Source: Acidobacteriota bacterium (GTDB taxonomy: Bacteria > Acidobacteriota > UBA4820 > DSQY01). From it: a DNA stretch of 44,880 nt. The DNA lies in the NCBI GenBank assembly GCA_021778515.1, contig JAJYCJ010000017.1, positions 1 to 44,880 of the forward strand, in the 5' to 3' direction. A program made the position numbers and the translations under genes. Shown here piece after piece: positions 1 to 44,880 of this stretch. The stretch's first letter is position 1, and every line of letters begins with the position of its first letter. The notes below the pieces were generated by a model. That model had not been told where the DNA came from and did not search any database. It was given only the letters and a program-made list of their open reading frames with translations.

Positions 1-302
1 GCCTCGGTCATCTGGCTTGAACGCGGGCTTCGGCGCATCTGCTCCCGCATGACCTGCTCGAGGTCCGCGCGTTGGATGAACACGAGACTGGCGGCGGCGC
101 TCACCAGAATCAAAAGAATCAGGGGGACGAGAAACCCCTTGCCCGGCTTCTCGGCGATGCGCCGGAAGGTGGCCGCCGGCGCGGTGAGCATGCCGGCCAT
201 TCCCTCTAGTCCGCCAACGGGTTTCGCCTCCGGAACGGGTTCACCGGAGGCGGCGCCGGATACATCAGGTTCTGTGGGTGTGCCGGAGCGTTCGTCTGTC
301 AT
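1..302 (-). CDS. Yip1-like membrane protein, N-terminal part
   Basis: This gene runs off the left edge, and only the first 100 residues are visible. It starts at an ATG at 302 with an AAGGGGAG ribosome site about 6 bases upstream, 25 bases after the tolC-like stop, so it is probably the last gene of that operon. The N-terminus is acidic and Pro/Gly-rich. It is followed by the pattern typical of bacterial Yip1-family proteins: an amphipathic stretch with APAATFRRIAEKP (about residues 42-54), then a first membrane helix (about 59-75) and a charged, Gln-rich region. Such proteins are multi-pass membrane proteins of unclear function. The family call rests on the N-terminal pattern only. Confidence 0.6.
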   Translation of the reverse strand, partial: MTDERSGTPTEPDVSGAASGEPVPEAKPVGGLEGMAGMLTAPAATFRRIAEKPGKGFLVPLILLILVSAAASLVFIQRADLEQVMREQMRRSPRSSQMTE

Positions 303-327
303 CGAGGTCTCCCCTTCGCGCTAGAGA

Positions 328-1905
328 TTACGAAATCGGCTTTCCGCTGGCGTCGGTCAGCTCGATGCCGTGCGTCTTGAGATAGGTTCCCACGGCGCGG
401 TCCAGCGAGGCCCCGGCCTCCTGGCTGTCGATCTGGGCCTTGAGCAGGCTCGACTGGGCGCTCACGAGCTGGTCCTGGTAGGAGAGCACCTCGAAGGAGG
501 TGGAGAGGCCGTTCTCGAACTTCTTCTTCTCCGCATCGAGCTGCTCCTGCTGGAGCTTGACCGCGAGCTGGGCCGCGGCCACGCGCTTCTGGGCCGCCTG
601 CACGTTCCGAAGGGCCGAGCGCACCTCGTTGGCGACGGTCAGCTTGTTCTTCTCCAGGGCGATCTGGTCGGCGTTCTGCGTCAGCCGGTAGGTCTGGAAC
701 TGGTACCGCGCCGACCGGTTGCCGATGGGGTACCTGAGGGAGAGCCCCACGTAGTAGGACTTGTAATCGAGCCCCGTGACCTGGTGCCAGGCGTCGTTGA
801 ACCTCGTGTCCACGATGACCAGGCCCGTCTTGGGATCGGCCGTGTAGCCCGCGGCGCCGCTGTAGGTCAGGCCGGCGGTCAGGTTCAATTGGGGCAGGGT
901 CTGGTTCTTGGCCCAGTGCGTGTTCAGCTTGTCCTTGGCCACTTGGGTTTCTCTCTGGCGGATCTCGGGCCGGTTGGCCAGGGCCTCCTGGACGAGCTCC
1001 TTTTCCGACCGGTCCGTGGAGGAGACCACGGGCTCGTCACTGGGGCGGAAGGTCCGCGACCACTCGGGGCTGTCCTGGGAGTACCCGAGGCTCAGCTTGA
1101 GAATGTCCTCGCTGTCGCCCACGGACTGCTGCGCCACGATGATGTCCTGCTCGCGGCTCGCCACCTGGGCGTCGGCGGAAACCTGCTCGATGGGGGCCAG
1201 CACGCCCACCTGGATCTTCTTTCGGGTCTCCTCCTGGAACTGCTTGGCCAGATCCATGGCGTGCTCCGCCACCTTGAGGCTCTTGATGGCGTACACCAGG
1301 TTCCAGTAGTCGGTCTCGACCTGGAGCAGGGTGTCGCGAATGGTCTGGGTGAACTGAATGTTGGCCGAGTCCCGGTTCAGCTTGGCTTGCAGGATGGAGA
1401 GGCTGGCGACGGTCTTCCCGAAGCCCTTCAGCAGGGGAATGGTCGTGGAAAGGGCGCCGGTGCTGAAGTAGGAGGGATTCAGGGTGTAGAAGGAGGAGTT
1501 GGTCCTCTGCGTCGTGTTGTCCCACTGCAGGGAGAAGCTCTGACCCCAGGGAGTCATCTCCTGCAGGCCCAGGTTGTAGTTGTCCTGGCGGTCCATGTAC
1601 AGCGACGCCGCGACCCCGGCCTGAAGAACGCTGACGGTCGGCTGCCGGCTCACGTTGCTGTTGAGGTCGATGGAGAGCTGGGGGTCGAAGAGGCCATAGG
1701 CGCCCTTGACGCTGAGGTCGGCCTGCTCCCTCGTGATCTTCTGCACCTGAACGTCGTAGTTCTTCTCAAGGGCGGTCTTCAGCGCGTCCTGAAGGGAGAG
1801 GTTGACGGCCCCATCCGGAGGCTCCGCCGCCCGGGAGGGGATGGACCCCAAGGCCAGGCCCAATGCACACGCTGCTATCGCCAATCCGAAGGTCTTCAGC
1901 TTCAT
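328..1905 (-). CDS. TolC-family outer membrane efflux protein
   Basis: The protein has 525 residues. The chosen ATG at 1905 follows an AGGAGGG ribosome site and begins directly with a signal peptide (MKLKTFGLAIAACALGLALG, likely cleaved near SRAAEPP); a longer reading from 1941 would place 12 residues before it. The rest shows the two repeated halves of an outer membrane efflux protein: an LSLQDALKTALEKNYDV opening, long coiled-coil helices rich in Gln, Ala and Lys, and short beta-barrel stretches. Such proteins form trimeric channels that connect inner-membrane efflux or type I secretion pumps to the outside. No membrane fusion protein or pump lies beside it, although a partial Yip1-like gene follows, so the substrate is unknown. 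Confidence 0.9.
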   Translation of the reverse strand: MKLKTFGLAIAACALGLALGSIPSRAAEPPDGAVNLSLQDALKTALEKNYDVQVQKITREQADLSVKGAYGLFDPQLSIDLNSNVSRQPTVSVLQAGVAASLYMDRQDNYNLGLQEMTPWGQSFSLQWDNTTQRTNSSFYTLNPSYFSTGALSTTIPLLKGFGKTVASLSILQAKLNRDSANIQFTQTIRDTLLQVETDYWNLVYAIKSLKVAEHAMDLAKQFQEETRKKIQVGVLAPIEQVSADAQVASREQDIIVAQQSVGDSEDILKLSLGYSQDSPEWSRTFRPSDEPVVSSTDRSEKELVQEALANRPEIRQRETQVAKDKLNTHWAKNQTLPQLNLTAGLTYSGAAGYTADPKTGLVIVDTRFNDAWHQVTGLDYKSYYVGLSLRYPIGNRSARYQFQTYRLTQNADQIALEKNKLTVANEVRSALRNVQAAQKRVAAAQLAVKLQQEQLDAEKKKFENGLSTSFEVLSYQDQLVSAQSSLLKAQIDSQEAGASLDRAVGTYLKTHGIELTDASGKPIS

Positions 1906-2023
1906 ACCGCCCTCCTGGTCTAGAGGCGCCGTGCGGCTCAATGTGGGTTGGGGCTTTTGGCGTCCTGGCCACCTGCCTTGCCGGGCGCCCCCCCGCAGCA
2001 GTCATACGCACTGGACCGCGGGA

Positions 2024-2053
2024 AGTTTACCACCGGATTTCGCGGGTCGCCAA
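2024..2053 (-). promoter_or_regulatory. Candidate sigma70 promoter for the tolC-like gene
   Basis: On the minus strand, TTGGCG (2053-2048) and TAAACT (2029-2024) are separated by 18 bases. Transcription would start near 2017, giving a leader of about 110 bases before the ATG at 1905. The site lies just after the stop of the DUF1634 gene, so the tolC-like gene may have its own promoter. Confidence 0.45.
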
Positions 2054-2073
2054 TCTGTGCCGGCGAAGAGGGC

Positions 2074-2490
2074 CTACCGCAGGAAGAGGCTGTAGGTGAG
2101 AACGGCGAACACGAAGCCCGTGAAGAGGGTGTACTTGCAGTTCCGCTCCACCACGGCGAAGTACACCATGGAGGAGAGAACGCGCACGTAAGGGGTGATC
2201 AGGAGCACGAGGATCCCCAGGCTGATCAGGAGGCGCGGCCGGGCCGCCCCGGAGAAGGCCGTGTGCACGTCGTGGACCAGGAACTCGTACAGGTTCATGC
2301 CGCTGAGCGTGAAGTCGAAGCCCAGGTGCCCCGTGGCAATGAAGCGCCACAGCAGGCCCGCCGCAAGGAGCAGGCCGGAAACCACCACGCCGGCCTGGAG
2401 GACATAGCCCACCATCATCTCCATGCGAGCCTGGAGCAGCTGGTCCCGGGCACCCTCTTTCTGTTCCAGAAAACAGGCTTTCAGGTTCAT
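2074..2490 (-). CDS. DUF1634 small membrane protein
   Basis: The protein has 138 residues with three predicted membrane helices (about 28-48, 85-102 and 113-135) and a short charged N-terminus. Its ATG lies two bases after the stop of the TauE/SafE gene, so the two are translationally linked. DUF1634 proteins are regularly encoded next to TauE/SafE-type transporters, and the pattern GVVVSGLLLAAGLLWRF fits that family. It probably acts as an accessory subunit of the neighbouring transporter. The function itself has not been established for the family as far as I know. Confidence 0.75.
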   Translation of the reverse strand: MNLKACFLEQKEGARDQLLQARMEMMVGYVLQAGVVVSGLLLAAGLLWRFIATGHLGFDFTLSGMNLYEFLVHDVHTAFSGAARPRLLISLGILVLLITPYVRVLSSMVYFAVVERNCKYTLFTGFVFAVLTYSLFLR

Positions 2491-2492
2491 GG

Positions 2493-3320
2493 CTACCCCC
2501 GAATCCCGCGGATGAGCATTTCCACGCCCAGAATGAGCAGCACCACCAGGAAGAAGCGGCGGACCGCCATGTTGGTGAGCCGGACGAGGACCTTCGTCCC
2601 GATGAAGGCCCCGGCTCCCACCCCCAGGATCACGGGCGCCGCGAGGCCCGGGTCGATGTAGCCGGCCGCCAGGTAGACGCTCGTTCCGGCCAGGGCCGTC
2701 ACGCCGATGATGAGGTTGCTGGTGGTGGTGGAGACCTTGGGAGGAAGGCCCATGACGAGATCGTGGATCAGCACCTTGAGCGCTCCCGCGCCGATGCCCA
2801 GAAGGCCCGCGATGAGTCCGGCCCCGAACATGAGCGGGCCGCCGAAATAGGCGCGGCCGCCCTCGTAGACGATCTGCTGTTTCTGGGCCTCGTCATAGTA
2901 GCTCCCGCGCAGTTCGAGCCATCGGGAGAAGCGGTCCACCTTGGCCAGCGGCCTCCACTCCTCCTTGCTCTGCAGGAACAGGGCCAGCCAGGTCGCCAGC
3001 AGCACGAAGGCGAAGATCAGGAAGAGGGGGCGGCGGGAGGAGATGATGGTGATGGCCGCCCCCGTGAGGGCGCCCAGGATCGTGAACATCTCCAAAAACA
3101 TGCCGACCTTCAGGTTGGTGATGTGGTCGCGCACGTAGGCCGACGCCGACCCGCTGGAGGTGGCGATGACGGAGACGATGGAGATGGCTATGGCGTGTTT
3201 GATGTCCATGCCCACGAGGGTCAGGGCGGGGATGAGCACCACCCCGCCTCCCATCCCGGACATGGCTCCTATGAATCCGGCGACGAGCGAAATCAGAAGC
3301 AGCACCCAGAAGGAGACCAT
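2493..3320 (-). CDS. TauE/SafE-type anion permease
   Basis: The protein has 275 residues and about eight membrane helices in two halves. Each half has the Gly-rich signature of the sulfite exporter TauE/SafE family: MSGMGGGVVLIPAL near residue 20 and GLLGIGAGALKVL near 172. A hydrophilic loop lies at about residues 117-150. Members export small sulfur-containing or organic anions across the inner membrane. The start at 3320 has an AGGAGGT ribosome site rather far upstream (11 bases). It is followed at once by a DUF1634 gene, the usual partner. The substrate cannot be read from the sequence. Confidence 0.85.
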   Translation of the reverse strand: MVSFWVLLLISLVAGFIGAMSGMGGGVVLIPALTLVGMDIKHAIAISIVSVIATSSGSASAYVRDHITNLKVGMFLEMFTILGALTGAAITIISSRRPLFLIFAFVLLATWLALFLQSKEEWRPLAKVDRFSRWLELRGSYYDEAQKQQIVYEGGRAYFGGPLMFGAGLIAGLLGIGAGALKVLIHDLVMGLPPKVSTTTSNLIIGVTALAGTSVYLAAGYIDPGLAAPVILGVGAGAFIGTKVLVRLTNMAVRRFFLVVLLILGVEMLIRGIRG

Positions 3321-3463
3321 GAGTCGACCACACCTCCTCTAAGACCGAAGCCCCCCTTCGCTCTCAGCGCCGGGGCCCGGCCTCCGGCGGCGTCCACTCG
3401 GTCGTTTCGGAATCCCCTGCCCTGCCCCGTTGTTGCCGGAGGCGGAGGGGGATGAGACATAAA

Positions 3464-3472
3464 ATTATGCCA
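3464..3472 (-). promoter_or_regulatory. Candidate extended -10 promoter for the TauE gene
   Basis: The minus strand reads TGGCATAAT, an extended -10 element (TGn plus CATAAT), in the only AT-rich patch of this intergenic region. No good -35 box is visible. It would give a leader of about 135 bases before the TauE start at 3320. Confidence 0.35.
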
Positions 3473-3497
3473 TAAATTCCAGAAAAATGCACGTCTC

Positions 3498-3530
3498 GGC
3501 CGAAAGGCCCGCCGAACGGTCCTTTCGGCC
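3498..3530 (-). terminator. Hairpin terminator after the receiver gene
   Basis: GGCCGAAAGG and CCTTTCGGCC form a perfect 10-bp stem around a 13-base loop, 15 bases after the stop of the receiver-domain gene. On the minus strand a short T run (ATTTTTC) follows about 9 bases later, so termination is plausible though not ideal. Confidence 0.5.
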
Positions 3531-3544
3531 AACGAGGAACCCGG

Positions 3545-3922
3545 TCACGGCTTGCGCATGACGGAATCGAGGATCATGAGGAAGGCGGCCTGCTGGGCCG
3601 GCTCCCGCTTGTTGATCACGGCCAGGCAGCGCCCATGCGGAAAGAGGCGGTGAAGATCGTCGGCGTCGCGCCCGCTCGCGATGACCACGCGCCGGCGGTC
3701 CACCCCGAGGGCCGCCGCGTGTTCGAGGAGCTTGCGGCCGTCCATCAGGGGCATCTCCAGGTCCAACATGAGGAGGTGGATATCGGGACGCAGGGCCCTC
3801 AGGGCGCTCAGGGGGTCGGTGTAGGTCTCGACGGCCGTGAGTCCGGGGTAGCGCGACTCGAGGAACTCCTTCCAGTGGGAGCAGAAGGCCGAATGGTCAT
3901 CCACGATGACGATGCGCTTCAT
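3545..3922 (-). CDS. Stand-alone response regulator receiver protein
   Basis: The protein has 125 residues and consists only of a CheY-like receiver domain. The start at 3922 ([10 protein letters not shown]) follows a GGAGG site and matches the first strand of the fold. The acidic pair is D8/D9, the phosphoacceptor is D54 in LLMLDLEMP, the switch residue is S83 (VVIASGRD) and the conserved lysine is K105 (VINKREP). There is no output domain and no kinase beside it, so it would act through protein contact or as a phosphate relay. It is transcribed divergently from typA. Its partner kinase and target cannot be inferred. Confidence 0.88.
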
Positions 3923-3939
3923 CCTCGCCTCCGGCGGCC

Positions 3940-3968
3940 ACTCTACCCGCTCGCCCCTCCCCTGACAA
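3940..3968 (-). promoter_or_regulatory. Sigma70-type promoter of the receiver gene
   Basis: On the minus strand, TTGTCA (3968-3963) and TAGAGT (3945-3940) are separated by exactly 17 bases. The start of transcription would fall near 3933, leaving a leader of about 11 bases that contains the ribosome site. It lies 20 bases from the -35 box of the divergent typA promoter. Confidence 0.55.
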
Positions 3969-3988
3969 GCCTCGCTCCTCCCTCGGGC

Positions 3989-4017
3989 TTGATCTTGCAG
4001 GGCTTTTCGGATATACT
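3989..4017 (+). promoter_or_regulatory. Sigma70-type promoter of typA
   Basis: TTGATC (3989-3994) and TATACT (4012-4017) are separated by 17 bases. The predicted start near 4024 leaves a leader of about 147 bases before the GTG of typA at 4171. I see no recognisable riboswitch in that leader. Confidence 0.6.
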
Positions 4018-4170
4018 TGCGAACCGATCCGCCGCGAGGCCAGCCTCTCCGGCGGAATCCCCCGACGCGCCAGAGATGCTTCACCGATCGGGCCCGCAGG
4101 GGACGGAGTGCGGCCGGAAGCGCCGGGCCCGTGGCGGGACGAAGGGCTGGGGCATTGAGGAGATAAGCCT

Positions 4171-5982
4171 GTGCGCCGAGAAGACCTGAGGAACATCGCC
4201 ATCATCGCCCACGTGGACCACGGGAAGACCACGCTGGTGGATGCCATGCTGTGGCAGTCCGGCATCTTCCGCGCCAACCAGGAGGTGGCCGAGCGCGTGA
4301 TGGACTCCAACGACCTCGAAAGAGAGAAGGGGATCACCATCCTCGCCAAGAACACCTCCGTGACCTTTCAGGGAGTCAAGATCAACATCGTGGATACCCC
4401 CGGCCACGCTGATTTTGGCGGCGAGGTGGAGCGGGCCCTGACCATGGTGGACGGCGTGCTTCTCCTGGTGGACGCCGCGGAGGGGCCGCTGCCCCAGAGC
4501 CGCTTCGTACTGAAGAAGTCCCTGGAGCGGGGGTTGCCCTGCGTCGTGGTGATCAACAAGATCGATCGGCAGGATGCCCGGCCCCAGGAGGTTCTCAACG
4601 ACATCTTCGACCTCTTCATCGATCTGGAGGCCACGGAGGAGCAGATCGATTTCCCGGTCCTGTACACCAACGCCAGGCGCGGCACGGCCACGCGCCGCCT
4701 GGAGGAGCCCGGCACCAGCCTGCTCCCGCTGTTCGAAACCATCCTCTCCGCGGTGCCCCCGCCCGAGTTCGACGAGGCGGAGCCGCTGCAGGCCTGGGTC
4801 ACCAACGTGGACTACAGCGACTACGTGGGCCGCATGGCCCTCTGCCGGGTCATCAACGGCCACCTGCGCTCCGCCCAGGAGTGCCTGCTCCTGCAGGAGG
4901 GCGGGCAGGTAAAGGGCAAGGTGACCGCGCTCTACACGTTTCAGGGGCTCGACAGGGTGGAGGCCCAGGAGGTGGGCGCGGGCGACCTCTGCGCCGTGGC
5001 CGGTTTCGCCGAAGTGGGAATCGGTGACACGCTGGCCGATCCGGTGGCCCCCAAGGCCCTTCCCCGCATCCGGGTGGATGAGCCCACGCTCTCCATGATC
5101 TTCTCGGCCAATACCTCACCCTTCGCCGGAAAGGAGGGCCGCTTCGTGACGGCCCGGCAGATCCGAAACCGGCTGGAGCGCGAGGCCAAGCGGAACGTGA
5201 GCCTGCGCATCATCTTCCCCGAGACGGGCGACCAGGTGGAGGTCATGGGCAGGGGGGAGCTGCAGCTCGCCATCCTCATCGAAACCATGCGGCGGGAGGG
5301 GTTCGAGCTGGCCGCGAGCCGGCCCAGGATCATCACCAGGCTCGCCGAGGGCGGGGGCGTCCTGGAGCCCATGGAACTCGTTCAGGTGGACTGCCCGGAG
5401 GAGTTCATGGGGGCCGTGACGCAGCTTCTGGGAACGCGCCGGGGACGCATGCTCAAGCTCACCAACCATGGCTCGGGGCGGATCCGGATGGAGTGGCGCG
5501 TGCCGAGCCGGGGCCTCATCGGCTTTAGGACCCGCTTCCTCACGGACACTCGCGGCACGGGGATCATCAACCATCTCTTCGACGGTTACGAGGCCTGGCA
5601 AGGTTCCATCCCCGGGCGAGTGACGGGCGCCCTGGTGGCGGACCGGCCGGGCCGTGCGACGGGGCACGCCATCGAGCACCTTCAGGCCCGGGGCGAGTTC
5701 TTCATCTCGCCCGGCACCTCCGTCTACGAAGGAATGGTGGTCGGGGAGCACGCCCGCGAGAACGACCTCGACGTGAACATCGTCAAGGAGAAGCACCTCA
5801 CCAACATGCGCGCCTCCACGGCGGACGACGCCATCAAGCTGGTTCCGCCCCGCATCCTCGGCCTGGAGCTGTGCCTGGAGTTCCTCGGCGAGGACGAGCT
5901 CCTCGAAGTCACCCCCGATTCGCTGCGCATCCGCAAGAAGGTCCTGAAGGCCCAGGACCGCTACCGGGACAGACCGCACTAG
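4171..5982 (+). CDS. typA: Translational GTPase TypA/BipA
   Basis: The protein has 603 residues, a normal length for TypA/BipA, a ribosome-binding GTPase of the EF-G family involved in ribosome assembly and stress adaptation. GTPase motifs are complete: G1 AHVDHGKT (13-20), G2 with REKGITI (51-57), G3 DTPGH (75-79) and G4 NKID (129-132). The EF-G-like domains II, III and V follow, and the C-terminal domain carries [17 protein letters not shown] and [14 protein letters not shown], typical of the family. The start is GTG with a GAGGAG ribosome site. It stands alone on the plus strand, with its own promoter upstream and a strong hairpin between its end and the convergent ftsZ. Confidence 0.97.
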
Positions 5983-6087
5983 CGGATCCAAGGGAAGACG
6001 GGTGGAGCGCGGGAGGCGCAAAGGGGTTCCAGCGCAGCGCCTTCCACCCTGTGCGACGCATCCTTCGACACGGCTCCAGAAACGGCG

Positions 6088-6111
6088 GCGGCCGCCCGGT
6101 CGGGCGGCCGC
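6088..6111. terminator. GC-rich hairpin between convergent typA and ftsZ
   Basis: The segments 6088-6097 and 6102-6111 are complementary and form a 10-bp GC-only stem with a 4-base loop. It lies about 105 bases after typA and 130 bases after ftsZ on the other strand. No T tract follows on either side, so it may be a Rho-assisted or weak intrinsic terminator. The rest of 5983-6240 shows no gene. Confidence 0.45.
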
Positions 6112-6240
6112 TGAAGGGAGGAAATCCCACCCGGGGAGAAGGGGGTGTTCTCCCCGAGCGCTGGGAAGGGGAAGACGGTTCCGCGGGGAGGGCGGTCTGC
6201 GTTTCCCCGTCCCGCGGGCCTTTCCCGGGAGGAGGAGGGC

Positions 6241-7494
6241 CTAGTCCCGGCTCTTCCTCAGGAAGGGCGGAGTCTGGTAGATCTCGTAATCCTTCCCGCC
6301 CGAAGCTCCGTCGCCCGGTCCAAAGAGCGGCGTGCCCTTGCCCTTGGCGCCCCTCAGGTATCCGGTCGGGCCCGGCCCGCCGGCGGGCAGCGCGGAATCC
6401 ACACCGGGCACCGAACCGAAGGCGGCCTCTGAAGCGCCCGCCGCGGCCATCGCCGGCACGGGGACGGCCATCGGGATACGCTGTTTCATGGGCTTCACCT
6501 CGGCCGAGTCGAAGGCGGCGGCCACCACCGTGATGCGAAGCTCCTCGCCCAGCTTCTCGTCCAGGCTGGTTCCGAAGAGCACGTTGACGTCCGCGTGAGC
6601 CTTGCTCCGCACGTACTCGCAGGCCTCCTTGACCTCGCGAAGGCCCAGGCGCCGGTCACCCGTGAAATTGATCAGGATGGACTTGGCGCCCAAAATGGAG
6701 GCGTCTTCGAGCAGCGGATTCTGAGCGGCCTTTTCCGCGGCCACGAGGGCCCTGTCCTTGCCGATGGCGGAACCCATCCCCATGACGGCGCGGCCGCCCG
6801 CGGAGAGGACCGTGCGGGCGTCTTCGAAGTCCAGGTTGATGATGCCCGGACGGGTGATGAGGTCCGAGATGCCCTGGACGCCCTGGCGCAGCACGTCGTC
6901 CGCCGTCGTGAAGGCCTCCTCCATGGTCACCTCCTCGGGGAGGTTGGGCAGGAGGTTGTCGTTGGGAATGACGATGAGCGTGGCCGCCGCCTCCATGAGC
7001 TGGTCGAGGCCCAGCCGGGCGTTGGTTTCTCGGCGTTTGCCTTCCCAGGAGAAGGGCCGCGTGACGACGGCCACCGTGAGGGAGCCGGCCTCGGAGGCCA
7101 GGCGCGCCACCACGGGCGCCGCGCCCGTTCCCGTCCCGCCCCCCATGCCGGCCGCGATGAAGACGAGGTCCGCCCCTTGGAGGTGCTCGACGAGAAGGGC
7201 CGTGTCCTCGATGGCGGCCTGCTCGCCGCGCTCGGGGTTCCCGCCCGTTCCCAGGCCCCTCGTGAGCTTCTGGCCGATGGCGATCTTCTTGGGGGCCAAG
7301 CTCTTCTCCAGGTCCTGGTTGTCCGTGTTCACGGCGATGAACTCCACCCCCGTGAGCCCCGCGGTGATCATGCGGTTGACGGCGTTTCCCCCGGCGCCGC
7401 CCACCCCGATCACCTTGACGCGCACCCGCCTCGCGCCATCCGCCGATTCTTCATCCTCACTCATGATGAAGCGCAGACCGTTGTCCTGATCCAT
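6241..7494 (-). CDS. ftsZ: Cell division protein FtsZ
   Basis: The protein has 417 residues. FtsZ is the tubulin-like GTPase that polymerises into the division ring at midcell. The nucleotide-binding core starts near residue 24 ([17 protein letters not shown]), the tubulin signature [10 protein letters not shown] is at 118-127, and the catalytic T7 loop NLDFED is at 220-225. A variable, Pro/Ala/Gly-rich linker (about 340-400) leads to a conserved tail ending in [12 protein letters not shown], which would bind FtsA. The ATG at 7494 has an AAAGGGGG ribosome site; a second ATG at 7464 is possible. It is the last dcw gene, 50 bases after ftsA. Confidence 0.98.
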
Positions 7495-7544
7495 CGCAAA
7501 CCCCCTTTCCGAGTGGGTCGACCTCCGTTTCGCCGCCGTCTGTT

Positions 7545-8768
7545 TCAGACTATGTCCTTGATCTGGGACAAGAGTTTTCTGAACATCCCGCCCTTTTTCC
7601 GGGGACCGCCGCCGCGCGCCTCCAGCTTCGCCCCGTAGAGTGCCAGCCCCACCGAGGTCGCGAACATGGGTGCGGCCACGATGTTGGTCAGGCCCACCAC
7701 CTCCATGGGTTCGCCCACCCGGACCTGGTGGTCGAAGATGCCCTCCGCCACCTCGGGGAGGCCCGCCAGGCCGGCCCCTCCGCCGGTGAGCACGAGTCCG
7801 GCGTTGATCGTCTTGTCGAGTCCGGCGCCCCGGATCTCCTCGAAGAGGAGCTGGAACAGCTCCTCGGCCCTCGGCTGGAGGATCTCGGCCAGCCTGGAGC
7901 GGGGCACCATGCTGGATTTCTTCCCCGCCATCGCCGGCACCTCCACCATGTCGTCCTCCTGGATGAGGCTGGTGAGGGCGCAGCCGTACTTCTTCTTGAG
8001 GATCTCCGCGTCCATGATCCCCGTCTTCAATCCCACCGCCAGGTCGTTGGTGAAGTGTTCGCCGCCGATGGGCATGACGTGCGTATGCCAGATGGCCCCC
8101 TTCTCGAAGACCGCGATGCCCGTGGTGCCGTGGCCGATGTTCACCAGGGCCACGCCGATCTCCCTTTCGTCGGCCGTCAGCACGTCGTTGGAGTCGGCCA
8201 TGAGCCCCAGGACGAGCTCGGCCACCTCGATGCCGCAGCGGTTCACCACCGTCGTGAGGTTCTGCAGGCTGGTGATGGAGCCCGTGATGATGTGGACGTT
8301 GGCTTCGAGCCGGCTGCCGGGCATGCCCAGGGGCTGGCTGATGCCGTCCTGGTCGTCCACCAGGTACTCCTGGGGAAAGGTGTGGAAGATCTGTTGGTCC
8401 GTTGGGAAGCTGATCGTGCGGGAGCCCTCGAGCACCCGCTGGACGTCCTCCCTGTTGATGACGCGGTCCCGGTTGGTGACCGCGACGACGCCCCGGCTGT
8501 TGAAACCGCGGACGTGGCATCCTCCCACGCCGACGTAGGCCCGCTCGACGGAGTAGCCGGCCATCAGCTCGGCCTCTTCCACGGATGCCTTGACGCAGGC
8601 CACCACCTCGTCGAGGCTGGCCACGATGCCGCGGCGCATGCCTCGGGCGTCGGCCTTCCCGATGCCCGTCACTTCCAGTGCGCCGTCCTCCCGGGCCTTC
8701 CCGATGACCGTGGCCACCTTGGAGGTACCGATGTCAATACCCACCACGTGACCCGCTTCCTTAGCCAT
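7545..8768 (-). CDS. ftsA: Cell division protein FtsA
   Basis: The protein has 407 residues. FtsA is the actin-like ATPase that tethers FtsZ to the membrane and recruits later division proteins. The phosphate-binding motif [10 protein letters not shown] starts at residue 10, and the second actin phosphate motif is in [32 protein letters not shown] matches the adenosine motif. The basic C-terminus ([17 protein letters not shown]) fits the amphipathic membrane-targeting helix. The ATG at 8768 ([10 protein letters not shown]) has a GGAGG ribosome site and overlaps the ftsQ stop by 8 bases. Confidence 0.97.
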
Positions 8769-9606
8769 GCTGCGTTCCTCCCTTGTCGTCGCCGGCGGTG
8801 GCCGGAGGCGAGACATCCGGGGTTTCGGGCGGACCCAGGACCACCTTGTCCGCCCAGCGGACGTCCAGGGTCCGCCGGTCCGGCTCGTAGGCCGCGACCC
8901 AATTCTTGGAGGCCAAGAACCTCTGCCATTGGTCCGGGAAATCGCCGCCGGTGACGATGAGCTTCCAGTGGTCCGAGGTGGTGAGGAGGTATCCTCCCCC
9001 GGCGCCCGCCGAGGCGATGGCCGTCACCTGGCCCGCGAGGCCCAGCCGGAGCATCTGCGCGATGAGATCCTGGACCTGCAGATCTCCGGGGTCCAGGTCG
9101 GAGAGCGTGAAGACGCCGGCCACGCCGCGAACGGCCGGCCAGGATGCCCCCTCGCCGTTGATTTCGAAGACGCCCTGCTTCGCGTTCACCGCGCAGAGCA
9201 CGTCGCTCTCCTGGGCCTCCACGATGAGGGTGTCGGGAAGGTGCTTCCGGCACAGGAAGCCCTTCAGCCAAGGAAACGCACTCAGCCGCTCGGAGACGTC
9301 GGAGGGCTTGAGCTCGAGCAGGTTCTGGCCGCGCAGGTCCCTCAGAGCGTCCAGGAGAGGGGCCGCCTGGTGGTGCCGCAAACCGACCACCTCGATGTGC
9401 TGGACCGAGAAGGCCCGGTCCGAATGGAGCAGGCTCCAGCAGGTGTCGAGGAGCGCGGAGGTGAGGACGATGGCGCCGGTGACCAGCACCAGCCGGACCA
9501 TCCGCCTGAGCCAGCGCTTGCGCGCCTTGCTCCGAAGGGGCGGCGGCGGAGGCGCCCAGTCCCTGGCCATGGCCCGGGAGGGGTGAGCGGGGAGGCCGCG
9601 GTTCAT
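8761..9606 (-). CDS. ftsQ: Cell division protein FtsQ
   Basis: The protein has 281 residues. A Pro- and Arg-rich cytoplasmic tail is followed by one membrane helix (about 37-58) and a periplasmic POTRA domain (about 66-140, beginning FSVQHIEVVGLRH), then a beta-rich C-terminal domain. FtsQ links the FtsZ-side and wall-synthesis sides of the divisome by binding FtsB and FtsL. Sequence conservation is low, as usual for this family, so the call rests on topology and on its place between murC and ftsA. Its start shares an ATGA with the murC stop. Confidence 0.9.
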   Translation of the reverse strand: MNRGLPAHPSRAMARDWAPPPPPLRSKARKRWLRRMVRLVLVTGAIVLTSALLDTCWSLLHSDRAFSVQHIEVVGLRHHQAAPLLDALRDLRGQNLLELKPSDVSERLSAFPWLKGFLCRKHLPDTLIVEAQESDVLCAVNAKQGVFEINGEGASWPAVRGVAGVFTLSDLDPGDLQVQDLIAQMLRLGLAGQVTAIASAGAGGGYLLTTSDHWKLIVTGGDFPDQWQRFLASKNWVAAYEPDRRTLDVRWADKVVLGPPETPDVSPPATAGDDKGGTQHG

Positions 9607-10985
9607 GGCCGCTCCCCCAGGCCCGCCACGATCTGTTCGCCGATGTTGGTGATGGTCCCGGCGCCCAGGGTGAGCACCAGGTCTCCGGGCCCGATCAGCG
9701 GGATCACGAACTCGGGCAGGGCCTCGACCGCCGGACAGAAGTGGACCTGGGTCCGGCGCAGCTCCTTCATGCGGGCCGCCAGGGCCGCTCCCGTCACCCC
9801 GGCGATGGGGGGCTCGCTGGCGGCGTAGACCTCGGTCACCACCACCAGATCGGCCTCCGACAGGACCGATGCGAACTCCGCGATGAGGGCCGCCAGCCTG
9901 GAGTAGCGGTGAGGCTGGAAGAGGACCACGAGGCGGCCCTCTCCGGCGGTCCGCCGGGCCGCCTCGAAGGTGGCCCGGATCTCCGTGGGATGGTGGCCGT
10001 AATCGTCATAGACCCTCACTCCCCCGGCCTCTCCGCGGAACTGGAACCGGCGGTCCGCGCCCGGGAAGGTGGCGAGGTGCTGCCTCTGGGTCTCCAGCGG
10101 CACCTCTAGCTCGTCGCAGACCGCCAGAGCGGCGAGGGCGTCGAGGACCACGTGCCGGCCGGCCTGGGGGAGCGAGAAGAGGCCCCGATCGCTCCCCCGG
10201 ACGCGCAGCCTGAAGCTCTCCCCGAGTCCTTCGGAGGGCGCGCTCTCGGCGAGGAAGTCGGCCGGGGGTTGCATGCCGTAGGTCACCGCGCGTCGTTTGA
10301 GGCGCGGTAGGAGCCCCCTGGCGTTGGGGTCGTCGCCGCAGAGGATGCAGGCCCCGTAGAAGGGCACCCTGTTGGCGAACTGGAGGAAGGCATCCACCAC
10401 GTCGGAGAGCTCTGGGTAGCAGTCCACGTGTTCCCAATCGATGTTGGTGACCACCGCGAGGGATGGGGAGAGGAGCAGGAAGGAGCGGTCCGATTCGTCC
10501 GCCTCGGCCACGAGGAGGTCGCTGCGGCCGAGGCGGGCGGAGGCGTCCAGGGTGGAGAGGCGACCGCCGATCACCACCGTCGGGTCCATGCCGGCGCCGT
10601 GCAGGAGGTGAGAGACCATGGCCGTCACCGTGGTCTTGCCGTGCGAGCCGGCGACGGCCACGGAGGTCTTCATGCGCATGAGCTCGGCCAGCATCTCGGC
10701 CCTCGGGATGACCGGGATACCCAGCCGGCGAGCCTCCTCGATCTCCGGGTTCAGGGGGGAGACGGCGGAGGAGTAGACCAGGACCTGGCCGTCACCGAGG
10801 TTTTCGGCTCGGTGGCCGATGGCGATGCGGGCTCCCCGGGCGGCGAGCCGGCGGGCGATGGGGGACTCTTTGAGGTCCGAGCCGCTCACGGTGAACCCCA
10901 TGTTGAGGAGCACTTCGGCGATGCCGCTCATGCCGATTCCGCCTACTCCCACGAAGTGGACCCGCTGGATCCCGAGAAACTTCAC
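9603..10985 (-). CDS. murC: UDP-N-acetylmuramate--L-alanine ligase MurC
   Basis: The protein has 460 residues. MurC adds L-alanine to UDP-MurNAc using ATP, the first step of the peptide stem. The N-terminal Rossmann domain shows HFVGVGGIGMSGIAE (10-24), the ATP loop GSHGKTT is at 113-119, and the C-terminal ligase domain includes VYDDYGHHPTEI. The start is a GTG at 10985 that overlaps the murG stop in a GTGA, which indicates translational coupling. The same strand reads open for more than 100 codons upstream, but that part is the wrong frame of murG. Confidence 0.97.
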   Translation of the reverse strand: MKFLGIQRVHFVGVGGIGMSGIAEVLLNMGFTVSGSDLKESPIARRLAARGARIAIGHRAENLGDGQVLVYSSAVSPLNPEIEEARRLGIPVIPRAEMLAELMRMKTSVAVAGSHGKTTVTAMVSHLLHGAGMDPTVVIGGRLSTLDASARLGRSDLLVAEADESDRSFLLLSPSLAVVTNIDWEHVDCYPELSDVVDAFLQFANRVPFYGACILCGDDPNARGLLPRLKRRAVTYGMQPPADFLAESAPSEGLGESFRLRVRGSDRGLFSLPQAGRHVVLDALAALAVCDELEVPLETQRQHLATFPGADRRFQFRGEAGGVRVYDDYGHHPTEIRATFEAARRTAGEGRLVVLFQPHRYSRLAALIAEFASVLSEADLVVVTEVYAASEPPIAGVTGAALAARMKELRRTQVHFCPAVEALPEFVIPLIGPGDLVLTLGAGTITNIGEQIVAGLGERP

Positions 10986-12073
10986 GGCTCCCTCCCGCGG
11001 CGGAGCAGGAGCTCCGCGATGTCGCGCGCCGCGTTCGGCTTCGCCAGGGTGACCAGCGCCCGCACCATCCTCCTGCGGACGTCCGGATCGGCCAGGGTGA
11101 TCAGAGAGGTCATGAGGGAGGCGGAATCCAGGTCCTGCTGGAGGACGCACAAAGCCGCGCCCATTCTTTCGAGCCCCTGGGCGTTCATGGCCTGGTGGTC
11201 TCCGGCCGCCTGCGGGAAGGGGATCAGCAAAGCGGGACGGCCCACCATGGCCAGTTCGGCGAGGGTGGTGGCGCCGGCCCTGCACGCCACGGCGTGGCAC
11301 CAGGCGTACTCCTTCTCCATCTCGAAGAGGAAAGGCTCCACCCGGGCGGGAAGGCCGGAACGCTCGTACGCGCCGCGCACCTCCTCCAGGTCCTCGGCGC
11401 CGGTCTGGTGGACGATCTCGATGCCGCCGGGGAAGGCCTTGAGCTCCGGCAGGAGCTGGACCATGGCGGCGTTGATGGCACGCGCCCCGCGGCTCCCTCC
11501 GAAGACGAGGAGGCGGAAGGGCCTCGCGGGCGGCCTCTCCGCTCCCACTGCGGCCAACTGCGCCCGAACCGGATTGCCCAGGAACAGGCCCTTGCCCCGG
11601 AAGGACGCGAGCGTTTGCGGGAAGGCGGTCACGACGCGCCCCGCCAGGCGGCCCAGGAGGCGGTTCGCCATGCCCGGGCTCACGTTCTGTTCGAGCAGCA
11701 CCAGCGGCACGCCCGCCAGACCCGCCGCCAGCGACGTGGGGAGCGAGGCGTAGCCCCCGACGCCGAGCACCACCTCGGGGCGGAAGCGCAGGAGGGTCCA
11801 GACACTGGAGACGAGGGCGAAGGGGAGGGCCAGCAGAGCGCGAATCCGCCGGAGGATGTTCACGCCGGCGAAGCCGTAGACCGCCAGTCCCTTGAAGGAG
11901 AACCCGTACCGAGGCGCCAGCGAGGCCTCGATCCCCCGATGGCCTCCCACGAAGAGGACCTTCGAGGCCGGGGCCTCCTTGAGGACCGCCTGGGCCGCCG
12001 CCAGGCCCGGGAAGAAGTGCCCCCCGGTCCCGCCTCCCGCCACGATCATCCTGAGCTCTCCCTTATCCTGCAT
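10982..12073 (-). CDS. murG: Lipid II-forming GlcNAc transferase MurG
   Basis: The protein has 363 residues. MurG transfers GlcNAc onto lipid I at the inner face of the membrane to make lipid II. It shows the GT-B fold hallmarks: GGGTGGH (13-19) near the start, VLFVGGHRGIEASL, and the C-terminal CRAGATTLAELAMVGRPALLIPFPQAAGDHQ that binds the UDP-GlcNAc. The ATG at 12073 is chosen because it keeps the complete first beta strand. A TTG at 12076 and an ATG at 12049 with a better-spaced GGGAG are alternatives. There is a 54-base gap after ftsW, one of the larger gaps in the cluster. Confidence 0.96.
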   Translation of the reverse strand: MQDKGELRMIVAGGGTGGHFFPGLAAAQAVLKEAPASKVLFVGGHRGIEASLAPRYGFSFKGLAVYGFAGVNILRRIRALLALPFALVSSVWTLLRFRPEVVLGVGGYASLPTSLAAGLAGVPLVLLEQNVSPGMANRLLGRLAGRVVTAFPQTLASFRGKGLFLGNPVRAQLAAVGAERPPARPFRLLVFGGSRGARAINAAMVQLLPELKAFPGGIEIVHQTGAEDLEEVRGAYERSGLPARVEPFLFEMEKEYAWCHAVACRAGATTLAELAMVGRPALLIPFPQAAGDHQAMNAQGLERMGAALCVLQQDLDSASLMTSLITLADPDVRRRMVRALVTLAKPNAARDIAELLLRRGREP

Positions 12074-12127
12074 CAAGCGCCGTCCGCCCTTCCCACTCCG
12101 GGCCCACGGGGCCCGGTGCCCCGAGAC

Positions 12128-13216
12128 CTACTCGTACTGGCTCACGTTCAGAAGAATCCCGACGCCCGCCATGGTCACCACCAGGTTCGAGCCCCCGTAG
12201 CTGAGAAGCGGCAACGGGAGTCCCTTGGTGGGCAGGAGGGTGAGGGTCACCATCATGTGGATGATCGCCTGGAGCACCACCCAGGCCACGATGCCCATGG
12301 CCAGGAAGGCTCCGAAGGTATCGGGGGCCGAGCGCATGGCCCTGAGGCCCCTGTAGCCGAAAAAGAGGAAACCGAGGAGCACCGCCACGCTGCCGAGAAA
12401 GCCCAGCTCCTCGCCGATCATGGAGTAGATGAAATCGGTGTGGGGTTCGGGCAGAAAGAGCAGCTTCTGGCTGCTGCCTCCCATCCACTTTCCAATCAGG
12501 CCTCCGCTGCCCGCGGCGATGAGGGACTGCTGGGCCTGAAATCCCGCGTGCTGGGGATCGGAGCCCGGGTTCATGAAGGTCATGAGCCTCTGCATGCGGT
12601 AGGGGCTCGAAAAGGCGAGGACCAGGAAGGCCAGGAGACCCACGGCGCCCAGCGCACCGAGCCATTTCCAGGGGAGCCCGGCGATGAGCAGCACGGAGCC
12701 CAGGATGACGCCGAGCACCACCACGGTGCCCAAGTCGGGCTGGATGAGGATGAGCGCGGCGGCAAAGCCGAAGTAGAGGCCCAGGGGAAGCAGGACCTGG
12801 CCCCACTCCTTTCCCTCCCGGACGCGCTTCTCCAGCATGTAGGCGACGAACAGGACCATGACGAGCTTGGCGGTCTCCGAGGGCTGGACGGTGATGGGGC
12901 CGACCTTGATCCAGCGGTGGGAGCCGTTGATGGCCGGGCTCACGAGGGCGAGAAGGAGCATCAGGATCTCCAGCCCGAGGATGGAGAGAATGACCTTGCG
13001 CTCCTTCCAGAAGGTGTAGGGCACCCGAAGCATGAGCAGCATGGCCACCAGGGCGATGGCCGCCCAGATGCACTCCCGGTAGAAGAAGTAGTTGGGGTTC
13101 CCCTTCCGCGTCAGGGCCAGCACGGCCGAGCTCGAATAGATCATCACGAGGCCCATGGCCAGGAGCCCGAAGGTGATGACCAGGAGCGGTCGGTCGAAGC
13201 GCAGGAGTCGGCTCAT
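12128..13216 (-). CDS. ftsW: SEDS peptidoglycan polymerase FtsW
   Basis: The protein has 362 residues and about ten membrane helices. FtsW is the septal SEDS-family glycosyltransferase that polymerises lipid II together with FtsI. Family marks are GSHRWIKVGPITVQPSE (98-114), QPDLGT (159-164) and PEPHTDFIYSMIGEELG (256-272). Its ATG overlaps the murD stop by four bases (ATGA). The place between murD and murG is the classical dcw position, which favours FtsW over RodA. Confidence 0.96.
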   Translation of the reverse strand: MSRLLRFDRPLLVITFGLLAMGLVMIYSSSAVLALTRKGNPNYFFYRECIWAAIALVAMLLMLRVPYTFWKERKVILSILGLEILMLLLALVSPAINGSHRWIKVGPITVQPSETAKLVMVLFVAYMLEKRVREGKEWGQVLLPLGLYFGFAAALILIQPDLGTVVVLGVILGSVLLIAGLPWKWLGALGAVGLLAFLVLAFSSPYRMQRLMTFMNPGSDPQHAGFQAQQSLIAAGSGGLIGKWMGGSSQKLLFLPEPHTDFIYSMIGEELGFLGSVAVLLGFLFFGYRGLRAMRSAPDTFGAFLAMGIVAWVVLQAIIHMMVTLTLLPTKGLPLPLLSYGGSNLVVTMAGVGILLNVSQYE

Positions 13217-14562
13217 GGCGTCATGGCCTCCCGGACCCAGGCCCTGAACTGTTCCCCCCTGTCCTCGAAGTTGCGGAACTCGTCAAAGGAGGCGCAGGCC
13301 GGAGAGAGCACGACGCTGTCTCCCGGTGAGGCCATGGCCAGTGCCGCCGGCGTGGCCTCGCGAAGGGTGGCGTAGCTCTCCACGGGCAACGCCCCCCGGA
13401 ACGCCTGAACCACCTTGTCGCGTGCGGCGCCGAAGGCGATCACGGCCCTGCAACACCTGTGCGCCTCGGGAACCAGGCTCGCCCAGTCGGCCCCCTTGTC
13501 CTTCCCGCCGAGCAGGAGGATCACGCCCGAGCGGAATGCCGTGAGGGCCTTGAGCACGGCGTCCGTGTTGGTGGCCTTGGAGTCGTTGAAGACCGCGGCC
13601 CCGCGCACCTCGCCGACCCGTTCGAGGCGGTGGGGCAGTCCCCTGAACTGGCTGAGGGGCGCGGCGAGCGCCCCCTCCGGCACGCCGGCGCAGCGCGCCG
13701 CGAGGCAGGCCGCCAGGGCGTTTTCGAGGTTGTGCACGCCGGGGAGCGGCAGATCCTCGAGGCGGAAGAGGAGCTCTTGGATCCCGCCTCGGCACCAGAG
13801 AGCCTGGCCCTCCCGGACGAAGGCGCCCTCCGGCAGTTCGCCGTCGGTGGCGAAGGGCACGTGCATGGAAGGGGTGGCGGCGCCGAAGGCGGCCACGGCC
13901 GGATCCGCGGTGGAATAGACCGCAAAGTCCGAGGGGCCCTGGTTCTGGAAGATCCGACCCTTGGCGGCCCGGTAGTCCTCGAATCGGGCGTACCGGTCCT
14001 GATGGTCCGGCGTGATGTTGAGGAGGATGGCGACGTCCGCCTTGAAGCGCTCCAGGCTTTCGAGCTGGAAGGAGGAGACCTCGAGCACGAACCAGGTCTC
14101 CCCGGTGGACCCCTCCACCATCTCGCAGAAGGCCCGCCCGAGGTTCCCACCCGTTCGTACGTCAGAGAAATGCGCGCCCAGCAGCTCGCCGAGGAGCGTG
14201 GTCGTGGTGCTCTTCCCGTTGGACCCGGTGACGGCGGCGATGCGGCCCTTGGCGTGGCGGAAGCCCCACTCGATTTCACCGATGACGGGGATGCCCCTCT
14301 CCAGTGCGGAACGCACCAGCGCCGACCTGCGGGGAACTCCCGGCGAGAGAATCAGGCACTCCATCCCCTCCAGAAGCCCGGGTGACTCGCTGCCTCCATA
14401 GAAGACCAGCCCCATCTCCAGAAGTTTCGAGAGGTCGAGGGCGAGATCCGCGGTGGTCCGCTGGTCGCACGCGGAGACTTCGTGCCCTTGGCGCAGAGCC
14501 AGGTGCGTCGCCCAATAGCCCGAAGTCCCCATGCCCGCCACGAGAATTCGCATCGCCTTCAC
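13213..14562 (-). CDS. murD: UDP-MurNAc-L-alanine--D-glutamate ligase MurD
   Basis: The protein has 449 residues. MurD adds D-glutamate to UDP-MurNAc-L-Ala. It shows a Rossmann start (MRILVAGMGTSGYW), the ATP loop GSNGKST at 113-119 and FNDSKATNTDA in the C-terminal half, typical of MurD. I chose the GTG at 14562 because it overlaps the mraY stop as GTGA, exactly as murC does with murG; an ATG at 14553 is the alternative. It ends with ATGA overlap into ftsW. Confidence 0.96.
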   Translation of the reverse strand: MKAMRILVAGMGTSGYWATHLALRQGHEVSACDQRTTADLALDLSKLLEMGLVFYGGSESPGLLEGMECLILSPGVPRRSALVRSALERGIPVIGEIEWGFRHAKGRIAAVTGSNGKSTTTTLLGELLGAHFSDVRTGGNLGRAFCEMVEGSTGETWFVLEVSSFQLESLERFKADVAILLNITPDHQDRYARFEDYRAAKGRIFQNQGPSDFAVYSTADPAVAAFGAATPSMHVPFATDGELPEGAFVREGQALWCRGGIQELLFRLEDLPLPGVHNLENALAACLAARCAGVPEGALAAPLSQFRGLPHRLERVGEVRGAAVFNDSKATNTDAVLKALTAFRSGVILLLGGKDKGADWASLVPEAHRCCRAVIAFGAARDKVVQAFRGALPVESYATLREATPAALAMASPGDSVVLSPACASFDEFRNFEDRGEQFRAWVREAMTP

Positions 14563-15644
14563 CGTATCTTCAGCGTGGCCAGCCCCATCAGCGCGAAGAG
14601 GATGGCCACGATCCAGAACCGAACAACTACCTGAGTCTCCGCCCACCCGCCCAGCTCGAAGTGGTGGTGCAGCGGCGCGCAGCGGAAAATCCTCCTTTTG
14701 CGCGATTTGTAGAAGGCGACCTGGAGGATCACGGAGATGGCCTCCAGGACGAAGAGCCCCCCGACCACCACGAGGAGTAGCTCTTCCTTGATGATGAGGG
14801 CCAGGGTGCCGATGGCCGCCCCGATGGCCAGGGAGCCCACGTCGCCCATGAAGACCTGAGCGGGATGGGCGTTGAACCAGAGAAAGCCCAGGCTCGCTCC
14901 CACCAGCGAGGCGGCGAAGATCGTCAACTCGCCCGTATCCTTCACGTAGGGGATTCCGAGGTACCCGGCGATGACCGTGTTGCCCGCCGCGTAGGTGAGG
15001 ATGGCGTAGGTGGAGGCGGCGATCAGCGTGGAGCCGATGGCCAGCCCGTCCAGGCCGTCGGTGAGGTTTACGGCGTTGGAGGCCCCCACGATCACGACCA
15101 CCGCGAAGGGGATGAACCACAGGCCCAGCTGCGGATGAAGCTCCTTGAAGAAGGGTACCGTCAGGGCGGTGTCGTACTGGCCCGTGGACTGGTACCGGTA
15201 CAGGAAGACGGCCACGGCCGCCGCGGCGGCGATCTGCAGCATGAACTTCTGCTTGGCGGAGAGGCCGAGGTTCTGGCGCCGCTTCATCTTGAGGAAGTCG
15301 TCGGCGAAGCCGATGCCGCCGAAGGCCAGAGTGGAGAAGAGGAGGGGCCAGAAGAAGGGCGTGTCCAGCCGTATGCAGAGGAGGCTCGAGCACGTGAGCG
15401 CGGTGAGGATCAGGAGTCCGCCCATGGTGGGGGTGCCGGCCTTCACCTGGTGGCCCTTGGGCCCCTCCTCGCGGATGTACTGCCGCAGGTTCAGCCGCTG
15501 GAGGGCGCGGATGAGAATGGGGCCGAAGAGCAGAGAGATCCCGAGGGCGATGAGAATGGCAAGCGCTCCGCGGAAGGTGATGTAGCGGAAGAGACGCATG
15601 GCGCCGAAGTGGTCGCGCAGCGAATAGAGAAGCGCGTACAGCAT
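14559..15644 (-). CDS. mraY: Phospho-MurNAc-pentapeptide transferase MraY
   Basis: The protein has 361 residues and about ten membrane helices. MraY transfers phospho-MurNAc-pentapeptide to undecaprenyl phosphate to form lipid I. Conserved loops are present: GPKGHQVKAGTPTMGG (61-76), the aspartate pair in FADDFLKMKRR, NAVNLTDGLDGLA and the HHHFEL motif near the C-terminus. The start overlaps the murF stop by one base (TGATG). Confidence 0.97.
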   Translation of the reverse strand: MLYALLYSLRDHFGAMRLFRYITFRGALAILIALGISLLFGPILIRALQRLNLRQYIREEGPKGHQVKAGTPTMGGLLILTALTCSSLLCIRLDTPFFWPLLFSTLAFGGIGFADDFLKMKRRQNLGLSAKQKFMLQIAAAAAVAVFLYRYQSTGQYDTALTVPFFKELHPQLGLWFIPFAVVVIVGASNAVNLTDGLDGLAIGSTLIAASTYAILTYAAGNTVIAGYLGIPYVKDTGELTIFAASLVGASLGFLWFNAHPAQVFMGDVGSLAIGAAIGTLALIIKEELLLVVVGGLFVLEAISVILQVAFYKSRKRRIFRCAPLHHHFELGGWAETQVVVRFWIVAILFALMGLATLKIR

Positions 15645-17026
15645 CAGGCCTCCCCCCTTCGGCCGGAGAGCCAGGCCACCAGCCCGTCCAGTCCTATGCC
15701 CCTCGATCCCTTGACCAGGACTCCGTCCCCTGCCCGGATCTGCCCGTCCAGCCACTCGGCCCCATCCTGCCAGCTTTCCACGTGAAGGCAGGGGCGTCCG
15801 CTCGCCGCAAAGGCCTCGGCCATGGCCTCGGCCTCCTTCCCCCCGACGGCCAGCAGGCAGGCCAACCCCAGATCGGCGGCCCGCGCGCCGACGAGCCGGT
15901 GGTGTTCGATGGATCCCGCTCCCAGTTCGAGCATGGACCCCAATGCCCCGATGACCCGCCGCCCCCAGCCCGCCGCCGTCTGGAGGGCCAGCACCACCGC
16001 CGCTGGGTTGGCGTTGTAGGAGTCGTCGAAGAGGAGCACCTGGTTGCGCAGCAGGCGGGCCTGGCCCCGGTGGGGTGCCGCCTTCAGGGAGGCGGCCGCG
16101 GCCGCGCATTCCTCGATGGCAAGCCCGTAGTGGAGTCCCGCCCTGCACGCGCCCGCGAAGTTGATGAGGTTGTGCAGGCCGGGCACGGGAAGAAACCCCT
16201 CCGCGCTGCCTCGGGAGTCGTGGAGGCGGAAGGGCGTCCCCTCCGGGCCCGCGCTTCCGGCCGCCTCGATCCAGAGTTCGGCACCGGGCTGTGCCCCGTA
16301 AGTGAGGCGGCCCATTCCCTCCGGAATGGCCATCTGCGCCAACAGCGGGTCGGAGGCGTTGACGATGGCAAAACCGTGGGGATCGGTCCGGCGCAGGACC
16401 TTGGCCTTCTCGTCGCGGATCGCCTCGAGGGAGGGGAAGAACTCCATGTGCACCGGCTGGATGTTCGTGAAGAGCACGCCCGTGGGGGAGCCCAACGGAG
16501 CGAGCACATCCATCTCCGATGGGTGGCTGATGCCCATCTCGAGCACCCAGAACCGGGCCTGCATGTCCGCCGCCATGAGCGTCTCGGGGAGGCCCAGCAG
16601 GTTGTTTCGATTGCCCGCCGTGGCCGTCACGACACCGAGCCGGCCCAGCACGGCGGCCGTGAAATCCTTGGTCGTGGTCTTGCCGCAGGAGCCTACGATG
16701 CCGAGCACCTCGCCCCGGAACTCGGAGCGGATCTCGATCGCGACCGCCTCCACCGCCCTCTCCACGGAGGGCACGACGAGCAGGCCCGCGCCCTCCGGCA
16801 GGTCCACCTCCTGCTCGGCAAGCACGGCGGCCGCACCCGACCGGATCGCGGCGGCGGCGAAGTCGTGGCCGTCCACTCGCTGGCCCTTCAAGGCGGCGAA
16901 GAGGGAAGCCGGAGAGGCGCGCCGGGAGTCCAGGCACAGGCCGCGAATGGGGCCCTGCGCGGGCCGAACCACCCGCCCTCCCGTGATGCCGGCGATCTCC
17001 TCGAGGGTGAAGCTCCTCACCGCCAT
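15644..17026 (-). CDS. murF: UDP-MurNAc-tripeptide--D-Ala-D-Ala ligase MurF
   Basis: The protein has 460 residues. MurF attaches the D-Ala-D-Ala dipeptide, completing the UDP-MurNAc-pentapeptide. The N-terminal substrate domain includes GLCLDSRRASPASLFAALKG (29-48), followed by the ATP loop GSCGKTT at 112-118 and FDDSYNANPAAV in the C-terminal region, all typical of MurF. It overlaps murE by 10 bases. Confidence 0.97.
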   Translation of the reverse strand: MAVRSFTLEEIAGITGGRVVRPAQGPIRGLCLDSRRASPASLFAALKGQRVDGHDFAAAAIRSGAAAVLAEQEVDLPEGAGLLVVPSVERAVEAVAIEIRSEFRGEVLGIVGSCGKTTTKDFTAAVLGRLGVVTATAGNRNNLLGLPETLMAADMQARFWVLEMGISHPSEMDVLAPLGSPTGVLFTNIQPVHMEFFPSLEAIRDEKAKVLRRTDPHGFAIVNASDPLLAQMAIPEGMGRLTYGAQPGAELWIEAAGSAGPEGTPFRLHDSRGSAEGFLPVPGLHNLINFAGACRAGLHYGLAIEECAAAAASLKAAPHRGQARLLRNQVLLFDDSYNANPAAVVLALQTAAGWGRRVIGALGSMLELGAGSIEHHRLVGARAADLGLACLLAVGGKEAEAMAEAFAASGRPCLHVESWQDGAEWLDGQIRAGDGVLVKGSRGIGLDGLVAWLSGRRGEA

Positions 17027-18510
17027 CCCAGCTCCTGCAGGAGTTCACGGAGGACCGTGGGGTCGTGAAAGGGGAGCCTCCGCTCCCCGATGATCTGCTC
17101 CCTCTCGTGGCCCTTTCCCGCGACCACGACGACGTCACCGGGACCGGCTTCCGCGAGCGCTTCGCGCATGGCCTCGCGACGATCCAGCACCGTGCGGACC
17201 GACTTGCCCGGCCGGAGTTCGGGCCGAATGCCGGTTTCCACGTCCCTGGCGATGGCGGCGGGCTCCTCGGTTCTGGGATTATCGGAGGTGAGGAAAAGGA
17301 CGTCGCTGAGTCTCGCCGCCACCGCCCCCATGAGGGGCCTCTTGCTCCGGTCGCGGTCTCCGCCGCACCCGAAGACCGTGATGATGCGCCTGGGTTGAAG
17401 CTCCCGCAGGGTCTGGAGGAGGTTCTTCAGGGCGTCGTCCGTGTGGGCGTAATCCACGAGCAGGTGGAAGGGTTGGCCCGCGTCCACCCGTTCGGTCCGG
17501 CCCGGCACGCCGCGAAGGGAGGCGACGCCGTCGGAGACCTGCTCCGGTGTGGCGCCGGCGCTCAGGGCGGAAGCGGCGGCCACCAGGAGGTTTTGAAGGT
17601 TGTAGCCGCCGGTCAGCGCGGATCGGACCTCCACCTGTCCGAAGGGCGTCGCCAGGGAAGCGCGAATCCCGTTCAGGTCCATCTCGAAGGATTCCGGAAA
17701 GACCTGAGCCTGCCGGTCCAGGCCGACGGACAGAGGGTGCTTGTGCCTGAGCTCTTCCGCAAGCCTCTGGCCGTAGGAGTCGGTCAGGTTCACGACCGCC
17801 GCCCCGTCCTCCGTAAGCAGATCGAAGAGGGCTCGCTTGGCCTGGTAGTAAGCCTCCATGGTGTGGTGGAAATCGAGGTGGTCTCGGGTGAGGTTGGTGA
17901 AGGCGGCCACCCGGAAGGGGACGTCCTTCACGCGCGCCAGGACCAGGGAGTGGGAGGAGACCTCCATGGCGCCGTAGGGAATGCCCCGCGCCTGGAGGAT
18001 CCGGATCCAGCGGTGGATCTCATGGGCCTCCGGCGTCGTGCGCTCGGCGGGCCGAAGCCCCTCGCCGTCGTCGTATTCGATGGTTCCCAGCATCCCGGCC
18101 CCTCCGGCCTCCCGGAAGATGCTCCTGAGCAGGTAGGCCGTGGTGGTCTTGCCGTTCGTACCCGTGACCCCTACCAGGCGGACCGTGCAGTCGGCCGTGC
18201 CGTAGAGTGCCGCCGCGGCCGCAGAAAAGGCTTCGCGGTCGCGGGGGCATACCACCCAGGTCAGGTCGGGGGGGACCGGTTCCAGGGGGTCTCCGTGGGC
18301 CAGGACCACCCGCGCGCCTCGCTCGTAGGCCTCGCGGGCGTATATGCGCCCGTCCCAATGGAAGCCCTTCAGGGCCACAAAGAGGGTGCCGGGCGCCACT
18401 TCGCGAGAGTCGCAGGTGAGGTGGTTCACCAGGGAGTCCACCGGACCGGCCACGCTGGAATGGGGGACGGCGGACAGGAGGTCGGCGAGGCGCATGGCGT
18501 GCGGCTTCAT
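17017..18510 (-). CDS. murE: UDP-MurNAc-dipeptide--meso-DAP ligase MurE
   Basis: The protein has 497 residues. MurE adds the third stem residue. The ATP loop GTNGKTT is at 117-123 and the amino-acid selecting motif reads DNPR at 410-413, which indicates meso-diaminopimelate rather than lysine. The MurE substrate domain opens with LTCDSREVAPGTLFVALKG (31-49). The start shares an ATGA with the ftsI stop. Confidence 0.97.
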   Translation of the reverse strand: MKPHAMRLADLLSAVPHSSVAGPVDSLVNHLTCDSREVAPGTLFVALKGFHWDGRIYAREAYERGARVVLAHGDPLEPVPPDLTWVVCPRDREAFSAAAAALYGTADCTVRLVGVTGTNGKTTTAYLLRSIFREAGGAGMLGTIEYDDGEGLRPAERTTPEAHEIHRWIRILQARGIPYGAMEVSSHSLVLARVKDVPFRVAAFTNLTRDHLDFHHTMEAYYQAKRALFDLLTEDGAAVVNLTDSYGQRLAEELRHKHPLSVGLDRQAQVFPESFEMDLNGIRASLATPFGQVEVRSALTGGYNLQNLLVAAASALSAGATPEQVSDGVASLRGVPGRTERVDAGQPFHLLVDYAHTDDALKNLLQTLRELQPRRIITVFGCGGDRDRSKRPLMGAVAARLSDVLFLTSDNPRTEEPAAIARDVETGIRPELRPGKSVRTVLDRREAMREALAEAGPGDVVVVAGKGHEREQIIGERRLPFHDPTVLRELLQELGWR

Positions 18511-20204
18511 GGGGTATCTCCCATCTGGGCCACCTCCACGCTGGGGCGGGGCGCCGGGTAGCTGAGGCGCCTGAGGGTGTAGGCCATGATCTGCGAGAAG
18601 GCCGGAGCGGAGACGGACCCTCCGTATATCTTTCCGACGGGTTCATCCACCATGACCAGCACGACCGCCTGGGGGTTTTCTGCGGGGGCGAACCCGACGA
18701 AGTAGGCGATGAAGAGCTTTCGGCCATCAGGGCTGCGGATGCCGAGTTTCTGGGCGGTCCCCGTCTTGCCCGCCACCGTCACCCCGGGAATGGCGGCGGC
18801 CTTGCCCGTGCCCGCTGTCACCACGTCGGTGAGCATTCCGGTAAGAACCCGGGCCGTTTCGGGCTTCAGGATGCGCTGAAAGGGGGCCTGAGGCGCATCG
18901 GCCAGGATGCGCGGAACCACCTTGTACCCGCCCGAAGCCACGTCGGCGTAGGCCAGGGCGAGCTGGAGCGGAGTGACGCGGAGCTCCTGGCCGAAGGAAA
19001 GGGAGGGGAGCGACAGGAGCGACCACTGGTTGGGAGGGCGAAGGCGCCCAGGCACCTCCCCGTCCAGGCCCAGGGGCGTCACGGAACCGAAGCCGAAGAG
19101 GCGCATGTAGTGGTACATGGTCTCAGCCCCGACTGCCATTCCGATCTTGGCTGCCCCGACGTTGGAGGAGTGGGCCAGAACCTCCTCCAGGGAGTAGACC
19201 GGCTTGATGGGATGTTCGTCGTCGTGGATGGTCTTTGGCCCCACGGTGAGCGTTCCGTTGCCGACGACCACCGTGTCATCGGGGTGGAAGCGGCCGGAAT
19301 CGAGGGCGGCCGAAAGGGTCACAATCTTGAAGGTGCTCCCCGGTTCGTAGGAGTCGGTCACGGCCCGATTCCGCCAGTCTGCTGGCGGGGACTCCCCCGG
19401 GGCGTTGGGGTCGAAGGTGGGCGCCACGGCCATGGCCAGAATGTCCCCCGTGTGGGGGTCCAGCACGATGACCACGCCGTCCTTGGCCTGGAGCTGGCTT
19501 ACGGTCTGCTGGAGGACCTCCTGGGCTTCGTACTGGATCGGCATGTCGATGGTGATTCGAACCGTGCGGGGAGGAGGATCCACGTCGGACACTGCATTCA
19601 CGGGGATCAGCGTGTTGGCCACGGCGTCACGCATGAATTGGAAGCGGCGCGTCCCTCCCTGCAGCACCTTGTTCCACTCGTGCTCCAGGCCGGAGAGGCC
19701 TCCGTCTGTCCCCATGCACCCGATAAGGTTGCTGGCGAGATCTTGGTTGGGGTAGTACCGCCCCCATTCGTTCATGAGCGCGCAGCCCTTGTGGCTGGCG
19801 CAGAGGGCGCGGGCCTCGTCCATCTGGTCGAAGGGCAGCTTGCGGGCGATCCAGGTGAACACGTGCCGCCGGTCCAGCTCCTTCAGGATCTCTTTGGGAT
19901 CGTGCCCGCTCAAGGCGCCGGCGGACGTGGCCAGGCCGACGGGGTCGACGATCTTCTGGGGGTCGAAGGAGTAAAGGGACGGGCAGCGCACGCTGGCCGC
20001 CAGCAGGGTCCCGTTCCTATCCACGATGGTGGCGCGCGGAAGGTCGATCTCGATCACTTCGCGGGCCTGGTTCTGGGCCACCATCGCGTAGTAGCCTCCC
20101 CTGACCAGCTGGAGGTACGCAAGGCGAGCCGTGATGATGGCGGCCAGAAGTCCGACCAAGACGGAGAACCACCGGATTCTGGTCAAGAGACTGTCCCGGC
20201 TCAT
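18507..20204 (-). CDS. ftsI: Septal peptidoglycan transpeptidase FtsI (PBP3)
   Basis: The protein has 565 residues. FtsI is the class B penicillin-binding protein that cross-links septal peptidoglycan with FtsW. It has a short cytoplasmic tail, one membrane helix (about 13-33), a pedestal domain beginning REVIEIDLPRATIVDRNG, and a transpeptidase domain with the three active-site motifs STFK (290-293), SSN (346-348) and KTG (480-482). No PASTA repeats follow. The ATG at 20204 overlaps the ftsL stop by four bases; a longer open frame to 20333 is the wrong frame of ftsL. Confidence 0.96.
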   Translation of the reverse strand: MSRDSLLTRIRWFSVLVGLLAAIITARLAYLQLVRGGYYAMVAQNQAREVIEIDLPRATIVDRNGTLLAASVRCPSLYSFDPQKIVDPVGLATSAGALSGHDPKEILKELDRRHVFTWIARKLPFDQMDEARALCASHKGCALMNEWGRYYPNQDLASNLIGCMGTDGGLSGLEHEWNKVLQGGTRRFQFMRDAVANTLIPVNAVSDVDPPPRTVRITIDMPIQYEAQEVLQQTVSQLQAKDGVVIVLDPHTGDILAMAVAPTFDPNAPGESPPADWRNRAVTDSYEPGSTFKIVTLSAALDSGRFHPDDTVVVGNGTLTVGPKTIHDDEHPIKPVYSLEEVLAHSSNVGAAKIGMAVGAETMYHYMRLFGFGSVTPLGLDGEVPGRLRPPNQWSLLSLPSLSFGQELRVTPLQLALAYADVASGGYKVVPRILADAPQAPFQRILKPETARVLTGMLTDVVTAGTGKAAAIPGVTVAGKTGTAQKLGIRSPDGRKLFIAYFVGFAPAENPQAVVLVMVDEPVGKIYGGSVSAPAFSQIMAYTLRRLSYPAPRPSVEVAQMGDTP

Positions 20205-20632
20205 CGCGCGTGGCCCTTTCGTGCGTTTCGGTTCGCGGGGAGAGCGTCGGCCCCGCCGGCGTCGGGAGCGGCCGGCGCCCGGCCAGCCGTCCCCGGCTGG
20301 GGAGGGGCGGGTGGTGGCTGATCCACGGAGCATTCCTGGGGTGACTCGCTGACCATTCCGAGCTTCTCCCGGGCCACCGAGTTGATGACGTCGGGGGAGA
20401 GCAGGGCCGCCCTCTGGAGGGTCAGGATCTCGTGCTCGTGCAGCAGCTTCTTGCGGGTCTCAACGAGCCTGGAAAGCTCGTACTCCTTGGCCACCATGCG
20501 GGCCGAAAGGCCCACGTATACGATGAAGGGAGTGGCCGCCAGAAAGATCAACACCCCGATTCGGAGGAACTCCGCCAGGGAGCGCCGGTCGGGTTGCCGA
20601 ATCGGCTGGTTGTGGATGATGTTCGCCGTCAT
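20201..20632 (-). CDS. ftsL: FtsL-like division protein
   Basis: The protein has 143 residues: a short cytoplasmic tail, one membrane helix (about 24-43), a periplasmic coiled coil (about 48-75) and a VAREKLGM motif (87-94), as in FtsL/septum-formation initiator proteins. FtsL forms a complex with FtsB and FtsQ and activates FtsWI. A Pro/Ala-rich tail (about 103-143) is longer than usual and has no recognisable domain. Position between rsmH and ftsI and ATGA overlaps on both sides support the call; sequence alone would be weak evidence. Confidence 0.85.
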   Translation of the reverse strand: MTANIIHNQPIRQPDRRSLAEFLRIGVLIFLAATPFIVYVGLSARMVAKEYELSRLVETRKKLLHEHEILTLQRAALLSPDVINSVAREKLGMVSESPQECSVDQPPPAPPQPGTAGRAPAAPDAGGADALPANRNARKGHAR

Positions 20633-21558
20633 AGGCGCTCCCCCGCGCGCAGACGGCCGCTTCGTGAGGCCGCGTTCCGGGCCACTTCCTCATTCGAAGG
20701 CCGGAGGGCGCGGCGGTGGACCAGCGCCAGGATGGGCTTTCGGCCGCACGCGCACACGGGGAGCCGGGGAGGGCAGATGCATCCCTTGGCCAGGCTCCGG
20801 AAGGTCTCCTTGACGATACGGTCCTCCAGCGAATGGTAGGCCAGGATCACGATGCGGCCGCCGGGACAGAGCAGATCGACGAAACGCTCGATGGCGGTAC
20901 CGAGACCCTCCAGTTCTCTGTTGACATGGATCCTAAGGGCCTGGAAGGTGCGCGTGGCGGGGTGGATCTTGCCCCTCAAGTGGGGCGGGACGGCTGCGCT
21001 GACTACTTCCGCAAGCCTGGAGGCGTCGGTGATGGGGGCCTCCGCCTGCGCGGCCGAGATGGCCTTGGCGATTCTCCGGGCGTGGGGCTCCTCTCCGTAA
21101 GTCCTCAGCACCCGCATGAGTTCGCCCTCGTCCGCCCCCGCCAGAAACTCCTCGGCGGACGGACCGGAGGAGGGGTCCATCCGCATGTCGAGCGCCCCTC
21201 TGTCCTGAAAGCTGAAGCCCCTGTGAGACCGGAGCTGCAGCCCGCTCATGCCCAGATCCGCCAGGATGCCGCGCGGAGCCTCCGGAAGCTCGCGGCGCCA
21301 CGCGTCCACGTCCTTGAAATCGGCGTGGAAGAACCGCATCCGCGATCCGAAGCGGGCCAGCGCTTCCCTCGCCAGGGCCAGCGCCTGGGGATCGCGGTCC
21401 ACGCCCAGCACGTTTGTGGAAGGGTTGGCCTCCAGGACCGCCCGGCTGTGGCCGCCCAGTCCCAGGGTGCAGTCAACGTACCACCCTCCCTCCTCAACCC
21501 GGAGGGACTCCACCACCTCCCGGACCATCACCGGGACGTGGAGGGGTTCCGTTCCCAT
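20629..21558 (-). CDS. rsmH: 16S rRNA m4C1402 methyltransferase RsmH
   Basis: The protein has 309 residues. RsmH (MraW) methylates N4 of C1402 in 16S rRNA using S-adenosylmethionine. It begins with the family-typical HVPVMVREVVESL (7-19), has the SAM-binding loop VDCTLGLGGHS (29-39), a LGVDRDPQAL acidic strand, and HPATRTFQALRIHVNRELEGL later. The ATG at 21558 is required to include HVPVM. It lies 65 bases inside the end of mraZ, in another frame. Confidence 0.97.
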   Translation of the reverse strand: MGTEPLHVPVMVREVVESLRVEEGGWYVDCTLGLGGHSRAVLEANPSTNVLGVDRDPQALALAREALARFGSRMRFFHADFKDVDAWRRELPEAPRGILADLGMSGLQLRSHRGFSFQDRGALDMRMDPSSGPSAEEFLAGADEGELMRVLRTYGEEPHARRIAKAISAAQAEAPITDASRLAEVVSAAVPPHLRGKIHPATRTFQALRIHVNRELEGLGTAIERFVDLLCPGGRIVILAYHSLEDRIVKETFRSLAKGCICPPRLPVCACGRKPILALVHRRALRPSNEEVARNAASRSGRLRAGERL

Positions 21559-22012
21559 GCCTCGCCTCGCGAAGGATGCCGGAAACGAAACGGATCGTCT
21601 CGTCCCCGAGCGGTTCCTTCTCCTGGATCTGCATCAGAAGCTCTTCGTTCCAAATTTCGAGGAAGCTGGTCGGATGACCCAAGACCACCACGTCCCCGTT
21701 CATGCGCGTATGCTTTCTAAGCCTGGAGTGGACGAGAACGCGGCCCTGGGGATCGATCTCCTGCTCATCGCCGTAGAGATCCACGGTGCGAAGGAACTGC
21801 TGGACGCGGGGGTCATCGCCCCAGTGATTTCGGCGCAGAGCGTCTTCGATGAGGATCCACTCGGCCAGGGGGTAGAGCCGCATGGACGGAGGACCGTAGG
21901 AGGTCAGGAAGATCCTGGGACCGAATCCCTTGAGGAGGATATCGCGAAACTTGCTGGGGACCTTGAATCGCCCCTTCTCGTCGATCCTGGCGTCCGCGCT
22001 GCCCCGGAACAT
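21494..22012 (-). CDS. mraZ: Transcriptional regulator MraZ
   Basis: The protein has 172 residues. MraZ is an AbrB-type DNA-binding protein that represses its own dcw operon in studied bacteria. Two SpoVT/AbrB-like repeats are visible, each with the DxxxR pattern: IDEKGRFKVPSKFR (about 10-23) and IDPQGRVLVHSRLR (about 85-98). The ATG at 22012 follows AAGGGG. The C-terminus is extended by about 25 Gly/Pro/Arg-rich residues that overlap the start of rsmH by 65 bases. Three operator repeats lie just upstream of the gene. Confidence 0.95.
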   Translation of the reverse strand: MFRGSADARIDEKGRFKVPSKFRDILLKGFGPRIFLTSYGPPSMRLYPLAEWILIEDALRRNHWGDDPRVQQFLRTVDLYGDEQEIDPQGRVLVHSRLRKHTRMNGDVVVLGHPTSFLEIWNEELLMQIQEKEPLGDETIRFVSGILREARHGNGTPPRPGDGPGGGGVPPG

Positions 22013-22057
22013 GGCCACCCCTTGTAGAATGGACCGGCTGGCTGCTTCGGACAGCCA

Positions 22058-22083
22058 GTCCACTTTAGTCCACTTTGGTCCAC
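22058..22083 (-). promoter_or_regulatory. MraZ operator, three direct repeats
   Basis: On the minus strand GTGGAC occurs three times with an exact 10-base period (starting at 22083, 22073 and 22063), with the last two preceded by AAA. MraZ boxes in other bacteria are direct repeats of a TGG-containing hexamer at 10-base spacing. Here the repeats begin about 7 bases after the -10 box and cover the start of transcription, so binding should block the promoter. Confidence 0.8.
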
Positions 22084-22089
22084 ATCGCT

Positions 22090-22118
22090 ATCATAGGGGC
22101 CCGATGGGCCCTTGTCAA
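22090..22118 (-). promoter_or_regulatory. Main dcw promoter (PmraZ)
   Basis: On the minus strand a perfect -35 box TTGACA (22118-22113) and a -10 box TATGAT (22095-22090) are separated by exactly 17 bases. The spacer holds a perfect inverted repeat, GGGCCC-ATC-GGGCCC (22097-22111). It is the strongest promoter upstream of the 14-gene dcw cluster. Confidence 0.8.
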
Positions 22119-22212
22119 GGGGTTTCTCCACAGGGGGTTGGGAACTTCTCGGACGGCCTCGGCACCGGGATGAAATCGGGCCCGAGGAAGCTCATCATGG
22201 AGAGGGTTGCCT

Positions 22213-22228
22213 CCCGCCGCGCGGCGGG
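22213..22228. other. Perfect 16-bp GC palindrome before lipA
   Basis: CCCGCCGC is followed directly by GCGGCGGG, 12 bases before the GGAGGAG ribosome site of lipA. It could form a hairpin in the lipA leader or be a protein site; no direct evidence chooses between them. Confidence 0.35.
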
Positions 22229-22252
22229 CTACCCTACTGCACCGGAGGAGCC

Positions 22253-23116
22253 ATGCGGGAGCTGCAACGCAAACCGGACTGGTTCAAGATCCATCGCCTG
22301 GCGGTCGGTCCCAGGGCCAGCGAGGTCCTCCAGACCGTCGCGCGTCACGACCTTCACACGGTCTGTACATCGGCTGCCTGCCCCAACAAGGGCGCCTGCT
22401 TCTCCGAGGGGACGGCCACCTTCATGATTCTCGGAGACGTGTGCACCCGCGCCTGCCGCTTCTGCAACATCGACAGCGGAAGGCCGCGGGAGGATTTTCA
22501 CGGGGAGGCCGAGCGGGTGGCCGATGCCGCCGCCACGATGGGTCTGCGGTTCGTGGTGGTGACTTCGGTCTGCCGGGACGACCTGGCGGACGAGGGAGCC
22601 GGAGCCTTCGCGCGGACCCTCCTCGCCCTCAAGGACCGCATCGCGGGGGTCCGCGTAGAGGTCCTCATTCCGGACTTTTCCGGCCGGATCGACTGCCTTA
22701 GTAGGGTGCTCGAAGCGGGGCCCGACGTCCTTAACCACAACCTGGAAACGGTCGAGCGGCTGACGCCGAGGATCCGATCGAAGGCGAAGTACCGCCGCTC
22801 CCTCGACGTCCTGCGGGCGGCCGGAGAGCTGGCGCCGAAGATCCCACGCAAGAGCGGCCTCATGGTGGGGCTCGGCGAGACCCGCGACGAGCTCCGCGCC
22901 TCCTTTTCCGACCTCGCCTCCGCGGGCGTGGAACGCCTGACCATCGGCCAGTATCTGCAACCCACCCGGCGGCACCATCCGGTCGCGCGCTACTATCCGC
23001 CCGAGGAGTTTGAAGACATGAGGATGGAGGCCAGGGCCGCCGGGATCAGGGCGGTGCTTTCCGGCCCCCTGGTGCGGAGTTCCTACCACGCCGGCACCTT
23101 CGTAGAACAGCGCTGA
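22253..23116 (+). CDS. lipA: Lipoyl synthase LipA
   Basis: The protein has 287 residues. LipA is a radical SAM enzyme that inserts two sulfur atoms into octanoyl groups on lipoyl domains. Both iron-sulfur clusters are encoded: the auxiliary cluster cysteines C38, C43 and C49 (CTSAACPNKGAC) and the radical SAM triad C64, C68 and C71 (CTRACRFC). The conserved C-terminal RSSYHA supplies the serine ligand. The ATG at 22253 follows GGAGGAG. The strand is open further upstream, but that part has no family similarity. No lipB or lplA lies nearby, so octanoyl transfer must be encoded elsewhere. Confidence 0.97.
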   Translation: MRELQRKPDWFKIHRLAVGPRASEVLQTVARHDLHTVCTSAACPNKGACFSEGTATFMILGDVCTRACRFCNIDSGRPREDFHGEAERVADAAATMGLRFVVVTSVCRDDLADEGAGAFARTLLALKDRIAGVRVEVLIPDFSGRIDCLSRVLEAGPDVLNHNLETVERLTPRIRSKAKYRRSLDVLRAAGELAPKIPRKSGLMVGLGETRDELRASFSDLASAGVERLTIGQYLQPTRRHHPVARYYPPEEFEDMRMEARAAGIRAVLSGPLVRSSYHAGTFVEQR

Positions 23117-23142
23117 CGGTCGAGATCTCTGCGGTTAATCCC

Positions 23143-23151
23143 TGCTACAAT
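23143..23151 (+). promoter_or_regulatory. Extended -10 promoter of moeA
   Basis: TGCTACAAT is an extended -10 element (TGn plus TACAAT) 25 bases before the moeA start, with no convincing -35 box. It would give a leader of about 19 bases that contains the GGGGAGG ribosome site. Confidence 0.5.
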
Positions 23152-23176
23152 GGGCCTTTGATCGGGGAGGAAGAGG

Positions 23177-24382
23177 ATGGGGCTACTTCCTGTGGAGCAG
23201 GCCTTTGCGATGCTCTGGGAACATACTCCCGGGCCGGATCGCGAAGAGCTGAGCTGGCACCAAGCCCTCGGCAGGGTGCTGTTGGAACCGGCTTTCTCTC
23301 TGTTGGACGACCCGGCATTCGATCGCTCCTCCATGGATGGCTTCTCGCTCCAGGCTGCGGGCACCCATGAGGGATCGAGGCTCCCCGTGACGGCGACGAT
23401 CTTGGCGGGCCAGTGCCCCTCGCGACCGCTGGAATCGGGCGGCGCGGTCAAGGTGATGACCGGCGCGCCCATTCCGGCGGGGTCGGATGCGGTGGTGCCG
23501 GTGGAGGACTGCCGTGAATCGGATGGCTTCGTGGAGCTGCTCCGGCCGGTCAGACCGGGAGAGAACGTCCGCTATCGGGGCGAGAACCTGCGCGCCGGCG
23601 AAGCGGTATTTCTTTCCGGCAGGAGGCTGGACGCCTTGGACGTGGCGACGGGGATCGCGCTGGGCATCGAACGGGCCGCGGTTGCCGGGCGCCCCTCCGC
23701 CACCGTCCTGGCCACGGGTTCGGAGCTGGTGGAGCCAGGGTCTCCTCCCGGCCCCGGACAGATCCCGAACAGCAACGGCCCCATGCTGGCGGCGCTCTGG
23801 CAGGCATGGGGCGGCAGGCTCGACGGCGAGGCCTCCGTTCCCGACGGGGAGCAAGAGCTGGAGGCCGCCATCCAGAAGGGCCTCGAATCCGATCACCTGG
23901 TGCTCTCGGGGGGCGTTTCGGTGGGTGAACGGGACCTGGTTCCGGAACTCCTGGAAAGGGCGGGGGTCCGGAGGATCTTTCACAAGGTGGCCATGAAGCC
24001 CGGGAAACCGATCTATTTCGGGCGCCGCGGGGATACCGTCGTGTTGGGATTGCCGGGTAACCCCGTGAGCAGCTTCGTGGGTGCCCTGCTCTTTCTGCAA
24101 GCCTCGCTTCGGAAGCGCATGGCGCTTCCCCCGCCGGCCTGGCGGACGAGGCGCCTGGTGGAGCGCCACGAATCGGGAGGCGGCAGAACTCGGTTCGAGC
24201 CCGCCCTTCTGGTGGATGAAGGAGGGGTCAAACTTCTTCCCCACAAGGGATCCGCCGACCTTCCGGCCTGGCGGGGCGCGGAGGCGCTGGTGGAGCTCCC
24301 CTCCGGCCGCGCGGCCTTTGAGGCGGGAAGCCCCCTCCGCGTCCTCCTCTTCCGGCACGCCGGACGGGAGGCGGGAGCATGA
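23177..24382 (+). CDS. moeA: Molybdopterin molybdenumtransferase MoeA
   Basis: The protein has 401 residues. MoeA inserts molybdate into adenylylated molybdopterin to give active Moco. The order of motifs is that of the family: DRSSMDGFSL (49-58), KVMTGAPIPAGSDAVVPVED (92-111), NSN (198-200), SGGVSVGERD (244-253), MKPGKPIYFG and LPGNPVSSF, then the small C-terminal domain IV. The ATG at 23177 has a GGGGAGG site. Its stop overlaps the next gene (ATGA). No other Moco genes are in the window. Confidence 0.96.
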   Translation: MGLLPVEQAFAMLWEHTPGPDREELSWHQALGRVLLEPAFSLLDDPAFDRSSMDGFSLQAAGTHEGSRLPVTATILAGQCPSRPLESGGAVKVMTGAPIPAGSDAVVPVEDCRESDGFVELLRPVRPGENVRYRGENLRAGEAVFLSGRRLDALDVATGIALGIERAAVAGRPSATVLATGSELVEPGSPPGPGQIPNSNGPMLAALWQAWGGRLDGEASVPDGEQELEAAIQKGLESDHLVLSGGVSVGERDLVPELLERAGVRRIFHKVAMKPGKPIYFGRRGDTVVLGLPGNPVSSFVGALLFLQASLRKRMALPPPAWRTRRLVERHESGGGRTRFEPALLVDEGGVKLLPHKGSADLPAWRGAEALVELPSGRAAFEAGSPLRVLLFRHAGREAGA

Positions 24383-25311
24383 TGGTTTCGCCGCCACAGG
24401 CCGTGTCCAGCCAGCCGCTGGAGACATGGGATATCTGGCGGTTCAGCGCCTGGGGGCCGTGGCTGTCGGTACGACTCCTCCACACGGTGATCTTCCTCCT
24501 GGGGGCCTACCTCCTCGACCGGGCCTGGCGCCTGCTGCTCAAGCGCGTGAAAGCCTCCGTGCGGGAGGACGATCCCGCCGCCCGGGGAGAGCTCGAGCGC
24601 CGGGTCGAGACCGTCACCGCGATCCTCAGGCGCGCCGGCCGGTTGGTGCTCTACTTCACGGCCGGCCTCATGATCCTGAACGACTTCGGCGTGGAGATCG
24701 GCCCCATGCTGGCGGGACTCGGCATCGTGGGCGTGGCCGTGGGTTTCGGAGCCCAGTACCTCGTCCGGGACGTGATCTCGGGCTTCTTCATCGTGATGGA
24801 GGACCAGTTTCGGGTGGGCGACGTGGTGAAGATCGGCGACTTTTCCGGCGTGGTCGAGCACATCTTTCTACGGACCACCCAGATCAGGGCGGCCAACGGA
24901 GACTTGCATATCGTTCCGAACGGTCAGATCGCCTCGGTGACCAACATGACTCGCCAGTGGTCGCGGGCGGTTCTGGACGTGGGGGTCGGCTACCGCTCGA
25001 ACCTCGACCAGGTCTTCGAGGCGCTGCGGGAGATCGGTCGCCTGGTGCAGGAGGAGCCGGAGATTGCACCCCACATCAAGGAGCCCTTCGACATCGTGGG
25101 AGTCACGTCGCTGGGCGAGTCGGCCATAACCGTCCGCATGTGGGCGAAGGTTGGCCCCCTCCAGCAGTGGGCCATCGAAAGCGCCCTGCGGAAGCGGGCC
25201 AAGGAGGTCTTCGACGCCCGCGGCATCGAGATGCCATTCCCCCAGCGCACCCTCAGCCTGGACCAGGCCACGACCGAGCTTCTGCGGACTCGCCTGAAGG
25301 AGGGTGGATGA
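24379..25311 (+). CDS. Small-conductance mechanosensitive channel (MscS family)
   Basis: The protein has 310 residues with three membrane helices (about 28-46, 84-103 and 107-140) and the cytoplasmic beta and alpha/beta domains of MscS. The pore helix shows the Gly/Ala packing pattern AGLGIVGVAVGFGAQYLVRDVISGFFI, and the following domain begins EDQFRVGDVVKIGDFSGVVE and later HIVPNGQIASVTN. MscS channels open under membrane tension to release solutes after osmotic downshock. It is joined to moeA before it and a NicO-like gene after it by ATGA overlaps, though no functional link is obvious. Confidence 0.93.
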   Translation: MMVSPPQAVSSQPLETWDIWRFSAWGPWLSVRLLHTVIFLLGAYLLDRAWRLLLKRVKASVREDDPAARGELERRVETVTAILRRAGRLVLYFTAGLMILNDFGVEIGPMLAGLGIVGVAVGFGAQYLVRDVISGFFIVMEDQFRVGDVVKIGDFSGVVEHIFLRTTQIRAANGDLHIVPNGQIASVTNMTRQWSRAVLDVGVGYRSNLDQVFEALREIGRLVQEEPEIAPHIKEPFDIVGVTSLGESAITVRMWAKVGPLQQWAIESALRKRAKEVFDARGIEMPFPQRTLSLDQATTELLRTRLKEGG

Positions 25312-25949
25312 GCTTCGACCCCGTCCACTCCAGCCTGTTCCTCGCCGTGCTCGCGGTTGCTGGCATCCACGCCTCTCTGCCCACCCACTGGCTCTCGTTC
25401 GTGCTCGTGGCCCGCGCCCAGGGATGGACCCGCCGCCACATGCTCAAGCTCGTGCTCGTCTCGGGACTGGGGCACGTTACGACGACGGCCCTGGTGGGGC
25501 TCCTGGCGGCCGCCCTGGGCAAGGACCTTCAGAGACACGTCTCCCACATGGACACGCCCTTCCCGGCCGTGATCCTCCTGGCCTTCGGGCTCTACTACTT
25601 CGTCATGGGATGGAGACGGGAGGGCCATCGGCACTGCACCCACGACCACTCCAGCGACCCGGTCCGAACCGACCGGCTGGCGGCGGGCGCCCTTTTCTTG
25701 GAAATGACCCTATCGCCCTGCGAGACCCTCATCCCCATCTTCTTCGCGGCTGGATCCCTGGCTTGGCACACCCTCGTGCTCATGGCCCTCCTGATGAGCG
25801 TCATCACGGTGCTGGCCATGGCCACCCTGGCCTTCCTGGCCTACGCCGGCTATGAGAAGCTCACCTTCCCGTGGCTCGAACACAACGAGAGAGTCATGCT
25901 GGGGGCCATCCTGATGGGGCTGGGCGGATTCGGCTACTTCTTCCACTGA
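25308..25949 (+). CDS. NicO/UreH-like membrane protein with His-rich loop
   Basis: The protein has 213 residues and about six membrane helices. Helix 1 carries GIHASLPTHW with H21 and H27, and helix 2 has SGLGHVTTTALVG with H56. These patterns resemble NicO/RcnA and UreH-type metal or thiol transport proteins. The loop at about 103-122 is rich in metal ligands (H107, H109, C110, H112, D113, H114). A role in transition-metal transport is likely but inferred. The ATG at 25308 overlaps the stop of the MscS gene (ATGA); the strand is open much further upstream only as a shadow of that gene. A cysteine in LSPCETLIPIFF is a further candidate ligand. Confidence 0.7.
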   Translation: MSFDPVHSSLFLAVLAVAGIHASLPTHWLSFVLVARAQGWTRRHMLKLVLVSGLGHVTTTALVGLLAAALGKDLQRHVSHMDTPFPAVILLAFGLYYFVMGWRREGHRHCTHDHSSDPVRTDRLAAGALFLEMTLSPCETLIPIFFAAGSLAWHTLVLMALLMSVITVLAMATLAFLAYAGYEKLTFPWLEHNERVMLGAILMGLGGFGYFFH

Positions 25950-25973
25950 AGGCGGGAGAGCGAAAACGACGAA

Positions 25974-25993
25974 GCCCGGCAGTAACGCCGGGC
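25974..25993 (-). terminator. Intrinsic terminator of the initiator tRNA
   Basis: GCCCGGC and GCCGGGC form a 7-bp stem around six bases. On the minus strand it begins ten bases after the tRNA end and is followed by TTCGTCGTTTTC, a broken T tract. The same stem could also help end the plus-strand moeA operon. Confidence 0.65.
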
Positions 25994-26002
25994 CTCGCAC
26001 CT

Positions 26003-26079
26003 TGGTGGCGGGGGAAGGATTTGAACCTTCGACCTCTGGGTTATGAGCCCAGCGAGCTACCGGACTGCTCCACCCCGCG
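26003..26079 (-). tRNA. Initiator tRNA-fMet (CAU)
   Basis: The 77-base cloverleaf has CGCGGGG/CCCCGCC acceptor strands, anticodon CAU in loop CTCATAA, T loop TTCAAAT and an encoded 3' CCA. The anticodon stem ends in three G-C pairs (GGG/CCC) and the first acceptor pair is a mismatch, the two marks of initiator rather than elongator tRNA-Met. The mismatch here is C1-C72 instead of the C1-A72 of E. coli. It has its own promoter and terminator. Confidence 0.95.
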
Positions 26080-26090
26080 ACAAGAGGACC

Positions 26091-26119
26091 ACTATAGGGG
26101 AAGGGCCGCTGGCTGTCAA
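26091..26119 (-). promoter_or_regulatory. Promoter of the initiator tRNA
   Basis: On the minus strand a perfect TTGACA (26119-26114) and TATAGT (26096-26091) are separated by exactly 17 bases. The mature tRNA begins 11 bases after the -10 box, so the 5' leader is only about 4-5 bases. Confidence 0.85.
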
Positions 26120-26228
26120 GCCGGCCGCCGCACCCGGCACCCGGGGGGGAGACCGGATCATGAGGGCGACGGGCCTCCCGGGGACTGGGGCATAAGACTT
26201 GGGAGGGTCGGCGGAGGCGAGCGGGGGG

Positions 26229-26258
26229 TTGCGGCGGACGAAAATCGGAATACATTAT
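26229..26258 (+). promoter_or_regulatory. Candidate promoter of the cytochrome gene
   Basis: TTGCGG (26229-26234) is followed after 16 bases by TACATT (26251-26256) or after 18 bases by CATTAT (26253-26258). It would leave a leader of about 65 bases. Confidence 0.4.
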
Positions 26259-26328
26259 AGCTTCCTGGCCGGGCGTTGGTAGACCGGGTGGTCCCACGCA
26301 CCGAAGCCGATCAGAAAGGGGTCCTCGC

Positions 26329-26691
26329 ATGAAGAGAGTACCGGTTTTTCTGCTCCTGGTGGCAGCCCTCCTGCTGCTGACCGTGGGGTTGTTCGCCAAC
26401 GGAGAGCACGCCAAGGTCGGCCCCGAGCGGTGCAAGATGTGCCACGCGATCCAGTACAACTCCTGGGTCAAGACGAAGCACGCGACCGTGGCCAAGCTCA
26501 ACTGCGAAGGCTGCCATGGTAATGGCGGTGATTATTGGCACCCGAACATCATGAAGGATCTGCCGAAGGCCAAGGAGGCCGGACTCATCCTCCCGACGAA
26601 GACCTTCTGCGAGAAGTGCCACGGCAAGAACGGCGTACCGCCTATGACCGACGCGCTCTTCGCCCAGGTCCACGCGCACAAGGCCAAGTAG
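26329..26691 (+). CDS. Small triheme cytochrome c (c554-like)
   Basis: The protein has 120 residues: a signal peptide (about 1-23) and three CXXCH haem-binding motifs at 35-39 (CKMCH), 59-63 (CEGCH) and 94-98 (CEKCH). The run after the first haem, QYNSWVKTKHA, is the Tyr/Trp/Lys-His pattern seen in cytochrome c554/c-prime domains. It is an exported electron carrier in the periplasm or on the outer face of the membrane. It is monocistronic, with AAAGGGG before the ATG and a strong terminator after it. No partner reductase or cytochrome maturation gene is nearby, so its electron partners are unknown. Confidence 0.88.
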   Translation: MKRVPVFLLLVAALLLLTVGLFANGEHAKVGPERCKMCHAIQYNSWVKTKHATVAKLNCEGCHGNGGDYWHPNIMKDLPKAKEAGLILPTKTFCEKCHGKNGVPPMTDALFAQVHAHKAK

Positions 26692-26711
26692 GCCCTTTCC
26701 ACTGACCGCAA

Positions 26712-26757
26712 AAGCAAAGAGGCCTGGCCGGTGCAAACCGGCCAGGCCTCTTTGCTT
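26712..26757. terminator. Bidirectional 21-bp terminator hairpin
   Basis: The arms 26712-26732 and 26737-26757 are perfect complements of 21 bases around a 4-base loop. The outer stem reads AAGCAAAG / CTTTGCTT, so each strand ends in a T-rich tail. It sits between the converging cytochrome gene and the SPFH gene and should end transcription from both sides. Confidence 0.9.
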
Positions 26758-26778
26758 CTTGATTGTTGGGAAGGCGGT

Positions 26779-27936
26779 TCAGCCCTGCAAGGGTTTTCCA
26801 CAACCGCTGCAGAATTTGGCTCCTGCCAAGTTCTCGGCGCCGCAGGCGGGGCATTTCTCGGCGGAAGGCGCCAACGGCTTGCCGCAGCCGTTGCAGAAGC
26901 GAGCTCCCTGCGGATTCATGGCGTGGCAGCTCGGACAGGCGACTCCCACCGGCGCGATGGGTTTTCCACAGCTATCGCAGAACTTGGCCCCGGCAGCGTT
27001 GGGCTTCCCGCAGGCGCCGCAGATGATGGCCGTGTTCCCCGCCGCGCCAGCCGAGGAGCCCGCCCCAGCCCCAGCGGCGGCGGCGCCCGCCTGCTGCATC
27101 GCCTGGCCGATCATCCCTGGAATCATCATGCCCATGCCGGCGCCCACGCCCAGGCCCATGCCCGCGGATGCCCCGTTACCCGCCGGGTTGGCGGCGGCCT
27201 CCTCCATGGCCTTGGCCGCCTTGAACTGCATGTAGGCGCCCATGTTTCCGACGGCCGCCATGCCGCTGCGTTCGTCGATGACCTTCTGCACCTCCTCGGG
27301 CGGGGTGATGGCGCCGATGAAGAAGTCCACCAGCTCCAGGCCATACTTCTTGAAGTCCTCGTGGACCCTGGCCTTCAGCGCCTCGGAGAGTTCGTCGTAG
27401 TACTTGGGCAGGTCGAGGACGGTCTTGAGCGTCTCGCCCAGCACGTCGTTCAGGCGGGCCACGATCATGTCCTTGGTATAGGACTCCACGCCGTCGCTGT
27501 TCTGGACTCCCTGGCTCCCCACGAAGGTGTTCAGGAACAGTTCGGGGTCGATGACCTTCGTGGCGAACTTGCCGAAGGCCCGGAGGCGCACCATCTGAAA
27601 TTCCGTGTCCCGGAAGAGGACCGGCTCCTTGGTGCCCCATTTCATGTCCGTGAAGACCTTGCGGGCCACGTAGTAGACGTCGGCGCGGAAGGGCGAGGTG
27701 CCTCCGAAGGGGATATTGACGAGCTTCGACAGGAGCGGGATGTTGGCCGTGGTCAGGGTGTGACGCCCCGCCAGGAAGACGTCCAGCGCCCGCCCATCGC
27801 GGAAGAACACTCCCCACTGGCTCTCTTGCACGACGAGCTGGGCGCCCATCTTGATCTCACCGCCCATCTCGAAACGGTGGACCATCTCGCGCCCGGTATC
27901 ATCCAGCCACTCGATCACCTCAATGGTCTGCGCCAT
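26779..27936 (-). CDS. SPFH/Band 7 protein with three C-terminal zinc ribbons (YdjI-like)
   Basis: The protein has 385 residues. Residues 1 to about 230 form an SPFH/Band 7 domain of the COG4260 type, ending in FFIGAITPPEEVQKVIDERSG. A low-complexity Ala/Gly/Met linker (about 250-300) follows, then three zinc ribbons with paired CxxC knuckles: C306/C309 with C320/C323, C334/C337 with C348/C351, and C362/C365 with C376/C379. B. subtilis YdjI has this architecture and works with PspA in membrane stress. There is no N-terminal membrane helix, so it is probably cytoplasmic or peripheral. No pspA is visible here. The ATG has an AGGAG site 7 bases upstream. Confidence 0.88.
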   Translation of the reverse strand: MAQTIEVIEWLDDTGREMVHRFEMGGEIKMGAQLVVQESQWGVFFRDGRALDVFLAGRHTLTTANIPLLSKLVNIPFGGTSPFRADVYYVARKVFTDMKWGTKEPVLFRDTEFQMVRLRAFGKFATKVIDPELFLNTFVGSQGVQNSDGVESYTKDMIVARLNDVLGETLKTVLDLPKYYDELSEALKARVHEDFKKYGLELVDFFIGAITPPEEVQKVIDERSGMAAVGNMGAYMQFKAAKAMEEAAANPAGNGASAGMGLGVGAGMGMMIPGMIGQAMQQAGAAAAGAGAGSSAGAAGNTAIICGACGKPNAAGAKFCDSCGKPIAPVGVACPSCHAMNPQGARFCNGCGKPLAPSAEKCPACGAENLAGAKFCSGCGKPLQG

Positions 27937-28002
27937 GGAACGCTCCTACGTCAGAAAATCCAAAACTAGCATCCGGGGAAGCGGGCGGAGTACGCCGGAC
28001 AT

Positions 28003-28023
28003 GGCCTGCATCCCGTGCAGGCC
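28003..28023 (-). other. Hairpin between the helical protein and SPFH genes
   Basis: GGCCTGCA and TGCAGGCC form an 8-bp stem with a 5-base loop in the 94-base gap before the SPFH gene, starting 7 bases after the previous stop. There is no T tract, so it may slow transcription or protect an RNA end rather than terminate. Confidence 0.35.
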
Positions 28024-28030
28024 ACACCCT

Positions 28031-28504
28031 TCACGCCGGTTTGTCCCAAAGGGCCTTGCGTTCGACCAGAAGATCGTCCAGCCCTTGCAGGGCGGAGGTC
28101 ATGGCTCCCACCGCGTTCGCCGGGTCGACCGACGCCTTTTCGAGCGCGTCGACGGCGTCCACGATCTTCATGTCGTGGGCGTACAGGGCGTCGAGCTGGC
28201 TCTCCTGGATCTTCATCTGATCGAAGAGTCCGGAGTAGCCGTAGGTCGCGAAGCGGAGGGAGTCGGCCACGCCGTGGAGCTTCCGGTCCAAAAGCCCGAT
28301 GGTGTTGAGCCCCTGAAGGTCGCCGCGGTTGGTGGTCTCCAGCTTGATCGCCTGGAGCCGCTCCCCCACCCGATCCAGGCGGGCGGCAAGGTACTCCCGA
28401 AGGCGCTTGTCGCTGGTCCTCCGGTCGTCCCTGGCGCGGTAACCCGAAAGCCCTGGAATGGCATCGCCAAGCCGCTCCAGAAAGTTCTTCTCGCCTCTCT
28501 CCAT
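28031..28504 (-). CDS. Conserved helical protein of unknown function beside SPFH gene
   Basis: The protein has 157 residues and no signal peptide or membrane helix. The start at 28504 (MERGEKNFLERL) has a GGGAGG site. An N-terminal motif, IPGLSGYRARDDRRTSDKRLREYLA (about 13-37 with GY, RR and DK as key residues), is followed by a predicted all-alpha region with heptad-like leucines. I do not recognise a named domain. It lies directly before the YdjI-like SPFH gene and after a DUF5343-like gene on the same strand, which suggests shared function. It may be a partner that binds the SPFH protein, but that is inference. Confidence 0.7.
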   Translation of the reverse strand: MERGEKNFLERLGDAIPGLSGYRARDDRRTSDKRLREYLAARLDRVGERLQAIKLETTNRGDLQGLNTIGLLDRKLHGVADSLRFATYGYSGLFDQMKIQESQLDALYAHDMKIVDAVDALEKASVDPANAVGAMTSALQGLDDLLVERKALWDKPA

Positions 28505-28571
28505 CGGCGCCTCCCTGCTGGCCCGCCGGTCGGTCTCCGGCGTGGGCCAGCGCACTGAGCCTTCCGGTCGC

Positions 28572-29270
28572 CTAATGTCGGTCCCCGGCCTTCTTCAAGA
28601 GGTGTATGGCCCGGTTGGCGGTCCTGAGCATTTTGATGAGGTCCTTCTCCGTGGTGTACTTGGTCACCTGCAGATTGATGACGATCTGGTACCCCGTGTG
28701 GCGGATCCGGACCGGCTCGTCACCGGGCGCCTGCTGGCGGAGGACGTTATCGAGATGCTCATCGCTGATGTAGCTCTCATCAATCTCCGCCCCGGAGGTC
28801 TCGCGCGCGGTGTCCGGTCTTTGGGGTGCCTGGCTCTCCAGCGTGAGATTGAGGCCGGCCTCTTCGGCGAGGGTCTGGAAGATGGGGAAGGCCGAATTGT
28901 TCACCCGTTCGCTCAGCTGGTACACGTCCCGGAAACTCTCCTTGAGGGCTTCGGCGTCGGAGACGGGGAGCGGCACCTTCTGGAAGAACTCACCGTAGGC
29001 CTTCCGGAGCAGGGCTTCCTGCGCAGGCCGGTCCGGGTTGTCCGGGCTGTAGGCCGGGTGAACTCCCGTAAGCCGGTCCTGCTCGTCCAGGATGCCCAGA
29101 AAGCGGAGGGCCGCCATGGCCGGGTAGGTCCAGTGGGAGGAGAGCCCGCGCTTGTGAAGCTCCTCCCGAGTCAGGATATCGCCCGGGTGGCGCGCCTGGA
29201 TATGATCGAGAACCGCCCTAAGACCCTTGCGGGGAACGTAGGGCGGGGTGGTGACTCCCTTCTTCGTCAT
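28572..29270 (-). CDS. DUF5343-like protein with winged-helix-type N-terminus
   Basis: The protein has 232 residues. Residues about 12-70 look like a small helix-turn-helix domain (LRAVLDHIQARHPG, then LSSHWTYPAMAALRFLGILDEQ). The middle region YGEFFQKVPLP...YQLSERVNNSAF resembles DUF5343 proteins. The C-terminal third contains a strand TGYQIVINLQVTKYTTEKDLIKM and a helix, which may bind a ligand or partner. It follows secA by 55 bases and precedes the unknown helical protein and SPFH genes. DNA binding is suggested by the fold pattern but not shown. Confidence 0.65.
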   Translation of the reverse strand: MTKKGVTTPPYVPRKGLRAVLDHIQARHPGDILTREELHKRGLSSHWTYPAMAALRFLGILDEQDRLTGVHPAYSPDNPDRPAQEALLRKAYGEFFQKVPLPVSDAEALKESFRDVYQLSERVNNSAFPIFQTLAEEAGLNLTLESQAPQRPDTARETSGAEIDESYISDEHLDNVLRQQAPGDEPVRIRHTGYQIVINLQVTKYTTEKDLIKMLRTANRAIHLLKKAGDRH

Positions 29271-29299
29271 GGCCGCCTTTCAAGCACAAGAACAGAGCG

Positions 29300-29329
29300 A
29301 GGCTACCAGCGCAGCGGGCGCCTCGTCAA
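29300..29329 (-). promoter_or_regulatory. Candidate promoter of the DUF5343-SPFH string
   Basis: On the minus strand TTGACG (29329-29324) and TAGCCT (29305-29300) are 18 bases apart. The -35 box overlaps the secA stop codon. It could separate the SPFH module from secA transcription. Confidence 0.35.
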
Positions 29330-31980
29330 GAGCCGACGCCGCAGCACTTCTTGAATTTCTTGCCGGATCCGCACGGACAGGGATCGTTGCGTCCCACCTT
29401 CTTGTCCTTCCGGACCACGGTCTTCCCCGGCTTCTTCTCCTCCTTCTCGGGGGCCGAGTAGGAGTAGCTCTGCTCCCGCCGGGCGACCTTCTTCTCCTCC
29501 TGCTGAACGGCGGGCTCCAGGAGGAACAGGTAGCGCACGATCTCGTCCTCCACCCGGTCCATCATGGCGGAGAAGATCTCGAAGCCCTCCCGTTTGTACT
29601 CCACGAGGGGGTCGCGCTGGCCGTAGGCCCGGAGGCCGATGCCCTCCTTGAGGTGGTCCATGGAGAGCAGGTGGTCCTTCCACTGGTTGTCGATGACCTG
29701 GAGCATGACGATGCGCTCGTATTCGCGCATGAGCTCGGGGGCCAGTCGCTGCTCCTTGGCCTCGTACTTGGCGGAGGCGGCCTTCCAGATGGCGTCGCGC
29801 AGCTCCTGCTGAGGCGTTTCCTCGAGGTTGAGCGAGAGATCGTCCAGGTTCAGCCCGAAGTAGTGCAGGACCTGGGTCTGAAGCCCCGGGACGTCGGGCT
29901 CCGCTTCGGTCGGGAAGTACTGCTCCAGGAGCCAGTCCAGGATGGACTCGGCGGTCTCGAAGAGGTAATCGCGCAGGCCTTCCTTCGCCAGGATCTTCTT
30001 CCGAAGCGAGTAGACCGCCTCGCGCTGCTTGTTCATCACGTCGTCGTATTCGAGCAGGTGCTTGCGGATCTCGAAGTTCCGGGCCTCGACGGAGGTCTGG
30101 GCGCGCTCGATGGATTTGGAGACCCACCGGTGTTCGATGGGCACCCCCTCCTCCATCCCCAGCCGCCCCATCATGTTCTTGAGGCGGTCGCCGCCGAAGA
30201 GGCGCATGAGGTCGTCCTCCAGCGAGACGTAGAAGCGCGAGGTGCCGGGGTCGCCCTGGCGGCCCGAACGGCCGCGGAGCTGGTTGTCGATGCGCCTCGA
30301 TTCGTGGCGCTCCGTGCCCAGGATGTGCAGCCCGTCGCGCGACACCACCTCCTGGTGCTCCCGTTCGAACACCTCCCTGAAGGCGGTGAGCTGCTTGGCG
30401 TACTCTTCGGGTTGCGCTTCGGGGTCGGCCTTGGCCCTCGCCTGGCCCTCGGGGTTTCCGCCGAGAAGGATGTCGGTGCCGCGGCCGGCCATGTTGGTGG
30501 CGATGGTGACGGAGCCCTTCCGCCCGGCCTGGGCGACGATCTCCGCCTCCTTCTCGTGGAACTTCGCGTTGAGCACCACGTGAGGAATGCCCTTCTTCTT
30601 CAGCAGGGCGCTCATGCGCTCGCTCTTCTCGATGGAGACCGTCCCCACGAGCACGGGCTGACCCTTCTCGTGGCACTCGGCGATCTCCTCGGCGGCCGCC
30701 TCGAACTTCTCCCGCTCCGTCTTGTAGACGAGGTCGGCGCGGTCCGCGCGCACCATCGGCCTGTTGGTCGGGATGACCACCACGTCGAGCTTGTAGATCT
30801 TGTCGAACTCGGCGGCCTCGGTATCGGCCGTCCCCGTCATGCCCGCCAGCTTCTCGTACAGGCGGAAGTAGTTCTGGAAGGTGATGGTGGCCAGCGTCTG
30901 GTTCTCCTGCTGGATCTTGACGCTCTCCTTGGCCTCGATGGCCTGGTGCAGGCCGTCGCTCCACCGGCGCCCCGGCATGACGCGCCCGGTGAACTCGTCC
31001 ACGATGAGGACCTCGCCCTCCTTGACCATGTACTCCACGTCGAGGTGGTAGAGCTTGTGGGCGACCAGGGCCTGGTTCACGCAGTGCAGGATCTCCATGT
31101 TCACGGGATCGTAGAGGTTGGCCACGTTCAGCATCTTCTCGCAGCGGGCGACGCCCTCCTCGGTCAGCACCGCGGTCCGCTGCTTCTCGTCCACGGTGTA
31201 GTCCTTTTCCTTCTGAAGGCTGGGGATGATGCTGTTGGCGGCGTAGTACTTGTCCACGCGTTCGTCGGACGGGCCGGAGATGATGAGAGGGGTGCGCGCC
31301 TCGTCGATGAGGATGGAGTCCACCTCGTCCACGAGGGCGAAGTGGTGGCCCCTCTGGACCATGTCCTCCAGCCTGTACTTCATGTTATCGCGCAGGTAGT
31401 CGAACCCGAACTCGTTGTTCTGGCCGTAGGTGATGTCGCTCCCGTAGGCCACCTGCCGCTCGGCGTTGTCCATCTCCTGCTGGATGCAGCCCACCGACAG
31501 GCCCAGGAACCGGTAGACCTGTCCCATCCAGTCCGCGTCGCGCCGTGCCAGGTAGTCGTTCACGGTCACCACGTGGACGCCCCGCCCCGTGAGCGCGTTG
31601 AGGTAGACCGGCAGGACCGCGACGAGCGTCTTCCCTTCGCCGGTCTTCATCTCGGCGATCTTGCCCTGGTGGAGGACGATGCCGCCGATGACCTGGACGT
31701 CGAAAGGGCGCATTCCGAGTGCCCTGGCCGATGCCTCCCGGGCCACGGCGAAGGCCTCGGGCAGCAGGTCATCGAGGGACTCCTGTTGGGAGCGCCCCTC
31801 GCCCGACATGCGATCGAGGCGGGCCTTGAAGTCCGCCGTCTTGCCTCGGAGCTCCTCGTCGGAGAGAGCGCGGATCTTGGGTTCCCATTCGCTCACGCTG
31901 AAGACGAGGGGCTGGATCGCGCGGATATCGCGTTCGTGCTTGGTTCCAAAGACTTTCGCTAGAACCGCGTCAATGACCAT
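29326..31980 (-). CDS. secA: Preprotein translocase ATPase SecA
   Basis: The protein has 884 residues. SecA is the motor that drives unfolded proteins through SecYEG. Walker A is MKTGEGKT (111-118), Walker B lies in [14 protein letters not shown], and the second helicase domain has [10 protein letters not shown] and [13 protein letters not shown]. The C-terminal zinc-binding tail is intact: [13 protein letters not shown], used to bind SecB and ribosomes. A charged linker precedes the tail. The start has a GGGAG ribosome site. It follows the M23 peptidase gene by 79 bases and is probably cotranscribed with it. Confidence 0.98.
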
Positions 31981-32059
31981 GAAAAGGTTCTCCCAGAGAG
32001 GCGGCTGGTGGGGCAGGGGGAGGTGACATTACCGGGCCTGCGTCTGATGGCAGGGCTTG

Positions 32060-32986
32060 CTAATAAAGCAGGAAGGGCTTGGGGTTGATGGGCCGGTCGT
32101 TCCTGCGGATCTCGTAGTGGAGATGGGGGCCGGTGCTGTGGCCCGTGGAGCCCACCAGCCCGATCTTCTGCCAGCGCTTCACCGTTTGGCCGGGCTTCAC
32201 GAGGATTTTTGAAAGATGTCCATAGACCGACACCAACCCGTTCCCGTGGCTGACTTCGATGCAGTTGCCGTAGCCGTTTTGCCAGCCCGCCGAGATCACG
32301 AGACCCTCGGCCGGCGCCTCGACGGGACTGCCGTAAGGAGCGGCTATGTCGATGCCCGGGTGCAATTCCGGCTCCCCGTCGAGTGGGTCCTGGCGGTCGC
32401 CGAACCCGGAAGAGATGAATCCCTTGACGGGCCAGATGGACGGTGTATGAGCCATTTGGTTCAGATGGGGCTTCAGCACTCGGCCCACGTCCTGGGTCTC
32501 GTGGTAGACGAAGTCGGCCTGGCTGTTCAAGTCGCGGATGCCGCTCTCGATGGCCTGGATGCGAGGATCAGAGAGTGACGCCTTGGGGGGGGCTTGGGGC
32601 GCTAGCGTGTCGGGTTCGGGCCCGCCCATGCCCGGAGTGGGCTTGATCTTGAGGTTCTGCTCGCGAGCCAGCTCTTCCATGCTCGCCAGCTGCTGCTCGC
32701 TCTGGCTGAGCCGGTTGCGGGCTTCATCCAGGCGTTTCCCGAGATCCACGAACTGCTTCTTGAGCTGCTTCTCCTGGTGCCTGAGCTCGATGTTGCGGGC
32801 CACCAGGTGGCCGTGCGAGGCGGCCAGAACGAAGAAGGCGAAGGTCCCGAGGGTCAGGCCGCCCACGACGGTTCCGGCGAGGACGAGCCCCCGCTGGATC
32901 TGCAGCCACTCGACGACGCGGTTGTGGTACTGCTTGCCGTCCTCCCGCAAAACTACCACATGAAAGCGCCGCTTCCTCTTCATCAT
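32060..32986 (-). CDS. M23 family peptidase (LytM domain), envelope anchored
   Basis: The protein has 308 residues. A basic cytoplasmic tail leads to one membrane helix (about 34-56), a periplasmic coiled coil (about 64-112), a Pro-rich stretch and a C-terminal M23 domain. The zinc ligands are intact: H209 and D213 (HPGID) and H290 (PHLHYE), with the catalytic H257 in YGHL. It should therefore be an active endopeptidase that cleaves peptidoglycan cross-links, rather than a degenerate EnvC-like activator. It lies upstream of secA on the same strand. Confidence 0.92.
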   Translation of the reverse strand: MMKRKRRFHVVVLREDGKQYHNRVVEWLQIQRGLVLAGTVVGGLTLGTFAFFVLAASHGHLVARNIELRHQEKQLKKQFVDLGKRLDEARNRLSQSEQQLASMEELAREQNLKIKPTPGMGGPEPDTLAPQAPPKASLSDPRIQAIESGIRDLNSQADFVYHETQDVGRVLKPHLNQMAHTPSIWPVKGFISSGFGDRQDPLDGEPELHPGIDIAAPYGSPVEAPAEGLVISAGWQNGYGNCIEVSHGNGLVSVYGHLSKILVKPGQTVKRWQKIGLVGSTGHSTGPHLHYEIRRNDRPINPKPFLLY

Positions 32987-33044
32987 GCCGTGATCCTTTT
33001 GCCAGGTCCCCCCGGGGATCGGGAAGCTCTATACACCGGGTAAC

Positions 33045-33072
33045 CCTATCATCATCCTTTCGGGCCTGTCAA
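33045..33072 (-). promoter_or_regulatory. Candidate promoter of the M23-secA genes
   Basis: On the minus strand a perfect TTGACA (33072-33067) is followed after 16 bases by a poor -10 box, GATAGG (33050-33045). It would give a leader of about 50 bases. It is back to back with the RNase P RNA promoter. Confidence 0.3.
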
Positions 33073-33087
33073 GTTCGCAAAGAGCCA

Positions 33088-33116
33088 TTGACGGCAAGGG
33101 ATTAGGAGCCTACAGT
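33088..33116 (+). promoter_or_regulatory. Promoter of RNase P RNA
   Basis: TTGACG (33088-33093) and TACAGT (33111-33116) are separated by exactly 17 bases, and the predicted start falls at or just after 33121, where the RNA begins. Confidence 0.75.
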
Positions 33117-33120
33117 TGGG

Positions 33121-33490
33121 ATGGAGGGGACCGGGCAGCCGCTGCGCCGGATGGCGTAGAGGAAAGTCCGGACTCCACAGGGCCGCAAGCCTGCTAACGG
33201 CAGGGAGGGGTAACCCTACGGAAAGTGCCACAGAAAACAAACCGCCCGACCGGCTTCGGCCCAGAGGGTAAGGGTGAAACGGCGGGGTAAGAGCCCACCG
33301 CTCTTCCGGTAACGGAAGAGGCACGGTAAACCCCTTGCGGAGCAAGGCCAAATAGGGAGGTGCTCGAGGCTGGCCCGGCCGAGACCTCCGGGTAGGCTGC
33401 TGGAGGCCGCCGGCGACGACGGTCCCAGAGGAATGGCTGCCACCCCCGGGCGACCGGGGGAACAGAATCCGGCTTACAGGTCCCCTCCAT
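33121..33490 (+). ncRNA. rnpB: RNase P RNA, bacterial type A
   Basis: This is the catalytic RNA of RNase P, which removes tRNA 5' leaders. The terminal P1 helix pairs ATGGAGGGGACC (33121-33132) with GGTCCCCTCCAT (33479-33490). The universal core is present: GAGGAAAGTCCGGACTCC near 33160, the ACAGAA with TCCGGCTTACAGG near the 3' end, and GGTAAACCCC around 33327. The length of about 370 bases fits the ancestral type A. Confidence 0.96.
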
Positions 33491-33505
33491 ATTATTGGGT
33501 TGAAA

Positions 33506-33596
33506 CAGGGAGGCAGGGAGACAGGGAAACACTCGGTATGACCTACAGGACTTGCCGAGACGGATCCGTCGGATTCCCTGCCGCTCTGCTTCCCTG
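33506..33596. repeat. Imperfect inverted repeat downstream of rnpB
   Basis: Arms 33506-33528 and 33574-33596 match as inverted repeats at 19 of 23 positions, built from purine-rich CAGGGA-type units. The region between them contains a perfect palindrome GACGGATCCGTC (33559-33570). It may form a long RNA hairpin that ends or processes the rnpB transcript, or be a small intergenic repeat element. No gene is seen between rnpB and the carboxypeptidase gene. Confidence 0.5.
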
Positions 33597-33652
33597 ATTC
33601 CCCGTTTTGGGCGGGAATCGGGCCATTGCTCCCCGCTCCAGACTCGCGACCA

Positions 33653-33661
33653 TGCTATCCT
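33653..33661 (+). promoter_or_regulatory. Extended -10 box directly before the carboxypeptidase ATG
   Basis: TGCTATCCT is an extended -10 element whose last base lies six bases before the ATG at 33668. The start of transcription would fall on or next to the start codon, so the mRNA would be leaderless. No ribosome site is seen. Confidence 0.45.
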
Positions 33662-33667
33662 CGACCC

Positions 33668-34534
33668 ATGAAGAAAGCGGGTGGAAGGCTCTCTCAGCTC
33701 GTCCGCGTGGTGGCCCCCGCGGGGCCGGTGGACGAGGCGGATCTGGATGCCGGCATGGGAGTGTTGCGCGGCATGGGGCTCCGCGTCGAGGAATCGCCGC
33801 ACGCCCGCCTTCGCGCCGGCTACCTGGCCGGGTCCGACGAAGTTCGCGCCGGGGACCTCCAGGCGGCGCTGGACGACCCCGCCGTGGACGTGGTCTGGTT
33901 CGCCCGGGGCGGCTACGGTACCAGCCGGATTCTCGATGGATTGAGACCCGACGGCCTGCGGCGACATCCAAAGACCATCGCGGGTTTCTCCGACGCCACC
34001 GTCCTGCACGCGTGGGCCCAGCGCGTGGCCGGCGCTCGCCTGCTCTATGCGCCCGGGGTGCAGGAGCTGGGCCGGCCGGGCGTGTGCGAGATGGGTTCCC
34101 TCGCCGCGGCGCTGGCCGGGAGTCCCGTGGACATACCGGCCCAAGGTCCGCCCGCGCCGGCCGGAGCCTACCCTGTGGTGGGCGGATGCCTGAGCCTGCT
34201 GTCGGTCCTGGTGGGCACCCCCTGGGAGCCGGCTCTCACGGAGCGCTGGCTGTTTCTTGAGGACGTGGGCGAGAGCATGTACCGGCTGGACCGCATGATG
34301 ACGCATCTGGCGCAGGCCGGCTGGTTCGATCGGGCCGCCGGGATCCTGCTGGGAGGGTTTACGGGCATGGCCGGGGGTGAGCACCCAGGGCTGGTCAGCG
34401 AGAGGGCGAGGGAGCTCCTCGGCCCCTCCAAGCCGCTGCTCGACGCGCTTCCCGTGGGCCACCTCAAGGGGAAGTTCACCCTGCCCCTCGAACGCCCCGC
34501 ACGGTGGAATGGGATCACTCTTCGGGTTGGTTAG
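33668..34534 (+). CDS. Muramoyltetrapeptide LD-carboxypeptidase (S66)
   Basis: The protein has 288 residues. S66 enzymes release the terminal D-alanine from murein tetrapeptides during wall recycling. The family triad is visible: S108 in AGFSDAT, E198 in LFLEDVGE and H265 in PVGHLKGKF, together with the RGGYG motif at 80-84. The ATG at 33668 gives the normal start of the first strand (VRVVAPAGPV); the strand is open to 33626 without a ribosome site. No signal peptide is present, so it acts in the cytoplasm. It appears monocistronic and possibly leaderless. Confidence 0.92.
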   Translation: MKKAGGRLSQLVRVVAPAGPVDEADLDAGMGVLRGMGLRVEESPHARLRAGYLAGSDEVRAGDLQAALDDPAVDVVWFARGGYGTSRILDGLRPDGLRRHPKTIAGFSDATVLHAWAQRVAGARLLYAPGVQELGRPGVCEMGSLAAALAGSPVDIPAQGPPAPAGAYPVVGGCLSLLSVLVGTPWEPALTERWLFLEDVGESMYRLDRMMTHLAQAGWFDRAAGILLGGFTGMAGGEHPGLVSERARELLGPSKPLLDALPVGHLKGKFTLPLERPARWNGITLRVG

Positions 34535-34564
34535 GGCGCGGAATCTCGGCTTTGATCCCGTGGC

Positions 34565-35722
34565 TCAATGGGTGCAGGTGCCGAAGGTGAAGGAGTAGAT
34601 GCGCGCACCGGCCGCGGGCTCCAGCTCCAGAAGATGGCGCCCGAAGACGTTCCCCCCCACGAGGCGATAGAGGCGGGTGCGACCCAGCCGCACGAAGGTC
34701 ACGCCGTTCCGTTCCTGCACGTCCTCGCCGCGAAGGGCTGGCGGCACGGGCTTCCCGTCGAGGAGCACCTCCATCCGGGCCTCGGTGCGGTCCTTGCCGG
34801 CGTCGGCCACCACGTAGCATCCCGCCGCGTGATACCGAAGGAAGAGTTTGGAGAAGGCCCCGCCCGACTGGCAATACTGACCCCTGGGTTCCCACAGCCC
34901 ATCGAGGGCCGGAAACCCGTCCTCGATTCGGTCGGGGGGCGGAGCGGAAAAGGGGCGGTCGGAGGCGGAGGACTCCATCGGCGAGAGCACCGAGGAGGGA
35001 GCGCCGCTCGGGCCCCCTGACGACTCATGGGGTGCAGCGTCCGCCTCCCCGCCGGGTCCGCCGAAGATCCCGGTGTAACCACCCAGGTTGGAGAGGTGGC
35101 CGCGATTCGAACCCACGTAGATCTCCGGGGTGGTGAGGTAGCAGACGGCGCCCGGCTGGTCGGTCGCGCGGACCGGAGCCATGATGGGCAGGTTGGGGCA
35201 GGTGCCGCCCTCCCGCAGGAGCGATTGGATCTCCTCCTCCGTCCGTCCGTAGCCTCCCTCCCCGACGTGATCGAACCGGATGACCCCCTTCCGGTCGATG
35301 AGGTAGTCGCGGGGCCAATAGAGGTTGCCGTACGCGTTCCAGGTCTTGTACCGGTCGTCCAGCAGGACGGGATAGGTGATCCCGAACCGCTTCACGGCGG
35401 CTTCCACGTTCGAGGGGATGGAGGAGGCGCGGAACTCCGGCGTGTGGACTCCCACGATGACCAGCCCGTAGGGGGCGTAGCGCTTGTACCACTCCTTGAG
35501 GTACGGGAGGGTGCGGATGCAGTTGATGCACGTGTACTCCCAGAAGTCCACCAGGACCACCTTCCCGCGAAGCTCGCGAAGGGTCAGCGGGGGGCCGTTG
35601 AGCCACTGGGCCTTGGGGAACTCGGGTGCGGGCTTGCCCACCTGGGCGGGCCGTCCGCTCCAGAGGAGCAGGCCCACCAGGGATGCGGCGGCGACGAGGA
35701 GGAAGACCTTGAACCCCTTCAC
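34565..35722 (-). CDS. DipZ-like thioredoxin-fold protein
   Basis: The protein has 385 residues. An N-terminal signal or anchor helix (about 3-22) is followed by a TlpA-type thioredoxin domain with the active-site C65-I-N-C68 in FWEYTCINCIRTLPYLKEWY, the signature of the C-terminal domain of mycobacterial DipZ. After a Pro/Ser-rich linker (about 225-270) comes a beta-rich domain (about 275-385) that matches the DipZ C-terminal module in pattern. Unlike DipZ it lacks the CcdA/DsbD membrane domain. It likely acts in disulfide exchange outside the cytoplasm. The start is GTG with an AGGAGG site. Confidence 0.85.
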   Translation of the reverse strand: MKGFKVFLLVAAASLVGLLLWSGRPAQVGKPAPEFPKAQWLNGPPLTLRELRGKVVLVDFWEYTCINCIRTLPYLKEWYKRYAPYGLVIVGVHTPEFRASSIPSNVEAAVKRFGITYPVLLDDRYKTWNAYGNLYWPRDYLIDRKGVIRFDHVGEGGYGRTEEEIQSLLREGGTCPNLPIMAPVRATDQPGAVCYLTTPEIYVGSNRGHLSNLGGYTGIFGGPGGEADAAPHESSGGPSGAPSSVLSPMESSASDRPFSAPPPDRIEDGFPALDGLWEPRGQYCQSGGAFSKLFLRYHAAGCYVVADAGKDRTEARMEVLLDGKPVPPALRGEDVQERNGVTFVRLGRTRLYRLVGGNVFGRHLLELEPAAGARIYSFTFGTCTH

Positions 35723-35799
35723 GGCGGCCTCCTGCCCAGACTAGGGGCTAAGAGTGCCAACACTCGGGAGGGGAATTTGTTCCTGCCGTGCGCCGCGGG

Positions 35800-37035
35800 T
35801 TAGAGGCCGGGCAGGAGGTCGGCGAGCCACTGGGAGGCGCGAGCGACGGCTCCCTTGTGTTGCTCCGCCGCTTGGAGAGCCTTCTGGCCGCAGGCCTGGG
35901 CCAGGGCCGGGTCGGAGAGGAGCGCCGAAACCCGCCAGGCCAGCTCCCCGGCGTCCTCCGTCCGGAAGGCTCCGCCCGAAGCCAGCAGCCGTTCCGCCTC
36001 TTCCCGGAAGTTCTCGGTGTGCGGCCCGAAAAGCACCGGGCGGCCCACGAAGGCGGGTTCCAGCACGTTCTGGCCGCCCAGGGGGACCAGGCTGCCGCCC
36101 ACGAAGGCGAGCATCCCCAGGGCATAGGCCGGCCAGAGCTCTCCGACCGTATCCAGGACCAGGACGTCCCATCCCGGAGCGGGCGCGGTCGTGCGACGCG
36201 CCGCACCCAGGCCGAAGGCGGCGGCGGTTTCGAGACACTCGGGAACCCGATCCAGGTGCCGGGGGGCGAGGATGAGCCGGGCCTGAGGGCAGGTCTCACG
36301 CACCGCCGCGTGGGCCTCCAGGACGAGCCGCTCCTCGCCTTCGCGCACCGATCCGGCCACCCAGCAGGGCCCCGGCCCGGCGAGGGCGGCCAGCTCGGTC
36401 CGGACCTCCTCGAAGGTGGGGGGAAGGGTCAGGTCGTACTTGAGGTTCCCATAGACCCTGACGCGGTCGGGATGGGCGCCCAGCGTCCTGAACCGCGCCG
36501 CGTGCTCCTCGCTCTGGGCCGCCACGTGGACGTCCTTCAGCGCGCGGCTGTAAAGGGCGCGGAAGCGCACGGTCCGGCGCAGCGCGCGATCCGAAAGGCG
36601 GCCGTTCACGATGAAGACGGGGATGCCGGAGCGCGTGGCCTCCCGGAACAGTTCGGGCCAGATCTCCGTCTCCACGAGCACGAGAGCGCGTGGCCTGAGG
36701 CGGCGAAGGGCCCTGTGTACGCAGGAATGGAGATCGAGGGGAAAGGCCTGCGGGTCCATCTCGGGAGGACCCTCGCGGCGAGCCAGCGCGAGCCCGGCTG
36801 CGGTCGTGGCCGTGAGGGCCGAGGGCAGGCCCCGCTCCTTCAGCGCCTGGGCAAAGCGAAGCGCGATTCGGACCTCTCCGACCGAAACAGCCTGAATCCA
36901 CACGGGGCCGTCCTCTCGATGTCGGAGCCAGCCGAGCCGCTCCGGTAGGCGGAGAGCTCCCCGCTGGCGCAGGGCGAGGTAGGCGAGCCACAGGGGCGCC
37001 GCGAGTACACAGAGGAGTCTATAGAGCCAGCGCAA
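35800..37035 (-). CDS. waaA: Kdo transferase WaaA
   Basis: The protein has 411 residues. WaaA attaches 3-deoxy-D-manno-octulosonate to lipid A precursors at the inner membrane. It has an N-terminal membrane helix, the catalytic glutamate E54 in VSVGEV, ALVLVETEIWPELF, NGRLSDRA and GNLKYD, all hallmarks of the family, and a C-terminal GT-B half with GSLVPLGGQNVLEPA. It shows that the organism makes Kdo-type lipopolysaccharide. Its start overlaps the upstream ABC permease gene by 17 bases. Whether it adds one or more Kdo residues cannot be told. Confidence 0.95.
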   Translation of the reverse strand: MRWLYRLLCVLAAPLWLAYLALRQRGALRLPERLGWLRHREDGPVWIQAVSVGEVRIALRFAQALKERGLPSALTATTAAGLALARREGPPEMDPQAFPLDLHSCVHRALRRLRPRALVLVETEIWPELFREATRSGIPVFIVNGRLSDRALRRTVRFRALYSRALKDVHVAAQSEEHAARFRTLGAHPDRVRVYGNLKYDLTLPPTFEEVRTELAALAGPGPCWVAGSVREGEERLVLEAHAAVRETCPQARLILAPRHLDRVPECLETAAAFGLGAARRTTAPAPGWDVLVLDTVGELWPAYALGMLAFVGGSLVPLGGQNVLEPAFVGRPVLFGPHTENFREEAERLLASGGAFRTEDAGELAWRVSALLSDPALAQACGQKALQAAEQHKGAVARASQWLADLLPGL

Positions 37036-37834
37036 TCGCTTTCCCCTTCGGGTCGAAGGATGCGGCCATCTCCTCGCCCAGCGTGTTCAGTGCCCAGACC
37101 ACGAGGAAGATGGCCGCCCCGGGGATGAGCGCGAGGTGGGGCGCCTCCAGCAGATAGTCGCAGCCGGTGGAGAGCATCTCGCCCCACGAAGGCATGGGCG
37201 GCTGGATGCCCAGGCCGAGGAAGGAGAGGCCGGCCTCCGCCAACAGGACGCTGGCGGCCCCCGCGGCGGCCTGGACCGCGAGGAGGCCCGCGCAGTTGGG
37301 CAGGAGGTGGCGGAAGAGCACGCGGGGGAGCCCCGCTCCCGAAGCCAGGCTCGCCTGGGTGTACTCCCTCTGCCGCAGGGAGAGCGCCATGGAGCGGGCC
37401 AGGCGGGCGTAACCGACCCAGGCCGTGCAGGAGAGGGCCAAGATGAGCGGCACAACTCCGCGTCCCACGTAAGCCAGGATGGTAATCGCCAGCAGGATGC
37501 CCGGCAGGGCCAGGAGCACGTCGGTGAGAAAGACGGTCCCACGGTCGCACCAGCCTCCCAGATAGCCCGACGCCAGGCCCACGAGGGAGCCCAGGCAGAG
37601 CGCCAGGAAGAGGCTCGCGGTCACCACGCCGAGAGAAACGCGTCCTCCGTAGCAGAGGCGGGCCAGGACATCCCTCCCCAGGTCATCGGTGCCCAACGGG
37701 TGCCCAAGGGAAGGGCCCTGAAGACGGGCGGAAAGGTCGAGGCTGGCGTAGGAGCGCGCGATGAAGAGAGGCGCGGCGAGGGAGCTCAGGAGCCAAAGCC
37801 CCAGGATCAAGAGCACGAGCATCCTCCTAGGCAT
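37019..37834 (-). CDS. ABC transporter permease, DppC type
   Basis: The protein has 271 residues and about six membrane helices. It has the DppC/OppC start region with HPLGTDDLGRDVLARLCYGGRVSL and the EAA loop YTQASLASGAGLPRVLFRHLLPN that contacts the ATPase, then FLGLGIQPPMPSWGEML. Such permeases import di- or oligopeptides, nickel or related solutes. It pairs with the DppB-type gene before it (8-base overlap). No ATPase or binding protein is nearby, so substrate and complex are unknown. Confidence 0.92.
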   Translation of the reverse strand: MPRRMLVLLILGLWLLSSLAAPLFIARSYASLDLSARLQGPSLGHPLGTDDLGRDVLARLCYGGRVSLGVVTASLFLALCLGSLVGLASGYLGGWCDRGTVFLTDVLLALPGILLAITILAYVGRGVVPLILALSCTAWVGYARLARSMALSLRQREYTQASLASGAGLPRVLFRHLLPNCAGLLAVQAAAGAASVLLAEAGLSFLGLGIQPPMPSWGEMLSTGCDYLLEAPHLALIPGAAIFLVVWALNTLGEEMAASFDPKGKAIALAL

Positions 37835-38747
37835 AACGCACCCTCGGATCGATCCGGGCGTACAGGAGATCCGTCCCGAGGTTGACGGTCAGCACCGTCA
37901 CGGCAAACAGGAGCACCGCTCCCTGGACCACCGGGTAATCACGGCCCGTGATGGCCGTCAGGACCAGCGTTCCGAGGCCGGGCCACCGGAAAATTTTCTC
38001 CGTGATGATGGCCCCGGTCAAGACGGCGCCGAACTGGAGGCCCGCCACCGTGACCACGGGGAGAAGGGCGTTGCGCAGGGCGTGGCGGCGGAAGGCGGTT
38101 CCTTCCCGAAGGCCCCTCGCGAGGGCCGCCCGAACGTACTCCCGATGGGCCTCCTCGCCCACGGAGGTCCGCACGATCCTGACCAGGAGGGCGGCGAGAG
38201 GGAGGCCCAGGGCCAGCGAGGGCAGCACAATGCTGCCGGGTTCGTCCGCGCCTGAGACCGGCAGCCAGGGGTATTTCACGGCGAAGGCAAGAATGAGCAG
38301 CGGACCCAGAAAGAAAGAGGGCAGCGAGAAACCGGCGCTCGAGATGAACCGTGCCGTGGCGTCCCATGGGCCGCCGGGCCTGCGGGCCGCCGCCGTCCCC
38401 AGGGGCACGGCGACGAGGCAGGCCAGGAGCATGGCGCAGCACCCCAGCTCGAGGGTTCTGGGAAAGGCGTCGGCGAGTTCGGCCGAGACGGGCCGTCCGG
38501 TGCGCAGGGAGCGGCCGAGGCGGCCGGTGGCCAGCCCCGCGAGGTAATCCCCGTACTGGACGGCCAGGGGCCGGTCCAGCCCGAGGGCGTGGCGCATCTC
38601 GACCCTGCGCGCCGGCGCGGCGTTCTCTCCCAGCATGATCTCCACCGGATCTCCGGGCATCGCGCGATTCAGGAAGAAGACCAGGGTCAGGAGGCCCCAC
38701 AGCGTCGGAAAGAACAGGAGGATGCGCGCCAGAGCGTAGCGGCTCAC
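37827..38747 (-). CDS. ABC transporter permease, DppB type
   Basis: The protein has 306 residues and six membrane helices, with the DppB pattern RYALARILLFFPTLWGLLTLVFFLNRAMPGDP at the start (broken here only by length), the EAA loop YVRAALARGLREGTAFRRHALRNALLP and the C-terminal GRDYPVVQGAVLLFAV. I chose the GTG at 38747 because GGAGGGAG lies five bases upstream; an ATG at 38771 is possible. It forms a heterodimer with the DppC-type protein encoded next. Confidence 0.92.
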   Translation of the reverse strand: MSRYALARILLFFPTLWGLLTLVFFLNRAMPGDPVEIMLGENAAPARRVEMRHALGLDRPLAVQYGDYLAGLATGRLGRSLRTGRPVSAELADAFPRTLELGCCAMLLACLVAVPLGTAAARRPGGPWDATARFISSAGFSLPSFFLGPLLILAFAVKYPWLPVSGADEPGSIVLPSLALGLPLAALLVRIVRTSVGEEAHREYVRAALARGLREGTAFRRHALRNALLPVVTVAGLQFGAVLTGAIITEKIFRWPGLGTLVLTAITGRDYPVVQGAVLLFAVTVLTVNLGTDLLYARIDPRVRYA

Positions 38748-38796
38748 GCGGACTCCCTCCAGCCTCTGCATGAGAAACGGCCGGTGCCGCCGATTC

Positions 38797-39204
38797 TCAG
38801 CATGCCTCCGGCTCGCGAGGCGGTGCCAGGAGACTCGCCGGATTGACGTAGATGAGGAGATTGTTGTCCTGTTCGTCCGGGACGGTGAGGTAGAACCCCC
38901 TGGCCACGTCGGCTCCGGGCCGGAGTTCTCCGAAGATGGTCTCGCCGTCGTGAAACAGCACGCCCACGAGATTCCTGCCGTTGCCGGCCTCCCACTCCTC
39001 GGGAGAAGAGGGCCGGTCGTAGGCCGGGTTGCCGGTGAAGCTCCGCACAAAGAAGGCCGCCTTCAGGCGTTTCAGCGGGACCATCTCGGGACTCCCCTGC
39101 AGATCCACCGTGGGAACGGGATCGCATCCCTCCTCGAAGAGGGGGGCGTAGGCCCGCTCAATCCGGCCATCCAGGTAGTGGAGGATGATCTTCTTGAGCT
39201 CCAA
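38797..39204 (-). CDS. DUF6982-like small protein of unknown function
   Basis: The protein has 135 residues with no signal peptide or membrane helix. The pattern begins with a strand KKIILHYLDGRIERAY, has the motif LKAAFFVRSFTGNPAYDR (about 47-64) and a second beta-rich half with VGVLFHDGETIFGEL and DNNLLIYVNPASL. This two-part arrangement resembles DUF6982-like proteins; no activity is known. The start is a TTG at 39204 with AGGAGGG six bases upstream; no better start exists. It has its own promoter and lies 49 bases before the ABC permease genes. Confidence 0.65.
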   Translation of the reverse strand: MELKKIILHYLDGRIERAYAPLFEEGCDPVPTVDLQGSPEMVPLKRLKAAFFVRSFTGNPAYDRPSSPEEWEAGNGRNLVGVLFHDGETIFGELRPGADVARGFYLTVPDEQDNNLLIYVNPASLLAPPREPEAC

Positions 39205-39221
39205 GGGTCCCTCCTGCGGGC

Positions 39222-39250
39222 ACTATACGGTGAGTCGCGGGGAGGTACAA
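39222..39250 (-). promoter_or_regulatory. Sigma70-type promoter of the DUF6982-like gene
   Basis: On the minus strand TTGTAC (39250-39245) and TATAGT (39227-39222) are separated by exactly 17 bases. The start near 39215 leaves a leader of about 11 bases holding the ribosome site. The permease and waaA genes may be read from it too. Confidence 0.6.
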
Positions 39251-39583
39251 CCGGGATGAGGGATGAAAGTGATGATGGGTGATTGACGAGGGATCATGCC
39301 CGTCCAAGACAGACCGCTTTGCCGGCTCCGGACCACGGCTGGGTCTGGGCCACGCCGTTGGTGCGGCGCTGGGGACCTGGTCCGGGCGCGTCCGCAGGCC
39401 CTCCGCCGCCCTTCAGACGCCAGGCCCGGCCCTGCCCGGTGGCTGCGGTCCCCCCATCCTCCATGGGTGCGACGGCGGCGCCGGAACGCGCCCTCCTCCG
39501 CTTCGCGCCGGAAGGCGGACTGTTCCAGGGAGCGCTGGAACGACTTTGGCCTGCCATGAAGAGAAGCCTTTCGGGAATCGCGC
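39251..39583. other. Gene-free divergent region
   Basis: No coding sequence is supported here. The left end has a short simple-sequence tract made of GATGA and GGGATGA units (about 39255-39290). The right half contains the 29-base repeat unit at 39488-39516 and a hairpin, GTTCCAG-GGAGCG-CTGGAAC (39522-39541). The short open frames seen on both strands have no ribosome site and no recognisable protein. Confidence 0.5.
39488..39516 (+). repeat. Short dispersed repeat, copy 1
   Basis: This 29-base segment matches 41998-42026 at 26 positions, sharing the core CCGCTTCGC-CCGGAAGGC. Both copies lie in intergenic sequence, about 2.5 kb apart and in the same orientation. Copy 2 can fold into an 8-bp stem; copy 1 is a poorer hairpin. 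Confidence 0.5.
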
Positions 39584-39589
39584 TATCCT
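39584..39589 (+). promoter_or_regulatory. -10-like box directly before the deacetylase ATG
   Basis: TATCCT ends six bases before the ATG at 39596, the same sequence and spacing as before the LD-carboxypeptidase gene. No ribosome site and no clear -35 box are visible. This arrangement would give a leaderless mRNA. Confidence 0.4.
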
Positions 39590-39595
39590 AACCGC

Positions 39596-41017
39596 ATGAC
39601 CGAGGAGCGTCCAGCGGGGGCGCCGTGCTTCCGCCACCCAACCAGGACGGCCCGCCGCAGATGCTACGAGTGCAAGAGGCCCATCTGCCCGAGCTGCCAG
39701 ATCCGGATCGCCGGCCACATCTTCTGCTCGCGCCGGTGCGCCCGGCTGACCGGGAGGAAGGAGCGGCTGAACCGTCTGAAGGCGTGGAACCGGACGGCGC
39801 TGGGTGGAGTCTGGTTCCGGATCGTCCTGTTCGGCTGCCTGCTGGCAGGGGGCGGTCTGGCGGTGTGGCTCTCCGTGAACGCGGACCGCTTCATGCCCGC
39901 GCCGGAGGTGGTACTTCCCAAATTTGGGGCGGCGCACGAGCGTGGACTCGACCAAGAGAAGGTGGACTGGGAGTCGCCCGGGTCCATCGTCATCGACGAG
40001 CCGGCGAACGGCGCCCAGGTGACGACCAATACCATCGAGGTCCGGGGGCACGCGCCGCCGGAAGCCATGGTGGGCCTCTACATGAACGGCCAGCGGGTGA
40101 GCGTCCAACTCTGCAAGCATGGGCAGTGGAGCTTCCTGGCCGTGCCGCTCACTCAGGCCCGAAACATCCTCCAGGCCAGGTATTTCGACAACCGGGGCAA
40201 CTCCTCCTACGGCCCCGCCGTGCGAGTCGATCTGCAGGCGGCGCCCGCCAAGCTGGAGGCGCCCGCCGAAGCCGTCAACGAAGCGCTGGGCGGCAGCTAC
40301 AACCTGATCCGGGCGCCCGAGGGCCACCACGAGGTGCTCCTGACCTTCGATGGCGGCTCCAACGACAGCGCCACCGAGGCCATCCTGGACGATCTGCAGA
40401 AGGAGCACGTCCGCGCCACCTTCTTCCTCACCGGCATGTACATGCGGCACTATCCCGATCTGGTCCGGCGGATCGCGGACGCGGGGTACGTGGTGGGCAA
40501 TCACACCTTCAGCCATCCCCACCTGACGACCTACTCCTTCGATCACCGGCAGGCCACGCTCCCGGGGGTGACGGAGGCCTTCGTGCGCGACCAGCTCCTG
40601 AAGGCCGCAGATCTCTACAAGCTCATCACGGGGAAAACCATGGCACCCTACTGGCGGGCTCCCTTCGGCGAATTCAACTCGGAGATCCTGGGCTGGGCCC
40701 ACGACGCGGGATTCAGCGCGGTCTACTGGACCCCCCACCTGGACACCTTGGATTGGGTCGCCTCACCGGCCGACCCGCTCTTTCACACCCCGCAGCAGAT
40801 CCTCGCCGGCCTTCTCAAGAGGGCCGCAACGGCCCCCGGCGGAGTGGACGGGGGCATCGTGCTCATGCACCTGGGCACCGAACGGCAGGGCGACATGCGG
40901 GCCGACGTGATCCTGCCGACCCTGATCGAGTCCCTCAAGAGACAGAATTACCGGTTCGTCACGGTGGACCAGGTGTCCTGGGGCGGTTCCGGGGGTTCGA
41001 AGCCCGGCCCGCAGTGA
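39596..41017 (+). CDS. Membrane-anchored polysaccharide deacetylase with zinc-finger N-terminus
   Basis: The protein has 473 residues with four parts: a cysteine-rich zinc-binding region (C11, H14, C23, C26, C31, C34, H41, C44, C48), a membrane helix (about 73-94), an Ig-like domain (about 129-213, opening with IVIDEPANGAQV), and a NodB deacetylase domain (about 245-465). NodB motif 1 reads TFDGGSND (250-257) in place of the common TFDDGP, and the zinc histidines are in NHTFSHPHL (H303 and H307). RAPFGEFNSEI and IVLMHLG match later motifs. It probably deacetylates peptidoglycan or another envelope glycan, with the finger in the cytoplasm. The substrate is not known. Confidence 0.88.
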   Translation: MTEERPAGAPCFRHPTRTARRRCYECKRPICPSCQIRIAGHIFCSRRCARLTGRKERLNRLKAWNRTALGGVWFRIVLFGCLLAGGGLAVWLSVNADRFMPAPEVVLPKFGAAHERGLDQEKVDWESPGSIVIDEPANGAQVTTNTIEVRGHAPPEAMVGLYMNGQRVSVQLCKHGQWSFLAVPLTQARNILQARYFDNRGNSSYGPAVRVDLQAAPAKLEAPAEAVNEALGGSYNLIRAPEGHHEVLLTFDGGSNDSATEAILDDLQKEHVRATFFLTGMYMRHYPDLVRRIADAGYVVGNHTFSHPHLTTYSFDHRQATLPGVTEAFVRDQLLKAADLYKLITGKTMAPYWRAPFGEFNSEILGWAHDAGFSAVYWTPHLDTLDWVASPADPLFHTPQQILAGLLKRAATAPGGVDGGIVLMHLGTERQGDMRADVILPTLIESLKRQNYRFVTVDQVSWGGSGGSKPGPQ

Positions 41018-41029
41018 ACACCCGGTATT

Positions 41030-41878
41030 TCAGCGCTTGCCACTGCGGCGCTTCTTGGGCTTCTTGACGGGCTGGCCGGGCGCGGCCTGCACCTCGGCCT
41101 CGCCCTCCTCTTCTCCGTCCTCTAGAAGCCGGCCCATCCGCCCCAGCACGATGGGGTAGGCGCCGTCCACCTTCTTGCCGATGTGGATGATCTTGCGCCG
41201 CTGGGCCTCGGCGAGGAAGGCCTTGAACTGGCTGAAGCCGAAGCTCTTCTCGTCGAAGGTGGGGCTGAGCTGGAGCATCTTCTGCTTGAGGTTGGAGGAG
41301 TCCACCGAACGATCCTCGTCCTCCAGCAGGGCGATGGCGCGCTTGAGGATGGCGAAGGCCTTGGGAAGGTCCTTCGGGTCGGTCTCCTTGCTCTCGCCGA
41401 CCATAGCCTCCGTGGCCTGAAGAGGATCCACGATGTTTTCGTAGGCGAGGTACTCGTTGCAGTTCTTCATGACGACCGAGGAGGTGGTCTGTCGCATCCC
41501 GATGATGACCACCTTCTTGTTGTAGGCCTGGAGGCGGGAGATGAGGGGCAGAAAGTCGCTGTCCCCGCTGACCACGGCGAAGACGTCGATGTGGTGGTTC
41601 GTCAGGCAGGCCTCCAGCGCATCCACGGCGAGCTGGATGTCGGCGCCGTTCTTGTCGCCTCCGGCGAAGATGGTGGGCCGCTCCACCAGGTCTACGCCGT
41701 TTTCGGCCAAGGTCTTGCGGAACTGGGGGAATTTGGCCCAGTCCCCGTAGGCCTTCTTCAGGATGATGATGCCCCGCTCCCTGAGCGCGTTCAGGACACG
41801 CGTGATGTCCAGCTGCCCGTTGTCGAAATCGATGAACAGGGCGATGCGGGGGGTTTGATCCGTGGGAGTAATTTGCAC
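41030..41878 (-). CDS. NYN-domain (LabA/DUF88) protein with LOTUS domain
   Basis: The protein has 282 residues. The N-terminal NYN domain is a PIN-like nuclease fold with its acidic cluster: D17 and D19 in LFIDFDNG, D80 and D86 in GADIQLAVD, and D106 and D108 in SGDSDF. A C-terminal OST-HTH/LOTUS domain follows (about 172-250), a fold that binds RNA. The tail is Lys/Arg-rich. It is probably an RNA endonuclease or RNA-binding regulator. I chose the GTG at 41878, seven bases after AAGGAG; an open frame continues to 41929 but without a better site. Confidence 0.88.
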   Translation of the reverse strand: MQITPTDQTPRIALFIDFDNGQLDITRVLNALRERGIIILKKAYGDWAKFPQFRKTLAENGVDLVERPTIFAGGDKNGADIQLAVDALEACLTNHHIDVFAVVSGDSDFLPLISRLQAYNKKVVIIGMRQTTSSVVMKNCNEYLAYENIVDPLQATEAMVGESKETDPKDLPKAFAILKRAIALLEDEDRSVDSSNLKQKMLQLSPTFDEKSFGFSQFKAFLAEAQRRKIIHIGKKVDGAYPIVLGRMGRLLEDGEEEGEAEVQAAPGQPVKKPKKRRSGKR

Positions 41879-41899
41879 GTTCACTCTCCTTCTCCACAA

Positions 41900-41929
41900 A
41901 GCATACATCCCGATGAGCTGAGAATTCAA
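41900..41929 (-). promoter_or_regulatory. Promoter of the NYN-LOTUS gene
   Basis: On the minus strand TTGAAT (41929-41924) and TATGCT (41905-41900) are separated by 18 bases. The predicted start near 41893 leaves about 15 bases of leader with AAGGAG. Confidence 0.5.
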
Positions 41930-41997
41930 GGATTACAGGCATGCCCGTCCGGGGAAGGGGGCCTTGCCGGGTCCGACCCCCGGGATGAGCCTCGGCC

Positions 41998-42026
41998 GCG
42001 CCTTCCGCCGCTTCGCTCCGGAAGGC
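41998..42026 (+). repeat. Short dispersed repeat, copy 2
   Basis: It matches 39488-39516 at 26 of 29 positions. GCCTTCCG and CGGAAGGC at its ends form an 8-bp stem with an 11-base loop. It lies about 35 bases left of the large palindromic element. Confidence 0.5.
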
Positions 42027-42062
42027 AGGTCGCTGGAGGGGAACCCCTGACCGCTAAACTGT

Positions 42063-42361
42063 CACCCAAATTCCGCGATTGAAATGCTCTGCCTTCGATG
42101 GTGGGGAGGGTTCACGGCGGAAAGGAGGCGTCTCCCAAACCGGGAGGGCCAAGGGCTTCTCTCTCCGATTCGCAGGCCAAGCCTGCCGAATCGTCGCGTT
42201 GCCCTCCGAGGCCCCACCCCGCCCTTGGGGCTTCCTCCCCCGGATCAAGTCCGGGGTCGGAGGCTAGCCAAATCCCTTATGGGTGAAGACCCGCTTTCGC
42301 AAAAGCGACTTCCCATCGGCCTTTCGGAGTTACGACCATGTCCAATCGCGGGATTTGGGTG
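42063..42361. repeat. Palindrome-rich 299-bp element with inverted ends (MITE-like)
   Basis: The ends, 42063-42081 and 42343-42361, are 19-base inverted repeats with one mismatch (CACCCAAATTCCGCGATTG and its complement). The inside holds several hairpins: 42132-42146, 42166-42193 (12-bp stem with one bulge), 42211-42231 and CCCCGGA-TCAAG-TCCGGGG at 42238-42256. The right half recurs in inverted orientation at 44755-44880. There is no coding capacity and no clear target-site duplication. It could be a non-autonomous mobile element, a BIME-like repeat or a structured RNA. Confidence 0.75.
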
Positions 42362-42437
42362 TGAGGAATACGGGCTCCCCATGAGAAGGCGAGCCCCTGG
42401 CCGGAATGAAGAAGGGGGCGAGCCAAGATGAGGTGCG

Positions 42438-42644
42438 CTAGCCGGCCTTCCGCTTTCCCAGGTTGCAGGTGTTGATGCCCAGAAGGCTGTAGGGAGGGCA
42501 CCAGCCCACCAGGGCCGTCAGCAGGGGGATGAGGCCGATGAGCCCCCAGAGGCTCTTGGGTCCCCAGAAGATCAGGCTGATCAAGAAGAGTCCCACGATT
42601 CCCCGGACCACGCGCTCAATGGGATGAATGTTGATGCTGACCAT
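42438..42644 (-). CDS. DUF2892 small inner-membrane protein
   Basis: The protein has 68 residues with two membrane helices (about 13-29 and 32-50). The opening HPIERVVRGIVGLFLI and the end GWCPPYSLLGINTCNLGK are the recognisable pattern of DUF2892 proteins, related to the membrane tail of the rhodanese YgaP. The two cysteines (C49 and C60) are conserved in the group. The ATG has an AGGAGG site. Function is unknown; a link to sulfur or rhodanese chemistry is known only for some members. Confidence 0.85.
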   Translation of the reverse strand: MVSINIHPIERVVRGIVGLFLISLIFWGPKSLWGLIGLIPLLTALVGWCPPYSLLGINTCNLGKRKAG

Positions 42645-42762
42645 TGTGATCGCCTCCTAGTTTTTACAATGTCGGTTCGCCCCACTTTATGCCACGGATC
42701 GACTTGCGGCGCCAGTGAAGCGGCGGTACCCTCGCGTTGCAGCCGAGCACGCGGGAGCCGCC

Positions 42763-43446
42763 GTGAAGCAACCCGTCTACCGAAACCCACGCTACCAGGA
42801 GGCTCTTGAGGAGCAGATGAGGCTCAGGAGGGAGCGGCGGGAATCCCCTCTGCCCTCGCCCCTCCGCTGGATCGGCGGGGCGGATGTCTCCTTTCATCTG
42901 TACGGCACCACCTTCTGGGGGGGAATGGTGGTCTGCGACGCTCAGGAAGGGTTTCGGGTCGTGGAGCGGGCCGTCGTGAGGATGGAGGTGGATTTCCCCT
43001 ACATCCCCGGGTTGCTGGGTTTCCGGGAAGTGCCGGTCCTGGCGCGCGCCTTCGAAGCCCTCGCTCTCAAACCGGAGGCGATCCTGGTCGATGGGCACGG
43101 CACGGCGCACCCCAGGATGTTCGGCTCGGCGGCCCACCTGGGCGTCGTGCTCGGGGTGCCCACGGTGGGCAGCGCCAAGAGCCTGCTCTGCGGGACCCAC
43201 GATGAGCCGCCGCCGGAAAAGGGCGGGTGGTCGCCCATCCTGCTGGACGGCACCGCCGTCGGCGCGGCCGTGAGGACCCGCCAGCGGGTGCGCCCGGTCT
43301 ACGTCTCGCCCGGCCACCTCTCGGATCTGCCCGCCGCCGTCGCGCTCGTGCTCGCCTGCTGCCCCCGCTACCGCCTCCCCGAGCCCATACGAAAGGCCCA
43401 CGAGGCGGTGAACGAGGCCCGCCGGTCCGGCCAGCCCACTCCCTGA
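42763..43446 (+). CDS. nfi: Endonuclease V (deoxyinosine-specific)
   Basis: The protein has 227 residues. Endonuclease V nicks DNA (or RNA) next to inosine made by adenine deamination. Family motifs are intact: D41 in GGADVSF, YIPGLLGFRE (80-89) with catalytic E89, D110 and H116 in VDGHGTAHPR, and K139 in GSAKS. The start is uncertain: I chose the GTG at 42763 with GGGAG five bases upstream; a GTG at 42715 in the same frame is an alternative. It is divergent from the DUF2892 gene. Confidence 0.93.
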   Translation: MKQPVYRNPRYQEALEEQMRLRRERRESPLPSPLRWIGGADVSFHLYGTTFWGGMVVCDAQEGFRVVERAVVRMEVDFPYIPGLLGFREVPVLARAFEALALKPEAILVDGHGTAHPRMFGSAAHLGVVLGVPTVGSAKSLLCGTHDEPPPEKGGWSPILLDGTAVGAAVRTRQRVRPVYVSPGHLSDLPAAVALVLACCPRYRLPEPIRKAHEAVNEARRSGQPTP

Positions 43447-43512
43447 CTCGCAATCGGCTGAATCAGATCGGAACCGCCTCGCCGGGCGTGTCCCGCAGGG
43501 GGCTGAGGATGG

Positions 43513-44691
43513 TCAGGCTCCCTTCAACCTTCGGATGGCCTCGGCGATGCGAGCCTCGGAGGAGCCGAAGCTCAGCCGGAGGAAGGTGCCGCGCCGGTCC
43601 GGAGCGCGCCCGTCCTCCCGCGGCATGCCCCTCAGTAAGAAGGCGGAGCCCGCGACGCCGGCCACGCCCCTCTCCTTCGCGAAGGCCACGGACCAGGTGC
43701 GGTCATCCTCGATGCCCAGAGAGCTCACGTCGAGCAGGAGGAAGTAGCTGCCGTCGGGATCGCCGGTGATGAAGCCGGTCTCGGCCAGACCGGCGCGCAG
43801 CAGGTCGCACCGGCGCCGGTAGGAGGCGGCCATATCGGTGTAGTAGCTCTCGGGAAGCTTCAGCGCCTCCACCAAAGCCGCCTGAAAGGGGGCGGGCGCG
43901 CAGATGGTGAAGAAGTCGTGGGCCCTGCGGATGCCCTCCATGAGCGGCCTGGGGGCGCAGGCGAACCCCACCCGCCAGCCCGTCACGGCGTAAGTCTTGG
44001 AGAAGGAGCCGATGGTCACGGTCCTACCCCTCAGGTCGCCCACCGTGGCGGGCGGCACGTGGCGCTGGCCGGGCCGGGTGATGAAGGCGTAGGTCTCATC
44101 GGTGACGAGGAGGCAGTCGTGGCGGCGGAGCAGCTCGGCCAGGGTTTCCAGTTCCTCGAGGCGCCAGACCTTGCCCGTGGGGTTGGCGGGGGTGTTGAGC
44201 ACCAGCACCTTGGCCCCGGTGAGCGCCTCGTCCAGAGCGGTCGGGTCCCAGCGGCCCGTGAAGGGGTCCAATTCGAGAAGCCTGACTTCGGCCCGCGCCA
44301 GGCGGGAGGCGGGGAGATAGTTCTCGTAGATGGGCTCGGGAACGACGATGGCCTCTCCGGGGGCCAGAAGGGAGAGGAGCGTGGCCATGATCGCCTCGGA
44401 GGCGCCGCAGGTGATGACGCACTCCTCCTCGGCATCGTAGGCGAGCCCCCAGAATTCCCGGAGGTGGCGGGCCAGGGCCGAACGGAGGGCGGGGTCGCCC
44501 CACGTCCGGGTGTAGCCGTTCCTGCCCTCCCGGAGAGCCGCGCGGGCGGCATCGAGAACGGCTTCGGGAGTGGGGTAGTCGGGGAAACCCTGGGCCAGAT
44601 TGACCGCGCCGCACTCCTCGGCCACGCGTGTCATCTCCCGGATCAGGGATTCGTCCATGTGCGCCACGGCGGGATTCAGGGTTCTCTCCAT
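43513..44691 (-). CDS. PLP-dependent class I/II aminotransferase
   Basis: The protein has 392 residues. It has all cofactor residues of fold-type I aminotransferases: NTPANPTG (166-173), DETY (198-201), the Schiff-base lysine K232 in SFSKTYAVTGWRVGF and R240. The start region LAQGFPDYPTPEAV resembles methionine/kynurenine-type and aspartate-type aminotransferases of the same branch. The exact substrate cannot be assigned. No ribosome site precedes the ATG at 44691; a -10-like box sits seven bases upstream, so the mRNA may be leaderless. It is convergent with endonuclease V. Confidence 0.9.
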   Translation of the reverse strand: MERTLNPAVAHMDESLIREMTRVAEECGAVNLAQGFPDYPTPEAVLDAARAALREGRNGYTRTWGDPALRSALARHLREFWGLAYDAEEECVITCGASEAIMATLLSLLAPGEAIVVPEPIYENYLPASRLARAEVRLLELDPFTGRWDPTALDEALTGAKVLVLNTPANPTGKVWRLEELETLAELLRRHDCLLVTDETYAFITRPGQRHVPPATVGDLRGRTVTIGSFSKTYAVTGWRVGFACAPRPLMEGIRRAHDFFTICAPAPFQAALVEALKLPESYYTDMAASYRRRCDLLRAGLAETGFITGDPDGSYFLLLDVSSLGIEDDRTWSVAFAKERGVAGVAGSAFLLRGMPREDGRAPDRRGTFLRLSFGSSEARIAEAIRRLKGA

Positions 44692-44698
44692 GCCGAGC

Positions 44699-44728
44699 AG
44701 TCTGGCCGGCCGGCTTCTCTCGTGTCAA
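44699..44728 (-). promoter_or_regulatory. Candidate promoter of the aminotransferase
   Basis: On the minus strand a perfect TTGACA (44728-44723) is followed after 18 bases by CAGACT (44704-44699), a weak -10 box. Seven bases then separate it from the ATG, so the start of transcription would be at the start codon. Confidence 0.45.
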
Positions 44729-44754
44729 GGCGAATAGGGACTAGTGTCCTGTCT

Positions 44755-44880
44755 CATCCCAAATCCCGCGATTGGATATTGGAGCGGCTCCGAAAGGCTC
44801 ATGGATGGTAGTTTCCGTGGAAGGCGATCTTCACCCGCCAAGGGATTTGGGTTGCCTCCGACCCCGGACTTGATCCGGGG
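44755..44880. repeat. Second, inverted copy of the palindromic element, cut by the window end
   Basis: Read on the plus strand this matches the complement of 42238-42361. Shared blocks include CCCAAATCCCGCGATTGGA, CTCCGAAAGGC, TCTTCACCC, AAGGGATTTGG and the hairpin CCCCGGA-CTTGA-TCCGGGG. In this copy CCCAAATCCC (44758-44767) and GGGATTTGGG (44842-44851) are perfect inverted repeats. The last base of the window is the end of the second hairpin, so the element probably continues. Confidence 0.75.

Follow-up and report, generated by a model that had tools for sequence, protein, structure and literature searches.

The window, the 44,880-nt stretch of DNA analysed here, is the whole of contig C20 of a 3.34-Mb draft genome in 176 contigs, and near its right-hand end it carries a palindromic repeat of about 300 bp, a second, inverted copy of which runs into the last base of the contig. 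The question is what kind of repeat this is and what brought it there. The initial annotation had described a 299-bp element at 42063–42361 with 19-base inverted ends and one mismatch, and these ends are readily found by sequence comparison within the window (42063–42081 and 42343–42361, 19 nt, one mismatch); the element proper, refined to 42065–42359, excludes the outer CA and TG, which form part of a target duplication (TGTCA/TGTGA). We consider, with a probability of roughly 0.91, that the repeats are an IS1380-type MITE family, mobilised by the trans-acting transposase of an IS1380 element with the same ends. Each copy is a gene-free element of ~270–330 bp with 17-bp imperfect ends (left CCCAAATTCCGCGATTG, right CCCAAATCCCGCGATTG), which the DDE transposase of an IS1380-family element bearing those ends would recognise and move. 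The features of the window on which this reading draws are as follows.

42060–42064, plus strand: left target-site duplication TGTCA, matching the right copy at four of five bases, where the mode of the family is 5 bp
42065–42359, plus strand: complete MITE copy of 295 bp, placed by alignment with other copies
42065–42081, plus strand: left terminal inverted repeat CCCAAATTCCGCGATTG, resembling the IS1380 left end CCC(G/A)CCTTCCGCGATTG
42167–42194 (bounds approximate), no strand: internal hairpin CGATTCGCAGGC..GCCTGCCGAATCG, from folding and alignment
42238–42256, no strand: internal palindrome CCCCGGATCAAGTCCGGGG, the break point of many draft contigs
42343–42359, minus strand: right terminal inverted repeat CCCAAATCCCGCGATTG, with the same sequence as the right end of the IS1380 element
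42360–42364, plus strand: right target-site duplication TGTGA, read from the sequence
44758–44880, minus strand: second MITE copy, its right-end 123 bp, the remainder being lost at the contig end
44758–44774, plus strand: right terminal inverted repeat of the second copy, from the terminus search

The window holds three exact matches to the 17-nt end and a fourth, with three mismatches, at 2498, where 0.33 matches with at most three mismatches would be expected by chance and none of 100 shuffled sequences reached four. Across the genome, the terminus CCCAAATYCCGCGATTG, allowing up to two mismatches, has 107 forward and 106 reverse occurrences, 213 in all, against none for the reversed control sequence; with two ends per element, this amounts to ~100 copies and ~1% of the genome. 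Copy number was taken from these terminus counts together with the listed matches, since the numbers of matching stretches, for which the best candidates were scored, are lower bounds (at least 54 in the genome with the window copy as query and at least 48 with the right arm of the second copy). Anatomy and duplications were read from 46 aligned copies with readable flanks. Copy lengths are mostly 272–328 bp, the standard form being 326 bp, with first and last bases common to the aligned copies. The window copy lacks ~31 bp of the standard form, a deletion adjoining GGGGCCCC direct repeats, and in a 272-bp form 54 bp are gone, among them the hairpin CGATTCGCAGGC..GCCTGCCGAATCG. The terminal inverted repeats are 17 bp long and imperfect, with one mismatch between the two ends, which are not interchangeable: the left is usually CCCAAATT and the right CCCAAATC. 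The MITE has no coding capacity, as its open frames are chance frames of at most 115 aa, the longest of which runs out of the element, and copies differ by indels that break the frame (295 versus 326 bp). A search of 41900–44880 against Rfam matched no family up to E=1.

The second copy had first been reported as the right half of the element, recurring inverted at 44755–44880. The inverted copy is real, 42238–42359 being matched at 44758–44880 with 78.9% identity over 123 bp, rising to 95% in a 41-nt block; its being a half, in contrast, reflects only the end of the contig. It stops at base 44880, exactly after CCCCGGATCAAGTCCGGGG, and contigs C62, C88, C91, C98, C120, C130, C131, C137, C139, C150 and C170 also have this palindrome at an end or no more than a few tens of bases from one, which indicates that the draft assembly breaks there and that the second copy was cut by assembly, not by nature. 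Its 123–126 bp are 93–100% identical to ~40 other copies and only 79% identical to the first copy of the window, and on this measure the two are assigned to different subfamilies.

Insertion has left its usual marks at most copies. An exact direct repeat of 4–7 bp borders 31 of the 46 copies (5 bp in 20, 4 bp in seven, 6 bp in three and 7 bp in one), whereas pairing left and right flanks at random would give repeats of at least 4 bp in ~1.4 of the 46; the second base of the 5-bp targets tends to be T and the fourth A. For six copies the two flanks were joined and compared with the congeneric genome G001, where five of the joined sequences align across the junction and no element is present (L016, L017, L023, L025 and L026). 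The clearest of these empty sites, L023, has CTAGA at the junction and aligns over 260 bases at 94% without gaps, and that at L026 has a 6-base gap beside the junction, with an extra TATTCC in the window's genome. On contig C130, a 296-bp copy is nested in another at CTTTC, and once the nested copy and one CTTTC are removed, the host copy aligns end to end with the standard element. Many copies, target duplications and empty sites were the very checks that the initial annotation had proposed, and all three proved positive; its suggestion of a dispersed, non-coding mobile family with sharp, shared ends is thereby borne out by 213 termini, by duplications and by empty sites, and the counter-case of a repeat present only twice is excluded by the ~100 copies. 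Separately, three copies of the window's genome (C15:39343, C60:6762 and C130:37558) start right after the same internal position of another copy, at about base 102–104, which suggests a preferred target inside the MITE.

A candidate for the mobilising element was sought through Pfam PF13701 in genomes of the same bacterial family, and was found at locus L123 of genome G007. This element measures 1,604 bp, has the ends CCCGCCTTCCGCGATTG and CCCAAATCCCGCGATTG, and carries CTATT on both sides, with inverted repeats of 17/13 and a duplication of 5. Its transposase matches the IS1380 model NF033539 (E=8e-92, 308 bits against a cut-off of 180) as well as the domains PF13701 (E=1e-38) and PF01609; its frame stays open beyond the end of the element, whereas the copy in the window's genome stops earlier, and the overlong frame apparently stems from a one-base deletion near the C-terminus. 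Compared with the ends of this IS, the MITE agrees at 17/17 positions on the right and at 14/17 on the left, differing there at positions 4–6, and a left-specific T at position 8 is common to both elements. Beyond the ends the comparison yielded nothing significant, with no subterminal similarity, and an origin of the MITE interior as an internal deletion of the IS is not claimed, the likeness that such descent calls for being absent.

Two pieces of the same IS lie in the window's genome itself: on C36 a right part, 97–98% identical, with an internal deletion and an intact right end, and on C51 the left 167 bp, 98% identical. As their five flanking bases differ, they probably derive from two different IS copies. 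The assembly of the window's genome holds no intact IS1380 transposase gene, and the pieces sit at contig ends, one of them internally deleted, so that present-day activity is unproven; an IS1380 element of the L123 type is nonetheless the probable mobiliser. Several other candidates were rejected as the partner. PF13701 fragments on C168 of the window's genome and on C37 of G001, as well as an intact PF13701 gene on C273 of G006, have no such ends nearby, and on C87 of G006 two inverted MITE-type ends 1,513 bp apart (L153:212–1724) enclose ORFs resembling ribosomal protein L25 and pth, with neither a transposase nor a target duplication. For more distant IS1380 relatives (45–59% identity, in MAGs of Desulfobacteraceae, Nitrospinae and Deltaproteobacteria), a simple search defined no ends. 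Two side observations concern the IS alone. On C51 (L134:1500–1852), its left end appears to interrupt an ORF resembling an IS256-type transposase, and in the window 21 bases at 19696–19716 are identical to its 3′ part (IS 1435–1455; E=1e-4), possibly by chance.

The lack of an intact IS1380 transposase gene in the assembly, together with MITE interiors unrelated to the IS, would suit movement by a different transposase with similar ends, whether of the IS982, IS1634, Tn3 or another family. This is the strongest of the alternatives and is nevertheless improbable, given the identity of the right end over all 17 positions and the shared left-specific T, the same 5-bp duplication in IS and MITE, and the presence of pieces of the IS in the same genome; as regards Tn3, the miniature elements derived from it, TIMEs, have ends of ~38 bp.

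The MITE end sequence occurs in all eight same-family genomes searched, 2 to 247 times each, and the element was unmatched in the searched genomes of other families of the phylum. The end is conserved in four genera of a single acidobacterial family, whereas the interiors vary, the form here being 326 bp and that of the congener 151 bp. The 247 ends of G001 come in many cases from this 151-bp element with a different interior (L157:132–282 and 325–475, L156:321–471), flanked by short duplications in the examples read, and of the palindrome CCCCGGATCAAGTCCGGGG, which belongs to the 326-bp form, the window's genome has 82 occurrences and G001 six. We infer that the two elements expanded separately after the two congeners split, the 326-bp subfamily having spread on the window's side of that split. 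More speculatively, and with a low probability, new interiors may be made or picked up again and again by the IS1380 transposase, in which case the hairpin chains could serve as terminators or regulators that travel with the element.

That structure is maintained had been proposed for this repeat at the outset. A rival explanation goes further and holds that the repeat is kept for the structure of its RNA or DNA, as a terminator, an attenuator or a determinant of RNA stability, with mobility secondary, and the folding of its GC-rich chain of hairpins seems to speak for it: the window copy folds better than each of 200 shuffled sequences (z=−6.1 as RNA, −4.6 as DNA). Strong folding, however, is to be expected by construction wherever an element has inverted ends and hairpins. 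Over 24 aligned copies, RNAalifold gave a covariation term of +0.29 kcal/mol, with two-sided changes in only four of 82 pairs, several copies lack whole hairpins (deletions of 29–31 bp and 54 bp), and those of the congener join the same ends to other interiors. Maintenance of structure is therefore unsupported and, as an explanation of the family, very improbable; recognition by the transposase explains the conserved ends adequately.

At the locus of the first copy, an NYN-domain-like gene (41030–41929) and a DUF2892-like gene (42438–42644) adjoin without the element in G002, G004 and G005; in G001 the DUF2892-like stretch is also missing at the locus. As neighbouring genes are kept in relatives that lack the element, the first of the window's copies is an insertion specific to this lineage, although the intergenic DNA of the relatives is too diverged for an empty site exact to the base. 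The weakest alternative is that the two inverted copies, 2.4 kb from each other on either side of the endonuclease V, aminotransferase and DUF2892 genes, arose by local inverted duplication or delimit a transferred segment. It merits hardly any credence and is refuted by copy number and empty sites, each window copy being, besides, closer to other copies than to its partner. The related view that the flanking copies mark transferred DNA likewise falls, for ~100 copies in 3.34 Mb mean about one per 30 kb, and two of them bracketing a few genes are unremarkable. The window has other palindromes as well. Just to the left of the MITE, at 42000–42026, lies an unrelated dispersed palindrome, GCCTTCC(T/G)CCGCTTCGCTCCGGAAGGC, which is REP-like and has 43 copies in the window's genome, 27 in G001 and 13 in G004, with none for the reversed control, and at 26712–26757 a 4-nt loop separates the two perfectly matching 21-nt arms of an inverted repeat (AAGCAAAGAGGCCTGGCCGGT), which is probably a terminator.

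The element is of a known kind, and the MITE family is new. It accounts for a sizeable share of this assembly's breaks, and two congeners with different MITE subfamilies offer a clean case for studying the origin and spread of such families. The general view of mobile elements is unchanged by it. The IS1380 family is known mainly for gene mobilisation of the ISEcp1 type, and the present case would tie a large MITE expansion to it; our literature search found no description of IS1380 MITEs. Among members of the family (IS1247, ISPme1 and ISEcp1 being examples), IS1247, with 1,672 bp, inverted repeats of 16/13 and a duplication of 5 (PMC3281130), has dimensions close to those of the L123 element. 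The MITE has a right end identical to that of a family member from the same bacterial family and the same 5-bp duplication, but differs in lacking a transposase gene and in having only its ends in common with the IS.

Bacterial MITEs are defined as non-coding elements of 70–300 bp with inverted ends of 15–30 bp, present in many copies and able to fold into hairpins (PMC3733652). In size, inverted ends, absence of coding sequence, copy number and hairpins, the present family is like Correia/NEMIS, RUP, Bcr1, Nezha and MITEAba12, from which it differs by its IS1380-type ends and by a duplication that is mostly of 5 bp and not TA. TIMEs, at 262 bp and with duplications of 5–6 bp (PMC4133298), are similar in size and duplication, the difference lying in their longer ends as against the 17-bp IS1380-like ends found here. 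An affinity with REPs, also raised at the start, points to the wrong kind of element: REP and BIME sequences with their RAYT are palindromic, dispersed and largely extragenic, as are the present repeats, but REPs measure 20–40 bp (PMC3733652) and lack inverted ends flanked by a target duplication, whereas the element described here, at ~300 bp, has both.
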